Origin: Prevotella sp.
GTDB taxonomy: Bacteria > Bacteroidota > Bacteroidia > Bacteroidales > Bacteroidaceae
DNA length: 64,000 nucleotides
Reading direction: 5' to 3'
Assembly: GCA_016281815.1 (NCBI GenBank)
Contig: JAEEJK010000104.1
Coordinates: forward strand, 62,001 to 126,000
Positions 1 through 64,000 of this stretch are shown one piece after another. Made by a program: the position numbers and the translations under genes. Under the pieces are notes generated by a model. The model did no database searches and was not told where the DNA came from. It was given only the letters and a program-made list of their open reading frames with translations. How positions within the stretch are numbered: position 1 is the stretch's first letter; each line of letters opens with the position of its first letter.

Positions 1-92
1 CGGGACCTTATTACAAATGGAGCGAATTTAGGTCATATTTCCTCCAAAAATTAGACAATTTCAAAATCTGATATCCATAAACAGTTAAAAAA

Positions 93-668
93 ATGAGAAA
101 GGTAATGATGATGTTAGCCATGGCACTGATAATCATAGGCTGTGGCAAGAACGGAAAAACAACTGATGGCACGGAAGACGGCCAGGGTTCATCAGGAACG
201 ACCAAGAATGCAGCCGTCTCAGATGCCGACCGCCAGAGCGATGAGTATATCGTCTCCCGTGTGCAGTCCATCTATGATGACATTTTTGCTGAATACAACA
301 AAGCCAACGAAGATGAGAGCACACCCACATCTTCTCCTGATGAGAAATACTGCAGTGACGATTGGAACAAGGCATTGCAAGCGGTTTCGGATTATGACCA
401 GCAGAACCATCCTGACGACATCGGCTTCTTTGAGGCAGACTATTGGGTGATGGGTCAGGATTTCGGCGATCTCTCCGTGAGCGACATCCAAGTGGTGGAA
501 CACGATGGCAACAAAGCGAAAGTGCAATTCGACCTGCACAACGACGGAGAGATTATTCCCGTCCGTTTGGACCTACAGTTTGAGCGTGGCGACTGGTTCA
601 TAGACGATTTCTATGAAATCGACCATGAATACGACTGGAAAAAGGACATGAAAGAGTATGTAAAATAG
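93..668 (+). CDS. Small lipoprotein, hypothetical
   Basis: ORF with N-terminal hydrophobic segment and lipobox-like IIIGC; acidic mature part; stop abuts a heptad repeat. Confidence 0.75.
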   Translation: MRKVMMMLAMALIIIGCGKNGKTTDGTEDGQGSSGTTKNAAVSDADRQSDEYIVSRVQSIYDDIFAEYNKANEDESTPTSSPDEKYCSDDWNKALQAVSDYDQQNHPDDIGFFEADYWVMGQDFGDLSVSDIQVVEHDGNKAKVQFDLHNDGEIIPVRLDLQFERGDWFIDDFYEIDHEYDWKKDMKEYVK

Positions 669-699
669 AGGTGAGAGGTAAGAGGTGAGAGGTGAGAGA
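668..699. repeat. 7-bp tandem repeat (GTGAGAG)n filling the gap between two convergent stop codons
   Basis: gag gtgagag gtaagag gtgagag gtgagag read directly; flanking stops at 666-668 (+) and 700-702 (-). Confidence 0.9.
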
Positions 700-1806
700 T
701 TACCTCAGATAGTCGGTGACGATGTATTTACGCAGTTGTTCCTTAGGGATGGCCAAATGTGTGATGCCGTCGGCAAATGACCCGATCTGATAGGGTTGGA
801 AACTGAACACTACCTCATCCTCCATGAGAGCAGCCTGAGGCAGGTCGTAATGACTCACATCATAATCCCTGCCTCCCAGTTTCTCAGCCAAGATTCCACG
901 AACCTTTCTGATGTCGCCAGCACGGAACAACTCGTTGTTGGTAAGGACTTTCATATTCCTCAGGTCAAACGTCACATACCGCTCTATGGGGAAATCATGT
1001 GCCCCATACGCATAGAAATTGGTAGAGATGAAATAGGTGACATACCTGTCGGATATGAATCTCGGCGACATGAAAATTCGCAGGTAACTGAGCGGGAAAG
1101 AGAAATCTTGGTTTTTGAGATAGTATACCTGACGCATGTACATATCCCTGAAATGGTCGACAATGGCTTGTCCGTCTGAGATATCCTCTATCTCAAAAGC
1201 ATCCGGGTGAGCCTTTCGTATCATCTCTGTGGGCAGCATCCCCTTGTTGAGGTTTTTCTCCAGATAGACATCATCATAATAGAGCATGTCCATATTGGTG
1301 AATGAATCCACGAAATTGATGATCCAGTATCTCAGGTGGTCCCATAGTTCACCTTCTGCAGAAGGAAAATCGACAAGGATCTTATAGCCGAAGTTGTTGG
1401 TATCGCATGCCTTGAAGTTGCAGGGAGAGACAGACTCGCACCTGGTGAACAGTTGTGGGTATTTGTTGGTGACCAGCATGCTGTCATTGCCCATTTCCGC
1501 CAATGGTCTTCTCACCCTCTCCAGTCCGAGGTCTCCACAGATGTCCCCATTCTGATACAGGGTGTCAGCAGGCAGGGCCGGTCCGATGATGGACGTCTCC
1601 CTCTTCTCCGACATCATGGAAAGGAAATGAACTTTCTCATAATCCTCATACAAGAGATAGTATTCCACCCCTCCGATATTCATCAAGGAATCGGATGTGG
1701 CATTCCTTATATCATCAACAAAGCCGGCATATTGTTGTGCCTTTGCAGCGGATGATACCAATAATATAGAAAGTAGAAAAAAGTATCTCAAACTGTTCGT
1801 ATCCAA
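700..1806 (-). CDS. Secreted DUF3298/RsiV-like protein
   Basis: Signal peptide; C-terminal YFISTNFYAYGAHDFPIERYVTFDLRNMKVLTNNELF resembles DUF3298; ORF-track start is a TTG codon. Confidence 0.6.
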   Translation of the reverse strand: MDTNSLRYFFLLSILLVSSAAKAQQYAGFVDDIRNATSDSLMNIGGVEYYLLYEDYEKVHFLSMMSEKRETSIIGPALPADTLYQNGDICGDLGLERVRRPLAEMGNDSMLVTNKYPQLFTRCESVSPCNFKACDTNNFGYKILVDFPSAEGELWDHLRYWIINFVDSFTNMDMLYYDDVYLEKNLNKGMLPTEMIRKAHPDAFEIEDISDGQAIVDHFRDMYMRQVYYLKNQDFSFPLSYLRIFMSPRFISDRYVTYFISTNFYAYGAHDFPIERYVTFDLRNMKVLTNNELFRAGDIRKVRGILAEKLGGRDYDVSHYDLPQAALMEDEVVFSFQPYQIGSFADGITHLAIPKEQLRKYIVTDYLR

Positions 1807-1809
1807 TTA

Positions 1810-2913
1810 TCAATTATCAAATCTGTTGATGGCCTCTGCGACCGTTTCCGCCTCCTCATCGCTCAACTCCGGTCCAATGGGCAGGCTCAGTTCGTGGGCA
1901 TGAATATCATCCGTGACCGGTAAGTGCATGCCATTCCACTGCTTATAACAAATCTGCCGGTGAGGCGGAGTCGGATAATGCACTTGAGTCTCTATCCCCT
2001 GGCGAAGAAGATAAGCCTGAAGTCTGTCTCTATCGTCTGCCAGCACAGGAAAGATGTGCCAGACATTCTGTCTCTCAGGCATGTCTGCCGGCAGATGAAC
2101 CGACGGATGGTTCAGCATGGAGTTGTAGACATCCGCAATACACCTGCGTCTGTCATTATCCTCTTCCAAATGTCTTAACCGAACACGAAGGATGGCAGCC
2201 TGCAACTCATCCATCCGTGAGTTGCGGCCAATCTTTGAAAACTCATATTTTTTAGGAGAACCATAATTTCTCAATATTCTGACCATTTCCGCCAACTCCT
2301 TATCATCTGTCGTCACAGCCCCGGCATCCCCCAATGCTCCAAGATTCTTGGTCGGATAAAAACTATGACCAGCAGCATTTCCCAGCGTCCCTGTCATCCT
2401 GTTTTCAAAACGGCATCCATGAGCCTGCGCGTTATCCTCCACCAGCAAAAGGCCATATTTCCTACACAAATTGCCGATATGTTCGGTATAAGCGCATCTG
2501 CCATACAGATGTACAATCATCACCGATTTTGTGCGCGGAGTGATGTGCTGCTCTATCAGTTGGTCATCCATCAGCAGCGTTTCGGCCTTTGGTTCGACCA
2601 GAACCGGTTTCAGGTGATTTTCGGTGATGGCAAGAATGGAAGCGATGTAGGTATTGGCCGGTACGATGACCTCATCGCCAGGCTTCAGTAGTCCCATCTC
2701 CATATATGCCCTATAAATCAATGTAAGGGCATCCAGACCATTTCCCACACCCACACAGTATCCGGCATGCAGGTAATCAGCATATTCTTGTTCGAAGCAC
2801 TGCAACTCAGGTCCCAGCAAGAACCATCCTGAGTCAACGACCCTATTGGTCGCTTCCAGGATCTCCTGCCTGTACCTTTGCGTGCGCTTAGCCAAACTGA
2901 TATACTGAATCAT
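1810..2913 (-). CDS. DegT/DnrJ/EryC1/StrS family sugar aminotransferase
   Basis: MIQYISLAKRTQRYRQEI..., VGVGNGLDALTLIYRA, GDEVIVPANTYIASI, SFYPTKNLGALGDAGAV; internal Met preferred as start. Confidence 0.92.
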   Translation of the reverse strand: MIQYISLAKRTQRYRQEILEATNRVVDSGWFLLGPELQCFEQEYADYLHAGYCVGVGNGLDALTLIYRAYMEMGLLKPGDEVIVPANTYIASILAITENHLKPVLVEPKAETLLMDDQLIEQHITPRTKSVMIVHLYGRCAYTEHIGNLCRKYGLLLVEDNAQAHGCRFENRMTGTLGNAAGHSFYPTKNLGALGDAGAVTTDDKELAEMVRILRNYGSPKKYEFSKIGRNSRMDELQAAILRVRLRHLEEDNDRRRCIADVYNSMLNHPSVHLPADMPERQNVWHIFPVLADDRDRLQAYLLRQGIETQVHYPTPPHRQICYKQWNGMHLPVTDDIHAHELSLPIGPELSDEEAETVAEAINRFDN

Positions 2914-3170
2914 CGTGCAAAAGTACGAATAAGCGAGAGGAAAGCAAAATAAAAACACATATTTATTTTTCTTTCCCGGGGGAGAGGACTTTTGGTGAAG
3001 CGTGAGAACACAGCATTACTATTTCAACACAGAGTCACAGAGATACAGTGAGTAATAGTTTCTTAGTGTTGAACATCATTCGAATAAGGCACGAAAGACA
3101 AGAGTGAATGTTAAAAAACGAAGAAAAATGCGTATAAGCAGCCTCAAGGCAAAAAAATGAACGATTTCAT

Positions 3171-3201
3171 TTTGTTCTGCGCTTGATTTGCATTATCTTT
3201 G
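3171..3201 (+). promoter_or_regulatory. Bacteroidetes-type promoter (TTTG-N19-TATCTTTG)
   Basis: TTTG at 3171 and TATCTTTG at 3194, upstream of the OMP gene. Confidence 0.6.
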
Positions 3202-3269
3202 CAGTCAAATTCGCGGGGAAGCACGTTTTTCTGGCTGCTTTCCGCCATGCATTCAGATAAAAAGATGAT

Positions 3270-4025
3270 ATGAAAAGAATATTGTTCTTTGTTTTTACAG
3301 CCATTCTGTCCTGTCCAGCCATGCATGCCCAAGAAGTCAGGTATGACTCCAACGGCCGTCAGGATCCCTCTACGATATGGGTGAACAAAGTGGATGGCAA
3401 CGAGGAATGGCGTGATGAGAACAGATGGCATGACCCATTCGACATCTACGCCGGTCCTGTAGTCGGTGTTGCCGCCTCCAATCTGACAGAATATGACAGC
3501 AAGTTTTATTTTGGTCCCTACATAGGCGGAATTCTGCAGGCTTATTTCAACAATCATTTCGGCATGAGTCTTGAATTTGCCTATTCCCGCCAAGGAGCCC
3601 GCGACGCATGGGCCAACTTCATGTCTGAAGATGATATCCAGATCAAGGATGATGAAGGAAACGTGGTGGGCAACAGGGCAAGAGGTCCTTATGAGTATCG
3701 TTTCGACTATATCAACACCTTATATAAATTGCGTTACTATCCCATCCGCCATTTCAATATCTATACAGGCTTTCTCTTTGGTGTCCACGTAGGAGCCAAG
3801 TGTAGTCTGGATGGAGACGACAGGGACATCAAGAGCCACCTTCGCAAGCGAGCCGCCCACATCATTGGCGGTATCGGATATGAATTGAACAACCTTTCCT
3901 TTGAGTGCTACTATGGTCTTCCGATTTCAAAACTTGCCAAATCCGACCAAGGTAAAAGGGTGCTGCGCAATGCCCATGAGCAGACTATCATGCTGACAGT
4001 GGGCTACCGAATTAAACTGTATTAA
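3270..4025 (+). CDS. Outer-membrane beta-barrel protein (PorT-like)
   Basis: Signal peptide; alternating amphipathic strands; DIYAGPVVGVAASNL, FGPYIGGILQAYFNNHFGMSLEFAYSRQGA. Confidence 0.7.
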   Translation: MKRILFFVFTAILSCPAMHAQEVRYDSNGRQDPSTIWVNKVDGNEEWRDENRWHDPFDIYAGPVVGVAASNLTEYDSKFYFGPYIGGILQAYFNNHFGMSLEFAYSRQGARDAWANFMSEDDIQIKDDEGNVVGNRARGPYEYRFDYINTLYKLRYYPIRHFNIYTGFLFGVHVGAKCSLDGDDRDIKSHLRKRAAHIIGGIGYELNNLSFECYYGLPISKLAKSDQGKRVLRNAHEQTIMLTVGYRIKLY

Positions 4026-4048
4026 AGAAGGTATTTTTTATTAGATAT

Positions 4049-4078
4049 AAAAAGACGGGGGTTGTTTCCCGTCTTTTT
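4049..4078 (+). terminator. Rho-independent terminator
   Basis: AAAAAGACGGG-loop-CCCGTCTTTTT then T-rich. Confidence 0.85.
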
Positions 4079-4240
4079 CTTTTTTCGTTCAGACAGGAGC
4101 GTCATAAGAAAACAGGCAAAAATTTATCAAAAATAAGAAATTCAAAACAAAAAGACAAAATTTTCATAGAAAACCTTTCTATTTGACACAATAATTTAGT
4201 ATTTTTGCACGTTTTAATATCAAAACCAAATTATATCTAT

Positions 4241-6097
4241 ATGTGTGGAATTGTTGGATACATAGGAGCGCGGGAGGCATTTCCCATACTCATAGAAGGG
4301 CTTAAGCGACTGGAATATCGCGGTTATGACTCAGCGGGAGTAGCCTTGATCAACAGCGATCATGAAATGAGTATATACAAAGAAAAAGGCAAGGTTTCCA
4401 ATTTGGAACAACGAGCAGTGGGCCACGACACCAGCGGCAGCACCGGCATCGCCCACACTCGTTGGGCGACCCATGGTGAGCCCTCCTCCGTCAACGCCCA
4501 TCCCCATTTATCAGAAAGCGGCAGACTCGCGTTGGTGCACAACGGCATCATAGAGAACTACGGCAATATCAAAGAATATCTGACGGGGAAAGGCTATCAT
4601 TTCAAGAGCAGCACAGACACGGAAGTGCTCGTACAGTTGATAGAGTTTGTCCAGCAGCGTTTCCATCTTGAATTAGGCCTTGCCGTACTGTATGCCCTCC
4701 GCCGTGTGGTGGGCGCCTATGCCATAGCCGTTCTCGACCGAGAGCATCCCGACGAGATCATCTGCGCAAGGAAAAGCAGTCCGCTGGTCGTGGGTATCGG
4801 AGAGAACAACTCAGAGTATTTTCTTGCCTCAGACGCCCTTCCCATTGTGGGATATACCAAGCACATCCTGTATCTCAACGATGAGGAAGTGGCCGTAATC
4901 CGTTGCGGAAAGGAAATCACCATCAAGAACCTGGCCAACTCACGCGATCAAGTAGCCCCCAATGTCCACGATGTGGATATCGACCTCGACAAATTGGAAA
5001 AAGGAGGCTATCCTCATTATATGCTCAAGGAGATTTTCGAGCAACCCCGTTGCATTTCAGACTGCATGAGGGGTCGCCTGATGCCGTCAGAGCATAGGAT
5101 TGTGCTGAGTGCCATCCATTTGCATCGCGACCGACTATTGAATGCCGGCCGTTTCATCATTGTAGCCTGCGGCACCTCCTGGCACGCCGGGCTTATCGGC
5201 AAGCAGATGATTGAGCAATTCTGCCAAGTGCCTGTCGAGGTAGAGTATGCGAGCGAATTCAGGTATCGGAATCCCGTCATCAGGCAAGACGATGTAGTGA
5301 TAGCCATCTCTCAAAGCGGAGAGACAGCCGACACGCTGGCAGCCTTTGCGCTCGCGAAGGAAAAAGGCGCTTTATGTTTTGGCATTGTCAACTCTGTCGG
5401 TTCGAGCATAGCCCGTGCCTCCGACACAGGCATATACATCCACGTAGGTCCGGAGATCGGAGTAGCATCCACCAAAGCCTTCACGGGTCAGGTGACTGTC
5501 CTCACGCTATTTGCCCTTGCACTTGGTCATGAGATGGGAGTACTTTCACAGAAACTATATGAGGAACATATCGAGGAACTGGCCCGTATACCCGAAAAAA
5601 TCAAACAGATTCTTGAGCATAATGATTACATCCGTGATCTTGCACGCACCTTGACCTATGCCCGCAACACCCTATATATGGGCCGTGGCATGAACTACCC
5701 CGTAGCCTTGGAAGGAGCGCTCAAGTTGAAGGAAATCAGTTACATACATGCCGAAGGGTATCCTGCTGCCGAGATGAAGCATGGTCCCATAGCGTTGGTT
5801 GACGAGAACATGCCTGTCGTGTTTGTCGCCACCCACCATCGCCTGTACAAGAAAATCATCAGCAACATCCAGGAGGTCATCGCCCGGAACGGGCGCATCA
5901 TCGCCATCGTCACCGAGGGCGACCAAGAAGTAAAGGCACTCTCCTCCTTTGTCATCGAGATTCCCGAGACATTGGAGACCTTAGCGCCCCTTCTTTCCGT
6001 CATCCCCCTGCAACTGATAGCCTATCATGTGGCTGTAGCAAAAGGTCTGAATGTAGACCAGCCCCGCAATTTGGCCAAAAGTGTGACGGTGGAATAA
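4241..6097 (+). CDS. glmS: Glutamine-fructose-6-phosphate aminotransferase (isomerizing)
   Basis: MCGIVGYIG catalytic N-terminus; two SIS domains; C-terminal DQPRNLAKSVTVE. Confidence 0.98.
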   Translation: MCGIVGYIGAREAFPILIEGLKRLEYRGYDSAGVALINSDHEMSIYKEKGKVSNLEQRAVGHDTSGSTGIAHTRWATHGEPSSVNAHPHLSESGRLALVHNGIIENYGNIKEYLTGKGYHFKSSTDTEVLVQLIEFVQQRFHLELGLAVLYALRRVVGAYAIAVLDREHPDEIICARKSSPLVVGIGENNSEYFLASDALPIVGYTKHILYLNDEEVAVIRCGKEITIKNLANSRDQVAPNVHDVDIDLDKLEKGGYPHYMLKEIFEQPRCISDCMRGRLMPSEHRIVLSAIHLHRDRLLNAGRFIIVACGTSWHAGLIGKQMIEQFCQVPVEVEYASEFRYRNPVIRQDDVVIAISQSGETADTLAAFALAKEKGALCFGIVNSVGSSIARASDTGIYIHVGPEIGVASTKAFTGQVTVLTLFALALGHEMGVLSQKLYEEHIEELARIPEKIKQILEHNDYIRDLARTLTYARNTLYMGRGMNYPVALEGALKLKEISYIHAEGYPAAEMKHGPIALVDENMPVVFVATHHRLYKKIISNIQEVIARNGRIIAIVTEGDQEVKALSSFVIEIPETLETLAPLLSVIPLQLIAYHVAVAKGLNVDQPRNLAKSVTVE

Positions 6098-6103
6098 GGA
6101 TTA

Positions 6104-6185
6104 GTTCATAGTGCATAGTGCATAGTTCATAGTTTATGTGAACTCACAACTATGAACTATGCACTATGAACTGTGAACTATGAAA
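6104..6185. repeat. 7-bp tandem repeats (GTTCATA/GTGCATA) arranged as inverted arms between convergent stops
   Basis: Left arm gttcata gtgcata gtgcata gttcata (6104-6131); right arm tatgaac tatgcac tatgaac tgtgaac tatgaaa (6151-6185). Confidence 0.9.
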
Positions 6186-6190
6186 GTGAA

Positions 6191-7504
6191 CTATTTTCCG
6201 ATGCAGTGGTATTCGAAGCCATATTCGGCCAATTCCTCTGCATCGTAGATGTTGCGTCCATCGATGACGAGGGCGTTGCGCATGGTCTTTTTCATGACGC
6301 CCCAACTTGGCAGTCGGAATAGTTTCCACTCCGTAAGCATGAGCATGGCATCTGCATCGAGGACGGCATCATACATGTCCTTGGCATATTCAACCACATC
6401 GCCGAGGCGTCTCTTGCACTCATCCATGGCAACGGGGTCGAACACCCTGACCTTGCATCCTGCTTTCAGCAGCAAGTCGATGGTTACCAGCGAGGTAGCC
6501 TCTCTCATGTCGTCTGTCTCCGGTTTGAAAGATAACCCCCAAACGGCAATGGTCTTACCCTCTAACTGTCCATCCAAACATTTGCTGAGTTTGGAGAACA
6601 CGACCGTTTTCTGATGCTCATTAACCTCCTCAACAGCCTTGAGGACCTTCATCTCGTATCCGTTTTTCTCAGCGGTCTTGATGAGAGCCTTGACATCTTT
6701 GGGGAAGCAACTGCCACCATATCCACATCCTGGATAAAGGAATTTTCTTCCGATGCGAGTATCCGCTCCGATACCTCTTCTGACCATCTCCACATCAGCC
6801 CCAACAATCTCACAAAGGTTGGCAATATCGTTCATAAAACTGATGCGGGTAGCCAACATGGAGTTGGCAGCATACTTAATCATCTCAGCGGAAGGAATAT
6901 CTGTGAATATCACACGGAAATTGTTGAGCATGAATGGCCTGTACAGCCTCATCATCAGAGAGCGTGCTCTTTCCGACTCCACGCCAACAATCACACGGTC
7001 GGGGCTCATGAAATCCTTGATGGCTGCACCCTCCTTCAGAAATTCAGGATTGGACGCCACATCGAAAGGAATCTGCTCTCCACGTTTTTCCAGTTCCTCC
7101 TCGATAGCAGCCTTCACTTTCATGGCCGTTCCAACGGGAACGGTGGATTTTGTCACCAGGACGGTATATTTTTTGATATTCTGTCCGAACTCTCTTGCCA
7201 CATTCAGCACATACTTAAGATCAGCAGACCCATCCTCATCGGGAGGAGTACCCACAGCGCTGAAAACCAGTGCCACATCATCGATGACATCCTTGAGACT
7301 TGTTGTGAACGTCAATCTGCCCTCGTTGGCATTTCTTTTCACCATTTCATCCAGTCCAGGCTCATAAATGGGGATTTTGCCATTTTTGAGGTTTTCTATC
7401 TTTTCCTCGTCAATGTCCACGCAGGCGACATGGACACCCATTTCTGCGAAGCATGCTCCGCTAACCAGGCCAACATAGCCTGTTCCAACTACTGCAACAT
7501 TCAT
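6191..7504 (-). CDS. ugd: UDP-glucose 6-dehydrogenase
   Basis: MNVAVVGTGYVGLVSGACFAEMG, NPEFLKEGAAIKDFMSPDRVIVG, GYGGSCFPKDVKAL. Confidence 0.95.
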   Translation of the reverse strand: MNVAVVGTGYVGLVSGACFAEMGVHVACVDIDEEKIENLKNGKIPIYEPGLDEMVKRNANEGRLTFTTSLKDVIDDVALVFSAVGTPPDEDGSADLKYVLNVAREFGQNIKKYTVLVTKSTVPVGTAMKVKAAIEEELEKRGEQIPFDVASNPEFLKEGAAIKDFMSPDRVIVGVESERARSLMMRLYRPFMLNNFRVIFTDIPSAEMIKYAANSMLATRISFMNDIANLCEIVGADVEMVRRGIGADTRIGRKFLYPGCGYGGSCFPKDVKALIKTAEKNGYEMKVLKAVEEVNEHQKTVVFSKLSKCLDGQLEGKTIAVWGLSFKPETDDMREATSLVTIDLLLKAGCKVRVFDPVAMDECKRRLGDVVEYAKDMYDAVLDADAMLMLTEWKLFRLPSWGVMKKTMRNALVIDGRNIYDAEELAEYGFEYHCIGK

Positions 7505-7520
7505 TATTTAGGAATTAAAA

Positions 7521-8093
7521 CTATTTATACAAATCGACATTGTAATCAAACGGAGAATGCAGTTCTTTCAGCAAAGGATGGTGTTTGTCCTTCTCAGAAA
7601 GGATGATTTTGTCGACCGGCAATTTCCAGTCTATATTAAGGTCAGGGTCATCCCATGCGATGCCTCCCTCACTCTCAGGATGATAGAACTCATCGCATTT
7701 GTATTGGAAAATCACCTCATCAGAAAGAACGGCAAAGCCATGTGCAAAGCCGCGTGGAATATAGAACTGCAGCCGGTTTTCTCCTGTCAGTTCTGCAGCC
7801 ACATATTTGCCATAGGTAGGTGAACCCTTCCTGATATCCACCGCCACATCCAGCACACATCCCTTCATCACCCTTACCAGTTTGCTTTGAGAGAAAGGCC
7901 ATTTCTGATAATGGAGTCCTCTGAGAACACCATACGAGGATTTGCTTTCGTTATCCTGAACGAAATCGATGGTTCTCACCAGTTTGTCAAACACTCTTTT
8001 TGAATAAGTCTCAAAAAAATATCCCCTGGCATCCTCAAAAATCCTGGGTTTCAGCAAAACTACATCTTCTATTTCTGTTTTGATTATTTCCAT
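7521..8093 (-). CDS. rfbC: dTDP-4-dehydrorhamnose 3,5-epimerase family protein
   Basis: FEDARGYFFETYSKRVF, QDNESKSSYGVLRGLHYQ, PRGFAHGFAVLSDE. Confidence 0.93.
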   Translation of the reverse strand: MEIIKTEIEDVVLLKPRIFEDARGYFFETYSKRVFDKLVRTIDFVQDNESKSSYGVLRGLHYQKWPFSQSKLVRVMKGCVLDVAVDIRKGSPTYGKYVAAELTGENRLQFYIPRGFAHGFAVLSDEVIFQYKCDEFYHPESEGGIAWDDPDLNIDWKLPVDKIILSEKDKHHPLLKELHSPFDYNVDLYK

Positions 8094-8297
8094 TTTTCTT
8101 TTGTCGGTCAATTACAACTAAGCAACTACAATACGACTGCAAAGGTACGAATAAGCAAGTGGAAAGCAAAACAAAAAGTCATTTTTTTGCTTTCTTTCCC
8201 GAGCGGGATATATAGTTTCTTCTTATCTTCTGTTTCTCTATAACTGTGTTGCAATTTATATTAAAGTGGGAGCACATAAAAACTTTGATGTTACTGA

Positions 8298-9227
8298 CTA
8301 TTTGGAAGATAATAATTCGTCGGCAACAAAAAAGGTGTCTCTTACAGCATAAAAAGCGCATTTTTGACATAACAGGCGGTTGGTCTCATCTACTGAAACA
8401 GAGCCATCATAAGAAATCTCTTTTTTTGACAAAATATGATCAGCCTTAATGCCTACTATACTGATATGCGCAAGGGGCGAAATAATGGATTCAAAAAGAG
8501 TGCAGGCTGCGACATATTTCCCGACTCCATAACATAGGTGCCAATTGTCCCAGGTAAGATACATATCAGTGTTCAGGGATGTATTTCTAGCATTCTGAAT
8601 GGCAATGCCTACAGGAATGATGTGCGTGATATCAAATTCTTTCATTATCCTTCTTGCACACTCTACATTTCCTTTCAATTCTCTGGGAGTAGAATTCACA
8701 TTGTGTCCCCATGGCATCTGATATGAGATGATAACATTGGAGTTCAGGCATTCTGACTTGACGATTTCCAACAATTGCGGCAAACTTGTCTCAAAAGAAT
8801 CCCATTCATAAGATTTTCCACTATATTGCAATAGGATAATCATATCCCAATTTTGTTTAAGGATTTTCCCTAATTTTTGCTTGTTTTCCATTTGAATGCT
8901 TCCTGTCACCCTGTCAAAGTTCACGATGGCTCCACTTTGATATTTGTTGATCCAATCCTCAAAACCACCACCATTGATAACACCATTGTAAACACACAAT
9001 TGTTTTTTATTGATTTTGGCTGCAGTCACCAATTCGTCAAGATATGTTGTGGCATCGACAGAATAACTATTTCCCAAAATCAACACCCTCAAATCATGAT
9101 CAAGAAACACCTCATACCCTTTGTGATCCTCTGTTTCCTCAAACACATTATCTGAAGAACATGAGACTACAGATATACACATCATCCATAGAACAGCAGC
9201 AACCAAAAGTCGGAAAATTCTTCTCAT
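8298..9227 (-). CDS. DUF4886 (SGNH-like) lipoprotein
   Basis: VLILGNSYSVDATTYLDELV, MIILLQYSGKSYEW, WDNWHLCYGVGKYVAACTLFESI; lipobox VSC. Confidence 0.8.
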   Translation of the reverse strand: MRRIFRLLVAAVLWMMCISVVSCSSDNVFEETEDHKGYEVFLDHDLRVLILGNSYSVDATTYLDELVTAAKINKKQLCVYNGVINGGGFEDWINKYQSGAIVNFDRVTGSIQMENKQKLGKILKQNWDMIILLQYSGKSYEWDSFETSLPQLLEIVKSECLNSNVIISYQMPWGHNVNSTPRELKGNVECARRIMKEFDITHIIPVGIAIQNARNTSLNTDMYLTWDNWHLCYGVGKYVAACTLFESIISPLAHISIVGIKADHILSKKEISYDGSVSVDETNRLLCQKCAFYAVRDTFFVADELLSSK

Positions 9228-9239
9228 TATAAAGCAAAT

Positions 9240-9330
9240 ATCTGTTATTCCAATTAGGTCGGCGAGGTTTCCCCTGCTTCCCCCCTTACGATACGTGCAA
9301 GCGACTTTCACCGCACACTGCTCTCGTAAT
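9240..9330 (-). mobile_element. Group II intron 3'-end remnant (domain V/VI), no RT ORF
   Basis: Minus strand GAGAGCAGTGTGCGGTGAAAGTCGCTTGCACGTATCGTAAGGGGGGAAGCAGGGGAAACCTCGCCGACCTAAT matches domain V (AGC triad, GUGUGCGG-UGAAA-GUCGC..GCACGU) followed by a domain VI-like hairpin. Confidence 0.7.
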
Positions 9331-9502
9331 TCTAGCCTATTTATTTAATACTAAAATGAAAAATGTGAGGCTTTATAACAACAACTCTTTGGTTACCAGA
9401 GAGAAATGCGCTATATTTGTAGTGCAAATTCCAAACAAAACCACACATGCGCAAAATTAGTCATTTTGCAGTTTGCAACCAAAATAATTCAGAGAAAATT
9501 CA

Positions 9503-10110
9503 CTACTCCACAGTAAAAAACTTCAAGCTGGAGGCCCAATCCATCAGCTCGTGGAAGCAAAAGTGGCTGTCGCCACGCACCGTGATGACGGTCTTCGGCC
9601 ATGCCGCCCGCAGGCAGGTGATGAGCCAGAGAATGGTGTCCTTGAAGCTGACGGTCTTAATCCTGCGGCCGGACTTGAGCAGCGGCAGGATCATCTGGGT
9701 CCTGGCGCATGCGGTCGCAGTTGTTGACATCCTCGTAGCCCATGCATATTTGGAATATGCGGGTCATGATGACTTCCGTGAGGCTGTGGCGAACCAGATA
9801 AGCAGTGCGCCTGTATTCTATGCAACTGGCCAACTGACAGGTCAACGACAGGTGTTCCTCTTCCCTTTGGAGAAGTAGCAGGCCGCCATGTGAGGACAGG
9901 TTCATGGCATCGGTCGTGGCAGCATTGAACGACCGCTGGATGCTCTTCATCACCGGCCAATTGCTGTTGGCCATCCTCACCTTCTTGTAAAGCACGTTGC
10001 TCTTGCTGAAGCATTCAGTCTCTCCACCGGTTCGTCGAGGCCGTAGCGAGCGATGAGCTTGGGGTTGCTCTTGAGCGGGATGATGCAGGGCAGGTTTTGC
10101 AAATAGTTTT
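9503..10110 (-). pseudogene. Fragmented and rearranged IS1380-type transposase
   Basis: SSHGGLLLLQREEEHLSLT...RRTAYLVRHSLTEVIMTRIFQICMGYEDVNNCDRMRQDP, RIKTVSFKDTILWLITCLRAAWPKTVITVRGDSHFCFHELMDW and LKSNPKLIARYG, in different frames. Confidence 0.72.
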
Positions 10111-10415
10111 TCTTACTGATGAAAAAAGGTTTAGGTGCTCCTTTATTAATGTTAGCCGATAAAGACAGTGTGTGGACTTAACTTACAAATATATATATGA
10201 TTTGCAGTCTGCATATACTAATAAATGTTATGATTTGGAATAAAATGATAATAAGATTGGAAGAATTAATAACTTTGCAATCACTAACTCACACAACTAC
10301 ATCGAAATCGAAAGAGAATGAAAGAATTGTAAGAAGAAACACTACATTTTTTGATGTATTACTGACAAAAAACTCTATTTTTTCCGATTTCGGATAATTG
10401 GTTAATTAACAATAA

Positions 10416-11102
10416 ATGTTTATGACTATTATGTCCTATTTTAAGATACTCAAGGAAGTAAACTTGTGGAAGACTGTTTACTTCAACTTACACTATTTTC
10501 CCCTTAAGACAGCAATAACCTTGCCTATCTTTATATATAGACGTACTAAACTTTACAAGATGAAAGGTAAAATTGTTATTGATGCTCCTATAAAAACAGG
10601 CATGATCAAAATCGGACCACATCTTTTAGGAACACAAGATTTTTTTTATTCAAGAACAATGTGGGAGGTTACTGGTACATTTGTCGTTAAAGGAAAGGTG
10701 AATATCGGCAGTGGAAGCAAAATCTGCATTGGAGAAAATGCCACCCTAACTTTAGGAGACAACTTTTCTTTAACAGGAAACTCAGAAATAATATGTCAAA
10801 AAGAGATATCTTTTGGAAGTAATTGTCTCTTATCGTGGGATATTCTCATAATGGACACAGACTTCCATCTAATACTTAATGCCGATGAACAAATAATTAA
10901 CTCCCCCAAACCAATAATAATTGGAAATCATGTATGGATTGGATGCAAAAATACTATTCTAAAAGGGGTCTCGATAGCTGATAACAACATTATTTCTGCA
11001 AACTCCACCATAACTCGAAGCATTACTGATTCGAAAACGATCATTGGCGGACATGGAAAGTCGGTTGAAATTATCAAAAGAGATGTGAACTGGAAGTTAT
11101 AA
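10416..11102 (+). CDS. Left-handed beta-helix acyltransferase (capsule O-acetyltransferase)
   Basis: Hexapeptide repeats; IIIGNHVWIGCKNTILKGVSIADNNIISANS. Confidence 0.88.
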   Translation: MFMTIMSYFKILKEVNLWKTVYFNLHYFPLKTAITLPIFIYRRTKLYKMKGKIVIDAPIKTGMIKIGPHLLGTQDFFYSRTMWEVTGTFVVKGKVNIGSGSKICIGENATLTLGDNFSLTGNSEIICQKEISFGSNCLLSWDILIMDTDFHLILNADEQIINSPKPIIIGNHVWIGCKNTILKGVSIADNNIISANSTITRSITDSKTIIGGHGKSVEIIKRDVNWKL

Positions 11103-11157
11103 GCCTGATAAGTAATCAAAATTACTCTGTTTATTTCTTGGTTGGTTCTTTTTTTTG

Positions 11158-11165
11158 TACTTTTG
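11158..11165 (+). promoter_or_regulatory. Bacteroidetes -7 element TACTTTTG upstream of the polymerase gene
   Basis: TAnnTTTG match followed by about 195 nt of untranslated sequence. Confidence 0.45.
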
Positions 11166-11367
11166 CAGTCGCAAACGACTTTCAAGACGTTTTCTGCGGG
11201 TTCAGTATCTATGTGCTAACCTCCAAGCGGTCACTTTTGAATCTCAATGCAATCAATAGTCTACTTGCAACCTTGTGTTTTTTCTGAGATACAAGGAGGA
11301 TATGTATTGGATTCAACTGTGACGTACACCAAATTGTCAAAAACCATATTTCCATCCTCATCATTTC

Positions 11368-12750
11368 ATGTTTGGATATATTCTCTTGGCCATTGCCATC
11401 GTCACATACATCATTGAACTGAGGCGCATCAGCCTGTTCATCTTTGTGACATTCATGCTCAATGGCTGGTCGGTGCTCACAGACACCGTGTTGGGCGTGA
11501 AGAATTACGACCTAGCTTTCATCTACACGATAGTTGTTTTATCATTACAGATATTTTACGAGGACTCACCTGATTTAAAAGACTGGAAACTGAGATTACT
11601 GATATTCATTTTCTTCATTTTCATGTTGTTGAATGTGAATTTTTCTTTTGTCCATTATCATTTCACCTCATTACAAATACTCCAAGGCAGCCGAGCTTCT
11701 TTTTTGATTATGTCTTATTTTTTCCTCAGGAAATATTCCAAAAACGACTTCCTTTGGCTGAACACCCTCTTTTTCTACATTACACTAATCACCTCTATTC
11801 TTTTTATTCTTCAGGTATTCTTTGACTTGCCAGTTTTGCCCTATGATACTGAGAATATCAAACGTGATAATTATACAGGTATCCTGAGGTATTACAACCA
11901 CCCTCCACTACTTTATTGGTATATTTTTGTTTCTATTCTGACCCCACACCTAATAAAGTCACGGCTCACTTTTCTCAGCTCGTTTGTGTTCATCACAGCT
12001 CTTGTTGCCACTCAAGGTCGAACCCAGATTGGCACAACCATTGGAGTTCTTTTGTTGGGTGTAATCATGCAAAATCGTATAAAGTCCATTATTGGTAGTA
12101 TCCTGATAGGTCTGTTTGTCATCTCCCAGTTCGCAGACATCATAGGTGCCCGTTTTGAGGGACAGTTCAATGATTCAACAGAAAATGATATTGAGTCAAT
12201 TTTATCTGGAGGAATACAGGAAACCGTAAAGGCAGGCAGTGCATACAATGTCGGCACATTGACCTATCGCCTAGCTTGGTTTTATGAAAGAGCATTATAC
12301 ATGCATGATCAACCACTCGGTGAAAAATTATTTGGTTTAGGTCTCATCAGTGACAGTCAGTTGGAAACTGTTGAAAAAATGTACGATTTTTCCCTTGGCC
12401 TTCGCGATGCAGATGGAAATGTCATGCAATTATCTACCCCCGACATATCCTATGGTAATATTCTAACAAAATATGGATATATGGGAGGTATTATATACCT
12501 TTCCTTATGGGTATACCTTTTGCTTTTCTTCTACAAAAGAAAAAGAGAGGATGATTATTCATTTGTCGGCTTTCTACTAATTTTCAACACGATCCTAATC
12601 GCTTTTGCAGGATGTGCCATTTCCAACCAAGGTAATGTCATTTTCCCTTTCCTGCTTTATATTTCTATTCTGCATGGTGAAAAGGATGAAAGAGTCAGTC
12701 ATTCTACTCAAATAACGGATCATGGGCAAAATAAAGAATCTGTTGCTTAA
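11368..12750 (+). CDS. O-antigen/capsule polymerase-like (Wzy) membrane protein
   Basis: Multiple TM helices, large periplasmic loop, TQGRTQIGTTIGVLLL; in glycosyltransferase/flippase context. Confidence 0.75.
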   Translation: MFGYILLAIAIVTYIIELRRISLFIFVTFMLNGWSVLTDTVLGVKNYDLAFIYTIVVLSLQIFYEDSPDLKDWKLRLLIFIFFIFMLLNVNFSFVHYHFTSLQILQGSRASFLIMSYFFLRKYSKNDFLWLNTLFFYITLITSILFILQVFFDLPVLPYDTENIKRDNYTGILRYYNHPPLLYWYIFVSILTPHLIKSRLTFLSSFVFITALVATQGRTQIGTTIGVLLLGVIMQNRIKSIIGSILIGLFVISQFADIIGARFEGQFNDSTENDIESILSGGIQETVKAGSAYNVGTLTYRLAWFYERALYMHDQPLGEKLFGLGLISDSQLETVEKMYDFSLGLRDADGNVMQLSTPDISYGNILTKYGYMGGIIYLSLWVYLLLFFYKRKREDDYSFVGFLLIFNTILIAFAGCAISNQGNVIFPFLLYISILHGEKDERVSHSTQITDHGQNKESVA

Positions 12751-13504
12751 AAAAGGATGGAGCGATGACAGCATTGAAAGTCTGAAGGTCATACAAAAGA
12801 GATTCTTCAGAATCAACTGGTTGAAAACCCTTTATTACAACTTCAAAGTCTTACCATTAAGTCAAGCGTCCCGATTCCCTATCATCATTGGTTATAATGT
12901 AAAAATCAACAAGATGGGAGACATCAAGATAATATATCCAGCCACACCTGGAATGATATCAATTGGAGTTATCAAGATTGACAGATTGGAAAGCAATACT
13001 GACAAAATCATCTTTTCCAATTATGGTAAAATTCAATTTGGAGGAAGGGCTAAAATTCATCCTGGAGTTCGATTGGTGATTTATCCTCATGCACAACTTG
13101 TTATGGGCAACAGAGTGCTTTTGGGCAGCATGACCAAACTGATATGCTGCAAGAGCATTACGTTAGGTTCCGACATACGCATATCTTGGAACTGTCAAGT
13201 TTTCGATTCTGACTTTCATTTCCTCAGTAACAAGACAAAAGGAAAGATTTACCAACGCACTTTGCCAGTAATTATAGAAAATAATACTTTTGTGGGAAAC
13301 AACGTAACGATTGGTAAGGGCACTCATTTGGCTGAAAGAACCGTCATTTCATGTTGTAGCAAAGTGAGCGGTGATTTCTCACAAGGAGGAACGGGCCAAT
13401 TGCTGACAGGCAATCCTGCACATTGTATAGGGTCGGGATATGAGATGACAAGCGGTTGGTTTCCTGAGCAGGAAGTAGAGATCTCCCGCAGGATGGAAGA
13501 ATAG
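12722..13504 (+). CDS. Hexapeptide acyltransferase
   Basis: Beta-helix repeats; VIIENNTFVGNNVTIGKGTHLAERTVISCCS; overlaps the previous gene by 29 bp. Confidence 0.83.
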   Translation: MGKIKNLLLKKGWSDDSIESLKVIQKRFFRINWLKTLYYNFKVLPLSQASRFPIIIGYNVKINKMGDIKIIYPATPGMISIGVIKIDRLESNTDKIIFSNYGKIQFGGRAKIHPGVRLVIYPHAQLVMGNRVLLGSMTKLICCKSITLGSDIRISWNCQVFDSDFHFLSNKTKGKIYQRTLPVIIENNTFVGNNVTIGKGTHLAERTVISCCSKVSGDFSQGGTGQLLTGNPAHCIGSGYEMTSGWFPEQEVEISRRMEE

Positions 13505-13525
13505 ACCCGGACCATGCCATAACCG

Positions 13526-14983
13526 ATGAGCAGCTGTAATTACAAGCAAGAATTGGTGAGCAACACCGTATGGAATGCCATTGAGAATTACTCTTTGATT
13601 GGCATTCAGTTGCTGTGCACATTTCTGCTTGCCCGGTTTCTCACTCCTGCCGACTTTGGCCTCGTAGGCATGCTGGTCGTATTCACCGCCATTGCCCAGA
13701 CATTCGTTGATTCGGGCTTTGGTGTCGCCCTGATCCGTGAGAAGGATGTCAGTCCGGCAGGGTATTCATCGGTGTTTTACCTGAACCTGCTCATCGCTTT
13801 ATGCCTGTATTTCCTTTTGTGCATCTGTTCAGGCGCTATAGCCGACTTCTATCACCAACCCATATTGAATGAAATCTGCAAGATTTCGTTTCTTGTCCTT
13901 CCGCTCAACGCGCTATGCATTGTCCAGACCACCATTTTAAAACGTGAACTCCGTTTCAAGAAACTTTGTATAATTACTCTGGTAGCAGTTTTGCTGTCCA
14001 GCATTCTTGCCATTGTTTCCGCCTATTACTTAAGAAATGTGTGGGCATTGGTCATCCAGAATGTATCCTTGTTTGGTTTCCGCTCCTTGTTTCTATGGCT
14101 CACATCCCGTTGGCACCCCACCCTCTCCTTTTCCTGGCCACTGGTCAGCAGGTATTTCTCCTTCTCGAAGAACATCCTCGTGGCAGGGCTGGTAGGGAGC
14201 GTATTCAACAACATCTATTCTCTCCTGATAGGAAGATTCTATACCGCCACCGACCTAGGATTCTACAGTCAGGCCGACAGAGTCAAGAACGTTGCGTCGC
14301 ATACTTCCACCAGTGTTGTCCAAAACGTCACCTACCCCATTCTCTCACGAGTCAACAATGAGGGTGGCGACTTACGTAACGCTTACAAGAAAATCATCTG
14401 TGTGACCATGCTTTTCGTCGGTTGTGTCATGGCATTGGTGACAGGTGTAGCCTCAGATCTGTTTGAGGTGCTGATGGGCAGCAGTGCTTGGCGTCGGTCT
14501 GGATTCTATTTCATCTTGCTGAGCATCAGTGGCATTTTGTTTCCCCTGCACGCTGTCAACCAAAACATTCTCATGGTGGTTGGCAAAGGCAAGACCCTGA
14601 TGTATCTTGAGATTGTGCGCCGATGCATCATGATATTGATATTGCTTCTTACCGTCAGATACAGCATTGCCATATTCGTCTTTGGCAATTCCATTTATTC
14701 CATCCTGCTGCTGTTCCTCAACTTGTATTACTGTGGCAAGCCCATCCATTACAGCATTGCCCAACAATTAAGGGATGTGGCACCCATATTGGCACGTCAG
14801 GCATTGATCATCCTAACAGGAATAGGTGTCTCTTATCTGTTATCTCAACAGTCAATCTATTTCCGCCTTTTTATCTCCATCACCTCAATGGTCATCATCG
14901 AGTATTACCTATTCCGCGATAATGAATACTTTAGGGAAATTAGATCTTATGTGTTAAACAAAAGGTCTTTTCATCGAAGATGA
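13526..14983 (+). CDS. Lipopolysaccharide/oligosaccharide flippase (Wzx/WzxC family)
   Basis: NTVWNAIENYSLIGIQLLCTFLLARFLTPADFGLVGMLVVFTAIAQTFVDSGFGVALI. Confidence 0.93.
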   Translation: MSSCNYKQELVSNTVWNAIENYSLIGIQLLCTFLLARFLTPADFGLVGMLVVFTAIAQTFVDSGFGVALIREKDVSPAGYSSVFYLNLLIALCLYFLLCICSGAIADFYHQPILNEICKISFLVLPLNALCIVQTTILKRELRFKKLCIITLVAVLLSSILAIVSAYYLRNVWALVIQNVSLFGFRSLFLWLTSRWHPTLSFSWPLVSRYFSFSKNILVAGLVGSVFNNIYSLLIGRFYTATDLGFYSQADRVKNVASHTSTSVVQNVTYPILSRVNNEGGDLRNAYKKIICVTMLFVGCVMALVTGVASDLFEVLMGSSAWRRSGFYFILLSISGILFPLHAVNQNILMVVGKGKTLMYLEIVRRCIMILILLLTVRYSIAIFVFGNSIYSILLLFLNLYYCGKPIHYSIAQQLRDVAPILARQALIILTGIGVSYLLSQQSIYFRLFISITSMVIIEYYLFRDNEYFREIRSYVLNKRSFHRR

Positions 14984-15059
14984 TTAAATAAGTTTTCTTA
15001 ATTCAAACATTTTGCTTTTGATAATCGCAAATAGTATCATCATTTAGAATATCATATCC

Positions 15060-15551
15060 ATGCTAAACGTTGTTAAAATCCAAAAAGCGGCTCACTGGCT
15101 TTATTTGCATCACATTCCGCTGTTTCCCAAGCTTCTTCAACTATTGATTTTCATCTGCTATAGCAGTTCCATCAGCTATAAGACAAATATCGGGAAGGGC
15201 ACATTTTTCAATCACGCAGGGTTTGGCATACTGATTAATTCAAAAGTTCAGATAGGTGATGACTGCAAAATTGGGAACAACGTTTCCATAATTGGCCAAA
15301 GTCCATATAAAAACCCTCCGATATTAAAAAACCACATTTTCGTAGGTCCGGGCGCAATAATACAAGGACCAATTATTGTCGAGGATAATGTAATAGTCGC
15401 CCCCAATGCCGTAATCACAAAAAGTGTCCCCATGAATGCAATAGTCGCAGGCATCCCTGCCAAGATTGTAGGATGGACTGATAAGCTCGATTATGACATT
15501 TTCAAGGACGAGGCTTGGAAAGAAGGAACTAAACCATATATGGATGTATAA
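15060..15551 (+). CDS. Serine acetyltransferase-like acyltransferase
   Basis: IGKGTFFNHAGFGILINSKVQIGDDCKIGNNVSIIG...AGIPAKIVG. Confidence 0.88.
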   Translation: MLNVVKIQKAAHWLYLHHIPLFPKLLQLLIFICYSSSISYKTNIGKGTFFNHAGFGILINSKVQIGDDCKIGNNVSIIGQSPYKNPPILKNHIFVGPGAIIQGPIIVEDNVIVAPNAVITKSVPMNAIVAGIPAKIVGWTDKLDYDIFKDEAWKEGTKPYMDV

Positions 15552-15571
15552 CTACAAACATTTTTCAACGC

Positions 15572-16189
15572 ATGAAACACCCCAACATTTCTATTGCCAA
15601 AACCATCTTTATTATAATGAGTTTTGCATTAACAGTCTTATTATTTGGCACTGCATGCAGTAATGATGATGAGGAAAACAAAGATCCCTTTCTAACTTTT
15701 ATCGGAGACTCTGAAGTTGCGCGATGGGATGTCAAGTCTTTTTTTCCAGAATATCAAACGGTGAACAAAGGACGTTCTGGGGCTGTCGTTGCTCACATTG
15801 AAAAGATGAAAAATGCTGCTCATGGAACATACGCAATCATCATATTGGGAACCAATAACGTTCATACATTAACCACCGAAATGTTATATGAATATGCAGA
15901 CAGATACATGGCTGCTTTGGCGGAATTAAACGGGAAACGCACTTTTGTTTTTTCTATTTTTCCTCGCAGTTTTGCAGGTGATGCGCCAGGTTTGAATACG
16001 ATAATCAAAGAACTAAACGCCATTATCAAAGAAAAGTGCCTTTTAATACCATCATTCACATATTTAGATGTGTATCATGAGTTAGAAAAGGATGATGGTA
16101 TCAATCCTGAATACAGTTATGATGGATTACATCTGAGCAAGCAAGGCTATGAGTTGATTACTTGGATATTAAAAAAGAACATAAAATGA
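15572..16189 (+). CDS. SGNH/GDSL hydrolase lipoprotein
   Basis: FIGDSEVARWD, ILGTNNVH, YDGLHLSKQGYELITWIL; lipobox GTAC. Confidence 0.85.
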   Translation: MKHPNISIAKTIFIIMSFALTVLLFGTACSNDDEENKDPFLTFIGDSEVARWDVKSFFPEYQTVNKGRSGAVVAHIEKMKNAAHGTYAIIILGTNNVHTLTTEMLYEYADRYMAALAELNGKRTFVFSIFPRSFAGDAPGLNTIIKELNAIIKEKCLLIPSFTYLDVYHELEKDDGINPEYSYDGLHLSKQGYELITWILKKNIK

Positions 16190-16773
16190 AAAGATTTATA
16201 ATTATCATTGTTGCCATGACGGTTGTCCATTTATCTTGGGCGCAGATTTCCGTTGGCACTAGGGACAATCAATATATTTATGGTGAGTACCAATATAATA
16301 ATTGGAATTTGAAACTTGAAGAGAGCGTATATGCTGAAAAAATAGGATTCCAATATCTAAGATTATACACTGGTTATCAGTTGAAGTTACACCAATCGAC
16401 ATTGTCTGTATATCCATATTTTGGAACCACCTATAACGGCAACTACTACAGCACAGGTTGCTTTATTGATGGGAAATACCATTTTCTTGACAAATTCAAT
16501 TTCTTTGCGAGCATTAACCCCCATTATGACTCAGGATACAAGTACAAGACATGTTATCGAATCGGAGTGGGAATGAATCTCACCAGTCAAATAGGAATCA
16601 AAGCTGAGTTCCAAGATATGCCTATCTATAGGATGAAAGAGAAGAGGTTGAAGGGTGGTATTTTTTTCAAAACAGGAAATCTCATGGTGATTCCACAATT
16701 GTCGATTCCTTCTGAAGGAGTTATCAACAATATTCGATGTATTGTGGATTTCAAGTATATTTTTTTGAAATAA
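16186..16773 (+). CDS. Small outer-membrane beta-barrel-like protein, hypothetical
   Basis: Signal peptide and alternating aromatic beta strands; start overlaps the previous stop (ATGA). Confidence 0.6.
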   Translation: MKRFIIIIVAMTVVHLSWAQISVGTRDNQYIYGEYQYNNWNLKLEESVYAEKIGFQYLRLYTGYQLKLHQSTLSVYPYFGTTYNGNYYSTGCFIDGKYHFLDKFNFFASINPHYDSGYKYKTCYRIGVGMNLTSQIGIKAEFQDMPIYRMKEKRLKGGIFFKTGNLMVIPQLSIPSEGVINNIRCIVDFKYIFLK

Positions 16774-16781
16774 AGTATCTG

Positions 16782-17840
16782 ATGAAAGTAATACACATAG
16801 AATCTGGTCTAGGCAACCAAATGCTTAGTTTTTGTGAGTATTTGGCCATCAAAAAAATGAACCCTAATGATGATTGCTATATTGAAACCATTATTTATGA
16901 CATTCCTGAATGCAATGAACAAATATGCCAATGGAATGGTTATGAACTAGAACGGATTTTCAATGTGTCCGCTCCAAACATCAAATCCATTTTTTCAAAT
17001 TCGGAATGGGATATAATTATGCGTGATATTTATTCTAGTGAATTTTGGGATAAGAAAAAACATAATTGGAATTATCCAATTTATTTTCCTAGAGCTTTTT
17101 CTAAAGTAGGGCTTTTATTAAAGGATATACATCATGATTTTGAAAACAAAGATTTCAAAGCAAAGAATATTTATCCAGGAACTTTAAGATACAAGTTACA
17201 CCATTCATCACTATATGCTTACCTTATTTATTTTAAACAAAGAATTAAAAGATTACAAAAAAAACAGGATATCCAATACAGAGACCAATTGTTTATTCAA
17301 TCTGATGATAATTTATTTGGTGGGCAAAAATTATTGTTCAGATTTCGGGGAAGTGGGATTGAGAAAATCGAGCCAGAAATACGCAACACATTCATTTTTC
17401 CCGAAATACAAGATAAAAAAAACAAATTGTTAAAGGAACAAATTTCATCTACAGAATCCGTTGCTATCCATGTAAGACGGGGTGATATGTTAAATGCTAA
17501 TGAATATTGTTACAAAAATGGATATTTCAAAAGAGCAATCAAATACATCCGGAAACATACTTCCAATCCCGTTTTCTATATTTTTTGTGACAACGATAGT
17601 ATAAAATGGGCTTTTGAAAACTGTAAATCTTTAGGTTTATATCCTAAAAAGGATGTAATTATATTTATAAATTGGAATCAAGGGCTTGAGAGTTTTATTG
17701 ACATGCAATTAATGTCAATGTGCAAACATCAAGTAATAACTAATAGTTCTTTTGGTTGGTGGGCTTCTTGGCTGAATAATTACAATGGTAAAATTACATG
17801 TTCACCAGATTACAGATTGAACACAACACATACATTCTAG
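16782..17840 (+). CDS. GT11 alpha-1,2-fucosyltransferase-like
   Basis: GLGNQMLSFCEYLAI, SVAIHVRRGDM, VFYIFCDN, ITNSSFGWWASWLN. Confidence 0.88.
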   Translation: MKVIHIESGLGNQMLSFCEYLAIKKMNPNDDCYIETIIYDIPECNEQICQWNGYELERIFNVSAPNIKSIFSNSEWDIIMRDIYSSEFWDKKKHNWNYPIYFPRAFSKVGLLLKDIHHDFENKDFKAKNIYPGTLRYKLHHSSLYAYLIYFKQRIKRLQKKQDIQYRDQLFIQSDDNLFGGQKLLFRFRGSGIEKIEPEIRNTFIFPEIQDKKNKLLKEQISSTESVAIHVRRGDMLNANEYCYKNGYFKRAIKYIRKHTSNPVFYIFCDNDSIKWAFENCKSLGLYPKKDVIIFINWNQGLESFIDMQLMSMCKHQVITNSSFGWWASWLNNYNGKITCSPDYRLNTTHTF

Positions 17841-17982
17841 TCTTTCGGACAAATAAGTTGAATTGAAGGGGAAGACGAATTTTCTTGGTTTCCCTGCCCG
17901 TCAATCTTTCAATCTCATGAATTGATTTCTGTTAAATATTTATTTTGTAATCTATTTTCAATTCTTAACGGAGTTTTGTTTT

Positions 17983-18933
17983 ATGGTTGATATATTGTAT
18001 TCTATTATTACCCCTGTATATAACCGTGATGATTGTATCCTACGATGTATGGAAAGTGTATCATTACAAATCAATGATAGCATCGGCATAGAACATATAA
18101 TTGTTGATGATGGTTCTTCTGATAACACATATTCCATTATCAAAGAATATGCCTCTAAGAACCCCCATATCCAACATCATCGTTTTAATCAAAACAAGGG
18201 AACCAACGCAGCACGCAATTATGCCATATCTTGCGCAAAAGGAGTTTTTTGTATCTTACTTGACAGTGACGATTACTTTACACCTGAGGCGATAAAAAAC
18301 ATAGAAAAAGTTAGGATTAATAATCCCAATTATTCTCATTATCTTTTCACCCCCAGTTATAGAGAAGAACTGATTAACACAAATAGTAATTCACATCTAT
18401 TGCAAAAAGAATTTCAATATAAGGATTTTCTTTCTGGTTCAATCTCAGGCGATTTCACCCATGTCATCAAAACAAATGTTCTTAAAAAATTTCCATTTCT
18501 CGAATCAGTTAGAATTCAGGAATATTTGACATTTTTAAAGATCTACAGAGAAGAAGGGAAGTTGTTATTTACTAATTATGTTGTTTCTATAATAGAACAT
18601 TTGCGACATGATAGTGTCACTAAAGAGACACTTAGAATTGATGACAGGCGTATTATTCTTAATAAAGCAGGACTTCTATATTATATAAAAAATTATAAAG
18701 ACGATCTTAAAAAATTTCATTTTGATTATATTCTAAAAAAGAATTATGTACGGCTTTTTGAGAACATGCTTCTCCTATCTCAATATGATGAAGCACGCAA
18801 TTTATTATCAACAATGAATAAGGAAAACATACATTTACCATTTAGAATGAGGATAGTATATTTTTCAAAAACTGGATGGTTATACAAAAGAATGCTAAAA
18901 TTTTATCTAAAATGGAAATATCGAAATTGGTAA
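17983..18933 (+). CDS. GT2 family glycosyltransferase
   Basis: YSIITPVYNRDDCILRCMESV, IIVDDGSSDNTYSII, GTNAARNYAI, LDSDDYF. Confidence 0.93.
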   Translation: MVDILYSIITPVYNRDDCILRCMESVSLQINDSIGIEHIIVDDGSSDNTYSIIKEYASKNPHIQHHRFNQNKGTNAARNYAISCAKGVFCILLDSDDYFTPEAIKNIEKVRINNPNYSHYLFTPSYREELINTNSNSHLLQKEFQYKDFLSGSISGDFTHVIKTNVLKKFPFLESVRIQEYLTFLKIYREEGKLLFTNYVVSIIEHLRHDSVTKETLRIDDRRIILNKAGLLYYIKNYKDDLKKFHFDYILKKNYVRLFENMLLLSQYDEARNLLSTMNKENIHLPFRMRIVYFSKTGWLYKRMLKFYLKWKYRNW

Positions 18934-18981
18934 GCCAATCATCACAAGCTCCAGTTATATTTGTTTTGAGGTAGAATAAGC

Positions 18982-19042
18982 ATGGCTAGTTATAGCCTAA
19001 TAATTCCATCATGACCATATATTAATGAATGCCTCTGTAAAA
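18982..19042 (+). pseudogene. Possible GT2 5'-end remnant
   Basis: MASYSLIIPS*PYINECL resembles the GT2 N-terminus SIIIPVYN..YI.ECL with an in-frame stop. Confidence 0.3.
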
Positions 19043-19159
19043 AACTCACAAGAAACCCTTTATGTTAGCGGAGAGCATTACTCTATACAAAACCCAAACT
19101 AAATTACCTGCTTCCCAATCCAATCTTATCACACCCATCACTTTCAGGAAAAACAACCT

Positions 19160-19897
19160 ATGATACCCAAAATCATCCATTATTGCTGGTTCGGAGGTAA
19201 TCCATTGCCTCCTCTTGCCATTAAATGTATCGAGTCATGGAAAAAATTCTTACCAGACTACGAAATCAAACTATGGAATGAAAACAACTTTGATGTCAAC
19301 ATCATTCCTTACACTGCTGAGGCATACGAAGCACAAAAATATGCCTTTGTAAGTGACTTTGCCCGTTTTTGGATTTTGTATCATGAGGGTGGCTTATATT
19401 TCGACACAGATGTGGAAATTATCAAGCCTATAGATGACATCATTGCCAAAGGTGCTTTCATGGGTTGCGAACAAGATGCCAATACAAAAAGAAGGGGCAT
19501 TATGGTAAATCCAGGTCTTGGCATAGGATGCCCATCCAAAATGAAGGTATATGCTCAGTTTCTTTCATTATACAAAAGTCTACATTTTAAGAACCCCGAT
19601 GGGAGCAACAACATAAAAAATGTTGTACAATACACTACAGAATTACTATTGGAAGAAGGGTTGGAGAATAAAGGAGGCATACAAAAAGTTAAAGACATCT
19701 ACATTTATCCCAGTGAATACTTTTGCCCCATCAATAATGTGACAAAAAAAATAAAGGCAACAAGCAACACCCGCACTATACACCATTATGTTGGTTCATG
19801 GAGAGACAAGTCTAAATTTGAACGATTTAAAGAGTCTATCCGCAATTATTTACCTGAATGGTTCCTTCTATACTACAACAGGAAAAAACATCGATAA
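19160..19897 (+). CDS. GT32-type glycosyltransferase (capsular polysaccharide synthesis/OCH1-like)
   Basis: MIPKIIHYCWFGGNPLPP, SDFARFWILYHEGGLYFDTDVEI. Confidence 0.93.
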   Translation: MIPKIIHYCWFGGNPLPPLAIKCIESWKKFLPDYEIKLWNENNFDVNIIPYTAEAYEAQKYAFVSDFARFWILYHEGGLYFDTDVEIIKPIDDIIAKGAFMGCEQDANTKRRGIMVNPGLGIGCPSKMKVYAQFLSLYKSLHFKNPDGSNNIKNVVQYTTELLLEEGLENKGGIQKVKDIYIYPSEYFCPINNVTKKIKATSNTRTIHHYVGSWRDKSKFERFKESIRNYLPEWFLLYYNRKKHR

Positions 19898-19906
19898 TAA
19901 TCCTCA

Positions 19907-20959
19907 ATGATAACCAAAGAGATAACAGATAGGATTCTCCTTGTCGGTCCTGACTATAAATCCCCCAAAGGGGGGATAGGTATGGTGACAAAGACCTACA
20001 TGCATCTATTTTCTTCTTTCAACTATCTTACAACACAGAAAGAGGGGAGTAGCATACTGAAAATCTGTGTCTTTTTAAAAGCATTGTTAAAATTATTACC
20101 TTTTTTATTAAGTTCGAAAATCAAAATTGTACATGTGCACGGATCGTCCGATGGCAGTTTTGTCAGGAAATCACTAATTATTCTTCTATCCAAATTGGCA
20201 GGTAAAAAAGTGATATACCACATCCATAGCGGTGGATTCAAAACTTATGTTGCCAAACACACCAAAGTTGTTCCTTTTATAATGAAAAAATGCAACTGTA
20301 TTGTGGCACTATCAGAATATTGGAAGCAGTTTTTTGAAACAGACTTGCATTGCAGAAATGTTGCAGTAGTGCATAATATTATGGATTATCCACGGGAAGA
20401 TCACTCTTCACGCAACGCAACTTTGTGCACCTTTTTGTTTCTTGGAAAGATATGTGACCACAAAGGTGTCTTCGACCTTCTGGATGTCATCAACAGCCAT
20501 TTCTCATCATTAAATGGCAAGATGCGGTTGTTTATCGCCGGAATAGGTGAAACTGAGAGGTTGACAAAATATGTCGAAAACCAACACTTGGAGAGTATTG
20601 TGAAATACATGGGGTGGGTAGACGATGAAGCCAAATGTCAATTGTTGAATCTGAGTGATGTAGTTATTCTTCCATCCTATTATGAAGGTGTTCCTATCTG
20701 TATTCTGGAAGGATTCTCATATCATCTTCCAGCCATATCAACATGCGTTGGGGGAATTCCTGAAATACTGGAAGACGGCAAAAACGGCATCATGATTACC
20801 CCTGGAGATAAGAATGCCCTATATCATGCTGTCTGCCAGATGATTAACTCACCATCAAAACGAATGAAAATGGGTGAAAATGCGTTTCAAACATGCAGGA
20901 ATCATTTGCCTGACCAAGTAGAAGAAAGCCTTAAGTTACTATATAGTAAGTTATTATAA
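19907..20959 (+). CDS. GT4 family glycosyltransferase
   Basis: PKGGIGMVTKTY, FLGKICDHKGVFDLL, LPSYYEGVPICILEGFSYHLPAISTCVGGIPEIL. Confidence 0.93.
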   Translation: MITKEITDRILLVGPDYKSPKGGIGMVTKTYMHLFSSFNYLTTQKEGSSILKICVFLKALLKLLPFLLSSKIKIVHVHGSSDGSFVRKSLIILLSKLAGKKVIYHIHSGGFKTYVAKHTKVVPFIMKKCNCIVALSEYWKQFFETDLHCRNVAVVHNIMDYPREDHSSRNATLCTFLFLGKICDHKGVFDLLDVINSHFSSLNGKMRLFIAGIGETERLTKYVENQHLESIVKYMGWVDDEAKCQLLNLSDVVILPSYYEGVPICILEGFSYHLPAISTCVGGIPEILEDGKNGIMITPGDKNALYHAVCQMINSPSKRMKMGENAFQTCRNHLPDQVEESLKLLYSKLL

Positions 20960-20995
20960 GAAAGTTTTTCGGATTAGAATATATAGACTTTGTAG

Positions 20996-21133
20996 ATGCA
21001 GCATACCTTGCCTGACTTGGCTTCCCCCTCCATTTTGCACAAAGCCTATGATGATTCTTCACGAGGCAAAATCAGCCTTGTTGTCAACAAGAAAACTCAT
21101 CATTTGGCTATCGGTTATTTTCTTCTATTATAA
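20996..21133 (+). pseudogene. 3' remnant of a CapK/phenylacetate-CoA ligase-like gene
   Basis: Frame reads ...DDSSRGKISLVVNKK, matching the end of the next ORF (TARGKFSLVVNKR), the family's GKF..V tail. Confidence 0.45.
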
Positions 21134-22151
21134 AAAAGTATTTAAGACTTTGGCTATTTATCTCATTCTCAGTATTTCTATTGTTTCGGCACAACAATTA
21201 AGAAATCAGTCATTAGCAATCCAATATCCAACTAATTTGTCGGGAACACCTATAATCAGGGTATTGGCTATTGGCAATAGTTTTTCAGAAGATGCTGTTG
21301 AGCAGAATCTATATGAACTAGCCAAAGAAGCTGGTATTGAGTTGATAATAGGAAACGCCTATCGTGCAGGACAAGGTTTTAAGTCGCATTGGGATGATGT
21401 GATAAACAATGACAACACCTTCCAATACCGAAAAATAGTTAATGGAACAAACAAAAACACTATGAACCAATCCCTATCATCCATAATCACCAATGAGCCG
21501 TGGGACTTCATAACCTTTCAGCAGGTAAGCCAAGAGTCGGGATTAACCAAAACTTTTGAACCATATTTGGGAAATCTGATAGATTATGTAAAAAGCCTCT
21601 CTACAAACGACGAAGTCAAGTTTGGTTATCATATGACATGGGCTTACGCACAGAATTCCATACATAGCGGTTTTGCCAATTACAGCAATAATCAATTGAT
21701 GATGTATGAAGCTATTGTATCAGCAGTACAAAAGGCTTTGTTGGACCATACAGAACTTTCTTTCGTTATACCAAGTGGAACTGCGATTCAACCTGATGTA
21801 CCCGCCACCATACCGACCATACAAGCAGTCAAAGGAAGAGCGATGCTTTTCATCAAAGGAAAAGACTGCACCCTTTACAGCGACTCAGCACTTACATTCA
21901 TGCTAGAAGACTGTGAATCATTTAAATACACACAATTTGTTCAGCATGAGGATGGACATATAGACACGAATATCATCACTTTCGCCGGGCATCTCCCCCC
22001 CAATGACCGCGAGCGCGTAATGAATCTTTTGGACCAAACAATTGGCCTTGACAATATTGATTTACGCATCAATGAAATACCTGAAACGGAATTGATATAC
22101 ACCGCACGAGGTAAATTCAGTCTTGTTGTCAACAAAAGATTCCAACAATAG
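21048..22151 (+). CDS. Chimeric ORF: DUF4886 SGNH-like N-terminal part joined to a CapK-like ligase C-terminus
   Basis: Near-identical to the DUF4886 part of the next gene until PSGTAIQ; then PTIQAVKGRAMLFIKGKDC...YTQFVQHEDGHID...RINEIPETELIYTARGKFSLVVNKR. Confidence 0.7.
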   Translation: MMILHEAKSALLSTRKLIIWLSVIFFYYKKVFKTLAIYLILSISIVSAQQLRNQSLAIQYPTNLSGTPIIRVLAIGNSFSEDAVEQNLYELAKEAGIELIIGNAYRAGQGFKSHWDDVINNDNTFQYRKIVNGTNKNTMNQSLSSIITNEPWDFITFQQVSQESGLTKTFEPYLGNLIDYVKSLSTNDEVKFGYHMTWAYAQNSIHSGFANYSNNQLMMYEAIVSAVQKALLDHTELSFVIPSGTAIQPDVPATIPTIQAVKGRAMLFIKGKDCTLYSDSALTFMLEDCESFKYTQFVQHEDGHIDTNIITFAGHLPPNDRERVMNLLDQTIGLDNIDLRINEIPETELIYTARGKFSLVVNKRFQQ

Positions 22152-22193
22152 AAAGATAACCGACCCTTATATTTTACATTTTATATTTTAGAA

Positions 22194-25109
22194 ATGGATA
22201 AATTATTCAAATCATTAGTTGCTTGCATCCTGCTTAACACTTCAATTGCTTGGGCACAGCCACTTAGAAATGACATTTCACTATCCAAAACATATACATA
22301 TGAGTGGCCAAAAGAACCAGAAGTAATAGAAAAGCTTCAAAACTGGATGGACTTGAAATTTGGGGTTATATTCCATTGGGGAATTTATTCACAACCAGGC
22401 ATTACTGAATCATGGAATCTGTGTAATGAAGACTGGGTGCCCAAAGATACAACACTTAGTTACCATGAATACAAAGAATGGTATTGGAATTTGGCCGATC
22501 AGTTTAACCCAACAAATTTCAATCCTCAACAATGGGTGGATGTGACGAAAGAAGCCGGAATGAAATACATGATTTTTACAACTAAGCATCATGATGGATT
22601 CTGTATGTATAATACCAAATATACAGACTATTCCATCACCAAGCATGCTTTTGCAAATAACCCTAAGAGTGATGTTTGGAAATATGTCCAAGAGGCTTTT
22701 AGAAATAATGGTTTCATGACTGGTGCTTATTTTTCAAAACCTGACTGGCATTCACAATATTTTTGGTGGAATGTATATGCAACAAAAGATAGATATCCAA
22801 GTTACAATATTGAGAAATATCCATGGAGATGGGAACAATTTAAAAAATTCACTTATGGGCAAATAGAAGAATTGGTAACAAACTATGAGAATACAGACAT
22901 CCTATGGCTTGATGGAGGATGGGTGAGGGCAGATTTGGGATTTGACATAGACCTACCAAAGATAGCTGAAATGGCAAGAAAGCATCAGTCTTGCATGCTA
23001 ATTGTCGACAGACATTCTAACACACCATATGAAAATTACAAAACTCCCGAACAAAGTATCCCAGTTGAACCATTAGGATATCCATGGGAGAGTTGCATCA
23101 CATTAAGCGATATGTGGGGATATGGAAAGCATGTAAAATGGAAATCACCTCAAGAAATTATCAACATGCTCATAGAAATAGTGGCTAAAGGTGGCAATCT
23201 TTTACTTGGTATTGGACCAACTCCCGAGGGAATAATACAAAAAGAGGCCGTTGAAAGATTAAGGATTATTGGTGATTGGTTAAACAAAAATGGCAAAGCG
23301 ATATACAACACAAGAACGGCCCAAATATATAAAGACGGCAACATCTGCTTTACCACATCTAAAGACAGCACAGTATTGAATGCTATATATATGCTGGAAG
23401 AAGGTAAAAAATTACCTAAAGAAATCTCTTGGAATGGTAACTTGCCTTCAATTCCAGACTCTGTCAAGCTTTTAAGCACAGGCCAGTATTTGCCCTGCCA
23501 GATAGAAGGACAACATGTCACAGTAACTATTCCTGAGGATTTAGATAATCTATCATTTGCCATCCAATATCCTACTTATGAATTTAAAAAACCTGTTTTC
23601 AAGATTCTGGCCATAGGCAACAGTTTCTCGGAAGATGCTGTAGAACAAAATCTATATGAGTTAGCCCAAGAATCTGGTATTGAGTTGATTATTGGAAATG
23701 CCTATCGAGCTGGCCAAGGATTTGAATCACATTGGAACGACGTGGTGAGCAATAACAACACCTTCGAATTCCGAAAGATAGAGAAAGGGACAAAAACAAG
23801 CGCTATAGACCAGTCCCTTGCCTCCATTATTACCAATGAGCCGTGGGACTTCATAACCTTTCAGCAGGTAAGCCAAGAGTCGGGATTGACCAATACTTTT
23901 GAGCCCTATCTGGGAAATCTGATTGATTATGTAAAAAGCCTCTCTACAAATAACGAAGTCAAGTTTGGTTATCATATGACTTGGGCATATGCACAAAATG
24001 CCACACATCCTGGCTTTGCCAACTATGACAACGACCAAATGACAATGTATGAAGCAATTGTATCAGCAGTACAGAAGGCTTTGTCGGACCATGCAGAACT
24101 TTCTTTCGTTATACCAAGTGGAACTGCGATTCAGAATGCCCGCACCAGTTATATTGGAGATAATTTCAACCGTGACGGCTATCATCTTAACCACAGTACC
24201 GGACGATACACGGCAGCTTGTACATGGTTGGAATCTATTCTTGGAATCAATCCTGTTGGAAAGACTTATCTCCCTTCTGGTGTTGATGAAACAACAGCCT
24301 TTGTGTGTCAGAATGCGGCTCATCTAGCTGTTGTTAATCCGTATGAAGTTAGTGATATGTCTAATGAATTCTATAAGGATGACAACATCATCGTGCCTGC
24401 CGCAATCAATATCAACTTTGGTGATACCCCCTCATCCTCCTCTCTGTGGAACAATGTTACCAGTCAGAGCCCATATATTGTTGGATTGAAGGATATTGAG
24501 GGAAACAATACAGGAGTTATCGTGAATTTCAATGATGATTTCAATGGATCAAATGGCTTAGGAGCAGCGACTACGACAACGCTAATGAACATGCCATCAG
24601 AGGTATCCAAGTCATGCTTCTGGGGCTATAGTCAGGGAAACTTTGAGGACAAGCCCCATCAACCCACAGGTGGATTTGCTTTTATACACTTGAACAAGGA
24701 GCTGGCCTACGACTTCACCTTTTATTCTTCACGTACAGGATGTACCGATAACAGAGAGACGTTATACCGCATAACAGGTGCCGATGGATTCAAAGTATAT
24801 CTTGATGCAGCAAACAATACGGACAATACAGTGACGGTGAGCAATGTCCTTCCCGATGATAATGGGGTAATCACATTATCCGTCTCTCCTGGCGAAAACA
24901 ACTCCAACATTTACAAGTTTTATTACATCAATGCGTTGCAAATCAATGCTCATCCCACAACAGATGGCATTGGGAAGAACGCCAAAAATTCTCAAGCATC
25001 CTCCTCTAACATTTCATCGTCTGAAATTTACAATCTACAAGGGCAACAACTGCCTTCTTTGAGAAAAGGAATGAATGTTGTGGATGGACGCCGCATCCTG
25101 GTGAAGTAG
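22194..25109 (+). CDS. Secreted GH29 alpha-L-fucosidase fused to a DUF4886 domain
   Basis: WMDLKFGVIFHWGIYS, YMIFTTKHHDGFCMYNTKYTDYSI, DILWLDGGW, GGNLLLGIGPTPEG; then AIGNSFSEDAVEQNLYELA; C-terminal IYNLQGQQLPSLRKGMNVVDGRRILVK. Confidence 0.9.
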   Translation: MDKLFKSLVACILLNTSIAWAQPLRNDISLSKTYTYEWPKEPEVIEKLQNWMDLKFGVIFHWGIYSQPGITESWNLCNEDWVPKDTTLSYHEYKEWYWNLADQFNPTNFNPQQWVDVTKEAGMKYMIFTTKHHDGFCMYNTKYTDYSITKHAFANNPKSDVWKYVQEAFRNNGFMTGAYFSKPDWHSQYFWWNVYATKDRYPSYNIEKYPWRWEQFKKFTYGQIEELVTNYENTDILWLDGGWVRADLGFDIDLPKIAEMARKHQSCMLIVDRHSNTPYENYKTPEQSIPVEPLGYPWESCITLSDMWGYGKHVKWKSPQEIINMLIEIVAKGGNLLLGIGPTPEGIIQKEAVERLRIIGDWLNKNGKAIYNTRTAQIYKDGNICFTTSKDSTVLNAIYMLEEGKKLPKEISWNGNLPSIPDSVKLLSTGQYLPCQIEGQHVTVTIPEDLDNLSFAIQYPTYEFKKPVFKILAIGNSFSEDAVEQNLYELAQESGIELIIGNAYRAGQGFESHWNDVVSNNNTFEFRKIEKGTKTSAIDQSLASIITNEPWDFITFQQVSQESGLTNTFEPYLGNLIDYVKSLSTNNEVKFGYHMTWAYAQNATHPGFANYDNDQMTMYEAIVSAVQKALSDHAELSFVIPSGTAIQNARTSYIGDNFNRDGYHLNHSTGRYTAACTWLESILGINPVGKTYLPSGVDETTAFVCQNAAHLAVVNPYEVSDMSNEFYKDDNIIVPAAININFGDTPSSSSLWNNVTSQSPYIVGLKDIEGNNTGVIVNFNDDFNGSNGLGAATTTTLMNMPSEVSKSCFWGYSQGNFEDKPHQPTGGFAFIHLNKELAYDFTFYSSRTGCTDNRETLYRITGADGFKVYLDAANNTDNTVTVSNVLPDDNGVITLSVSPGENNSNIYKFYYINALQINAHPTTDGIGKNAKNSQASSSNISSSEIYNLQGQQLPSLRKGMNVVDGRRILVK

Positions 25110-25177
25110 GATTCCTATCTTAACCGTACATTATTGATAATTGTATTTTATTACTAGTCATTCTAAGATAGTTTTTC

Positions 25178-26554
25178 ATGAACATCAGTATTTTCGGATT
25201 AGGATATGTGGGTTGTGTGGGAGCAGCCTGTCTTGCCAAACTCGGACATCATGTGATAGGTGTCGACGTGAACGAGAACAAGGTGAGGCTCATCAACGAG
25301 GGCAAACCCACAATCATCGAGGAAGGCATCGCCGAACTGTGCGCCGAAGCACATGCCGCCGGGCGTATGCACGCCACCATGGATGCCACAGAAGCCGTCA
25401 TGTCAAGCGACATCTCGTTTATCGTGGTCGGCACCCCCTCCAGCAAGGAAGGGCACCTCAACCTCAACTATATCTTCGCAGTGGCCACGCGCATCGGTCA
25501 GGCATTGAAAGAGAAACAAGGTTTCCACATCATCGCCATCCGTTCGACGGTTCTTCCCGGCACCAATGAGAAGGTGGGCAAGATCATTGAGCAAGAGAGC
25601 GGCAAGCGGCGCAACATTGACTTCGCGGTGGTGAGTAACCCGGAATTCCTGCGTGAGGGAACCAGTGTCAAAGACTATTTCAACCCTCCTCTCACCCTGA
25701 TAGGCACAGACAATGCTCAGGCAGAAGCACAGATGCGTGAACTATACAAAGACATCCCTGCAGAACTGATCTGCACAGACATCAAGGTGGCAGAGATCAT
25801 GAAGTATGTGAACAACACCTACCACGCACTGAAAATCGTCTTCGGCAACGAGGTGGGCAACATCTGCAAGGGCCTCGACATCGACAGCCATAAGGTGATG
25901 GAGATATTCTGCAAGGACCGTCAACTCAACATCTCCCCCTACTATTTCAAACCCGGATTCGCCTACGGAGGCTCATGCCTGCCCAAAGACATGAAGGCCC
26001 TTCGCGCGCTTGCCCATGACCTATATGTGGAAGTGCCGGTGATAGACAGCATCCATCCCAGCAATGAGAAGCAAAAGGACAACGCCGTTCAAGCCATCCT
26101 GTCAAAAGGCAAGCGCAAGGTAGGAATTCTCGGACTGAGTTTCAAGTCGGGCACCGATGACCTGCGCTGCTCCCCCATTGTCGATGTGGTGGAACGACTG
26201 CTCGGCAAGGGGTGCGAGATCCGCATTTATGACAAGAATGTCGTGGTGAGCGAACTTACCGGCACCAACAAGGACTTCATCATGGCCAAAATTCCGCACC
26301 TCCAGCATTTTGTGACCAGCGACCTCGATTCTGTCTGTACACAGTCCGATGTGCTTGTAGTCACCAACAAGGAGAATGAGTTTGCCCATCTTCTAGAGCA
26401 GTATCCCCACAAGATTGTCATCGACCTTGTACGGCAATGGCGGGATGTAGATTATGAGGGCCACTATGAAGGCCTTTCCTGGGGGGACATCAATCAGAAC
26501 AGAGGCGCCCAGAAACAGGCCATCAACAAGGATTTCCAACAGACCGACTTCTAA
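25178..26554 (+). CDS. Nucleotide-sugar dehydrogenase (GDP-mannose 6-dehydrogenase/AlgD-like)
   Basis: MNISIFGLGYVGCVGAACLAKLGHHVIGVDVNENKVRLINEGKPTIIEEGI; FAYGGSCLPKDMKALRAL. Confidence 0.88.
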   Translation: MNISIFGLGYVGCVGAACLAKLGHHVIGVDVNENKVRLINEGKPTIIEEGIAELCAEAHAAGRMHATMDATEAVMSSDISFIVVGTPSSKEGHLNLNYIFAVATRIGQALKEKQGFHIIAIRSTVLPGTNEKVGKIIEQESGKRRNIDFAVVSNPEFLREGTSVKDYFNPPLTLIGTDNAQAEAQMRELYKDIPAELICTDIKVAEIMKYVNNTYHALKIVFGNEVGNICKGLDIDSHKVMEIFCKDRQLNISPYYFKPGFAYGGSCLPKDMKALRALAHDLYVEVPVIDSIHPSNEKQKDNAVQAILSKGKRKVGILGLSFKSGTDDLRCSPIVDVVERLLGKGCEIRIYDKNVVVSELTGTNKDFIMAKIPHLQHFVTSDLDSVCTQSDVLVVTNKENEFAHLLEQYPHKIVIDLVRQWRDVDYEGHYEGLSWGDINQNRGAQKQAINKDFQQTDF

Positions 26555-28426
26555 ATGGGCAGGTGGGGATGGTATTTGCACAGACTGAGAGCCATGAGCC
26601 TTCGGGAAGTAGCATGGCGAATCAGTCAGAAGTGCTTGGAGCGCCGTGAGCGCAAGTATGCCCGTCACCCCATCCCCGTGACCAGCCAGGTGTTCAACCA
26701 ATCGCTTGCCCCACTGACTCTCGATGCCCACAAACTGGGTATAGAATACCACAATGAAGGGCACAGCCACCAGAATGACATCCATCTTCTCGGAGGCTTT
26801 GACTACAGTAGATATAAAACCCGCTGGCATGCCGGATTTCAGACACCCAACGAATGGGGACAGTTTTTTTCCTACGACATCAACTACAAGCAGCATGATG
26901 CCATCGGCGATGCCCGCACCAACTGGGAACTGAACCGACATTTCCAATTTGCCATTCTCGCCAAGAATTACTACCACACCCACGACAGGCAGCATCTGGA
27001 AGAACTCACTGCGCTTCTGGATGACTGGCGCAAGAGCAACCCTTTCCTGCTCGGCATCTCATGGACCAGCGTCATGGAGGTGGCCATCAGGTCTATCAAC
27101 TGGATGTTCATGCTGGCCTACCTCAAGAAGGCAGGTGACACCAGCCACCAACTGCAGAATGACATCAACACCGGCATTGTCAACATGCTGGACTATGTGA
27201 ACAAGCACCGGTCGCGTTATTCCTCTGCCAACAACCACCTCCTGATAGAATCAACCGCCCTGGTGCTCGGAGGATATGCTTTCGGACATGCTCCATGGAA
27301 GGAAGATGGCATCCGCACAATGACTGCCGAATTGGAGCGCCAGATTACCCCCGACGGAGTGAACAGGGAGATGTCGCTGCACTATCATGCATTTGTCCTG
27401 GAAGCCTATTCACTTACCGCTCATTGCATCTTGTCAAACAGCGATGCCCTCCCTCCATCCTGGCACACCTACATGGAAAGGATGAGTGAGTTCATCTGTC
27501 ACTCCATGTATGACGAAGCACATGTGCTGGCTTTTGGTGACGACGATGAGGGCAAGGTCATCGATTTGCAAGGCGGCAACTTCCCTTATTATGATTATGT
27601 GCTGCAAATGAGTTCGTTGGTCACTGGGAAGAGATACTCACATTTCGTCAAGACGAATGAGACAGTGAACTGCCTTTTCCCTGCATCCGACATTTCAGCC
27701 ATCAGTCGCCAACCACGCTTTGAGCCCTATGAAGGAAAATGCTTTGAGCAAGGAGGCTATACCTTCCTTCGTAGCAAAGACGGTGAAGTGCTCATAGGCA
27801 TCGACCATGCCCCTCTGGGGTTTGGCAGCATAGCCGCCCACGGACATGCAGACGCGCTGAGTTTCCAACTGCTGGTTGGCGGTGCGCCTCTCTTCACCGA
27901 CCCAGGGACCTATATCTACCACTGTGACCTTCCTGCCCGCAATCAGTTCAGGAAGTCCATCAACCACAATACGGTCAGTGTCGGAGGAGCAGACCAATCG
28001 GAGATGCTGGGTGCTTTTCTGTGGGGCAAGAAAGCCAACTGCCGACTTTTGAAGCACGACATCAACGGCAGCCACAGCCTCCTGACAGCCGAACACGACG
28101 GGTATGCGCCTGTCACCGTCCGCCGCACTTTCGACTTCGACCACGAAGGCAAAAGGCTCACCATCACCGACGAACTGAGCCAAGAGAGCGACATCATCCT
28201 CACCTACGCGACAGGTCATGGTGTTGACATTCAGCAGGAAAAAAAAGGATGGCTGCTGAGCCTTGAGAAAGCAAGATGCCTGCTGACCGTCTCTGTTTCA
28301 TCCCAGTACGCTGCCAGTGTAGAACCAACCGAGGTGTCTGTCTGTTACGGCACAAAGAGTTCGGCGAAAGCCATCAGGTATAGGACCCGTTGCAAAAGCA
28401 TCACCAGTATCATCACCATATTATAA
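26555..28426 (+). CDS. Heparinase II/III family protein
   Basis: NPFLLGISWTSVMEVAIRSINW, YSSANNHLLIESTALVLGG, AAHGHADALSFQLLVGGAPLFTDPGTYIY. Confidence 0.93.
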   Translation: MGRWGWYLHRLRAMSLREVAWRISQKCLERRERKYARHPIPVTSQVFNQSLAPLTLDAHKLGIEYHNEGHSHQNDIHLLGGFDYSRYKTRWHAGFQTPNEWGQFFSYDINYKQHDAIGDARTNWELNRHFQFAILAKNYYHTHDRQHLEELTALLDDWRKSNPFLLGISWTSVMEVAIRSINWMFMLAYLKKAGDTSHQLQNDINTGIVNMLDYVNKHRSRYSSANNHLLIESTALVLGGYAFGHAPWKEDGIRTMTAELERQITPDGVNREMSLHYHAFVLEAYSLTAHCILSNSDALPPSWHTYMERMSEFICHSMYDEAHVLAFGDDDEGKVIDLQGGNFPYYDYVLQMSSLVTGKRYSHFVKTNETVNCLFPASDISAISRQPRFEPYEGKCFEQGGYTFLRSKDGEVLIGIDHAPLGFGSIAAHGHADALSFQLLVGGAPLFTDPGTYIYHCDLPARNQFRKSINHNTVSVGGADQSEMLGAFLWGKKANCRLLKHDINGSHSLLTAEHDGYAPVTVRRTFDFDHEGKRLTITDELSQESDIILTYATGHGVDIQQEKKGWLLSLEKARCLLTVSVSSQYAASVEPTEVSVCYGTKSSAKAIRYRTRCKSITSIITIL

Positions 28427-28460
28427 AGAAAAATATCCGTTTATAAAGAAAAATATCCGT
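28421..28460. repeat. 20-bp perfect tandem duplication
   Basis: ttataaagaaaaatatccgt x2 spanning the heparinase stop and the next gene's leader. Confidence 0.95.
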
Positions 28461-28463
28461 ATC

Positions 28464-29660
28464 ATGCAGAGAAAAGTGCTGATTATCGTGGAGAACCTCC
28501 CCGTCCCTTTTGACACACGTGTATGGCAGGAAGCGACGACGTTGGCCGAAAACGGCTATGAGGTGTCTGTCATCTGCCCCAAGGGAAAAGGATACGACAA
28601 GGAATATGAATATCTGAAAGGCGTACATATCCACCGCCACGACATGCCTGAGGAAGGCAATGGTGCCTTAGGTTATGCCCGTGAGTATTTCTGCGCCCTG
28701 CGCGAGGAGTTGCGTCTGGCCCGCAAAATCTACAAGGAACGCGGCTTCCATGTCATTCACGGCTGCAACCCTCCCGATGACATCTACATGGTAGCGAGAT
28801 GGTTCAAGCGCAAAGGGGTGGATTACGTCTTCGACCACCACGACATCTGTCCGGAACTTTATGAGGCGAAGTTTGGCAAGACCACCGGTTTGCTATATAA
28901 GAGTCAACTGTGGCTGGAGCGGCAAACCTACAAGCACTGCGCATTTGCTTTTGTGACGAATGAGAGTTACAAAAAAATAGCCATCGAGCGCGGAGGAATG
29001 AAAGAAAAGGATGTCTTTGTGCTCCGCAGTGGTCCCAAGTTGGAACGTCTGCGGATCACCCCCGCAAAACCCGAGATCAAGCGAGGCCGTAAATACATGG
29101 TGGGATACCTTGGTGTGATTGGCCAGCAAGAAGGTATCGAGTATCTTCTGGAGGCCGCCCGATACATCCGCGAGGACCTTCACCGCGACGACATTTTCTG
29201 GGGCATCGTCGGAGGAGGCCCCCACTTGGAAGCCCTCCGCAAACAGAGCCACAACATGGGGCTCGACGACATCGTCGAATTCACCGGGCGTGTGCCCGAT
29301 GAGACCCTGCTCGACTATCTCAACACCGCCGACGTGTGTGTCAACTCAGATGAGTACAACGCCATGAACGACAAGAGTACGATGAACAAGATATTGGAGT
29401 ACATGGCACTGGGCAAGCCCATTGTTCAGTTTGATCTCACAGAGGGCCGTTACTCAGCCCGCGACGCTTCGCTGTATGCCATACCCAACAATGCGAGAGA
29501 CATGGCCGACAAGATCATCCAATTGCTGGAGGATGAGCCATTGCGCAAACGGATGTCAGCCTACGGTCGTGACCGCATCATCAACGAACTGAGTTGGGAG
29601 CATACAAGCAAGGCTTTGTTGGAAGGATATGACAAGTATTTCTCAGCCAGGGGGTTGTGA
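28464..29660 (+). CDS. GT4 family glycosyltransferase
   Basis: PFDTRVWQEATTLAENGYEVSVICP, YLGVIGQQEGIEYLLEAA, EYMALGKPIVQFDL. Confidence 0.93.
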   Translation: MQRKVLIIVENLPVPFDTRVWQEATTLAENGYEVSVICPKGKGYDKEYEYLKGVHIHRHDMPEEGNGALGYAREYFCALREELRLARKIYKERGFHVIHGCNPPDDIYMVARWFKRKGVDYVFDHHDICPELYEAKFGKTTGLLYKSQLWLERQTYKHCAFAFVTNESYKKIAIERGGMKEKDVFVLRSGPKLERLRITPAKPEIKRGRKYMVGYLGVIGQQEGIEYLLEAARYIREDLHRDDIFWGIVGGGPHLEALRKQSHNMGLDDIVEFTGRVPDETLLDYLNTADVCVNSDEYNAMNDKSTMNKILEYMALGKPIVQFDLTEGRYSARDASLYAIPNNARDMADKIIQLLEDEPLRKRMSAYGRDRIINELSWEHTSKALLEGYDKYFSARGL

Positions 29661-29697
29661 GTTTAGGAGTTTAGATATTACATAAAACGAACATATT

Positions 29698-30885
29698 ATG
29701 TTAGACTTATTTCAAGCTTATCGAACGTTTTTTGGAAAGGGTGATGCCCTTTACCAACTGTTTTCACCTTATCGTATATGTCCGCTTGGGGCCCATGTGG
29801 ACCACCAGCATGGGCTGGTGAGTGGTTTCGCCTTTGACAGCGGCATAGAATTTCTTTTTTCCGCCACAGACACCGGCAAGGTGGAGATGTGCTCCCTCTC
29901 CTTTGAGGGACTGATGACCTTCAATGTGAGACGTGAGGTTGACTCCAAGCAGCACAACTGGGGCGACTATCTCCGTGGAGCGGTATGGTCGCTGCAAAAG
30001 GATTTCCAGTTGCAGAAAGGCATCCGTGGCGTGGTGAAAGGTTCCATGCCCATCGGTGGTCTGTCTTCCTCAGCCGCCTTGCTCTGCGGATTTGTCAAGG
30101 CATTGGACAAGGTCAACAACCTGGGTCTCGACAAGATGCAGGTCATCAAATACGCCTCCATGGCAGAACGCACTTATGTGAGTCTGAACAACGGCATTCT
30201 CGACCAAGCCTGTGTGGTGCTGTGTGAGGCAGAAAAACTGCTCTACCTCGACACTGAGACATCGGAGTACAAGATTCTGCAGTTTGGTGACGGGAAAAGA
30301 GACCTTCCCTTCAAGATCGGCATCTTCTTCAGCGGTGTGACCCGCAAGTTGACCGGCACCGACTACAACCTTCGCGTGTCGGAATGCAAGACAGCAGCAT
30401 GGATGATGCAAGCCTATGAGAACATCCCCCTGAAGGAACTGCAGGACACCCGGTTGCATGATGTCCCCGAGGAGTTGTTGGAGAAATATGGCGAGCGGAT
30501 GCCGGAGCGTTTTGCCAAGCGTGCGCGCCACTACTATACCGAATGCGACCGTGTGGAAGCAGGTGTGGAGGCTTGGAAGAAAGGTGATATCAAGGCATTT
30601 GGCCAACTGATTTTCGAGAGTTGCGAGAGTTCGATGAACAACTATGAATGTGGTTCGCCAGAACTGATAGAACTGTACAAGATCATGCGGCGCACAGACG
30701 GCATCTATGGTGGCCGTTTCAGCGGTGCAGGCTTCAAGGGTGCCTGCATTGCCCTTGTCGACCCCATGAAGGAGGACAGCATCCGTGAGTATGTGACCCA
30801 AGAGTATCTCAAGGCATTCCCCCAATACCGTGACTCCTTCAAGGTGTTCTTCTGCAAGACCAGCAACGGTGTGGATTTCCTTTAA
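29698..30885 (+). CDS. GHMP family sugar kinase (galactokinase/galacturonokinase-like)
   Basis: SPYRICPLGAHVDHQHGLVSG; MPIGGLSSSAALLCGFVKAL; GGRFSGAGFKGACIALVD. Confidence 0.88.
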   Translation: MLDLFQAYRTFFGKGDALYQLFSPYRICPLGAHVDHQHGLVSGFAFDSGIEFLFSATDTGKVEMCSLSFEGLMTFNVRREVDSKQHNWGDYLRGAVWSLQKDFQLQKGIRGVVKGSMPIGGLSSSAALLCGFVKALDKVNNLGLDKMQVIKYASMAERTYVSLNNGILDQACVVLCEAEKLLYLDTETSEYKILQFGDGKRDLPFKIGIFFSGVTRKLTGTDYNLRVSECKTAAWMMQAYENIPLKELQDTRLHDVPEELLEKYGERMPERFAKRARHYYTECDRVEAGVEAWKKGDIKAFGQLIFESCESSMNNYECGSPELIELYKIMRRTDGIYGGRFSGAGFKGACIALVDPMKEDSIREYVTQEYLKAFPQYRDSFKVFFCKTSNGVDFL

Positions 30886-30906
30886 TCACAACAAATTCAG
30901 AATCAA

Positions 30907-31638
30907 ATGAAGAATATCATCATAGCGGCGGGCTATGCCACACGGCTTTATCCCCTGACGGAGAATTTCCCCAAGCCTCTGCTGAAAGTCGGGGAGAAGA
31001 CGATTTTGGGCCGTATGCTTGACGACATCGACCTCATCGAAGACATCGATGAGCACATCATTGTCACCAACCACAAGTTTGCGCCCATTTTTGAGGAATG
31101 GCTCAAGGAAACATCCTATCAGAAGCCCATCCGTATCATCGACGACGGAACGACAGACAACGAGCATCGGCTGGGCGCAGTCAAGGACCTTCTGCTGGCT
31201 CTCCACCAATGTGCGATCGACGACGACATCATGGTGTTGGCAGCAGACAACATCCTCGATTTCTCCTTCCGGGGATTTGTCGACTTCTTCAAAGAGAAGA
31301 GGACATCCGTCATCATGTTCTACCACGAACCGTCACTGAAACGTCTCCAGCGAACTGGTGTGATTGCCATCAATGAAGACAATCGCGTGCTTCAGATGCA
31401 GGAAAAGCCATCGGAACCGGTGTCAGAGTGGGCCGTGCCCCCCTTCTACATCTACAGCCGTGCCGACATGCCCCTCATCCTTGACTGCATGAATCATGGC
31501 TGCGGTTTCGACGCGCCGGGCAATCTTGCCCATTATCTGGTGGATGTCACCGCCATTCATGCGTGGGAAATGCCCGGCAGCCGCTACGATATCGGTTCGC
31601 TGGACAGTTACGAGGAAGCCCAGCGGCTCTTCGGCTGA
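30907..31638 (+). CDS. Sugar nucleotidyltransferase
   Basis: MKNIIIAAGYATRLYPLTENFPKPLLKVGEKTI; LAADNILDFSF. Confidence 0.92.
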   Translation: MKNIIIAAGYATRLYPLTENFPKPLLKVGEKTILGRMLDDIDLIEDIDEHIIVTNHKFAPIFEEWLKETSYQKPIRIIDDGTTDNEHRLGAVKDLLLALHQCAIDDDIMVLAADNILDFSFRGFVDFFKEKRTSVIMFYHEPSLKRLQRTGVIAINEDNRVLQMQEKPSEPVSEWAVPPFYIYSRADMPLILDCMNHGCGFDAPGNLAHYLVDVTAIHAWEMPGSRYDIGSLDSYEEAQRLFG

Positions 31639-31686
31639 CAAAGCCACTGAGACAAAGAAAGCGTCCTCAGGCTTATCATCTCCCCA

Positions 31687-31732
31687 AAACCAGTCACCGC
31701 CGTCATCCTGGGATGACGGCGGTGACTGGTTT
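31687..31732. terminator. Perfect 22-bp inverted repeat with 2-nt spacer between convergent genes
   Basis: aaaccagtcaccgccgtcatcc-tg-ggatgacggcggtgactggttt. Confidence 0.8.
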
Positions 31733-31739
31733 CTGTCGC

Positions 31740-32702
31740 TTATGTGTGGGAGTACCACCAGAGACGGAACTTCTCGTCAAAAATGGCATTGAGCCGAGAG
31801 TAACGGGTGTCCACATAGTCGCGTCGGCATCCCAAAGCCTTGGCGACATCAGTGGGTTTGGTGCCTTTTCGTCTTTCGGTGAAGATGAAGATGTCACGCT
31901 CATTCCATTGAAGGATGTTGGTGACGAAATTGCTGATGAAGTCCATCGCCCGGGCCTCCACCTCACCGTTGGCAAGATTGACACCAAAGACATCGCTGAA
32001 GATGTTGTCAGTCTGGACGAACATGCCCATTGCATCCTCCAAGTCCACGGATGTGGTGACACAGCGCGGAGATTTGTCAGTGATGACATACTCCTCATAG
32101 ACATAGTTGGAGTTGACGAGGCGGAACTTGAAATAGTGCTCAGCCATCTCTTTTACTTTCTTGAATTCATTAGAGTCCATTTTCATTGCTTTCATGATCA
32201 GGTCTTCGTTTTCTCTTTCCACGTAGATTTTGATCAGCAGGTCGCGGTCCTCGCCCTTGGGCATGACCTCATCGATGATCATCTTGCAGCCTTCAGGAGT
32301 CTGCTTTTTCAGCATGACCTTTGTGTTCTTTGCGGTGCGCTGCCTCACATCCTTGATGATTCTCTGCTCCTTGAGATACCCTGTGATGGTGTGGAAAGTG
32401 ACCGTGAAGAGCCAGTTGTCGAGCGATTTGCCCGAGAAGGTGTCGAGCACATGCCAAGTGCCGTCATCCCAGAATTTCTCGTACATGATGGTACCGAAAT
32501 CCTCTTTGGAGATGTGGTATTTGTAGGTAGAGACCACACACCCGGTGATGTATTTGCGGATCTGGTACATGGAGAAGGTTTCGTTCTCTCCTCCGAAGAA
32601 AAAAGAGCGGCAGAACTTTTCGTCGGTTTTGAGACGATGGAAGAGATTCTTGACTTCCTCCGGGCCAAGGGAGGAAAATGGGCGTTTATTGTTTCGAGTC
32701 AT
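31740..32702 (-). CDS. Divergent sigma-70-like regulator
   Basis: Region 2-like FGTIMYEKFWDDGTW..GKSLDNWLFTVTFHTITGYLKEQR; C-terminal HTH RRKGTKPTDVAKALGCRRDYVDTRYSRLNAIF. Confidence 0.5.
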   Translation of the reverse strand: MTRNNKRPFSSLGPEEVKNLFHRLKTDEKFCRSFFFGGENETFSMYQIRKYITGCVVSTYKYHISKEDFGTIMYEKFWDDGTWHVLDTFSGKSLDNWLFTVTFHTITGYLKEQRIIKDVRQRTAKNTKVMLKKQTPEGCKMIIDEVMPKGEDRDLLIKIYVERENEDLIMKAMKMDSNEFKKVKEMAEHYFKFRLVNSNYVYEEYVITDKSPRCVTTSVDLEDAMGMFVQTDNIFSDVFGVNLANGEVEARAMDFISNFVTNILQWNERDIFIFTERRKGTKPTDVAKALGCRRDYVDTRYSRLNAIFDEKFRLWWYSHT

Positions 32703-32823
32703 AGGTGTTGCATTATTTAGTGAGTTGTAGTAGTGTGTCAGGTTGGGTTCAGGGAAGAAAAAATCCGAACTTCTCTGTTTTTTCTGAGAAAGTCCGGAAC
32801 TTCTTTTGTTGCATTGTCGCTGG

Positions 32824-33228
32824 TCAATGAGGGGAAATTTTTCCCTTTGTTTTCTTGCCGCGAGGTCGAAGTTCCGTCAGTTGGTTTCGCTCTGTGAGCA
32901 ATAGTGTGGCCTCTTGTTTCTTGTTTGTCTGGCTGAATAGTTTGCGTGATAGTTTTATCTCATCCAACGATATGGTGAGATTTCCGATGATAGTCCTCGT
33001 CCTGTATTCGGAGGGTAAGTAGCCTTGCTCATCCGACAATTTGCCCATGGCCAAACTGTCAGAATCCAAGTAAGCGCATGTCATTCGATTGTCATCAATT
33101 AGCATGAGATGGTATTTCCAATGCGTGAGTGAGTGAATGAGACAGTGATAATTCTCGTAGCAATCCGTTAATAGTACAGACCTTTCTTCAGTAGATGGGA
33201 TGGTTGAGACATCCTCCAAATCAATCAA
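32824..33228 (-). CDS. Hypothetical protein
   Basis: 134-aa ORF, no motif recognised. Confidence 0.4.
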   Translation of the reverse strand: MIDLEDVSTIPSTEERSVLLTDCYENYHCLIHSLTHWKYHLMLIDDNRMTCAYLDSDSLAMGKLSDEQGYLPSEYRTRTIIGNLTISLDEIKLSRKLFSQTNKKQEATLLLTERNQLTELRPRGKKTKGKISPH

Positions 33229-33417
33229 TTCTTTAAGTAATGCAAAGATAAAGCAATTTTTTAAATTTTGTATAATCCTAAAGATAATTTTACCTACATT
33301 AATATTTGTTCACAACTCGCATTTATTTATTAATTAAAGTTAATCAATCATCTTGCTTTCAGCGATTATTACTATATTTGGGCACTACAAGCAAATCATC
33401 CAATAAAACCCATGACT

Positions 33418-34644
33418 ATGTACAAACGAGTTACCACTATTTTTTTGTTGGCAATGATAGCCATCCTCGCCTCAGCAGCCGACCGACAGATGTCCATCAC
33501 GCTGAAAAACGCGAGCACTTGCGACATGCCCAATTATCCATTTCTCATAGCGCTGACGGATGGTCCCAAGGTGGCATCCGCCTTGGTCATGTCGGACGGG
33601 AAAGAGATACCCTGCCAGTTGGATGACATTGATGGTGACGGCAAGTTTGACGAACTGTTTGCCTTGGTCAACCTACCCAGGAAATCCCAAAAGACCTTTC
33701 AAATCACCTTAAGCGACACCGGCACTCCCCGCGCCTACGAGCCCAAGGTATATATGGACATGATGCTTACCAACAGCAAGATCAAGGAGTCGAACAAGCA
33801 AAACCTGTATATATCTCAACTGACTGTAGACCGTGGTGTGAACCCCTACTCCATGCTTCACCACCACGGAGCGGCTTTTGAAAACGAGTTGGTAGCCTAC
33901 CGCATCTATTTCGACCATCGTCAAACGGTGGACATTTATGGGAAATACAAAATGGGGCTTGAACTCAAGGAGACCCAGTTTTACCCCGACAAAGCCCAGG
34001 CAGCATCGGGCTATGGCGACGATGTGCTATGGGTAGGCAACACCTTGGGAGTAGGCACCCTCCGCGGATGGGATGGTCAGGCGCCAACCATGATCAGCGA
34101 TGTGGAGCACCGCAGCCAGCGACTGGTGGCACGCGGTCCGTTGCGCACGATTGTGGAGGTGAAGGATGAGCAATGGCGCCCACAACCCGACAGTCAGCCC
34201 ACCGACATGGTGACTTACTACACGCTCTACGCCGGGCGCCGTGACTGCAGGGTCGATGTGTTTTTCAACCGCGAGGTCAATGACCTCAAATTTGCCACGG
34301 GACTTATCAATGTGAAGAACTCTGTGGAGCACAGCGACCATCAAGGGCTTCGCGGATGCTGGGGCACCGACTGGCCTGTATCGGAGAAAGACTCCGCCGG
34401 GCACAAACGGGAGACGGTGGGATTAGGAATCTGCCTATACCGATACGATGTGGAGAGTGAACTGCCAGCCACCAAAGACAATTATCCCTTTGTCATCAAA
34501 ACGTCGGATAACCGTCTCACCTACCGCATCACATTCGGAAGCGACAATGAGAGTTTCGGCTTCCACAATGCGAAGGACTGGTTTGCCTATCTGGAGGAAT
34601 GGAAGAAGACCATTATAGCAGAAGACCAGGTTGAGGTTCAGTGA
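33418..34644 (+). CDS. Secreted DUF4861 family protein
   Basis: Signal peptide; ITLKNASTCDMPNYPFLIAL..KEIPCQLDDIDGDGKFDELFALVNL; DFFN-like VDVFFNREVND. Confidence 0.75.
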   Translation: MYKRVTTIFLLAMIAILASAADRQMSITLKNASTCDMPNYPFLIALTDGPKVASALVMSDGKEIPCQLDDIDGDGKFDELFALVNLPRKSQKTFQITLSDTGTPRAYEPKVYMDMMLTNSKIKESNKQNLYISQLTVDRGVNPYSMLHHHGAAFENELVAYRIYFDHRQTVDIYGKYKMGLELKETQFYPDKAQAASGYGDDVLWVGNTLGVGTLRGWDGQAPTMISDVEHRSQRLVARGPLRTIVEVKDEQWRPQPDSQPTDMVTYYTLYAGRRDCRVDVFFNREVNDLKFATGLINVKNSVEHSDHQGLRGCWGTDWPVSEKDSAGHKRETVGLGICLYRYDVESELPATKDNYPFVIKTSDNRLTYRITFGSDNESFGFHNAKDWFAYLEEWKKTIIAEDQVEVQ

Positions 34645-34650
34645 TTTTTT

Positions 34651-34771
34651 CCGGCTGTTGGCCGTTGGCCGTTGGCTGTTGGCCGTTGGCTGTTGGTCTT
34701 TGGCTGTTGGCTGTTGGCCGTTGGCTGTTGGTCTTTGGCTGTTGGCTTTGGCTATTGGCTGTTGGCCTTGG
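34651..34771. repeat. 7-bp tandem repeat (TTGGCYG)n, 14 in-phase heptads plus degenerate tail
   Basis: Heptads counted from 34651 to 34748 without phase break; tail overlaps the 3' end of the minus-strand gene. Confidence 0.95.
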
Positions 34772-36404
34772 GTTTCAGCATTGTCACATGATTGACCAAT
34801 GCTTTCCCGTAATGCCTGTTGTGCCGCGGCAGCCGGTTGTCATCATACACACCGAGGTGAAGAGTGTCAACTCTCTGCAACAGTCTGTCGGGCGATTCGC
34901 TCGCCAGACTTTTTTGTGTGAGCAGCAGACACGGTGCGGCTTTCTCCACGGCCTCCCCATCGTTCAAGTCAAGCGGCAAAATGCTCTTGTTGGCGGCATA
35001 AACCAATTCTATCCTCAGCGCCTCCTCCTTATTATAATAAATAGGCAGTGATTTCAGTTCGCCATTCTTCTGCAACAGGGAGATGCTCCGATATTTGGGA
35101 TTGATGAAAATGTTGCCTACTGCACCCAGCATGAAGCACTCTATGATGAGAAACAACACCGTCACCCCCCTGACGATGCCCGTCATATCCTTTCTCGTCG
35201 TGGAGAACAAGAGATAGATGGCAATGGCGAACAGGAAAAAGGCGATGAAGACTGATGTTCCGAAATCGATGATATACCAATTGGTCATTCTGAAATGCAC
35301 AAAGAACGGCAGTCCGAAGGCCAGGAGCGTCATCAAGTATCCATTTGCGAAAAACAAGCCCTTTCCCCACTTGTCCTTAGGCCACCGCTCGGTGAAATAG
35401 AACAGGAGGCAGGCAACGATGAGCGCGCATGGAGGTACGAGGGGCAGCAGGTCGGTCATCTCCTTGTTGGGGATGGCTGACAGCAACACCAATGCGATAA
35501 CCAACCAAGCCATCGACATTCCGTAAAGTCTCTTTGTGCTCAGTCTCTTATACCAATACGGGATGAAGAAAGCCGCTACGAGGAGCAGAGTCCATACCCC
35601 CATCTCGGCAAAGAACCGCCAATAATAATACCATGGCCTTGTACTGTCGCTGGCATAGACGCTCAGTTCGCCTGCCAGATGATACTCCGGATAGGCAGAC
35701 ATCAGGTATGCGATTCTCCATCCAAAGGTGAGGACACATATCACGCACAAGAGGACCAGCGGCATCCACCGTCCCTCCATGGCCGGCCTCTTCAGCAGCA
35801 GAATGACGATGATCAAGGGCAGCAGCATGGAGTAGAAAGGCTCGATCCCGTCGCCCAGGAATGAGAGTCCCATCATGAAGCCCGCCAGAATCGCCCATCG
35901 CCACTTGTGTGGATAGGCATAATAACGCTCATCATACAACAATCTGAAGAGGAAATAGATGGCCCCCATCATCAGGGAATACCCATAGATATCCTGATGG
36001 ACCATCCGTCCGTGATAGATGACATTGTAGGAAGTGAGGAATACCACGGTAGCAAGTTCTGCGAATCCCCTTCTTCTCTCCATATACCTTGCCACGCCGT
36101 AGAAGAACAAGGCCCACATCGTGGCGAGCAAAGCCACCACGCTCCGCTGCACGCTGATATTACCCGGATACACCTTTTCCACGGATGCCGCCACCCATAC
36201 AGCCAGGGGAGGTCTGTCAATGCGTGACTCACCATTCATGGTAGGCGACATCCAGTTGTCATTGGCCACGATTTCCCTGGCCGTGACAATAGTTTTTGCC
36301 TCGGCAGGATCTGTGGGGAGCATGTTGTTGTTGACAAAAAATGCCGCGAGGCACAATACGAAGAGCAACAACGTCTCCCATCCGGTTTTCCTTACTATCT
36401 CCAT
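34752..36404 (-). CDS. ArnT-like glycosyltransferase (GT83/PMT family)
   Basis: NNMLPTDPAEAKTIVTAREIVANDNWMSPTMNGESRIDRPPLAVWVAA; multiple TM segments. Confidence 0.85.
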   Translation of the reverse strand: MEIVRKTGWETLLLFVLCLAAFFVNNNMLPTDPAEAKTIVTAREIVANDNWMSPTMNGESRIDRPPLAVWVAASVEKVYPGNISVQRSVVALLATMWALFFYGVARYMERRRGFAELATVVFLTSYNVIYHGRMVHQDIYGYSLMMGAIYFLFRLLYDERYYAYPHKWRWAILAGFMMGLSFLGDGIEPFYSMLLPLIIVILLLKRPAMEGRWMPLVLLCVICVLTFGWRIAYLMSAYPEYHLAGELSVYASDSTRPWYYYWRFFAEMGVWTLLLVAAFFIPYWYKRLSTKRLYGMSMAWLVIALVLLSAIPNKEMTDLLPLVPPCALIVACLLFYFTERWPKDKWGKGLFFANGYLMTLLAFGLPFFVHFRMTNWYIIDFGTSVFIAFFLFAIAIYLLFSTTRKDMTGIVRGVTVLFLIIECFMLGAVGNIFINPKYRSISLLQKNGELKSLPIYYNKEEALRIELVYAANKSILPLDLNDGEAVEKAAPCLLLTQKSLASESPDRLLQRVDTLHLGVYDDNRLPRHNRHYGKALVNHVTMLKPKANSQ

Positions 36405-36468
36405 AAAGAATGTTTTTTGCAAAATTAGTGCAAATCGCACGCAATGCAAAAAAAAAATAAAAAAACTT

Positions 36469-37647
36469 TCAGTCAGCAGCCAGTCTTCTCCTCATAAAGA
36501 ATCCCTTTGTCGCCAATACGAAGAGAGCCGCCCCTCCGACTTGCGCCATCGCCACCCACAGGAAAGTGGCCGTATATCCTGTGAATTCCACCAGAAATCC
36601 ACCGATGAGCACTCCCAGTCCGATGCCCACATCCCACGACACGAGCAGGGTTGAGTTGGCTGTTCCCCTCTGGTTGTTGTATGCCATTGCAATGATCATA
36701 TTGAGGAAGGCAGGCCATATCAGACCGTTGCCCAATCCGATGAGCAATGCAGACAGGTAATAGCCGAAGTGGTTGGCGCAAGCCACAAAGAGCACATATC
36801 CCGTTGTTGAGAAAAGCATCCCATGCAAGGCATTTTCCGTCAGTTTTCCATTTCTCAGCGACCTTGAGCCCATCAGCCTTGAGACAATCAGTCCCACAGA
36901 CACGATCATGAAAAACACCCCGGTCCCCCCAGTGATGCCCAACGCCTCCTTGCTGTAGATGGCCAAATAGTTTTGCAGTACGCCAAAGCAGAAGCCGAAG
37001 AATACCATATTGGCAGCCAGGAGCCATCCCCTTGTGAGGAAGAACCTGTCGAAAGACCATTTTTGTGTCTTGCTGACGAGCGGTCGCCGCTGCAGTTTTA
37101 CGGTGCTGTCGATCGCCAGTCCTGCCCCCGCCACGATGAGTGAAAGCCAGAAGAGCAAGTGGAAATTCCCCGTCAGTTGATAGATGGCTATTCCCGTCGT
37201 GGGTGCAAGGGCCATGGCCAGATTGTTGCTCAGCCCATAAAACCCAATTCCTTCATTCCGTCGGCTTGACGGCAGCACATCTATAGCCACCGTGCTGTTG
37301 GCCACGGTAAGACTTCCGAACGGAGCACCATGGAGAGTTCTCACGATGGCGAAGAGGAGGATGGAGCCAGCCACAAGATAGCCAGCGAAGAAAGCGAAAA
37401 ACAGAGCGTAGAAAAACATGAGCATGTGCTTCCGGTCGAAACTGTCGACCATGAATCCGCTGAACGGTCTGCTGAGCAATGCTGTGACGGTATATCCCGA
37501 CAGCACCAGTCCGATCATGTCTTTAGTTGCTCCGAAATTCTCGCTGAGATAGAGAGGCAGCAGAGGTGTGAGGAGGTAGAATGCAAAAAACAGCGAGAAA
37601 TTCGCTGCCATCACCTTGCAATAGTTGGGATTCCACAGTTTTTCCAT
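36469..37647 (-). CDS. MFS transporter
   Basis: 12 TM pattern; LLTPLLPLYLSENFGATKDMIGLVLSGYTVTALLSRPFSGFMVD. Confidence 0.92.
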   Translation of the reverse strand: MEKLWNPNYCKVMAANFSLFFAFYLLTPLLPLYLSENFGATKDMIGLVLSGYTVTALLSRPFSGFMVDSFDRKHMLMFFYALFFAFFAGYLVAGSILLFAIVRTLHGAPFGSLTVANSTVAIDVLPSSRRNEGIGFYGLSNNLAMALAPTTGIAIYQLTGNFHLLFWLSLIVAGAGLAIDSTVKLQRRPLVSKTQKWSFDRFFLTRGWLLAANMVFFGFCFGVLQNYLAIYSKEALGITGGTGVFFMIVSVGLIVSRLMGSRSLRNGKLTENALHGMLFSTTGYVLFVACANHFGYYLSALLIGLGNGLIWPAFLNMIIAMAYNNQRGTANSTLLVSWDVGIGLGVLIGGFLVEFTGYTATFLWVAMAQVGGAALFVLATKGFFMRRRLAAD

Positions 37648-37738
37648 CTGATGTGGTTCAGAAAAATCCTGAGGACTGTGACACCTTCATGCAAAAAAGG
37701 CGCTCACAATCCTCAAGACAATGAAGTAAAAGGAAAAC

Positions 37739-39256
37739 TTACTGATGCTGTTCTCTGAGCAGGTCATTGACTGTCTTCACGGGGTTGAAGGTAGAGAGAG
37801 GCACCTCCACGAAGACCGTATTCCAGTCGCTCATGGCACCATTCCAAAGGCCTGGCAATTCCAATGCCTTGAGTTCCTTGCCGTTCTTGCTCTTGCTGCT
37901 GATGAAGCCCGTTGTCTTGTCAACGAATTCCGGCAAGTTAAATGCCTGTCCTTGGTAGTCCTTGACGGCGCACACCAGGTCGACGGGATTGAAGTGAGTT
38001 CCCTCTGTGAACATCTTCTGATAAGCCTCGTTGCTCTTATCAATCTGGCTGCTCTCGAGGATCTGGAGGCTGATGGTACCATCCTGATTGTATGTCAGGA
38101 ACGGGCCGCCACCAGGCTCGCCCACATTCTTCACCACGCCGCAAACGCGCATGGGGCGGTTGAGTTTCTTTCTCAGGTAAATCACCAGTTCTGCATCCTC
38201 CAGAAGTTTGATGTCTGTCTTCCTGCAGCACAGGTCGCGCTGTACAAAGCGGATGATTTCCTCCAGTTGCTCATGGTCGTACTTGCCGGTATCGAGCAGG
38301 CGGAGATAGTCGTATGCCTTCTTCTGCAAGGTCACGAGGATGCCGGCGATGAGTTGCTTGTAGGTGACGGTGTCATCCTTCAGCCTGTCAGGCACCACAT
38401 TGTCGATGTTCTTGATGAAGATCACATCAGCATCAATTTCATTGAGGTTCTCGATAAGTGCTCCGTGCCCTCCCGGACGGAAGAGCAGTTCGCCATCCTC
38501 CGTGCGGAACGGAGTATTGTCGGGATTGGCAGCCACTGTGTCGGTGCTTGGTTTCTGCTCAGAGAATGAGATGTTGTACTGGATGCCATATTTGCCAGCA
38601 TATCCGTCCTTCTTATCCTTCACCTTCTGTTCAAAGAGTTGCATGTGCTCATGGCTTACGGTGAAGTGAACATTGGCCTCGCCATTGCTGGCGGCATAGA
38701 GAGCACCCTCCACCAGATGTTCCTCCATGGGAGTGCGAGGGCCTTCCTGATAGTTGTGGAAAAGCAGGAGTCCCTTAGGCAACTGACCATAGTTGAGTCC
38801 TGTTGCATTCAACATATTGGCGACCACAGCCTTAAAATTGCCTTCCTCCATGAGTTGGTCGATCCCCTTTCCTTCATTCTCCTTGCATTTGTCATCAAGT
38901 GGCTCAAAGAAAGCGAACTGGTGGATATGGTCAAAGTAGTTTTTCTCAAAAGCAGTTGTCGGCACGTCATAGTCAGCCGAAAGGAAAGCGAACATATCCT
39001 TGAACATACGGCTGGCGGCACCCGATGCAGGAACGAACTTCACAATTTTCTTTCCTTGGGCTTTGTAATCGTCCCATGCCTTGATATACGCTGAGCGCTC
39101 CTCCTCGTCGGGAGCCACGATACCGTTGCCGATTGCTGCCGCTGCCTCAAGCCTGAGGAATGGGAACCCTGTTTCGAATTCTTTCAGTTGAGCATCAATC
39201 TGCTCTGGAGTGATACCTTTTGCTGCAATTTGTTTTAGATCTTCCTGTGATAACAT
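37739..39256 (-). CDS. DUF4301 family protein
   Basis: FVPASGAASRMFKDMFAFL, FRPGGHGALIENLNEIDADVIFIKNIDNVVPD. Confidence 0.8.
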   Translation of the reverse strand: MLSQEDLKQIAAKGITPEQIDAQLKEFETGFPFLRLEAAAAIGNGIVAPDEEERSAYIKAWDDYKAQGKKIVKFVPASGAASRMFKDMFAFLSADYDVPTTAFEKNYFDHIHQFAFFEPLDDKCKENEGKGIDQLMEEGNFKAVVANMLNATGLNYGQLPKGLLLFHNYQEGPRTPMEEHLVEGALYAASNGEANVHFTVSHEHMQLFEQKVKDKKDGYAGKYGIQYNISFSEQKPSTDTVAANPDNTPFRTEDGELLFRPGGHGALIENLNEIDADVIFIKNIDNVVPDRLKDDTVTYKQLIAGILVTLQKKAYDYLRLLDTGKYDHEQLEEIIRFVQRDLCCRKTDIKLLEDAELVIYLRKKLNRPMRVCGVVKNVGEPGGGPFLTYNQDGTISLQILESSQIDKSNEAYQKMFTEGTHFNPVDLVCAVKDYQGQAFNLPEFVDKTTGFISSKSKNGKELKALELPGLWNGAMSDWNTVFVEVPLSTFNPVKTVNDLLREQHQ

Positions 39257-39446
39257 AATAGTACTGATTTAATGCGTGAATTTGGTTTTGATGGGACAAA
39301 AATAACACTTTTTTTGAAAACAAAAGAATAAATGCATGGATTTTGCATGAATTAGGAAGTAAAAGTAACTCTGGCCAAGTCAGGATGAAGGTCAAAAAAC
39401 GCATACTGAGCAAGTGTCAGCATGCGTTTTTGTAGGATTTTTTTAG

Positions 39447-39534
39447 CGGAAAGGATAGGATTCGAACCTACGAACCGCTTTTGACGGTTACACGCTTTCC
39501 AGGCGTGCCTCTTCAGCCACTCGAGCACCTTTCC
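39447..39534 (-). tRNA. tRNA-Ser(GGA)
   Basis: ggaaaggtgctcgagtggctgaagaggcacgcctGGAaagcgtgtaaccgtcaaaagcggttcgtaggttcgaatcctatcctttccg; long variable arm, paired acceptor stem. Confidence 0.95.
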
Positions 39535-39726
39535 TTGTACTTTTGTAGTTTCGGGTTGCAAAATTACAAGATAATTCTATAATAAACGAATTTTTAGCAG
39601 TTTTTTTTAGGAAAAAATGAAAAAGCACCGCCTATAAAAACAAAAGGCGGAGAAGAAGGCTGCGGCACTGCCGCAGCGTACCGAACACCAAGGATGGAAA
39701 CTGTATGACGGCCTGAAGAATGGAGA

Positions 39727-39814
39727 GACAGGCTGCTCTAATGGATGACACAGGCTGCTCTAAAGGATGGGACAGGCTGCTCTAAAGGATGGGACAGGCT
39801 GCTCTAAAGGATGG
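39727..39814. repeat. Four tandem copies of a 22-bp repeat
   Basis: GACAGGCTGCTCTAAAGGATGG x4 (first two copies slightly diverged). Confidence 0.95.
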
Positions 39815-41018
39815 GAGAGGAGGTGCAATTACGGAGTAATTCCTCCATCAACTGTTTTTGCCGGCCGGGGATGACGATATGATGGTTGCCAATCGGACGG
39901 GTGAGGAAATAGGAGACGGCATTGGGATCATCCATGCGCACGAGCAACTGTGTGCGACAGAGGTTGGGTTTTGACTGGCAACGGAGCAACTGCCCCTCTG
40001 CCACATAATAGACAGACAAATCACCTGAGACTTTGAACACCGTGACAGGTCCCTCATCCACGTAGCCCCTGATGCCCACACCAATACCTGACTCGAAATG
40101 GGTGTCATACTCATAACGGGCAGTCAGATTGAGCGGGATGGTGCAATGAGCAAACAGCACCTCCCCTTTCACCCGGTCAACAGACGCGGGATTGGCCTGG
40201 AATCCAGTCATGCCCGTCAGCGACATCGCCAGCATCATGGACAGCAATGCCGGCACATCGCCCTCACAACCTGCAGCAACACCTTCTGCATTCAGTTTTG
40301 CCAAGGCGAGGCATCCTGTGTTCTTAACCGCAGAGAGGAGGTCGAAACACCGCAGTGTCAGGCCATCCAACTGATGTACGGCAACCAATTCCCTCAATGC
40401 TTTATAAATGCGCTCTGCACCGGGAAGGGAAGCAGCGACCACCGGGTCGGGGCAAGACTCAGCCAAAGGCAAGGAAGGGACTGAGGCCAAGGTGCTCAGC
40501 AACTCATCCATGGGTATGTCCAACAATTCCATGCCCAACTTCGCTTTCACTTTCTCCGCATCCGCAACACTGGCAATCAACCAGTCGGAAGGTTTCCCGA
40601 TGACACCCAGTCTGGCGCCAGCCAATCTCTTTCGTGCAGCCTGCACCTTCTCCAGGACAGCCATCCTCTCCGTTATCTCCTTCGTGCTTCCATGTATGAT
40701 CTCCCCTTGGTAGCCCTGTTGTCTGAGATACGACAATATCTCCATGGAAGCAGCCAGCGAGTTGCTTTTCCCGGAGGTGAGCAGATAGAAAGGCTGATCC
40801 GACTTTTTCAGGAGCGAGGGCATCAGCGAAAGGAACAGTCCCTCTGTCCCACCAGTGCGCACAAAGATCAGGTTGAGGGGATAGGAGCCATAATCCGCGA
40901 AATCTTCTCCCCGCCAGTCATAGGTGATGCCCAAACTGCCAAGGAACTCATCGGTCATTTTCCCGACCGATTGTTCGTCATGGAGAGGTGAAGTGAGAGA
41001 GAAAATGCCGATGTTCAT
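39804..41018 (-). CDS. L-fucose/L-arabinose isomerase-fold protein
   Basis: LDGLTLRCFDLL..GCLALAKLNAEGVAAGCEGDVPALLSMMLAMSLTG; AHCTIPLNL. Confidence 0.6.
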   Translation of the reverse strand: MNIGIFSLTSPLHDEQSVGKMTDEFLGSLGITYDWRGEDFADYGSYPLNLIFVRTGGTEGLFLSLMPSLLKKSDQPFYLLTSGKSNSLAASMEILSYLRQQGYQGEIIHGSTKEITERMAVLEKVQAARKRLAGARLGVIGKPSDWLIASVADAEKVKAKLGMELLDIPMDELLSTLASVPSLPLAESCPDPVVAASLPGAERIYKALRELVAVHQLDGLTLRCFDLLSAVKNTGCLALAKLNAEGVAAGCEGDVPALLSMMLAMSLTGMTGFQANPASVDRVKGEVLFAHCTIPLNLTARYEYDTHFESGIGVGIRGYVDEGPVTVFKVSGDLSVYYVAEGQLLRCQSKPNLCRTQLLVRMDDPNAVSYFLTRPIGNHHIVIPGRQKQLMEELLRNCTSSPIL

Positions 41019-41416
41019 TTCACCACCTCCTTTCCGGCACTACGCCAAGACATGATGCCCCCTTTGAGATTCACCACCTGGTAGCCATCAGCAGACAGTC
41101 GCTCGGCAGCAGCCACACTGCGCCTGCCACTCCTGCAATAGACAGCGACCGTTTTCTCCTTTGGCAAACGGTCACGAGCCGCCAACATGAAGGAATCGGT
41201 CTTCACGTCGATGAGAATGGCCCCCCGCAGGTGACCCTCGTCAAACTCACTCTGCGTGCGGACATCCAGGAGCACCACATTGCTGTCGGCCAGCAATTGC
41301 TCAAACTCATCATTATCAACAGTTTTAAAAGCATCGTTGGCCGTATTTCTTCCTCTCATGGCCCACATGGCAAGCGCCACGCCAAGCAAAACCAATAATA
41401 AAAACACTTTGTTCAT
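41015..41416 (-). CDS. Membrane-anchored rhodanese-like protein
   Basis: VVLLDVRTQSEFDEGHLRGAILID, AVYCRSGRRSVAAAERL, VVNLKGGIMSWR. Confidence 0.93.
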   Translation of the reverse strand: MNKVFLLLVLLGVALAMWAMRGRNTANDAFKTVDNDEFEQLLADSNVVLLDVRTQSEFDEGHLRGAILIDVKTDSFMLAARDRLPKEKTVAVYCRSGRRSVAAAERLSADGYQVVNLKGGIMSWRSAGKEVVK

Positions 41417-41523
41417 GGCAAAAAAGTTTTTTGAGTGCAAATATAATGATTTTGGAAGAAAATGCAAGGATTATGAGATAAAGAATGTAATTTTGCACTG
41501 ACTTAGCAAAAAAGGAAAACCTC

Positions 41524-43161
41524 ATGACCATCCATTGGATAAGAACCATCACTTGCGCTGCGCTGACAGCCACAACCATGTTATCCACCGCACAGGAAGC
41601 CAACTTAGGCGACAGCGGAAACGGCAAGACCTCGTGCACCAGCATCATGGTCGGGAAAAAGGCCTCTGCCGACGGTTCGGTGATGACATCGCACACCTGT
41701 GACTCATGGTACCGCACGTGGATGCAGATAGTGCCTGCCAAGGACTACGCCAAGGACACCGTGACCGCCATCTATGACGGCAGGATGCACACCCAGTCTC
41801 CACAGGACAGCACCAAGATGTACCGCAAGGGAGTCATCCCCCAGGCGAGGCACACCTTCCGCTACCTTGACACAGCCTACCCATGCCTGAACGAAAAGCA
41901 GTTGGCCATCGGCGAGACCACCATATCAGGAAAAGACATCCTGAGGAACAAGAACGGGATGTTCTACATCGAAGAACTGGAGCGCATCGCCCTGGAACGT
42001 TGCTCCACAGCGCGTGAGGCCATCCGCCTGATGGGAGACCTGGTGAAGCAATACGGTTATGGCGACAGCGGTGAGTGTCTGACCATAGCAGACAAAGACG
42101 AGGTGTGGATTTTCGAGATTTTCGGAGAGGGAGACAAGAAAATCGGCGGTGTGTGGGCAGCAGTCCGCATCCCCGATGACGAGATAGCCGTATCCGCCAA
42201 CATCAGCCGCATCTCCAAGATAGACCTTAGCGACCCCGACCATTACATGGCCTCCGACAATGTGACCGAAGTGGCCCGCAAGTTGAAGTTGTGGGACGGC
42301 AAGGGAGAATTCTGCTTCTGGAAGGCATACAGCGGCGGCAACTACCTCAAAGAACCGAAGAACTACAGTGTGCGCGAGCATTACATCATGAGTATGCTCG
42401 CCCCCTCGAAACATCTGAGCGACACCGTTGCCGAACTTCCCCTGAGTGTGAGACCCGACAAGAAGGTCAGTGCGGAGCAGGTGATGCATCTCCTCGGCAG
42501 TTACTACGAAGGAACGCCTAAGAATCTCAGCGGGCGCCACAAGATTGCCAATCCCAAGCGGAAGAAGAGCGACGGCAGCATTGTGGAAAGCGAGCCCGAC
42601 AGCATCGTCTCCCCCTTCTCCAACCCCTGGATGCGTCCCGATGAGATCAACATGTATTATGCGATGGGCGACTCGGTGATGAAGAACATCCGTACGGTGA
42701 GCGTGCCCTGGTGCGCCTATAGCACCGTGATCCAGTTGCGGTCGTGGCTGCCCGACGAGGTGGGAGGCGTGGCATGGATCGCCCTTGACAACCCCGGCGA
42801 GAGTCCCCGTTTCCCCATATTTAGCGGCACCACCACCCTGCCCCAACTCCTTCAGACCTGCGGTCAGCACAGCGACCGAGATGATGCCGCTTTGTGGCAC
42901 TACCGCAAGGCCAACCGCCTGGCGACAGTTAGATGGGGCACTTATCGCAAGACCATTGAGGAAGCAAGAGATTATTACATAGAGAAAGGTCAGCGGGAAC
43001 TGCCATTTGTAGAAAAGACCTGGCAGGACCTCCACACACGCTCACCCAAAGAAGCAGAAAAGATGCTCAACGGCTATGTGGCCGACTTTTTCGGCTCGAC
43101 CATCGTGAAGTGGGACGAACTGACCCGTCATTTCTGGCGTCAGACCTGGGCAGGTTTCTGA
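41524..43161 (+). CDS. C69 family dipeptidase
   Basis: CTSIMVGKKASADGSVMTSHTCDSW; GESPRFPIFSGTT. Confidence 0.92.
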   Translation: MTIHWIRTITCAALTATTMLSTAQEANLGDSGNGKTSCTSIMVGKKASADGSVMTSHTCDSWYRTWMQIVPAKDYAKDTVTAIYDGRMHTQSPQDSTKMYRKGVIPQARHTFRYLDTAYPCLNEKQLAIGETTISGKDILRNKNGMFYIEELERIALERCSTAREAIRLMGDLVKQYGYGDSGECLTIADKDEVWIFEIFGEGDKKIGGVWAAVRIPDDEIAVSANISRISKIDLSDPDHYMASDNVTEVARKLKLWDGKGEFCFWKAYSGGNYLKEPKNYSVREHYIMSMLAPSKHLSDTVAELPLSVRPDKKVSAEQVMHLLGSYYEGTPKNLSGRHKIANPKRKKSDGSIVESEPDSIVSPFSNPWMRPDEINMYYAMGDSVMKNIRTVSVPWCAYSTVIQLRSWLPDEVGGVAWIALDNPGESPRFPIFSGTTTLPQLLQTCGQHSDRDDAALWHYRKANRLATVRWGTYRKTIEEARDYYIEKGQRELPFVEKTWQDLHTRSPKEAEKMLNGYVADFFGSTIVKWDELTRHFWRQTWAGF

Positions 43162-43196
43162 CATCGTAGCCAGAACAAAAAGAAAACAAGAAACCG

Positions 43197-44153
43197 ATGA
43201 ATAAGAATTCAAAAATCATTGTGGTATGCGGAGGCATCTCCTCCGAGCGCGATGTGTCACTACGCAGCGGCAAGGCCATCTATGAGGCACTTCTCCGCAA
43301 GGGTTACAGCCAGACGGAGATGTATGACCTCACCCGCGACAACATGACCGGAATACTTGAGAAGCGCCCCGACATGGTGTTCCTCGGACTGCACGGCAAG
43401 GGAGGCGAGGACGGAACCATCCAAGGCATGCTCGAGTTTGCCGGCATCCCCTATACGGGTCCCGGCGTGTCGGCCAGTGCCGTCTGCATGGACAAGATCC
43501 TCACCAAGCGGGTGCTGGTCAGCGCAGGCCTCCCCACCCCATCCTTCACCGTCAGGCACCGGGGTATCGACGGCAGCGACGAAGCCATCGCTCAGTCATT
43601 GCTTGAAGAGATGCAGTTGCCGATGGTGCTCAAGTCACCCTGTCAGGGTTCAAGTTTCGGCACCAACATCGTGAGAGAAGCCACCCAGATGCAGGAAGCG
43701 ATCACCGATGTCTGGCGTTTTGGCGACACGCTGATGGCCGAGGAGTATATGAACGGTGTGGAGATCACCATGCCGATACTGGGAAACGACGAACTGACCG
43801 TCCTACCGCTGATTGAGATCACCTACGAGCGCTCATTCAACGACTACACGACGAAATACACCTCCGGTCTTCACAGCCACATCATACCCGCCTGCATCGA
43901 CAAGACCACCGAGCAATCCATCCTCAGTCTGGGTCAGCAAGCCTACAAGGTGCTGGGCTGCTGTGGTCTGTCGCGTGTGGATTTCATTGTCGACCATTTC
44001 AAGGGTCCGATGATCATCGAGGTCAACACCTTGCCCGGCATGACCGACATCAGTCTTTTCCCCGATGCGGCACGCTATATGGGGATGGGGTATGACGATT
44101 TGGTGGAGCGGATACTCGACTTAGGATATGAGACCACCCGTATGCTACAGTAA
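43197..44153 (+). CDS. ddl: D-alanine--D-alanine ligase
   Basis: VVCGGISSERDVSLRSGKAIYEAL, LGLHGKGGEDGTIQGMLE, EVNTLPGMTDISLFPDAA. Confidence 0.95.
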   Translation: MNKNSKIIVVCGGISSERDVSLRSGKAIYEALLRKGYSQTEMYDLTRDNMTGILEKRPDMVFLGLHGKGGEDGTIQGMLEFAGIPYTGPGVSASAVCMDKILTKRVLVSAGLPTPSFTVRHRGIDGSDEAIAQSLLEEMQLPMVLKSPCQGSSFGTNIVREATQMQEAITDVWRFGDTLMAEEYMNGVEITMPILGNDELTVLPLIEITYERSFNDYTTKYTSGLHSHIIPACIDKTTEQSILSLGQQAYKVLGCCGLSRVDFIVDHFKGPMIIEVNTLPGMTDISLFPDAARYMGMGYDDLVERILDLGYETTRMLQ

Positions 44154-44165
44154 ACTACCACTACC

Positions 44166-45329
44166 ATGGAAGTTCATGTCAACCAAATAGAGAAACGATC
44201 CTGGATAGAGATTGACCTAGCACAACTGAAGGCCAACTATCTGATTTACAAGAAGAAACTGAAGACCGACGCCGACATCATGGCTGTCATCAAGGCAGAC
44301 GCATACGGTCACGGCGACGTGCAGGTGGCGCGGATGCTCTCCTGGTGCGGATGCCATCTGTTCGCCGTATCCAACATCGACGAGGCAGTGGGACTACGTG
44401 AGGCAGGTGTCCAGGGAGAGATTCTCCTGTTGGGCTACTCCTCACCCTTCTACGCCAAGACACTGGTAGACTATGACCTCACCCAGGCCATCGTATCCGA
44501 AGAATACGCGGAAGCCCTGGCCTCCACTCCGTTCAAGGTGAAATGCCAATTCGCCATCGACACCGGCATGAACCGCATCGGCCTCAACGGAGACGACAGC
44601 GAGCAGTGCGAGCGTATCATCCGCCATTATGCAGAGCGTCTCCACCTGAACGGCATGTTCACCCACCTCTGTGTCGCCGACACCGACACCGAGGAATGCC
44701 GCGCCTTCACCTGGGGACAGATCAACAAATTCAAGTCTGTGGCAGAACGGATAGCAGATCTCCATCTGCCCTATGTCCATTGCTGCAATTCCGCTGCCGG
44801 TCTGAACTATCTCGACGGGAGCGAGAAGTTCGATCTTATCGGCGGTATCGTCAGGTTGGGCATCATACTCTTCGGACTCAAGCCATCCCCCGAAACGATA
44901 CTTCCCGAAGGTATTGCCCCCGCCATTGCCTGGAAATCCGCCATCTCACAGGTGAAGGACGTGTATCCCGGCGAGACCATCGGTTACGGCCGCACCTTCA
45001 AAGTAGAGCGGAAGTCACGCATCGCCACCGTCACCACAGGTTATGCAGACGGTCTGAACCGCCATCTGTCCAACAGAGGACATGTGCTCATCCGAGGCCA
45101 CAGAGCACCCATAGTAGGCCGGATCTGCATGGACCAGACACTGGTAGACGTGACCGACATCCCCGAAGTGGCCATGGGTGACAAGGTGGTCGTCTTAGGC
45201 AGGGATGGTGACTTGCAATATACCGCCGACGACATGGCCGAAGACCTCGGCACCATCGGTTATGAAGTATTGTGCACGATGAGCAAGCGTGTGCAGCGCT
45301 TCTATGTGAGCAGCAATTCCTCATTATAA
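44166..45329 (+). CDS. alr: Alanine racemase
   Basis: RSWIEIDLAQLKANY, MAVIKADAYGHGDVQVARML, VGRICMDQTLVDVTD. Confidence 0.96.
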   Translation: MEVHVNQIEKRSWIEIDLAQLKANYLIYKKKLKTDADIMAVIKADAYGHGDVQVARMLSWCGCHLFAVSNIDEAVGLREAGVQGEILLLGYSSPFYAKTLVDYDLTQAIVSEEYAEALASTPFKVKCQFAIDTGMNRIGLNGDDSEQCERIIRHYAERLHLNGMFTHLCVADTDTEECRAFTWGQINKFKSVAERIADLHLPYVHCCNSAAGLNYLDGSEKFDLIGGIVRLGIILFGLKPSPETILPEGIAPAIAWKSAISQVKDVYPGETIGYGRTFKVERKSRIATVTTGYADGLNRHLSNRGHVLIRGHRAPIVGRICMDQTLVDVTDIPEVAMGDKVVVLGRDGDLQYTADDMAEDLGTIGYEVLCTMSKRVQRFYVSSNSSL

Positions 45330-45347
45330 AGCAATACCCACAATACA

Positions 45348-47432
45348 ATGAAAAGAATCTCTTCAATCTGTCTTTTGCTATCGTTATTCATAGCAGCACA
45401 GGCACAAATGCAGGACCCAGTAAAGTTCAAGTCCGAATTGAAGACCGGATCGGGTCCTGAGGCAGAAATGGTCTTCACCGCCACCATCGACCCAGGCTGG
45501 CATGTCTATTCCACAGAACTTGGGAGCGACGGTCCTATAGAAGCCTCACTTCATGTCAACAAAATGGAAGGAGCCGAACTCGTTGGCAAACTCACCCCCA
45601 AGGGCAAGGAGATATCCAACTTCGACGAGATGTTCGGCATGAAACTGCGCTATTTTGAAAAAACGGCACAGTTTGTCCAGAAAGTGAAATTCACCAAACC
45701 ACAATACGACATCGACGCCTATCTGGAGTATGGTGCCTGCAACGACGAGATGTGCATGCCCCCATCGGAGGTCCCACTGAAGCAGAACGGCAAGAGTCCT
45801 GCCGTGGCTGGTGCGGTTGAGGAAAAGGCAAAAGTGGAAGAGGTAAAGGAAGAGAAAGCCGTTGAAGAGGTGAAGAATGAGGAAGAGGCTCAGACTCAGG
45901 CAGACACACTTGCCACCCCCACCGCATTGGCAGACTCCGCCGTTGCCGTTGCCGCCCTCTCAGGCGACCAGGAAGATCTTTGGCGGCCTGTCATCTCTGA
46001 ACTTCGCGCCTTGGGCAACAGTAGCGACAGCCTGAGCAACCACTCGCTGCTGTACATCCTGTTCATGGGCTTTGTAGGTGGTCTGCTGGCAGTGCTCATG
46101 CCCTGCATCTGGCCCATCATCCCCATGACTGTGAGTTTCTTCCTGAAACGGGCAAAGAGCGACAAGAAGAAAGGCATCAAGGATGCCATCACCTACGGCA
46201 TCTCCATCATCATCATCTATCTGGCGCTCGGACTTCTTGTGACGGCAATATTTGGCAGCGACACGCTGAATGCCATGTCCACCAATGCGGTGTTCAACAT
46301 ATTCTTGTTCCTGCTGCTTGTGGTGTTCGCCCTGTCATTCTTCGGATGGTTTGAAATCAAGTTGCCAAGCAGTTGGGCCAACGCCGTTGACACGAAGGCA
46401 TCAAATACCAGTGGTCTTGTCTCCATATTCCTGATGGCATTCACCCTTGTGCTGGTGAGTTTCTCCTGCACGGCACCCATTATCGGACTGCTGCTTGTGG
46501 AGACGACGACCAGCGGCAACTGGGTGGCTCCTGCCCTCGGCATGTTCGGTTTCGCCCTTGCACTTGCCTTGCCCTTCACCCTTTTCGCCTTGTTCCCCGC
46601 TTGGCTGAAGCAAGCGCCCAAGTCAGGTTCGTGGATGACCACGCTCAAGGTGGTGCTGGGATTCATCGAACTGGCCTTTGCCCTCAAGTTCTTCTCCGTA
46701 GCCGACCTTGCCTACGGATGGCATTTGCTGGACCGCGAGGTGTTCCTCTCCCTGTGGATTGTCATCTTCGGTCTCCTCGGCGCTTACCTCTGTGGATGGC
46801 TGAAATTCCAGGAGGATGAGACAGGCGGCGACCTGCACAAGCCGATGCCAGTATTGTGCATCATGGGCGGATTGGTATCATTGGCATTTGCTGTGTATAT
46901 GATTCCCGGACTGTGGGGAGCCCCCTGCAAGGCCGTCAGTGCCTTCGCTCCTCCCATGAACACCCAAGACTTCAATCTCAACACCAAGGTGGTGGAAGCA
47001 GCCTATACCGACTACGAGCAAGGCATGAGAGCCGCCGCCGCCCAAGGCAAACCCGTGCTGATCGACTTCACCGGTTTCGGTTGCGTGAACTGCCGCAAAA
47101 TGGAGGCAGCGGTATGGACCGACCCCCGTGTAGCCAGCAAACTGACCAAGGACTATGTGCTCATCTCGCTCTACGTGGATGACAAGACACCACTGAAGGA
47201 GCCCATGACGGTGACAGATGAGAAAGGGCAAGAAAAGACACTCCGCACGGTGGGAGCCAAATGGAGTTATCTGCAGAGCAACAAATTCGGAGCCAACGCC
47301 CAACCCTTCTACGTGGCGGTCTCACCACAAGGCAATCCTCTGACCGGAGCGAGAAGTTATGATGAGAGCATTGACAAATACATGGACTTCCTTGATGAAG
47401 GGCTGAAAGCCTACAAGACATCCTCAGAGTAA
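45348..47432 (+). CDS. DsbD-type thiol:disulfide interchange protein
   Basis: N-terminal DsbD domain, 8 TM core with MPCIWPIIPMTVSFF, C-terminal thioredoxin fold FTGFGCVNCRKMEAAVW. Confidence 0.93.
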   Translation: MKRISSICLLLSLFIAAQAQMQDPVKFKSELKTGSGPEAEMVFTATIDPGWHVYSTELGSDGPIEASLHVNKMEGAELVGKLTPKGKEISNFDEMFGMKLRYFEKTAQFVQKVKFTKPQYDIDAYLEYGACNDEMCMPPSEVPLKQNGKSPAVAGAVEEKAKVEEVKEEKAVEEVKNEEEAQTQADTLATPTALADSAVAVAALSGDQEDLWRPVISELRALGNSSDSLSNHSLLYILFMGFVGGLLAVLMPCIWPIIPMTVSFFLKRAKSDKKKGIKDAITYGISIIIIYLALGLLVTAIFGSDTLNAMSTNAVFNIFLFLLLVVFALSFFGWFEIKLPSSWANAVDTKASNTSGLVSIFLMAFTLVLVSFSCTAPIIGLLLVETTTSGNWVAPALGMFGFALALALPFTLFALFPAWLKQAPKSGSWMTTLKVVLGFIELAFALKFFSVADLAYGWHLLDREVFLSLWIVIFGLLGAYLCGWLKFQEDETGGDLHKPMPVLCIMGGLVSLAFAVYMIPGLWGAPCKAVSAFAPPMNTQDFNLNTKVVEAAYTDYEQGMRAAAAQGKPVLIDFTGFGCVNCRKMEAAVWTDPRVASKLTKDYVLISLYVDDKTPLKEPMTVTDEKGQEKTLRTVGAKWSYLQSNKFGANAQPFYVAVSPQGNPLTGARSYDESIDKYMDFLDEGLKAYKTSSE

Positions 47433-47493
47433 GTCAGCCCACCCGTCACGAAGCCCCATCCATTCATCGGACCTAAATCATAATGAAAATACT

Positions 47494-48762
47494 ATGCTAG
47501 ACAAAGAAACACGCGACGAAATTCTGCAACTCATCAGGCAGAATGTAGTACCAGCCATCGGTTGCACAGAGCCCATGGCCGTTTCCCTCTGCACCGCCAA
47601 AGCAGCAGAGAAGTTAGGATGCCGTCCTGAGCACATCGATGTATGGCTGAGTGGCAACGTGCTCAAAAACGCCATGGGTGTGGGAATTCCCGGCACGGGA
47701 ATGATCGGTCTGCCCATCGCCATCGCCCTGGGTGCGCTCATCGGCAAGTCTGAATACCAACTGGAGGTGCTCAGGGACCTCACTCCGGAAGATGTGGAGG
47801 AAGGCAAACGCTTCATCGCCGAAAACCGCATCAACATCCAACTGAAGCCGCTGTGCCCCGACAACCTTTACATCGAGGTGCTCTGCAAAGGCGACGGCAG
47901 GACAGCCACAGCCATCATAGAGGGCAGCCACACCCATTTTGTGGAGCAAGCCAGTGACTGCAGCCAAGAGAAGGAAACTGTCATGCCGGAGGAAGAGCGT
48001 CAACTCAACCTCCGGTTGGTGTATGACTTCGCCACGACCAGTCCGCTGGATGAAATCCGTTTTCTCCTGAAGACCCGTGACTTGAACATGCAAGCCGCGG
48101 AAGATGCCAAGAAGGGCAATTACGGCCACTGTCTCGGCAAGACCATCGACAGGCCGTTGGCACACGGCATTTTTGGCAACTCCATCTTTTCACATATCAT
48201 ATCCAAGACAGCCTCGGCCTGTGATGCCCGTATGGGCGGAGCGATGATACCCGTCATGTCCAATTCCGGCTCAGGCAACCAAGGCATCTGCGCCACCAAC
48301 CCGGTGGTTGTCTATGCCATTGAGAACGAGAACACCGAGGAAGAACTCATCCGGGCACTGACACTGAGTCATCTGACTGCCATCTACATCAAACAGAGTC
48401 TGGGCACCCTCTCGGCCCTGTGTGGGTGTGTGGTGGCCTCCATCGGTTCTTCCTGCGGCATCACCTATCTGATGGGCGGCGACTACGAGCGTATCTGCCG
48501 TTCGGTGAAGAACATGATCGCCAATCTCACTGGGATGATTTGCGACGGGGCCAAACCCTCGTGCTCTCTCAAAATCTGCTCTGGGGTCAGCACCGCCTTG
48601 CTGTCAGCGCTCCTCTCCATGGAGGGCCGATGTGTGACAGCAGCCGAAGGTATCGTAGATGAGGATGTGGACCGCAGCATCCACAACCTCACCAGCATCG
48701 GGGCCGATGCCATGCGCATGACAGACGAGATGGTGCTCAACATCATGACGAGCAAAAGGTAA
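47494..48762 (+). CDS. UPF0597/L-serine (cysteine) desulfidase-like protein
   Basis: NVVPAIGCTEPMAVSLCTAKA, GVGIPGTGMIGLPIAIALGAL, NSGSGNQGICATNPVV. Confidence 0.9.
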   Translation: MLDKETRDEILQLIRQNVVPAIGCTEPMAVSLCTAKAAEKLGCRPEHIDVWLSGNVLKNAMGVGIPGTGMIGLPIAIALGALIGKSEYQLEVLRDLTPEDVEEGKRFIAENRINIQLKPLCPDNLYIEVLCKGDGRTATAIIEGSHTHFVEQASDCSQEKETVMPEEERQLNLRLVYDFATTSPLDEIRFLLKTRDLNMQAAEDAKKGNYGHCLGKTIDRPLAHGIFGNSIFSHIISKTASACDARMGGAMIPVMSNSGSGNQGICATNPVVVYAIENENTEEELIRALTLSHLTAIYIKQSLGTLSALCGCVVASIGSSCGITYLMGGDYERICRSVKNMIANLTGMICDGAKPSCSLKICSGVSTALLSALLSMEGRCVTAAEGIVDEDVDRSIHNLTSIGADAMRMTDEMVLNIMTSKR

Positions 48763-48766
48763 AACT

Positions 48767-48857
48767 ATTGAAGATTGAAAATTGAAAATTGAAGATTGAA
48801 AATTGAAGATTGAAAATTGAAGATTGAAAATTGAAGGGTGGAGAGTGAAGAGTGAAT
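48767..48857. repeat. 7-bp tandem repeat (ATTGAAR)n, 13 in-phase heptads
   Basis: attgaag/attgaaa heptads ending ggtggag agtgaag agtgaat; exactly 91 bp. Confidence 0.95.
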
Positions 48858-48885
48858 AAAAACGCAATTAAAAAACTTCATAACT

Positions 48886-49107
48886 ATGAAAATCAGGACC
48901 TTAAGTCTTATATTGGTCATGGTCATGATGGAAGTGTCATTCGTCGTGGCCGCTCCTATCGATGTAGAAACCGCCCGGAAAAAAGTGGCGGAGTATATGG
49001 TATCCTCCAGAAAGAAAGTGAAGGGTGACATGCAACTCTCCCTGGCCACCACAATAGAGCCTCTCTCCCACCCCGGACAAGCCGCCTTGTATGCACTTCA
49101 GATGTAG
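48886..49107 (+). pseudogene. Spi-propeptide fragment of a C10 (streptopain-like) peptidase gene
   Basis: Signal peptide plus APIDVETARKKVAEYMVSSRKKVKGDMQ; terminates before any catalytic Cys. Confidence 0.65.
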
Positions 49108-49115
49108 CAACTGCA

Positions 49116-51395
49116 TTGGGTGCTCATTTCGACTATAATGTCAACATCTCTGTCATTGATGCAGATGCTTTTACTACTTTGGAATGGGAGAGTATGATTT
49201 ACAGTGAACTCTCAAAAGGCCAGCCCGTATTGATGGGTGGTGGCGGCCATGCATTCGTTTGTGACGGTTATGATGCCAGCAATGGTCAATTTCATTTCAA
49301 TTGGGGATGGGGAGGAAACTATGACGGCTGGTTTTCCATGACTGCGCTGACACCGTCAAATCATAATTATTCAAGCGGGAAAATGGCACTCATCAACATC
49401 AACCCCTTTGCACCTTTGGATGCCTCTCCTTACGCTATCTTTTCAGAAGACAACACTGAGGTGACATTCTATTATGACAACAAATACAAAGAACGTGAGG
49501 GCAGAATGTATCCGTTGGTAGACGGCGCTGTGACATGGGGATGGAGCAATAGTGGATACGATGAATATGGTGAGCCGTCCAGTGAGGTGACCCATGTGGT
49601 TTTCGACCCTTCTTTTATTGGTGCGAGACCCAAGACAACAAGGTATTGGTTTTCTGAAATGAAACAGTTGACATCGATCACTGGACTGCATTACTTGAAC
49701 TGTGACTGTGTTACCGATATGAGTTCTATGTTCGAAAATTGCTCCAGTCTGAAGAGTATTGACCTCAGTGTCCTCAACACATCCAAAGTAAGAAGCATGG
49801 AATATATGTTCGATAATTGTGTCAGTTTGGAGAGCATTGACCTTAGTGGCCTCAACACATCAAATGTTACCAACATGGGAAATATGTTTTGGAGTTGTAG
49901 TAATCTGAAAAGTATCAATTTCGGGTCGATAGATACTTCAAATGTTACAAACATAAAAAGTATGTTTAGTGGTTGCTCCAGCCTTGAGAGCATCGACCTC
50001 AGTGGCCTCAACACTGCGAAAGTGACTTCTTTAAGTTCGATGTTCTATGGTTGCACCAGCCTTGAGAGTATCGACCTCAGTGGCCTCAACACTGCGAAAG
50101 TTACTTCGATGTCCAGTATGTTCGGTTTCTGTCCGAAATTGAAAACTGTCAATCTGAACAATTTGAAAACAGATAATTTGACAAGTATGTCAGGCATGTT
50201 TTCTGGATGCTCCAGTTTGGAGGAAATTGACCTGAGCACCATCAACACATCCAAAGTTAAATCTGCCAGTTCATTGTTCAATGGATGCACCAAACTTCAG
50301 AGTGTGAATTTGGGCAATTTTGACGCCTCTTATCTGACCAGCGCGTACTGGATGTTCAAGGGTTGCGCCAATTTGCAGAGCCTTGACTTAAGTAATTGGA
50401 ACACATCAAATGTGACTAACATGGAAAGCATGTTCAGCGGATGCACCAACTTGCAGAACCTTAACCTGAGCGGTTGGGACACATCGAATGTGACCAACAT
50501 GAATTCCATGTTCAACAAATGTTCCAAACTTCAGAAACTTGACCTCAGTTTTTTCGATGTTGGGAATGTAACGGATGTTAGTTTAATGTTTAGTTATTGC
50601 AGCAGTCTGAAGGATCTTAAATTGGGAAAATGGAATGTTTCCAACTTGACGAATATGAGCCACATGTTCTCCGGTTGCTCCAACTTAGAGAGGCTTGACT
50701 GGAATTTCATCAACGCCACCAACGTGGAAAATATGGAGTACATGTTCTACGGTTGCTCCCAACTTCGGAACATTCAACTCAGCAACATCGATATGAGCAA
50801 TGTCTCCAATAATGAGGAAATGTTTTCCAGATGTCTGTCCTTGAAAAGAATCGACCTTCCTTCGAGTTTGAGAAAAGTGGGGGAATATATGTTCGCCCTG
50901 TGCGAGTCGCTTGAAAGCATGACGCTTCCGGAAGGGGTGGACACCATTGGCTCCTATGCGTTTTATAAATGCAAGCAATTGAAAGAGGTCTCCCTGCCAT
51001 CATCCGTTATAACCATTGAGGACAATGCCTTTATGACTTGTGACAGTCTGATTTATGTGATTGTGAACTGGAGGTATCCCCTTGATATTACCGAGGACAT
51101 CTTCCCTAACCGCCAAAATGCCTACCTCTATGTCCCATATGGATCTTGGGAATATTACTATCTGACACGTATTTGGAAGGAGTTTAAGGAAATTCGGCAA
51201 TACATGACTAAATTGGTCGGCGATGTCAACTATGACAACAAGTTGAGTGTTACCGATGTCATGTTGTTGGTGAACTATATTCTCGGAAAGGAGAATCATC
51301 CATTCTCTCGTGCCAAGGCCGACATCAACAGCGACGGCAGGATCACCGTCACCGATGTCACTCAGATGGTGAGTGCCATCAGTGGGAGAAAGTGA
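49116..51395 (+). CDS. C10 peptidase C-terminal half (His region only) fused to BspA-like LRR repeats and a dockerin-like domain
   Basis: SKGQPVLMGGGGHAFVCDGYD..FHFNWGWGGNYDGWF; about 20 NTSNVTNMxxMFxGCxxL repeats; VGDVNYDNKLSVTDVMLLVNYILG..ADINSDGRITVTDV. Confidence 0.85.
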   Translation: MGAHFDYNVNISVIDADAFTTLEWESMIYSELSKGQPVLMGGGGHAFVCDGYDASNGQFHFNWGWGGNYDGWFSMTALTPSNHNYSSGKMALININPFAPLDASPYAIFSEDNTEVTFYYDNKYKEREGRMYPLVDGAVTWGWSNSGYDEYGEPSSEVTHVVFDPSFIGARPKTTRYWFSEMKQLTSITGLHYLNCDCVTDMSSMFENCSSLKSIDLSVLNTSKVRSMEYMFDNCVSLESIDLSGLNTSNVTNMGNMFWSCSNLKSINFGSIDTSNVTNIKSMFSGCSSLESIDLSGLNTAKVTSLSSMFYGCTSLESIDLSGLNTAKVTSMSSMFGFCPKLKTVNLNNLKTDNLTSMSGMFSGCSSLEEIDLSTINTSKVKSASSLFNGCTKLQSVNLGNFDASYLTSAYWMFKGCANLQSLDLSNWNTSNVTNMESMFSGCTNLQNLNLSGWDTSNVTNMNSMFNKCSKLQKLDLSFFDVGNVTDVSLMFSYCSSLKDLKLGKWNVSNLTNMSHMFSGCSNLERLDWNFINATNVENMEYMFYGCSQLRNIQLSNIDMSNVSNNEEMFSRCLSLKRIDLPSSLRKVGEYMFALCESLESMTLPEGVDTIGSYAFYKCKQLKEVSLPSSVITIEDNAFMTCDSLIYVIVNWRYPLDITEDIFPNRQNAYLYVPYGSWEYYYLTRIWKEFKEIRQYMTKLVGDVNYDNKLSVTDVMLLVNYILGKENHPFSRAKADINSDGRITVTDVTQMVSAISGRK

Positions 51396-51446
51396 ATCAG
51401 GTTTTTAAATGTCTAAAATTGAACGCCTATTAATCTGAAAAGTTGA

Positions 51447-51968
51447 TTATTGACATTTCTCCAATTCCTTGATTGGGTTCACTAAGAAAACATGCATTTT
51501 CGGATCCCATCGCCAATCACCCTGTGGGATGATGGTGGGGATGCTGTAGTGCAAGTGTGGTGGTTTGCCTGCCGCATTGCCCGTATCTCCTACTTTGCCG
51601 ATCACAGATTTTTTGGTGACGAAAGCGCCGAAGTGTGTATCTATCTCACTCATGTGGGCATAGTAGTGAAACCGCATTTTAGAACTGAATATCACCACGA
51701 TATTGCCACCTGCGCCATTAGTATGAGCCGCTGCCACAACAATTCCGCCAATGGCGGGATGAATCGCTGTGCCTTTTTTGGCAAAGATGTCAACACCCCG
51801 GTGATTGTGGTCGCCCCATGGATGCCAGAACGATATAGGATTGTAACTCTCCTTGCCACAGCCCTCCACAGGGTTCTGAATCTTTGAGGGCAACAGCATG
51901 TCGACAACTATCAGGACAAGCACTACAACCAGTACGATTTTCAACCATTTTTTGATTTTCCTTTTCAT
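51447..51968 (-). CDS. M23 family metallopeptidase
   Basis: HPWGDHNHRGVDIFAKKGTAIHPAIGGIVV...HLHYSI. Confidence 0.92.
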   Translation of the reverse strand: MKRKIKKWLKIVLVVVLVLIVVDMLLPSKIQNPVEGCGKESYNPISFWHPWGDHNHRGVDIFAKKGTAIHPAIGGIVVAAAHTNGAGGNIVVIFSSKMRFHYYAHMSEIDTHFGAFVTKKSVIGKVGDTGNAAGKPPHLHYSIPTIIPQGDWRWDPKMHVFLVNPIKELEKCQ

Positions 51969-52135
51969 GTTTTTACAATAGGGATTAATAGTCTTTACAA
52001 ATATAATTACCTCTTTATAGTATAATGATTTGCAGCGATGCAAAGGTAACGCAATTCTGCCCCACATTCATCATTTTGGGTGCTGTCTTGTATGAATCCC
52101 CGTTTCTATTGTATCAAATCATTCTACTTATGATG

Positions 52136-52191
52136 TTGGCTATTGGCCATTGGCTGTTGGCCGTTGGCTATTGGCTGGGGGCTGTTGGCCC
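52136..52191. repeat. 7-bp tandem repeat (TTGGCYR)n, 8 in-phase heptads
   Basis: ttggcta ttggcca ttggctg ttggccg ttggcta ttggctg ggggctg ttggccc. Confidence 0.95.
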
Positions 52192-52358
52192 AAACAAAGG
52201 ATTTTTGTTTAGCATAGCGCATTATTTTTTTGTAGATGGGTAAATAAACCAACAAAAAAAACAAAAATCATTTCTTTTCACTTTTTTTTTGTACTTTTGC
52301 CCATGAAACAGTAAACGACAATTCATTTTTTATCCACAAAAGCCGAAAAAATTACATT

Positions 52359-53657
52359 ATGTATTGGAATGAGAGCATTGAATGCATGGACCGCGAGCAA
52401 CTTCGCGAGATCCAGAACCGCCGTCTGAAGAAGATTGTGAACTACTGTTATCACAACACTCCTTTCTATCGCAAGAAATTTCAGGAGATGGACCTCAGTC
52501 CCGATGACATTCAGGGGATTGAAGACATCACCAAATTACCATTTACCGACAAAACTGACCTTCGCGACACCTATCCTTTCGGCCTTGCCGCCGTGCCGAT
52601 GAGTCAGATTGTCCGCATTCATGCCTCCTCAGGTACAACAGGCAAGCCCGTCGTGGTGCTCTACACCCGCAAGGACTTGGCCATGTGGACAGAAGCCATC
52701 TCCCGTGCCTTCACCGCCTATGGTGCCACCAGGAATGACATTTTCCAGATCTCATACGGCTATGGACTTTTCACCGGTGGACTCGGCGCCCATGATGGTG
52801 CCACCAATATCGGAGCCAGTGTCATCCCCATCTCCTCCGGCAACACCCAGAAGCAAATCACACTGATGCACGACTTCGGTGCCACCGCCCTCTGCTGCAC
52901 CCCTTCGTATGCCATGTTCCTCGGAGAGGCCATGCGAGAGTCGGAATGGCCCAGAGAGGAATTCAAACTTCGCTTTGGTGCCTTTGGTGCGGAACCGTGG
53001 ACGGAGAACATGCGTGTGAAACTCGAGGAATCACTGGGCATCAAGGCTTACGACATCTATGGTCTGAGCGAGATCGCCGGTCCTGGCGTAGGCTATGAGT
53101 GCGAATGCCAGCATGGCACCCACCTCAACGAAGACTACTTCTTCCCCGAGATTGTCAACCCAGAGACTGGAGAATCCTTGCCTGAAGGCCAGTTTGGCGA
53201 ACTTTGCTTCACCCATCTGACCAAGGAAGGCATGCCGCTGCTGAGATACCGCACACACGACCTGACGGCCCTTCATTATGAGCGTTGCTCCTGCGGACGC
53301 ACATTGGTGAGGATGGACCGCATCCTCGGCCGCTGCGACGACATGCTGATCATCCGAGGTGTCAACGTATTCCCGTCACAGATAGAGGCCGTCATCCTCA
53401 AGCAAGAGGAATTCGAGCCCCACTTCCTGCTGGAGGTTGACCGCGTGAACAACACTGACACCAGCATGCTCAAGGTGGAAGTCAAGGAAGAATACTTCAC
53501 CGACAATATGTCGGATATGGTGGCTCTTCAGAAGAAACTCGAAGGTGAACTCCGCAGCGTGATCGGAATCGGATTCAAGGTGAAACTTGTCGAGCCTAAG
53601 GGAATTGAACGTTCCACCGGCAAGGCAAAGCGTGTCATCGACAAGAGGAAGATTTGA
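52359..53657 (+). CDS. paaK: Phenylacetate--CoA ligase
   Basis: IHASSGTTGKPVVVLYTRKDL; YGLSEIAGPGVGYEC; ERSTGKAKRVIDKR. Confidence 0.93.
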   Translation: MYWNESIECMDREQLREIQNRRLKKIVNYCYHNTPFYRKKFQEMDLSPDDIQGIEDITKLPFTDKTDLRDTYPFGLAAVPMSQIVRIHASSGTTGKPVVVLYTRKDLAMWTEAISRAFTAYGATRNDIFQISYGYGLFTGGLGAHDGATNIGASVIPISSGNTQKQITLMHDFGATALCCTPSYAMFLGEAMRESEWPREEFKLRFGAFGAEPWTENMRVKLEESLGIKAYDIYGLSEIAGPGVGYECECQHGTHLNEDYFFPEIVNPETGESLPEGQFGELCFTHLTKEGMPLLRYRTHDLTALHYERCSCGRTLVRMDRILGRCDDMLIIRGVNVFPSQIEAVILKQEEFEPHFLLEVDRVNNTDTSMLKVEVKEEYFTDNMSDMVALQKKLEGELRSVIGIGFKVKLVEPKGIERSTGKAKRVIDKRKI

Positions 53658-53678
53658 GTGAAGAGTGAAGAGTGAAGA
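53658..53678. repeat. 7-bp tandem repeat (GTGAAGA)3 immediately after a stop codon
   Basis: tga|gtgaaga gtgaaga gtgaaga. Confidence 0.9.
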
Positions 53679-53706
53679 ATATTAATTTAATCAACCAATA
53701 AGACCT

Positions 53707-54132
53707 ATGTTAGCAAAGCAATTATCCATTTTTTTGGAAAACAAGTCAGGCCGCCTGACTGAGGTGACCGAGGTGTTGGGCCAAGCAGGTGTCAACCTGT
53801 CCGCCATGAGCATCGCCGACAACTCCGACTTCGGCATCCTGCGCTGCATCGTCAGCGACCCCGACCTGGGTTACAAAGTACTGAAAGACGCACATTTTAC
53901 CGTCAAACTCACCGATGTGATCGGGTTCACATGTCCCAACACGCCAGGTTCGCTGGCTGTAGTCCTCAAATGCCTCTCCGACGCCGGCGTTTTCATCGAG
54001 TATATGTACTCCTTCAGCAACGGAGACGGTGCCAATGTGGTCATCCGCCCCTCTGACCTCAAACTATGTGACCAAATCCTTGAGTCCAAAAAAGTAGACC
54101 TCATCGCCGCAAGCGACCTTTACAAACTCTAA
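53707..54132 (+). CDS. ACT domain protein
   Basis: [33 protein letters not shown]; two ACT-like halves. Confidence 0.88.
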
Positions 54133-54142
54133 ACTATCAGAC

Positions 54143-56587
54143 ATGACTAACAAAAAATACGGATATTTCGATGACGCCAACCGTGAGTATGTCATCACCG
54201 ACCCCCAGACCCCATGGCCCTGGATCAACTATCTGGGCAATGAGGATTTCTTCTCACTTATCAGCAACACGGCAGGAGGCTACTCCTTCTACAAAGATGC
54301 CAAATTCCGCCGTCTGACCCGTTATCGCTACAACAACGTACCGATGGACAACGGCGGCCGGTATTTCTACATCAAAGACGGTTCGACGGTATGGAACCCC
54401 GGTTGGAAACCCTGCAAGACCCCGCTCGACTTTTATGAGTGCCGCCATGGTATGAACTACACCCGTCTGACCGGGCGCAAGGACGGCATCGAGGCCAGCG
54501 TGCTCTTCTTTGTCCCGTTGAAGAGTTGGTGCGAGGTGCAGAAACTCACCCTGAGCAACACCACCGACAAGGTGAGAAAGATACAACTTTTCTCCTTTGA
54601 GGAGTGGTGTCTGTGGAATGCCGCCACCGATATGGAGAATTTCCAGCGCAACTTCTCTACCGGCGAGGTGGAGATCGAAGGCTCGGTCATCTATCACAAG
54701 ACGGAGTATCGTGAGCGCCGCAACCACTACGCCTATTACAGCGTCAACGTGCCGATTGACGGATTTGACACCGACCGTGAGACCTTCGTAGGCCTATACA
54801 ACGGATTCGACCATCCCGATGCCGTATTCGAAGGCCGTCCGCGCAATTCCCACGCACACGGCTGGAGTCCCATCGCCTCCCATTATATAGAGGTGGAACT
54901 GCAGCCCGGCGAAAGCCGCGACTTCATTTTCGTGCTGGGGTATGTGGAGAACGAGCAGGAAGAGAAATTCATCGCTCCGAAAGTCATCAACAAGAAAAAG
55001 GCCCTGGACACCATCGCACGTTTTGACACGACGGAGAAGGTAGACGCAGCCTTCCGCGAACTGAACGAGTATTGGGATGACTTGCTCGACATCTATGTCG
55101 CCGACACCGGCAACGAGAAACTCGACCGCATGGTAAATATTTGGAACCAGTATCAGTGTATGGTGACCTTCTGCATGTCACGTTCAGCCTCGTTCTTCGA
55201 GAGCGGAATCGGACGAGGCATGGGCTTCCGTGACTCCAACCAAGACCTGGTGGGATTTGTTCACCAGATACCCGAGCGTGCCCGCCAGCGAATCATCGAC
55301 ATCGCATCGACACAATTCCCCGACGGAGGATGCTACCACCAGTATCAGCCCCTCACCAAACGAGGCAACAACGACATCGGTGGCGGTTTCAACGACGACC
55401 CCTGTTGGCTGATCTTCGGCACAGTGGCCTACATCAAGGAGACGGGCGATTTCTCCATCCTCGACGAGATGGTGCCGTTCGACAACCAGGAAGGCAGCGA
55501 AGTGCCCCTGATGGAGCACCTGCGTGTATCGTTCAATCATGTGGTCGACAATCTCGGTCCTCATCAGTTGCCACTGATAGGCCGTGCCGACTGGAATGAC
55601 TGTCTCAACCTGAACTGTTTCTCATGGGATCCCAATGAGTCGTTCCAAACCACCGAGAACAAGACGGAAGGCTCTCAGGCCGAGAGTCTGATGATCGCAG
55701 GCCTCTTTGTGGTGACAGGAAAGGAATATGCCGCCCTTTGCCGCCGCATCGGCGACGACGCAGAGGCCGAGCGCGCCCAGAAGCACATCGACGCCATGGA
55801 GGAAGCCGTGAAACGCGACGGATGGGACGGAGAATGGTATCTCCGCGCCTATGACTTCTATGGCAGGAAAATCGGTTCGAAGGAGAACGAAGAGGGCAAG
55901 ATCTTCATTGAGAGTCAAGGATGGTGCACCATGGCTGGCATCGGCGCCGAGGAAGGGATGGTGGACAAGTCGCTTGACTCGGTGAAGAAATACCTGGAGT
56001 GTGAGCACGGCATCGTGCTCAACAACCCCGCCTTCACCCGTTATATCTACGAGTACGGCGAGATCAGCAGTTATCCGGAAGGCTACAAGGAGAATGCCGG
56101 CATCTTCTGCCACAACAATCCCTGGGTCATCATCGGCGAGACCCTCGCGGGCCGTGGCGATGATGCATGGAGCCACTACCGCAAGATTCTGCCCAGTTAT
56201 GTGGAGGAGAAATACAGCACGCTGCACAAAGTGGAGCCCTACGTCAACTGCCAGATGGTGGCCGGAAAGGATGCCGCCCGTCCCGGTGAGGGCAAGAACA
56301 GTTGGCTGACAGGCACAGCCGCCTGGATGTGGCTGACCGTGAGCCAGTATATCCTTGGCATCAAGCCCGATTACGACGGACTGCTCATCGACCCATGCGT
56401 ACCCTCCACCGCCCAGGAGTTCTCCGTGAAGCGTAAGTTCCGTGACGCGGAGTACCGCATCCGCATCTCCAATCCCAAGGGAGTCAACCGCGGAGTGCTC
56501 ACTGTCGAGGTGGATGGTGCCCTGATTGACAGCAATGTCATCCCCTATGAGCCAGGCAGCCACGAAGTGACTGTGGTGATGGGATAA
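54143..56587 (+). CDS. GH94 family phosphorylase (cellobiose/chitobiose phosphorylase-like)
   Basis: [77 protein letters not shown]. Confidence 0.93.
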
Positions 56588-56618
56588 AGAAATCCTGATA
56601 TCCTTCATTTCAAATATC

Positions 56619-56690
56619 AACACTGAGTTACAGAGATACAGAGTTTATAACCTCTGTGTCTCTGTATCTTTGTGTTTCAATTTTTTTATG
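56619..56690 (+). terminator. Terminator hairpin built from 8-bp periodic arms
   Basis: acagagatacagag..ctctgtgtctctgt stem (56630-56643/56652-56665) then tcaattttttt. Confidence 0.75.
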
Positions 56691-56725
56691 AATATGTAGT
56701 GCAAGACAAATAATTACGTTTTTGT

Positions 56726-56756
56726 TTTGCATTGCACTTGTTTTGTATTACCTTTG
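56726..56756 (+). promoter_or_regulatory. Bacteroidetes-type promoter (TTTG-N19-TACCTTTG)
   Basis: TTTG at 56726 and TACCTTTG at 56749, just upstream of the riboswitch. Confidence 0.65.
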
Positions 56757-56774
56757 CACCCGATTTGCAGAGCG

Positions 56775-56855
56775 CAAGTTAAGGGGTGCCCGATATTTCG
56801 GGCTGAGATCAGACCCTCTGACCTGATCCGGGTAATGCCGGCGTAGGAATTCATT
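56775..56855 (+). promoter_or_regulatory. TPP riboswitch (THI element)
   Basis: aaggggtgcccg...cgggctgagatcagacc...gacctgatccgggtaatgccggcgtaggaa. Confidence 0.96.
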
Positions 56856-56895
56856 CTTCCTTCCCCCTTATTGTATATATCATAATAAGGTATTC

Positions 56896-59274
56896 ATGAA
56901 AAAAATATTTTTGTCAGCCATCGCTTGTCTCTCCGCCGCGGGAGTCATGGCGCAGGACATTGACTCTCTACGGTTGGAACAACTGCATGAGGTAGTGATA
57001 AAAGGCGTGAGAGCACAAAAAGACGCGCCCTACGCTGTGGCCCACATCAAGAAAGCAGAGTTGCAGGAATTCTCCAAGACGGGACAGGAACTGCCCTTCC
57101 TTTTCTCACAGACACCAGGTGTGCTGGCATGGAGCGAGAACGGTCTCGGCACCGGCACCACCTACATGCGCATACGTGGTGCAGGTGACTCACGCATCAA
57201 CGTCACTCTCGACGGTGTTCCTCTCAACTCCCCCGAGGACCAATGTGTATTTTGGGCCAACATGAACAGTTATGCCTCTCTGCTCGGCAGTGTTCAAATA
57301 CAGCGAGGCGTGGGCTCATCGACCAACGGAGACGGCGCATTCGGCGGAAGCATCTCACTCTCATCAAAGGCAGCCTCAGACATTCCCTCCGCAGAACTCA
57401 GCGCCAGTTACGGGTCGTTCAACACCTACAACATCGGTGGGGCATTCAACACCGGACTGCTTTGGAACCATGTTGTCTTCGACGGAGCCTACCATGAGAC
57501 CAACACCGATGGATTCATCCATGGAACAAGCGGACGCTCAGGCAGTTACTATGGCAGCATCAGATACCTGACCGACAAGTTCATCATCAGATACAAGAAT
57601 TTCGGCAACTTCGAGAAGACGGGACAGGCATGGAACGGAGTGACTGCCGGCGACAACGACCTCTCGCTCATGGACGGGACATACGGTGCGCATACCGGTA
57701 TCCGTACCTACAAAGACCTCTACAATGCCGGTCTCGGGAAATACAACACCCTTTACGAGACACTGGCATACGATGCCGACGGCAATTTCGCGAAGGATGC
57801 GAAAGGTAACTATGTCACACAGCGTTATGTCACCGGCAATGGAAAACTGTGGCGGCAGGCGACCGACAATTTCTGGCAGAGCCACAACATCCTCTCCTTC
57901 ACATGGGATGTCAATCCCCATCTGAACACGACCGCCTCTATCCACTACACCCATGGCTATGGCTATTACAATGAGTTTAGGTACAACAACAAACTGAAGA
58001 AGTTCGGCCTCGCCAACTTCACCACCAGCGACGGGAAGACGGTGAAGCGCACCGACTTCATCCGCAAGAAAGGCATCAGTCAGGACACTTACGGTCTTGT
58101 GTGGAACGCCAACTACAAGGCAGAGCGCTGGGACATCATGAGCGGTGTCTCCCTCCAGCGCTTCAGCGGCAACCACTTCGGGCACCTCACCTACATCGCC
58201 CATCCCGAACTAAGCAAGAAACTGCTCTCCGGCGGGAAATACCAGTATTATGACTCCGATGCCAATAAAGATGACTACAGCGGATATGTCAAGGCCGCCT
58301 ATTATCTCACCTCCACCCTGAGCGTGTTCGGTGATGTACAGTACCGCCATGTGAACTATACCACCGACGGCATCAACGACAAGTTCTATGAGAACGAGGA
58401 CGGCACCTACACCAACCAGCGCATTGACATCAACAAGAAATATGACTTTGCCAACATCAAGGGCGGATTGAGTTACCATACAGACCATCACCGCGCTTAT
58501 CTCTCGGCAGCGACCAGCAACAGGGAACCCGAGCGCAACAACTTCACCGACAACGGCAGTTACCCTGCTCCCAAACCAGAGAAACTGCTTGATTTCGAGG
58601 CAGGTTACAACTACAGCGGACAGCACTGGCGCGCAGGGGTCAACCTCTATTACATGGACTACACCAACCAGTTTGTGCAAACCGGAGAGGTAAGTGACAT
58701 CGGCGAGGCTCTGACCACCAACATCAAGGACTCCTACCGCATGGGCGTGGAGGTGACCGCAGAAGTAGACCTCACCCCATGGCTCACCCTCGAAGGCAAT
58801 GCCGCCCTGAGCAAGAACAAGATCAAGGATTTCGACGAAGTGGTGGAAGACTGGGACAATGGCAGCCAAACCATCCATTATGACAACTCGACGCTCGCCT
58901 TCTCCCCCTCCGCCATTCTCAACGGTTTTGTTCGTCTGCACCACAGAGGATGGCAGGCCATCTGGCACACCAACTATGTGAGCCGGCAGTATCTGGACAA
59001 CACGGAGAACACCGACCGCTCACTGCCCTGCTACAGCACATCCAATGTCAACCTCAGTTATACATCCAAGGTGAGCAAAGCCCTCGGTCTGAAGGAGGTG
59101 ACCATCGGCATGAATTTCCACAACATCTTCAGCCGCAGATATGCCGCCAGCGGTTGGGTATACTCAGCCATCTGCGACAGTTATGGTCATCCCAACGACA
59201 ACCGTTACTATCAGATAGGATTCATCCCCATGGCCGGCTTTACCGCCATGGGTAATGTGACACTCAAATTTTAA
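56896..59274 (+). CDS. TonB-dependent outer-membrane receptor, predicted thiamine uptake
   Basis: Plug domain LPFLFSQTPGVLAWSENGLGTGTTYMRIRGAGDSRINVTLDGVPLNSPEDQ; beta-barrel; riboswitch context. Confidence 0.93.
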   Translation: MKKIFLSAIACLSAAGVMAQDIDSLRLEQLHEVVIKGVRAQKDAPYAVAHIKKAELQEFSKTGQELPFLFSQTPGVLAWSENGLGTGTTYMRIRGAGDSRINVTLDGVPLNSPEDQCVFWANMNSYASLLGSVQIQRGVGSSTNGDGAFGGSISLSSKAASDIPSAELSASYGSFNTYNIGGAFNTGLLWNHVVFDGAYHETNTDGFIHGTSGRSGSYYGSIRYLTDKFIIRYKNFGNFEKTGQAWNGVTAGDNDLSLMDGTYGAHTGIRTYKDLYNAGLGKYNTLYETLAYDADGNFAKDAKGNYVTQRYVTGNGKLWRQATDNFWQSHNILSFTWDVNPHLNTTASIHYTHGYGYYNEFRYNNKLKKFGLANFTTSDGKTVKRTDFIRKKGISQDTYGLVWNANYKAERWDIMSGVSLQRFSGNHFGHLTYIAHPELSKKLLSGGKYQYYDSDANKDDYSGYVKAAYYLTSTLSVFGDVQYRHVNYTTDGINDKFYENEDGTYTNQRIDINKKYDFANIKGGLSYHTDHHRAYLSAATSNREPERNNFTDNGSYPAPKPEKLLDFEAGYNYSGQHWRAGVNLYYMDYTNQFVQTGEVSDIGEALTTNIKDSYRMGVEVTAEVDLTPWLTLEGNAALSKNKIKDFDEVVEDWDNGSQTIHYDNSTLAFSPSAILNGFVRLHHRGWQAIWHTNYVSRQYLDNTENTDRSLPCYSTSNVNLSYTSKVSKALGLKEVTIGMNFHNIFSRRYAASGWVYSAICDSYGHPNDNRYYQIGFIPMAGFTAMGNVTLKF

Positions 59275-59279
59275 GCATC

Positions 59280-59891
59280 ATGCTTGATTTTCTGCAAGCC
59301 CACTGGCTAGACATGCTGACCACGGTGCTCGGACTGGCTTACATCCTGCTCGAGTACCATGCCAGCATCTGGCTGTGGGCAGTGGGATTCGCGATGCAGA
59401 GTTTAGGCATTGTCCTCTATTACCAAAAGGGGCTGTATGCCGACTGCGGCATGGAATTCTACTATCTTGCCATGACGGTGTATGGTTATTTGCACTGGAT
59501 CAAATCTTCCGGCCATGACGGTAAATCATCCGGCAGTGACGGAAAGTCCAAGAAAGAAAGACCCGTCACGCATTTTCCCGCAAGATTGGCATTGATTTGG
59601 CTTTTTGTCACCTTGACAGTATGGGGAGTGCTTTATTGGTTCCTCTCCACTTACACCGACTCCAGTGTGCCCCTGGCCGATTCCTTCACCACCTCCCTGT
59701 CTTTTGTCGGAATATGGGCTCTGGCACGGAAGTATCTTGAGCAATGGCTGATATGGATAGTGGTCGATGTGGTCACCTGCATCCTCTATTACTACAAGGA
59801 TATTCCCTTCAAGGGAAGCCTGTATGCCCTGTATGTCGTGATAGCCATATTCGGATACAGGAAGTGGCGAAAGATGATGCAGGAAGCGTGA
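59280..59891 (+). CDS. PnuC/PnuT-family transporter, predicted thiamine
   Basis: PnuC-type TM pattern; YQKGLYADCGMEFYYLAMTVYGYLHW; riboswitch operon context. Confidence 0.88.
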   Translation: MLDFLQAHWLDMLTTVLGLAYILLEYHASIWLWAVGFAMQSLGIVLYYQKGLYADCGMEFYYLAMTVYGYLHWIKSSGHDGKSSGSDGKSKKERPVTHFPARLALIWLFVTLTVWGVLYWFLSTYTDSSVPLADSFTTSLSFVGIWALARKYLEQWLIWIVVDVVTCILYYYKDIPFKGSLYALYVVIAIFGYRKWRKMMQEA

Positions 59892-59969
59892 ATGACCATC
59901 AGCAAGAAGCCGTTGTTTGCGCGCACATTGTTAATTTTTGTCTTTTTGGGGAACAAAGTGATAGATTGA

Positions 59970-60001
59970 CTTGCATAAGCCGCTCCAAAAGCGTATCTTT
60001 G
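59970..60001 (+). promoter_or_regulatory. Bacteroidetes-type promoter (CTTG-N20-TATCTTTG)
   Basis: TATCTTTG at 59994-60001 with -33-like CTTG at 59970. Confidence 0.6.
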
Positions 60002-60007
60002 CAGTGT

Positions 60008-60195
60008 CATAAAGCTGAAAGGCGTGATGCCTTATTATTTTGTTAGCAAAGATAAAACTAAGACAATAATAATTTTCGCTAAAAACATCTCACATCTGTG
60101 AGGTGGTCCACTCGTGAGAGTCGATATCTTTGAGTTAATTTATTTAGTAAGTTATATACATGCACCCAGTCGTGAGACTAGGTGCATGTTTTTCT
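60008..60195 (+). ncRNA. Candidate structured small RNA, about 190 nt
   Basis: Own promoter, no ORF, stems AAGGC/GCCTT, TTATTATT..TTAG/CTAA..AATAATAA, two GUGA-loop hairpins, terminal hairpin CATGCACC..GGTGCATG followed by TTTTT. Confidence 0.6.
60159..60195 (+). terminator. Rho-independent terminator of the candidate small RNA
   Basis: CATGCACC-C-AGTC-GTGA-GACT-A-GGTGCATG-TTTTTCT. Confidence 0.85.
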
Positions 60196-60210
60196 ATATG
60201 GACGCATAAT

Positions 60211-60245
60211 GAAAAAAGGGCACGCTTGCAAGCGTGTCCCTTTTC
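60211..60245 (-). terminator. Terminator downstream of dnaA (possibly bidirectional)
   Basis: GAAAAAAGGG(CACGCTTG)(CAAGCGTG)TCCCTTTTC. Confidence 0.85.
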
Positions 60246-60272
60246 ATGAAGCATAATGTGAAAATGAAGAGC

Positions 60273-61685
60273 CTAGTCTTTGAGTCTGAATGATCTCTCA
60301 ATAGTTTGAATAAGCGCGGTAAATTCCTTCTCGGCCTTCATTCGCTGCTCCACTTTTTCGCAACTGTGCAGCACAGTGGAGTGGTCGCGTCCTGCGATGA
60401 GTTGTCCGATTCTGGATGCCGGCATCTTCGTGTGTTTTTGGGCTAGATACATTGAGACTTGTCTTGCGACGACTAAGTTACGTTTCCTACTTTTGCCTCC
60501 CACCTCCTCGGGAGAGACATTGAATTGGTTGCAAACCGTGTTGACAATCTCATCGACTGTGAGCGGTTTGTTGTCGACCTTGACTGAGCGCTTGAGCACG
60601 GATGTGGCGAGCGCCATGTCAATAGGTCTGCCATATACCACCGAGTAAGCCATGAGTGAGTTAACCACACCTTCCAGGTCTCTCACGCTTCCGTTGGCAT
60701 TCTCGGCGATATAGAGGATCACATCCTCTGGGATATCAAGACCATCTTTCCTGATCTTTGCATGGAGGATATCGACACAGAGTTGTGTGTCGGGTTTCTC
60801 CAGTTCTGCGATAAGTCCGCAACTGAACCTTGTGAGCAGTCTGTCGTTCATCCCCTGGAGGTCCACCGGCGGGCGGTCGCATGCCAGAATGATACGCTTC
60901 CCGTTGCGGAACAGGTGGTCGAAGATATGGAAGAAGGTGTTCTGTGTCTTAGCAGAGGTCATCCATTCCTGAATATCATCAACAATCAGCACATCGATGG
61001 TCTGATAGAAATTGATGAAGTCATTGATGGTACTGTGTATGATAGCATTGGTATACTGCACCTGAAACAGTCTGGCGCTGACATAGAGCACCCGTCTTTG
61101 CTGATAATTCTTTTTGATGCGCAGTCCTATGGCATTAATAAGGTGGGTCTTTCCACAGCCCGAAGGTCCGTAGATGAACATCGGGTTGAACATGGTGGTA
61201 GCCGGCTGCTCAGCGATGGTCAGTCCCACCGCCCTTGGCAGTTTGTTGCTGGCCCCCTCGATGAAGTTGTCAAAGGTCTGCTGTGGGTTGAGTTGTGAGT
61301 CGATTTCCTGTGGTTTTGCCGCATCGAGAACCGAATATGACTGATTGGCCTTGGTGCTGGGCACAGGTTTCTCCATCACCTCCTGAGTGTTGTCAGACTG
61401 CACCACCATTGCCTTATTATTGGTCTTGTCGGTGATGATGCGGTATTCGAGTTTCACCCCACTTCCGAACACCCTCTTGAGAACCTTGCTGATCAAGTCC
61501 ACAAAGTTCCCCTCCAGGTACTCATACACGAATGGGCTGGGTACCTGCACCAAGACAGTCATTCGAGCCGGGAAATACGACTCGAAGACAATTGGCTCGA
61601 ACCATGTTTTGAATTGCTGCTCCGTGACATTTGCCTTGATAATTTGGAGGCACTTTTCCCAGAGGAGCGTTGGACTTTGTTTCAT
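60273..61685 (-). CDS. dnaA: Chromosomal replication initiator DnaA
   Basis: FNPMFIYGPSGCGKTHLINAIG, VLIVDDIQEW, GRDHSTVLHSCEKV. Confidence 0.97.
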   Translation of the reverse strand: MKQSPTLLWEKCLQIIKANVTEQQFKTWFEPIVFESYFPARMTVLVQVPSPFVYEYLEGNFVDLISKVLKRVFGSGVKLEYRIITDKTNNKAMVVQSDNTQEVMEKPVPSTKANQSYSVLDAAKPQEIDSQLNPQQTFDNFIEGASNKLPRAVGLTIAEQPATTMFNPMFIYGPSGCGKTHLINAIGLRIKKNYQQRRVLYVSARLFQVQYTNAIIHSTINDFINFYQTIDVLIVDDIQEWMTSAKTQNTFFHIFDHLFRNGKRIILACDRPPVDLQGMNDRLLTRFSCGLIAELEKPDTQLCVDILHAKIRKDGLDIPEDVILYIAENANGSVRDLEGVVNSLMAYSVVYGRPIDMALATSVLKRSVKVDNKPLTVDEIVNTVCNQFNVSPEEVGGKSRKRNLVVARQVSMYLAQKHTKMPASRIGQLIAGRDHSTVLHSCEKVEQRMKAEKEFTALIQTIERSFRLKD

Positions 61686-61907
61686 TGATAATCTCGAAAA
61701 GGTTGCTAGGCGTTATTAGCCTGTGTCTTTAATTCGAATGCAAATATCGCAATAATTTTCGTGAAAAAAAAATGTGAGTTTTACTTGCATTTTAACCATG
61801 CGTTGTAAAATACTATAGAATGGTCACTTACATTATTTCGCTCTAAAGTGATTTTTTCTTTACATTTGCATTTTTGCAAGTGATTGATTTTTTGCTATTT
61901 AAATAAA

Positions 61908-61944
61908 AAGAACTTCATTTGCGATTTTTGCAAATGAAGTTCTT
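61908..61944 (-). terminator. Terminator hairpin, minus-strand orientation
   Basis: AAGAACTTCATTTGC-gattttt-GCAAATGAAGTTCTT perfect 15-bp stem; T-rich on the minus-strand 3' side. Confidence 0.75.
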
Positions 61945-62116
61945 GAAAAATATCATAAATACCTTATCATTAATGTTTTGTAAAATTTAGATAAAGTAAA
62001 TTATAAAGTAATTATTATTTAGAACTATTCTATTTTAACCAATTATTGAACCTAATTTGTATACAATCAAATGTTAACACGTTTTAAGGTTCTGAGACTA
62101 TGGTCATTCAGTATTT

Positions 62117-63040
62117 TCACTTATCTTTCTTCCCGAATACGGAGAAGTGCACATACCTCTTGGGATGGGATTTGAAGTCGATGAGCAAGGAGTCGGCATG
62201 TGCCATGGTTGCGTTGAGATTGTCATAGAACGATCTGTCGCGCATGAGCAAGCCGAGTGACCCTTTGCCCTGGTTGAGTTCGTTGGTGAAGGCTTTGAGA
62301 TTATTGAGAGTCTGGCTAAGTTCGTTGAGAGATTTCTCCAGATCCAGTTTGGAGAGGTTCTCTGTGACCGCGACCGTATTCCCCATGGCCTGTGAAGCCT
62401 GGTTGAGCACTCCGTCTGCTTTTCCTACGAGTCCGGGCATTTCCTTATTGAGGCCAGCCATGAGTGTATTGATTTGATTGGTGGTGTTGGTCAGGTCGTG
62501 CGTCACCTGTTCTGCATGATGCAAGGTATTTGGCAGAGCCGGGTCAGCCATCAAACTATTCACACTCATCAGGATGGAGTCCACTTTCGGAAGCATTTTC
62601 TCCACGACGGGTATCATTTCCTTCACTTTGCCCATGGCTCCAGCATTGAGGCTTCCATTGATGGTGTCGAGAGGCTGCATGAAGCCATCTCCCCCCTCGC
62701 CCAGAACGAGGTCCACCTGAACGTTTCCCAGCAAGTCGCTGGATATTTCCGCCAATGTCCCTTGAGGAATCTGGAGGTTTTTATTGATACCCACCTCTGC
62801 TACGATCTCTCCCCTTTTGTTGAAATCGAAGTTGATGGATTTGACAGTACCCACCTTGTATCCATCCGCCATAATGGGACAGGAAGAAGACAGTCCGTCA
62901 ATTTTGTCGAACTTCACATAATATAAGGTGTCATCTGAGAAGAGTGAGACCCCTTTAAGGAAATTCAATCCGAAGAAGAGGATCACGATGCCGATGATAG
63001 CCACGAGAGCAATTCTTATTTCCTTTGTTAAGCCTTTCAT
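62117..63040 (-). CDS. MlaD/MCE domain protein
   Basis: EIRIALVAIIGIVILFFGLNFLKGVSLFSDDTLYYVKFDKIDGLSSSCPIMADGYKVGTV. Confidence 0.92.
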   Translation of the reverse strand: MKGLTKEIRIALVAIIGIVILFFGLNFLKGVSLFSDDTLYYVKFDKIDGLSSSCPIMADGYKVGTVKSINFDFNKRGEIVAEVGINKNLQIPQGTLAEISSDLLGNVQVDLVLGEGGDGFMQPLDTINGSLNAGAMGKVKEMIPVVEKMLPKVDSILMSVNSLMADPALPNTLHHAEQVTHDLTNTTNQINTLMAGLNKEMPGLVGKADGVLNQASQAMGNTVAVTENLSKLDLEKSLNELSQTLNNLKAFTNELNQGKGSLGLLMRDRSFYDNLNATMAHADSLLIDFKSHPKRYVHFSVFGKKDK

Positions 63041-63041
63041 A

Positions 63042-64000
63042 TTAGTTCTTTTTGTTTTTTAGTGTTTTAAACTCCCTGATGGCTTTTGCCAGATCAGTTT
63101 TCTCCCCATCCTTGAATGCGATGATGAAGGCTTGGGGGAATTTGGTGAGAAGTTCTTTTCTGATATTGGAAATTTCGTCAAAGTCAGGCGTTGCTCCCAC
63201 GGTGTACTTGAACATACCGTTTTCCTCATAAGAATCGATATTCTCCACCCCCTGGAAGACGCTGTTTGTCGTAGGGATCAACTGTGAGGTAGCAGCAATC
63301 TGCACTTTGAACACAGGGCCATGCAGAGGGATTTCCTCCGTGGGCTTTACGGGATCCTTTTTGGGGTCTGCTACAGGCACTTTTTTCTTTGGTTCGGCGA
63401 CAGGCTGTGCTGGCACTTCTTTCTTTGGCTCAGCGACAGGCTGTGCTGGAACTTCTTTCTTTGGTTCGGCGACAGGCTGCGCTGGTATTTCTTTCTTTGG
63501 TTCGGCGACAGGCTGTGCTGGAATTTCTTTCTTCGGCTCGGCGACAGGCTGTGCTGGAATTTCTTTCTTTGGCTCGGCGACAGGCTGTGCTGGAACTTCT
63601 TTCTTTGGTTCGGCGACAGGCTGCACGGGTTCCTTTTTAGGCTCTGCAGCGGGTCTTACAGGTTCCTTTGGGGGTTCGGAAACAATCTTATCAGTAGGTG
63701 TTGGTTTTGTGTCTTTCTTAATATCTTTTGTTGGCTCAGTCTTGGGATCAGGTGTTGTCGTCTCTTTTTTTTCAGAAACGGGCTGCACTATTTCTACCTT
63801 GCTTACAAAAGCAGGAGAAGTAGCCGGAGTATTTTGAACAGGGGGACTGGCCGTAGGCTGAGGCACCTCCACAGATGTATTGACCGGTTCAGAGGGAATT
63901 ATTCTCACCGCTCTCTGTTCTGTAAATTCAGCAGGCGCCGATGAGACTTCATCCGTGATGATCTGCTGTTCGGTGCGTTCCTCCGCATTCCTGTTGTCCA
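63042..64000 (-). CDS. C-terminal part of a SPOR-domain protein, probably N-acetylmuramoyl-L-alanine amidase; runs off the window
   Basis: Frame stays open past the listed start to 64000 (DNRNAEERTEQQIITDEVSSAPAEFTEQRAV|RIIPSEP); SPOR-like FKVQIAATSQLIPTTNSVFQGVENIDSYEENGMFKYTVGATPDFDE. Confidence 0.7.
   Translation of the reverse strand, partial: DNRNAEERTEQQIITDEVSSAPAEFTEQRAVRIIPSEPVNTSVEVPQPTASPPVQNTPATSPAFVSKVEIVQPVSEKKETTTPDPKTEPTKDIKKDTKPTPTDKIVSEPPKEPVRPAAEPKKEPVQPVAEPKKEVPAQPVAEPKKEIPAQPVAEPKKEIPAQPVAEPKKEIPAQPVAEPKKEVPAQPVAEPKKEVPAQPVAEPKKKVPVADPKKDPVKPTEEIPLHGPVFKVQIAATSQLIPTTNSVFQGVENIDSYEENGMFKYTVGATPDFDEISNIRKELLTKFPQAFIIAFKDGEKTDLAKAIREFKTLKNKKN
63390..63630 (-). repeat. 36-bp coding tandem repeat encoding EPKKE(V/I)PAQPVA
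   Basis: At least six consecutive 12-aa units. Confidence 0.92.

Follow-up and report, generated by a model that had tools for sequence, protein, structure and literature searches.

A probable stand-alone small RNA gene between a pnuT-like gene and dnaA in one lineage of a Prevotella-like genus

What is encoded between the pnuT-like transporter gene and the convergent dnaA gene of this Prevotella genome (4.1 Mb, 92% complete)? A preliminary description of the window, that is, the whole analysed stretch of 64,000 nucleotides, had proposed a pseudoknotted small RNA with its own promoter and terminator. We favour, with a probability of about 0.68, a stand-alone, promoter-driven gene for a small regulatory RNA (sRNA) of ~188 nt, conserved within a single lineage of a very large genus judged Prevotella-like from gene content and promoter type; the RNA would be regulated and act in trans. 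Comparison of homologous loci shows selection on the plus strand for the promoter, three stem-loops, a linker and the terminator. The locus is composed as follows.

56772-56867: TPP riboswitch, preceding the TonB-receptor and pnuT-like genes.
59280-59891, plus strand: pnuT/PnuC-like transporter gene, the upstream context; adjoins the RNA at nearly all homologous loci.
59914-59934, plus strand: conserved upstream box TGTTTGCGCGCACATTGTTAA, a candidate regulator-binding site.
59971-60001, plus strand: Bacteroidota-type promoter TTG-N20-TATCTTTG (TTG at 59971-59973, 20 nt, TATCTTTG at 59994-60001).
60006-60193, plus strand: small RNA gene, ~188 nt; homologues found by blastn and covariance models; no Rfam match.
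60019-60033, plus strand: 5' hairpin AAGGC-GUGAU-GCCUU, kept in the closest relatives only (L005, L006 and L037 compared with the rest).
60032-60072, plus strand: AU-rich hairpin with an 11-nt loop (arms 60032-60046/60058-60072), lineage-specific.
60064-60084, plus strand: conserved stretch CAAUAAUAAUUUUCGCUAAAA, a putative pairing site.
60086-60105, plus strand: hairpin H1, CAUCUCAC-AUCU-GUGAGGUG, pairing probability ~1.0, the most stable hairpin.
60106-60125, plus strand: hairpin H2, GUC-C-ACUC-GUGA-GAGU-C-GAU, with a GNGA tetraloop.
60126-60157, plus strand: ultraconserved linker AUCUUUGAGUUAAUUUAUUUAGUAAGUUAUAU, the most conserved part of the alignment.
60158-60193, plus strand: intrinsic terminator with a 13-bp stem, a GUGA loop and a U-run (stem 60158-60189, then T189-193).
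60273-61685, minus strand: dnaA, convergent with the RNA and adjoining it in 26 genomes, including the source genome.

Because the TPP riboswitch lies ahead of the TonB-receptor gene, the genes neighbouring the sRNA are probably involved in vitamin uptake. Beyond dnaA, the minus strand at 63042-63908 encodes a protein with many PVAEPKKE(V/I)PAQ repeats, a low-complexity proline-lysine linker.

The promoter that had been proposed for this gap was confirmed: a TTG precedes TANNTTTG at the equivalent site in 25 of 26 homologues, and transcription would start at about 60006-60009. Further upstream, the box TGTTTGCGCGCACATTGTTA begins at 59914, and in some relatives its core reads as the palindrome TGTGTGCGCACACA. 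A strict search allowing substitutions only detected the box in 17 of the 30 homologues scanned, and inspection by eye showed it, with an indel, in others, L011 and L014 among them. The start of the box lies 56-57 bp from the -33 TTG in all box-bearing homologues except L040, where the distance is 67 bp, about one helical turn longer, and this spacing is held even where the 5' part of the RNA differs in length. The full motif has one exact match genome-wide, its sole other match carries 3 mismatches, and there were 2 control matches. The box looks like a dedicated regulator site, and we treat it as a candidate.

Folding of the plus strand is stronger than expected by chance (z = -5.1, with none of 200 shuffles as good), and the minus strand gives a comparable value (z = -5.4). 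Folding energy alone therefore does not tell the strands apart, and the assignment comes from the promoter and from conserved G-U pairs: G-U combinations occupy 71 cells across homologues versus 14 for A-C, an excess that points to the plus strand as the RNA. Covariation was assessed on 28 distinct homologues, with doubtful loci excluded, and 27 modelled pairs in the three conserved stem-loops. Standard pairs fill 94.5% of cells (shuffles, 75%; slid controls, 28-44%), both sides have changed in 20 of the 27 pairs, and none of the five measures was reached in any of 500 shuffles, values to be read with the alignment in mind, as it was fitted to a model of this same structure and favours it; an alignment made with MAFFT only (A1) already shows 10 pairs with both sides changed. 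The compensatory changes, which the preliminary description had proposed to look for by a covariance search of homologous loci, fall in H1 (5 of 7 modelled pairs), in H2 (4 of 7) and in the terminator (11 of 13), whose stem covaries in agreement with the strong terminator claimed earlier. In the loops of H2 and of the terminator the second base varies, GNGA being retained in most homologues (GUGA, GAGA, GCGA or GGGA in H2), and within the window no other strong terminator found by scanning has a C-GNGA-G loop.

Other parts of the previously proposed structure fared less evenly. The best-supported hairpin, H1, was missing from it. Of its two GUGA-capped hairpins, ACUC-GUGA-GAGU (60110-60121) stands, whereas AGUC-GUGA-GACU (60168-60179) forms the tip of the terminator stem and no hairpin of its own. 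The hairpin AAGGC-GUGAU-GCCUU is present but conserved in the closest relatives only, and the AU-rich hairpin with its loop, although present with a pairing probability of ~0.7, is shared only with the closest relatives, L006 and L037, and most homologues lack a counterpart. Within the conserved stretch that follows, AUNNUUUUCGC is found in most homologues and is missing from L046-L050 and L055. The nearly invariant linker carries CUUUGAGUUAAUUUAUUUUAGUAAGUUAUA. A weak AU hairpin may form in the window's linker; a linker hairpin UAAUUUA/UAAGUUA is possible, in a segment too invariant to show covariation. The statement that the interval holds no open reading frame was borne out by inspection of the 5' segments, in which no frame is kept across homologues. 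A short conserved reading frame in the 5' part was rejected, since a 13-codon frame open in L010 is not maintained, its start being absent or the frame interrupted in L005, L006, L007 and L008.

At least 30 genomes of the genus carry a homologue. Blastn against 399 congeners recovered homologues in ~14; the best is full-length with 89% identity, and about a dozen shorter ones retain 60057-60195. The aligned homologues have in common the promoter, H1, H2, the nearly invariant linker and the terminator, and differ in their first ~60 transcribed bases. Covariance models (R1, then the refined R2) extended the family, R2 scoring above 65 bits in 26 of 278 near-complete congeners and giving only weak matches of 41-43 bits in other genera among 151 genomes of the taxonomic family; in the source genome the model detects one copy. 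Because the searches over many genomes were strictly filtered, their counts are minimum values. Blastn matches in other families (L002, L003) were dismissed as chance similarity to promoter-like AT-rich DNA. Two weak model matches, L053 and L054, were set aside as a different element, AGGUUAAUAGAUUGUUUUAGGUUAGUAGUAAUAUUUAUAGUUUUAGGUUUUUAGUUAUUGG, which is near-identical in the two genomes and rich in UUAG repeats; L053 has no Rfam match. The genome G351 carries a second, shorter copy of the RNA (L016), which differs in its 5' part and promoter and lies apart from both pnuT and dnaA.

The RNA family is absent from Rfam: no family of release 15 reached its gathering threshold for the interval, and relaxed thresholds gave nothing credible, a minus-strand SurA match scoring 21 bits against a cut-off of 100. 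The RNA may nevertheless be among those that RNA sequencing has already revealed in Segatella, above all SrcF. As described in PMC11814227, which cites El Mouali et al. 2024, SrcF of Segatella copri is needed for gut colonisation and is linked to nutrient-uptake genes. That our RNA is SrcF or its orthologue, and so has already been described experimentally, would fit with SrcF being an sRNA of a Prevotella-type bacterium, a likeness drawn from that description and not from sequence; we consider it unlikely, as most congeners searched lack the family.

Could the conserved structure instead serve its neighbours in cis, as a structured 3' untranslated region of pnuT or as a two-way terminator between pnuT and dnaA? 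The position between two convergent genes, usually after pnuT, would suit such an element. The order TonB receptor, pnuT, RNA, dnaA is found in 26 genomes including the source genome, a count in which the TonB gene lies outside the fetched stretch in some. However, the RNA adjoins pnuT without dnaA in six or more further genomes, and in genome G419 (L014, L034) it has a TonB-receptor gene nearby but adjoins neither pnuT nor dnaA, its promoter and box being intact; it is therefore not an untranslated region of pnuT or dnaA. The promoter kept in 25 of 26 homologues, together with the upstream box at near-fixed spacing, also argues against a cis element, and two hairpins plus a linker exceed what a terminator needs. 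We regard this alternative as very unlikely. By contrast, the earlier proposal of an independent small RNA is strongly supported by the conserved promoter, synteny, covariation and terminator.

Weaker matches to R2 led to other small-RNA-like genes with the same tail, most of them with promoters of their own. This tail consists of a linker such as UUUUUUUAGUGGUUAAUUUAGUUUUAGUAAGUA followed by a terminator with a C-GNGA-G loop, and the linker and GNGA-capped terminator recur in at least two other classes of small RNA at different loci. The second class, in which linker UUUUUUUAGUGGUUAAUUUAGUUUUAGUAAGUA is followed by a terminator with a GNGA cap (L051, L052, L096, L100, L101, L103, L105, L109, L110, L112 and L117), sits in many genomes 3' of an outer-membrane-protein gene ending in NKRHQLLFTLGYRF or similar, and neither of its two loci that were scanned, L100 and L117, matched Rfam. 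The third class combines a variant linker, AAUGGUUAAGGUUUAUGGUUGAUUAAUUUAGUUUUUUAAGU, with a terminator whose loop is of the GUUGUGAAAC type (L121, L122, L123, L127, L129 and L130, around position 1500), and adjoins a thioredoxin-reductase-like gene at the two loci checked (L121, L123). A tail-only model, R3, detected the tail in the majority of the congeners tested, with no more than marginal matches in other families, and none of the 13 loci scanned matched Rfam. The recurrence of linker and GNGA terminator at other loci suggests a shared 3' module, in which the RNA described here has the specific sequence GUUAAUUUA-UUUUAGUAAG and GNGA loops. The common tail could reflect either a shared binding site or common descent. 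Only tentatively, and with the odds against it, do we propose that the linker and C-GNGA-G terminator are a general 3' module of several unrelated sRNAs in the genus and a docking site for an RNA-binding protein that replaces Hfq or ProQ.

Under the favoured reading of a stand-alone regulatory RNA, a transcription factor bound at the candidate upstream box would control synthesis of an sRNA that acts in trans. Its working surface would be the nearly invariant linker, flanked by H2 and the terminator with their GNGA caps; this linker might pair with target mRNAs or bind an RNA-binding protein that also recognizes the sRNAs sharing the 3' module. The variable 5' part might serve species-specific targets or be dispensable. 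Alternatively, the linker may be a conserved structural or termination element instead of a pairing seed or protein site. As to the protein, RRM_1 is the type to which RbpB of Bacteroides belongs (PMC11697453). A search for RRM_1 proteins found none in this 92%-complete genome and one in a control Bacteroides genome, and an RRM_1 partner in the source genome was discarded as a candidate; for this reason, any protein partner is probably of another kind or encoded in the missing 8%.

The preliminary description had also called for a comparison with 6S RNA. A 6S-like RNA would bind RNA polymerase as a mimic of an open promoter, CAAAGAUA and UAUCUUUG imitating the -7 box. The length of the RNA is near that of 6S (~185 nt), both have a stand-alone gene, and the role appears vacant, no 6S (RF00013) having been found in the source genome and 39 related genomes. 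6S RNA, however, has a central bubble enclosed by a long closing stem and a long terminal stem, while the conserved architecture here comprises three small separate hairpins and a linker, not two long arms round a bubble; in addition, the interval does not match the RF00013 model, the promoter-like complementarity is not conserved, and the RNA is restricted to part of one genus. Taken together, these differences make a 6S-like function highly improbable.

Last, the same two segments had been read as an 8-bp pseudoknot, and the perfect complementarity of the loop CAAAGAUA at 60047-60054 with UAUCUUUG at 60125-60132 does exist and is intact or nearly so in the closest relatives, L006 and L037, but we reject the pseudoknot as having next to no chance of being correct: it is not conserved, the complementarity being confined to these relatives because no homologue beyond them retains this 5' segment; over 25 homologues, the strongest pairing of the 5' segment with the linker is at shuffle level (z from -1.6 to +1.1); 8 bp or more arise in 2% of shuffles for this loop and in 12% when any pair of segments separated by 50 nt or more is allowed; the pairing would break the outer pair G106-U125 of the conserved H2 stem; and its probability in the window's own ensemble is only ~0.1. 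The accompanying caution that the downstream UAUCUUUG could be a promoter motif arising by coincidence did not hold, as this segment belongs to the ultraconserved linker of the RNA, AUCUUUGAGUUAAUUU.

Bacteroidota reportedly do without the classical RNA chaperones and, to our knowledge, few of their sRNAs have been characterised. A covariance model, a mostly fixed locus, a candidate regulator site and a shared 3' module give a handle on the regulator, the targets and a possible RNA-binding partner of this one. Among known systems, the Hfq-dependent sRNAs of enterobacteria carry a U-rich stretch and a terminator as a common 3' module, so that there, too, different sRNAs have in common a mostly unpaired sequence and a terminator. 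The module described here differs in its specific GUUAAUUUA-UUUUAGUAAG sequence and GNGA loops, and Bacteroides-type bacteria are reported to lack Hfq, as well as ProQ and CsrA (PMC12119571). Closer in phylogeny are FopS and GibS of Bacteroides thetaiotaomicron, likewise intergenic Bacteroidota sRNAs, with paralogous loci that have a conserved sequence in common (PMC11697453). FopS is ~65-70 nt long, with a conserved seed in its single-stranded 5' part, canonical sigma-ABfr promoters and intrinsic terminators, and its structure is reported as deposited in Rfam (PMC11697453). In Rfam 15, which may or may not contain that model, no family reached its threshold for the interval. By description, and not by direct sequence comparison, the RNA studied here differs from FopS: it is longer, at ~188 nt, has two further hairpins, carries its conserved linker beside the terminator, and is present as a single copy in the genome.
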